From: Muribaculaceae bacterium
GTDB lineage: Bacteria; Pseudomonadota; Alphaproteobacteria; Rs-D84
Reading direction: 5' to 3'
DNA length: 5,904 nucleotides
Assembly (NCBI GenBank): GCA_023665245.1
Contig: JAMPEH010000157.1
Location: 1 to 5,904 of the forward strand
The notes beneath the pieces were generated by a model, which saw nothing but the letters and a program-made list of their open reading frames with translations, did no database searches and was not told the DNA's origin. Every line of letters begins with the position of its first letter. Positions within the stretch are counted from its first letter, which is position 1. The position numbers and the translations under genes are program-made. Below, in pieces: positions 1-5,904 of the stretch.

Positions 1-3000
1 ATACATGGTGGTCCAGAAGGAGCTGTGGCTGCTCTCGTGGCAGTCGCAGCAGTCGCCGTGGTTGTACCAGTTATCTTTGTTGACGCTGGTGGCGATACCC
101 AGCTGGCCCATCATATTGGAGCCCCAGGCCCACACCGTGCCGTCAGCCTTCAAAGCCAAGGTGTGGTTCGCGCCGGAGACCACCATGGGCGTCGCCACGC
201 CCGTAGCGGGATAGACCTCCACCTGCATGACGCTCTCGGCCACGCACTGGTGCTTGTAGCCGCCCGCGGCGATGATCTCGGCCTCGGTCATGGAGCCGTT
301 GTCCACGCTGCCGTCCATGAGCATAGGCTTGCCGGTGTAGTCCCGGACGCCTTCGTAGGCCTTAAAGACTACGCTGGTGGTACCGTACTCATTGCGGTTG
401 GCGGAGCGGATGACCCAGTCGCCATTGGCGTCCTGGTTGAGGACGGCGATGGTGGGATCGGTGATCTCCACGGTGATGAAGTTGAGGCTCACCGCCCGGC
501 GGATCGCGTCCACCTCCGTGATGGTGCGCTGGGTGGTAGCGTTGGTACCGGTGTAAGCGATGTAGTGCTGGGCCCGCAGACGCAGCTGCTGGGTCTCGTT
601 CATGCGGTAGCGCCAAGCGCTGGCCGGGCTGGCCACCGCGTCTTTCACCTCCGCCTTCTCGGCGGCGGTGAGGTTGGTCTCGGTAATGAGGTTACGCACC
701 GGGTTGGTGGCGGCCACAGTGGAGTCCACATCCACCGTCACACCGTTGATCATCTGGCTGGCGGTGGTGTTGAGGGCGCTGGTCTGGTCGATGGCGGTGG
801 TGTCGCCGGCATTCTGGAACACAGCCTGGGAGAGGTACACCGAGCCGTCATAGCGGTAGCCGCTGATGACCGGGGTGTTATTCTCCACGCGGCCCAGGTT
901 CATGGTGCCCAGCTGGAGGTAGCGGTTGTTGCCCCAGCCCCAGACATATCCGTCGTAGCGGATGACCGAAGCGTGGTCGTAGCCCAGGGAGATATACTTC
1001 GCCTCAGTGAGGTTGCCGGTCTTTTCCGTGACCTTATAGCCCTGGGTGTAGGGGGACTGATCCACCTGGTCGCCGGTGGCGACGTGCTCGGCGGTCTCGC
1101 CATCCTGGACGAACTGCGGGAATTCCACATTATGGGCGTTGGCGGCGGAGTAGACCTCGTTCACCACGTTGGACCGGCCATCGCCCAGCTGGCCCAGGTC
1201 GCCCTGGCCCCAGGCGTAGACCTCGGCGTTACGGCGGTACTTCATCACCGTGGCGGGATCGGTGGGATCGGCCTCGGGATCGATGGGCACCAGATTGTTC
1301 TTATCGATACGGTTGATGGCCATGGAGGTGTTCACACCGGCCTCCACAGTCTTGATACCGAACAGGTGGCTCTGGGTATACACCCCGGTGGTCTCGTCGG
1401 CCACAGGCGCGACGTACTGGATCTTGGGCGTAAAGTACTGGCCCGTGGTGGTATACTCATAGCCCAGCACGCTCTTGCCGTCGTCAGAGAGCTTGGCGGG
1501 ACCGTGGGTGAGCTGATAGTTGGCGTTGGAGCCCCAGCCAAAGACCTTCTGCTGTGCGGCCTCCAGCTCGTCACCCGTCAGCGTGCCGTCATAGACCACC
1601 TTAGTCTGGATGGCCAGCATATGGTTATCACCCACAGCGATGGTGGACACGTCGGTGAGGTAGTTGCCCGTACCCTCGCTGTCGCCCTTGAGCACCTGGC
1701 TGGGCGCGCCCAGCGGCTTCTCGTTGCGGTCGATACCCAGCTGGCCCACATCGTTGCGGCCCCAGGTCCACACCGTACCGTCGCCCTTCAGGGCAGCGGA
1801 GGTGTCGCCACCGGCGGAGACCATGACCACGTTGGTCAAATAGCCCTGGCCGCGGTCGCCCAAGACCTTCATGGGCGTGGTGTTGATCTCGGTCCACTTC
1901 TCAGGCAGGGTCTCCCGGCCCAGCTGACCGCCCAGATTCTGACCCTTGGAGTCGGTGCTGTACTTATTGTTGCCCCAGGCCCAGACCTCGCCGGAGTTGC
2001 TCAGCGCCAGGGTGTGCGCCCGGCCGGCGGCGATGGCCATGATGACCACGTCTTTCATCACGCCGTTCTTATCGGGCTCCTGAATGACCACCTGACGGGC
2101 CACCGAGGAGTAGGTGGAGCGGGTACCGCCCACGTTGGTAGTGGTCTCGCTGGTCTCATAGCCCAGCTGGCCATACTGGTTGCGGCCCCAGGTCCACACA
2201 TGGCCGTCCTTATCCAGGGCCACCATATGGTCGTAGCCCGCGGCAATGGTCATGATATTGTCGAGATACTTCCCCGCCTTGAGGGTGGTGGTGCCGGGCT
2301 CATAGGCCATGACCTTCTGCGGGTTGGCCACGCTGGTGGGCGAGTATGCGGTGTCGTAGGGGTAGCTGGGATCGCTCATACCCACATTGACCACCGTATC
2401 CAACGTGGCGCTGAACACCGAGGCGGTACCGCCCACGTTGCCCTGGCCCAGCACGCCCCAGACGTTCTCGCCCCAGACCCAAACGTTGCCCTCAACGGTG
2501 TTCATGGCGGTGAAGTTCTGACCGGCCACGGTCTTAGGCACGATCTCGGTGCTGGAGGGCTGGAGGTCAATATCCAGCGAGAACACGTACTGCCCGGTGA
2601 CCACCATATCGGGCTGGACGGTGGTGTTCACCTTCGTGCCGGTCTGGAGGGCTCCGGCGGAATTATAGAGACCCTTCTGGGTATTCTGGTGGGCGGCGGC
2701 ACTGTCATAGTCGTTGTAGACCTGCCAGTTGTCGGCGGTGTAGCCGATGCTGCCGGAATCGTGGGCGGTAGCCACGCCGGGGCCGTTATTATAGTCCGCG
2801 CCCAGAGTCAGCGTGGTCCGGCCGGTGCGGTAATCGAAGGGATCGGCCATGTAGTCGCGGTTAAAGACCACCGCGTCGTTCTTGCCCTCCACGGCGTTGT
2901 TGTTGACCGTCACATCGGCGATGTCCGGGTTAGACATGACCGCGGCCCACAGCTCGCCCACAGGCTCGTAAGGCGTGGGCGCCTTGCCGTCGTTGTTGAG

Positions 3001-5904
3001 CCACTCCACGCTGTTGAGGTCGTGGACCATGGGATACAGCGAGAAGCCGGAGTTATAGTGCAGGTGGGTATTCTGCTTATAGATGATCAGGTGCTCGTTG
3101 GCGCCCAAGGTGATGAAGGGCGGCACGACCTCGGTGAGGTTCACCGTGCCCGAGCTGGCGCCATAGTAACCCTGGCTGTTGTAGCCAGTCTGGCCCGCCT
3201 TATAGGCGTGGCCGGTGTAGTCGCTCTTCCAGGCCCGGACAGCGGCGCTGGGATCCTTGGTGGTGTCGGTGAGGTAGGTGACCGCCTCCATATAGTCCAC
3301 CATCAGCTCCATGGACTCGCGGGCGCCGATCTGGTCGGGCAGGGTCAGATAGGTGGAGATCAGGTTGGACAGCTGGCCCAGGATCAGGTTGGCGCTATCG
3401 CCGGTGACGCCCATGGCGTTGTTGCCCCAACCCCAGACATAGCCGAACATGCCGTCCAGCACGTCGTCGCTGTCGCCGTTGGTGTTGGTGTAGCCGGTGC
3501 CCGTCTTGGGATAGACGGCACTGGCGATCATGCTATAAGCGCCCGAGGAGATGTGATACACGCCCTCGAGGTAGAGGTAATCGTCGTTATGCTCTTCGTA
3601 GCCGCCCTTGCGGGTCCGCGCGGGCAGATAGCTGCTGGCGGTGGAGCCATTGCCCAGCTGGCCCCGGTCATTGAGGCCGAAGGCGTAGGAGTGGCTGAGC
3701 TCAGACAGGGCGTCATTGGCGCCCTCGGCGGACTCGGGCTTAGCCATGCGGATAGCCCGCATACCCGAGTAGCCGACACCGGCGGAGATCTGCACGATCA
3801 TCTCGCCCGCGTCCGTATCCAGATTCTCCCGCTCGCCGGAGGAAACGCTCTGGCCCTCGGCGTTGACGTACGTGCCGCCCCGCTCCACGTAATTGCCGTT
3901 GATGTCCCGGACAGGCAGGCCCGCGTCGTCGGTCAGCAGCGTGACGATGGTGGCGGCGTGATAGGTCCCCGTCTCGGTGCCGTGGAACACCAGCTTGGGC
4001 AGGGTGTAGATATTATTGGCGGCGGTGGCGCTGACGGCCATACCCATCTCGCCGTACTTGTTCTCGCCCATGGCGTAGAGATTGTTGCCCCGGGTGAGCA
4101 CTAGGGTGTGGTGCTCACCGATGGCGGTCTCCGCCACTTGGTAGAAGAACTCATTGGTGCGGTAGAAGGTCTGCACCAGATCGTCATTGCGGTAGTTCTG
4201 GCCGTAGTTGCGGCTGCTGACCACGCGGGTGGTGGTGCTCTTGGCAAAGTCGGTGTTCTCCGTCAGCTTGTCGGCCCGGACGCCGGTGGGAGCGGAGATA
4301 TAGGAGCGGATGCCCGTGCTGGCGTTGCTGTCGCCCTGATAGCCCACGCCGGTCTGGCCCGAGGTGTTGAGGCCCCAGGCGTACGCCTGACCGTTGGCCC
4401 GGACCGCCATAGCGGTAGAGGTCCCAGCGGAGATAGCGATCACGTGGCCCAGGTAGTTGTAGACCGTCTTATCGGCGTCATTAAAGTCGCTGGCGTAATC
4501 CATGGGACCGGCGGCCATACCGGCGGTGACCCGCTGGGCCACGGCGGAGTAGAGTGTGGCGTTGTCGGCCACATAGAGGTCGCGGCCCAGCTGGTTCTGG
4601 GCGTTGTCACCCCAGGCCCAGACGTAGCCCTTGTCGTCCAGCGCCAGGGAGAACTTATCCCCAGCGGCCACAGCCACGATGAAGGGCACCGTGCCGTTGG
4701 GATAGGCCATCTGCACCCGGACAGGCGCGTTCTGGTTGGCGGTGATGTTGCGCCAGTACCAGTCCCGCTCGGCCAGCGCCTGACCCGCGGCGTTCTTGGT
4801 CACAAGCTCAGCGCCCATGCCCAGCTGCCCGCGGTCATTGAGACCCCAGGCCCACACCGCGCCATAGCGGTCCACCGCCAGGGTGTGGTCGCCACCGGCG
4901 GAGAGATAGACGATGTCGTGGAGATAGCCGAAGGTATCATTGCCCTCGTGGGCCGCCGTTTCGCCCACGGCGGGGATGCTCATATCCAGATGGACGTTCT
5001 CGCCGCAGGTCCAGCAGGCGATGTCGCCCTTGGCCAGCTCGCGGACGTCATACACCCGGCCGCAGTTGTCGCAGACCACGGCGTTGGCCTGCTCCCCGGC
5101 CACCACCTGGACGGGATAGGCCTTGCGCTCCCAAGTGCTCGCGCCGTCGCCCAGCTGGCCAGACGTGCCCTGGCCCCAAGTCCAGACCGTGCCGTCGGGC
5201 CGCAGGACGGAGGCATGGTAATTGCCCGTGGCCACCTGGGACACGGTGAGGGAGTTGTTGGTGGAGCGGTTGGTATCCTTGACGTAGACCACGAACTGAT
5301 AGACGTAGTGATAGGTGGTGTCGTCGCTGGTATCCGCGGCGGTGCCCTTATCATCGGTGTAGTCGTAGGTCAAGATCACCGTGGTAGAGCCAAACTTGTC
5401 GGGATGGACCGCCTCGAAGTAGAGCTGGCCATTATACCAGTAGCTCTTGAGGATGCTCGGGTCCATAATATCCACCGTGAGGGTGGTGGGACTGACAGTG
5501 CTGGCCACCTGGGTCAAGGTGTTGTAGTTCAGGCTGCTCATCACCGTAACGCCGGGTTGGAAGAGGTTGAAGCCGTTATACTCCTTCACCTTCAGCGTGG
5601 CGGGATTGAGGACGTAGGGGTGCTGCTGGTCCACCACGATCCGGCTGGCGTTGGTGTTGGACATGATGGCATCCTTGCTGTCGGTGTTGGTGCCGGTGAA
5701 CTGGACCACCACGCTCTCTTCGCGGATACCCACGCGCAGCGGCGCGGCGCTGTCGATCGCCCGGCCATCGCCCAGCGTGCCCAGGGTGCCCGAGCCGAAA
5801 TCGTACACGAAGCCGTCCTCGCCCAGCACAGTGGAGTGGTTCCAGCCGGACGCGGCCTGGAAGGTGGTGTGGGCGAAGTTATCATAATAGGTGTCATAGG
5901 AATT
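1..5904 (-). CDS. Giant RCC1-repeat beta-propeller protein with Ig-like spacer domains (internal fragment, both ends missing)
   Basis: The minus-strand frame is open for all 1968 codons of the window; I checked every codon for TAA, TAG and TGA. No start or stop falls inside, so the full protein exceeds 1968 residues and 200 kDa. It holds 16 RCC1-type units with cores such as VWAWG, VWTWGRN and GQLG, arranged as 1 + 7 + 7 + 1 and separated by three beta-sandwich-like domains, plus two Cys clusters. RCC1 repeats fold into seven-bladed propellers that serve as binding platforms, for example eukaryotic RCC1 and the secreted Streptomyces beta-lactamase inhibitor BLIP-II. Bacterial proteins of this size with BIG-type spacers are usually secreted or surface-attached; that role is inferred, since no signal peptide or anchor is visible here. 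The partner or ligand cannot be named. There are only eight cysteines. Codon choice strongly avoids TTA, CTA and TCA, which leaves a long false frame on the other strand. Confidence 0.95.
25..60 (-). other. Cys/His cluster (HGDCCDCHESSH) following the first blade of the third propeller
   Basis: Residues 1949-1960 contain three Cys and three His within twelve residues, in the order H-x-x-C-C-x-C-H-x-x-x-H. The Cys codons are at 49, 46 and 40. This composition suggests a metal site or a knot of disulfides, but the spacing fits no zinc-finger class I can name, and more ligands may lie past the window edge. It sits at the equivalent place to the CX2C-X15-CX2C module, in the loop after the first blade's GQLG. 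Confidence 0.5.
79..207 (-). repeat. First RCC1 blade of a further propeller, cut by the left edge
   Basis: This is a near-consensus RCC1 unit: VVSGANHTLALKADGTVWAW then G-SNMMGQLGIATS. It follows spacer 3 in the same way that the first blades of propellers A and B follow spacers 1 and 2. The inferred propeller C would continue beyond position 1. It is one of the best-preserved units in the window. Confidence 0.85.
208..897 (-). other. Linker plus beta-sandwich spacer domain 3
   Basis: The linker (about 640-897) is Ala/Thr/Val-rich with many Asn and Asp residues. It includes a probable helix, NLTAAEKAEVKDAVASPASA, just before the domain core. The core (about 208-640) shows strands QQLRLRAQHYIAYTG and LNFITVEITDPTIAVL, a DANGDW turn, EYGTTSVVFKAYEG, and a closing VMQVEVYPATG that passes directly into an RCC1 blade. 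The D-P-T-I and Y-G-T-T-S-V motifs match spacer 1's D-P-S-I and F-G-S-T-T-V in the same order and similar spacing, so the spacers are probably paralogous. A lone cysteine (YKHQCV, codon 244-246) sits before the last strand. Confidence 0.58.
898..2538 (-). repeat. Complete seven-bladed RCC1 propeller B
   Basis: Seven units lie at about 2425-2538 (VWVWGENVWGVLGQG), 2152-2259 (VWTWGRNQYGQLG), 1912-2049 (VWAWGNNK, then a 12-residue insertion before GQLG), 1726-1833 (VWTWGRNDVGQLG), 1501-1656 (VFGWGSNANYQLT), 1168-1362 (VYAWGQGDLGQLGDG) and 898-1002 (VWGWGNNRYLQLG). Most keep the classic strand AAGxDHxxAL/V before the D-G-x-V-W turn. Units 5 and 6 carry about 16 and 25 extra residues in the same strand loop as units 6 and 7 of propeller A; the unit 6 insert is rich in Asp and Pro. 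No cysteines occur anywhere in this propeller. The architecture again implies a closed seven-bladed binding platform of unknown ligand. Confidence 0.87.
1753..2199 (-). repeat. Identical 21-base DNA segments in two blades of propeller B
   Basis: Bases 1753-1773 and 2179-2199 are identical over 21 positions and encode the same V-W-T-W-G-R-N core in blades 4 and 2 of propeller B. Sequence on either side has diverged. This is the clearest nucleotide-level trace of repeat duplication that I noticed; other blades are related mainly at the protein level. Confidence 0.7.
2539..3393 (-). other. Helical spacer plus beta-sandwich domain 2
   Basis: This RCC1-free stretch of about 285 residues separates the two seven-blade sets. 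Its N-terminal third (about 3119-3393) looks partly helical: it starts with Leu/Ile-spaced sequence ending near ARESMELMVDYMEAVTYL, then turns Gly/Tyr/Ser-rich. The rest resembles spacer 1: FITLGANEHLIIYK, a Tyr-Asn-Ser-Gly-Phe-Ser-Leu turn matching spacer 1's YNGFNL, then MSNPDIADVTV, YRTGRTTLTLGADY and a closing strand QYVFSLDIDL that runs directly into the next RCC1 unit. It is longer than the other spacers because of a polar Asn/Asp/Ala-rich insertion near 2640-2780. The fold assignment is by pattern only. Confidence 0.55.
3394..5238 (-). repeat. Complete seven-bladed RCC1 propeller A
   Basis: Seven RCC1-type units lie at about 5134-5238 (VWTWGQGTSGQLGDG), 4807-4917 (VWAWGLNDRGQLGMG), 4582-4683 (VWAWGDNAQNQLG), 4333-4446 (YAWGLNTSGQTGVG), 4033-4128 (YAMGENKYGEMG), 3640-3798 (YAFGLNDRGQLGNG) and 3394-3561 (VWGWGNNAMGVTG). 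Units 4 to 7 drift from the consensus in the GQLG box or in the W-x-W-G core. Units 6 and 7 carry about 15 and 23 extra residues between the inner hydrophobic strand and the aromatic-x-x-Gly core. Linkers between units vary; those after units 1, 4 and 5 are long, and the first holds the zinc-ribbon-like module. Seven units match the blade number of RCC1 and BLIP-II, so this should fold as one closed propeller. Binding partner unknown. Confidence 0.85.
5002..5079 (-). other. Zinc-ribbon-like CX2C-X15-CX2C module inserted between blades 1 and 2 of propeller A
   Basis: Residues 278-281 read CDNC and residues 297-300 read CWTC, each followed by Gly (C-G-R-V and C-G-E-N). Two CxxC-G knuckles 15 residues apart are the hallmark of a small zinc ribbon or rubredoxin-like site in which four Cys thiolates bind one metal ion. 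The codons are at 5071, 5062, 5014 and 5005. These are four of only eight cysteines in 1968 residues, so the cluster is not random composition. Metal binding is inferred; in an oxidising extracellular setting the same pairs could instead form disulfides. Confidence 0.7.
5239..5757 (-). other. Beta-sandwich spacer domain 1 (Ig/BIG2/cadherin-like)
   Basis: Residues about 50-222 contain no RCC1 signature. The region is rich in alternating Val/Thr/Tyr strands: a Tyr-Asn-Gly-Phe-Asn-Leu turn, then a DIMDPSIL strand, then KFGSTTVILTYDY, an Asp-rich loop (DDKGTAADTSDD) and a final strand YQFVVYVKD that leads straight into the next RCC1 blade. The D-P-S-I and F-G-S-T-T-V motifs recur in the other two spacers (D-P-T-I and Y-G-T-T-S-V in spacer 3). 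This pattern resembles bacterial Ig-like group 2 or cadherin-like folds, but I cannot assign the family from sequence alone. The likely role is structural, holding propellers apart. Confidence 0.6.
5761..5859 (-). repeat. RCC1-type unit, probably the last blade of a propeller beginning beyond the right edge
   Basis: Residues about 16-48 read AASGWNHSTVLGEDGFVYDF followed by G-SGTLGTLGDGR. The GxNH strand, the E-D-G-F-V turn and the G-T-L-G ending match the RCC1 consensus, but the Trp of W-x-W-G is replaced by Tyr/Phe and GQLG by GTLG, so this is a diverged copy. It is followed directly by a beta-sandwich-like domain, the same order seen after the two complete seven-blade sets. I therefore infer that it closes a propeller whose other blades lie past position 5904. 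Confidence 0.75.

What the first reader, a model, noticed from the sequence alone, without database searches (positions are those of the whole stretch)
1..5904. Higher-order repeat: seven RCC1 blades plus one Ig-like spacer, repeated along a giant protein
The 16 RCC1 units are grouped 1 | 7 | 7 | 1, with a beta-sandwich-like domain at each boundary. Each spacer ends in an aromatic/Val strand (YQFVVYV, QYVFSLDI, VMQVEVY) that enters the first blade within a few residues. Seen directly: the repeat positions and spacer motifs. Known: RCC1 and BLIP-II are seven-bladed. Inferred: the protein is a string of closed propellers built from a roughly 750-850-residue module duplicated at least three times. 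A beads-on-a-string propeller fibre at a cell surface would be an unusual scaffold.
Basis: partly seen in the sequence, partly recalled or inferred. Interest (0 to 1): 0.7.

Follow-up and report, generated by a model that had tools for sequence, protein, structure and literature searches.

The report
Giant protein of 34 linked propellers
The window is very probably a small piece of a gut-bacterial gene for an apparently secreted protein of more than 30,000 amino acids, in which 34 propeller domains are strung together by immunoglobulin-like links in an order that is kept between species.

The parts
1..5904 (-). internal piece (1,968 codons, open both ends) of the giant propeller-string gene; corresponds to aa 14,109-15,985 of the 40,694-aa frame in G001
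5761..5859 (-). last blade of propeller 16 (window aa 16-48)
   Evidence: blade HMM; module numbering
5239..5742 (-). spacer A: closing strand of propeller 16 plus Ig-like domain with GFNLF motif (aa 55-222)
3322..5241 (-). propeller 17, seven RCC1 blades (aa 222-861; its closing strands may reach to about aa 956)
5005..5073 (-). zinc-ribbon-like CxxC...CxxC insert in the loop after blade 1 of propeller 17 (aa 278-300); kept in G001 and G002, absent from the G271, G162, G306 and G016 orthologues
   Evidence: alignment; positions
2533..3321 (-). spacer B: Ig-like region with GFSLYP motif (aa 862-1124); 61% identical in P0002
850..2532 (-). propeller 18, seven RCC1 blades (aa 1125-1685)
187..849 (-). 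spacer C: Ig-like region (aa 1686-1906)
91..186 (-). first blade of propeller 19 (aa 1907-1938)

Best explanation
The window is an internal slice of a family of giant, apparently secreted proteins (unbroken frames of 32,325 to 40,694 aa) in gut Oscillospiraceae and kin. Shown: 34 tandem modules, each a seven-bladed RCC1-type propeller plus an Ig-like spacer, colinear in four unbroken giants; then about 12,400 residues (G001) of mostly unmatched sequence with seven Cadherin-like stretches; a conserved downstream gene and an SLH-domain gene on the same strand. Inferred: Sec export, retention at the wall through the C-terminal end and the SLH partner, and an extended beads-on-a-string scaffold reaching out from the cell. 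Inferred: because the beads are conserved as themselves and not homogenised with their neighbours, they are non-equivalent docking sites for different proteins or glycans, not filler.
Against: No experiment or expression data. The window's own genome is not held, so its full gene is inferred from orthologues. No SLH or other wall anchor was found by Pfam anywhere in the G001 giant (three residues at piece joints not covered). Big_2 passes its cut-off once in that scan, so 'Ig-like' rests on profiles and weak fold matches. Signal peptides were judged by eye. AF2 confidence is moderate: 351 of 1,076 residues at 70 or more. Six of 34 modules never reach seven detected blades and one shows eight. 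The closing strands of propeller 17 may lie in spacer B (8 of 11 UVR8 rows). No cohesin in 6 of 6 genomes, so the dockerin-like parts of the neighbours have no obvious partner. Distribution is patchy (2 of 6 in the genus of G001).
Confidence: 0.62

Rival explanations
1. Secreted polyprotein: the long chain is cut between modules into many separate propeller units that act on their own, the single gene keeping their ratio fixed.
For: PMC13104272 (section 16) repeats the suggestion of an earlier preprint that proteins this large may be processed into smaller ones. One-to-one conservation of modules fits separate jobs.
Against: In the window the spacer's last strand runs into the first blade within 9-15 residues, leaving little linker; I noticed no shared cleavage motif among the aligned spacers but made no systematic search for one.
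Confidence: 0.17
2. Purely mechanical or adhesive fibre: propellers are sturdy spacers and only the N-terminal tip binds a target.
For: Identity rises from N- to C-terminal modules in three of four genome pairs (Spearman rho 0.59, 0.39, 0.48; the fourth, 0.27, p 0.12; pairs share genomes), as expected of an exposed N-terminal tip. Ig-like repeats are typical of stalks (recalled).
Against: Filler repeats often homogenise by recombination (recalled); here orthologues beat within-genome paralogues in 30-34 of 34, and module order is kept between giants that differ by 8,000 residues in length.
Confidence: 0.15
3. Arm of a cellulosome-like complex joined by cohesin-dockerin pairs.
For: Dockerin_1 over cut-off in 3 of 6 genomes, in gene 3 of G002, G162 and G271 and gene 4 of G162 and G002; DxDxNG-like loops in the giants' C-terminal tails (by eye).
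Against: Cohesin PF00963: 0 of 6 genomes. Gene 2 relatives match Dockerin_1 in 2 of the 18 scanned.
Confidence: 0.05
4. Assembly or annotation artefact.
For: Short-read contigs of repetitive genes can be wrong; two relatives (G016, G118) have the gene in more than one frame.
Against: Independent genomes agree module by module; two lie on contigs over 3 Mb.
Confidence: 0.01

Closest known systems
~40,000-residue proteins of gut Oscillospiraceae (PMC13104272, Microbiome 2026; section 16 read in full, the rest not)
   Same: Same family, size and habitat (gut of humans, mice, rabbits). Very probably the same proteins: G001 is an Oscillospiraceae MAG whose isolate name 'Lapin' points to rabbit.
   Different: That section says only that they contain numerous domains; it names no RCC1, no propeller count, no conserved order, no gene cluster. 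Its supplementary files could not be opened here.
RCC1-like seven-bladed propellers (UVR8, RCC1, HERC RLDs, BLIP-II)
   Same: Repeat family and fold.
   Different: Those proteins carry one propeller, HERC2 three (entry titles and recall); here 34 in one chain with Ig-like domains between.
Big_2 / intimin / S-layer Ig-like domains
   Same: Spacers relate to them by profile.
   Different: Here each sits between two propellers and many carry a GFNL-type motif.
Shorter bacterial proteins with RCC1 repeats and Ig-type or other beta-sandwich domains (e.g. P0004, P0006, P0047)
   Same: Same kind of ingredients.
   Different: 1,693-3,331 aa. P0004, the one of these three among the 14 rows printed, is not colinear with the giants; the other two were not shown there.
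Omnitrophota giant proteins (known to me from PMC13104272 and recall)
   Same: Extreme length.
   Different: PMC13104272 says these differ in both length and sequence; the present family has a fixed 34-module order.

Membership tests
RCC1-like propeller domain | RCC1 repeat sequence | tested here: met
   PF00415, PF13540, PF25390 far over cut-off in the window and along aa 1-28,300 of G001
RCC1-like propeller domain | seven blades closed into one ring | tested here: met
Big_2 / bacterial Ig-like domain | profile match over curated cut-off | tested here: inconclusive
   Over cut-off once in the whole G001 giant. In 14 hand-picked spacers (13 of the 51 listed plus window spacer A) Big_2 at E <= 0.1 in 7, best 3.8e-6; spacer A itself matched nothing
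Big_2 / bacterial Ig-like domain | Ig-like sandwich fold | tested here: inconclusive
Cellulosomal scaffoldin | cohesin domains in the genome | tested here: not met
   PF00963 0 of 6 genomes
SLH-anchored S-layer protein (the giant itself) | SLH domain in the same chain | tested here: not met
   no SLH over the G001 giant. SLH is in the neighbour gene 3
Giant Oscillospiraceae proteins of PMC13104272 | over 40,000 residues, Oscillospiraceae, gut | tested here: met
   G001: 40,694 aa in an uncultured Oscillospiraceae MAG; identity with their entries not checked

The most novel reading that the evidence does not exclude
A 34-address docking rail: one genetically fixed, megadalton surface molecule in which every propeller binds its own partner, so that the order of beads in one gene sets the spatial order of 34 partners outside the cell. 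It would be the longest ordered array of beta-propellers in one chain known to me.
Probability: 0.3. Interest if true: 0.92.

Novelty: new variant of a known kind. Interest (0 to 1): 0.74.

Why it matters
The G001 gene takes about 5% of a 2.3-Mb genome (122 kb) and is conserved module by module, so something strong maintains it. The result gives a defined architecture to proteins so far noted for their length, makes single beads testable one at a time, and raises plain questions of how a 40,000-residue chain is translated, exported and folded.

Tried and rejected
Dedicated secretion ATPase: a SecA gene lies 9-44 kb from the giant in five of six genomes (in G016 on another contig), but it is the only SecA over cut-off in each of the six, so it is the housekeeping copy. 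Cellulosome: no cohesin match; an eye resemblance of gene 2's N-terminus to a cohesin found no support in Pfam or in the PDB sequence search (two chance-level rows). Viral origin: the spacer-B alignment found no relative in viral contigs (60 pattern matches, none confirmed). FITLGANEHLIIY (aa 930-942) in spacer B looked like half of an eighth blade; the spacer alignment puts it at the start of the Ig-like domain, while 8 of 11 UVR8 rows run to aa 954-956, so it may instead close propeller 17: left open. NCBIfam gave nothing for the window. C-terminal 12,294 aa of G001: Cadherin-like matches only and weak self-similarity (21 of 122 stretches). Fetched but unused: propeller-18 orthologue regions, because the second structure job went to the spacer; G001:C3:180001-240000 was not examined.

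Circularity to know of: the 34 boundaries in G001 were set by hand, and the module numbers in G002, G271 and G162 were given by their hits to G001. So for pairs that include G001 the same-number result is partly by construction; order and the pairs among G002, G271 and G162 are not.

Literature: eight answered searches, of which I saw the listings; of PMC13104272 passages and all of section 16; of PMC11573180 passages (no RCC1, propeller, Oscillospir or Clostridi in its main text). The West-Roberts preprint is not held and is known to me through PMC13104272 and recall. So 'architecture not described' means not found in these searches.

Full report
What is in the window. The minus strand is a single open frame over all 5,904 bases, open at both ends. 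Over cut-off, Pfam reports RCC1-type families only. An HMM built from the window's own blades, checked by eye, gives sixteen blades in groups of 1, 7, 7 and 1. The stretches between groups begin with the closing P-x-R/Q-V/I-G type strand of the preceding propeller and go on into a domain with, in spacers A and B, a GFNL/GFSL motif, and a G-x-T-T-V type strand. Plus-strand frames of 1,359 and 599 aa are read as shadows of a GC-rich gene (61-66% GC).

Leaving the window. No genome is held for it, and the homologue search shows a 5,904-base contig. The closest relative, P0002 (46% over 94%), is a fragment of a close kin of G002 (79-82%). A scan of genome contigs with a spacer-B alignment found two loci, on contigs of 245,979 bp (MAG, uncultured Oscillospiraceae, 'Lapin-033') and 252,867 bp (MAG, uncultured Clostridia). 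The window aligns end to end at 62% and 54% inside frames of 40,694 and 39,571 aa, which I re-derived from the fetched DNA: G001:C3:40068-162152 and G002:C1:92600-211315. The window corresponds to aa 14,109-15,985 of G001.

Is the giant real? Searching 400 genomes drawn evenly from the family of G001 with the giant's last 2,394 residues gave 9 matches: seven in long frames (40,694; 39,571; 34,110; 32,936; 32,325; 30,029; 13,329 aa) and two weak ones in frames of 4,921 and 2,171 aa. G271 and G162 lie on contigs of 3,230,334 and 3,668,307 bp, about the size of their genomes. The frame of G306 runs into a stretch of N near its end; in G016 and G118 the gene is split over more than one frame, and I left them so. 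G001 and G002 are 50% identical over 36,437 aligned residues, 39-59% in every 1,000-residue bin. Between window and G001, 1,807 codons align at 62.6% amino-acid identity, and third codon positions differ most (0.345 against 0.279 and 0.247). That is consistent with protein-level selection, but the margin is modest at this divergence.

Architecture. In G001 the order is: signal-like N-terminus (by eye; similar hydrophobic starts in G002, G271, G162 and G306), a stretch without Pfam match, blades from aa 925 to about 28,368, then about 12,300 aa with Cadherin-like matches. A Pfam scan of aa 1-28,300 shows RCC1-type families and, over cut-off, one Big_2, with no SLH. Own-HMM blade counts were 219, 219, 226, 230 and 215 in G001, G002, G271, G162 and G306, with 32, 32, 32, 34 and 32 spacer hits; 34 x 7 would be 238. 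Over 34 modules in four genomes, counts of exactly seven occur in 88 of 136 cells; the largest count over the four is seven for 27 of 34 modules, six for five, five for one and eight for one. Lower counts are probably degenerate blades missed by the HMM: module 11 lacks one in the scan, while its fragment P0030 shows a degenerate one by eye. I set the 34 boundaries by hand.

Evolution. All 34 modules of G001 have their best hits in order in G002, G271 and G162 (33 of 33 steps each); in G306 31 of 33 steps, modules 9, 10 and 12 not at the colinear place; modules 10-34 are colinear in the G016 frame and 30-34 in the G118 frame. In all-against-all comparison over four genomes, the best hit is the same-number module in 34 of 34 for eight of twelve ordered pairs and in 31-33 for the other four; the orthologue outscores the best paralogue in 30 to 34 of 34. 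Pairs with G001 are partly so by construction, since module numbers came from it; among G002, G271 and G162 the figures are 34, 34, 31, 34, 31 and 34 of 34. So the duplications predate these species and the modules have hardly been homogenised. Identity rises towards the C-terminal modules in three of four pairs (rho 0.59, 0.39, 0.48; 0.27 with p 0.12).

Neighbours. In G001, G002, G271, G162 and G306 the giant is followed on its strand by a frame of 1,470-1,927 aa and one of 3,071-3,644 aa, and in the last four by a further large frame (G001 was not examined further). Gene 3 of G001 has SLH, Big_2 and YDG domains over cut-off. Gene 2 has 89 entries in the protein collection, itself included, among the 7,991 candidates scored, with dockerin matches in 2 of the 18 relatives scanned. 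Dockerins over cut-off sit in gene 3 of G002, G162 and G271 and in gene 4 of G162 and G002. Cohesins: 0 of 6 genomes.

Distribution. Gene 2: 2 of 394 genomes of the order, one of them G001. Giant C-terminus: 3 of 398 in the phylum, G001 plus two weak matches in frames under 1,700 aa; 2 of 6 in the genus of G001. Gene 2 of G162: 1 of 3 in its genus. Draft genomes may hide the gene, so these are lower bounds.

Mechanism. Shown: gene, modules, order, neighbours. Inferred: export by Sec, attachment at the wall with help of the SLH neighbour, N-terminus outward, beads as separate binding sites. BLIP-II shows that a bacterial RCC1-like propeller can bind a protein partner (its complex with TEM-1 beta-lactamase is among the structural matches).

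What is known. PMC13104272 already reports ~40,000-residue proteins of uncultured gut Oscillospiraceae in humans, mice and rabbits, and says that they have numerous domains and may be processed. So the existence of such giants is not new; the 34-propeller string, its fixed order and its gene cluster I did not find described in my searches.

Noticed in passing
window 5005-5073 (-): Zinc-ribbon-like CxxC...CxxC insert in a propeller loop of an apparently secreted protein, kept in G001 and G002 and absent from four other orthologues. My note gave wrong residue numbers; aa 278-300 is right.
   Followed up: partly
window 1-60 (-): Cys/His-rich stretch (HGDCCDCHESSHSS) right after the first blade of propeller 19, cut off by the contig end.
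   Followed up: no
window 25-4104 (+): Long antisense open frames (1,359 aa here; 20,417 aa opposite the giant in G001), read as shadow frames of a GC-rich gene.
   Followed up: partly
P0002, P0130, P0167: MAG NC311 is labelled Muribaculaceae, but P0002 is 79-82% identical to G002 (Clostridia), so the contig is probably misbinned or mislabelled.
   Followed up: partly
L029 (G001:C3:162452-168232): Gene 2 family: 89 entries, two of them with a source name, no confident domain, and a conserved DVNNDRNINNIDAN-type loop near the C-terminus.
   Followed up: partly
L012 and G001 aa ~12,363-12,925 (module 15): An insert of about 560 residues between blades 1 and 2; the fragment P0030 has a long insert there with a BspA-type LRR match below cut-off.
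   Followed up: no
P0084: A 7|7|7 propeller string of 1,824 aa from a Clostridia MAG that is not among the 14 best rows of the colinearity check: perhaps a second giant family.
   Followed up: no
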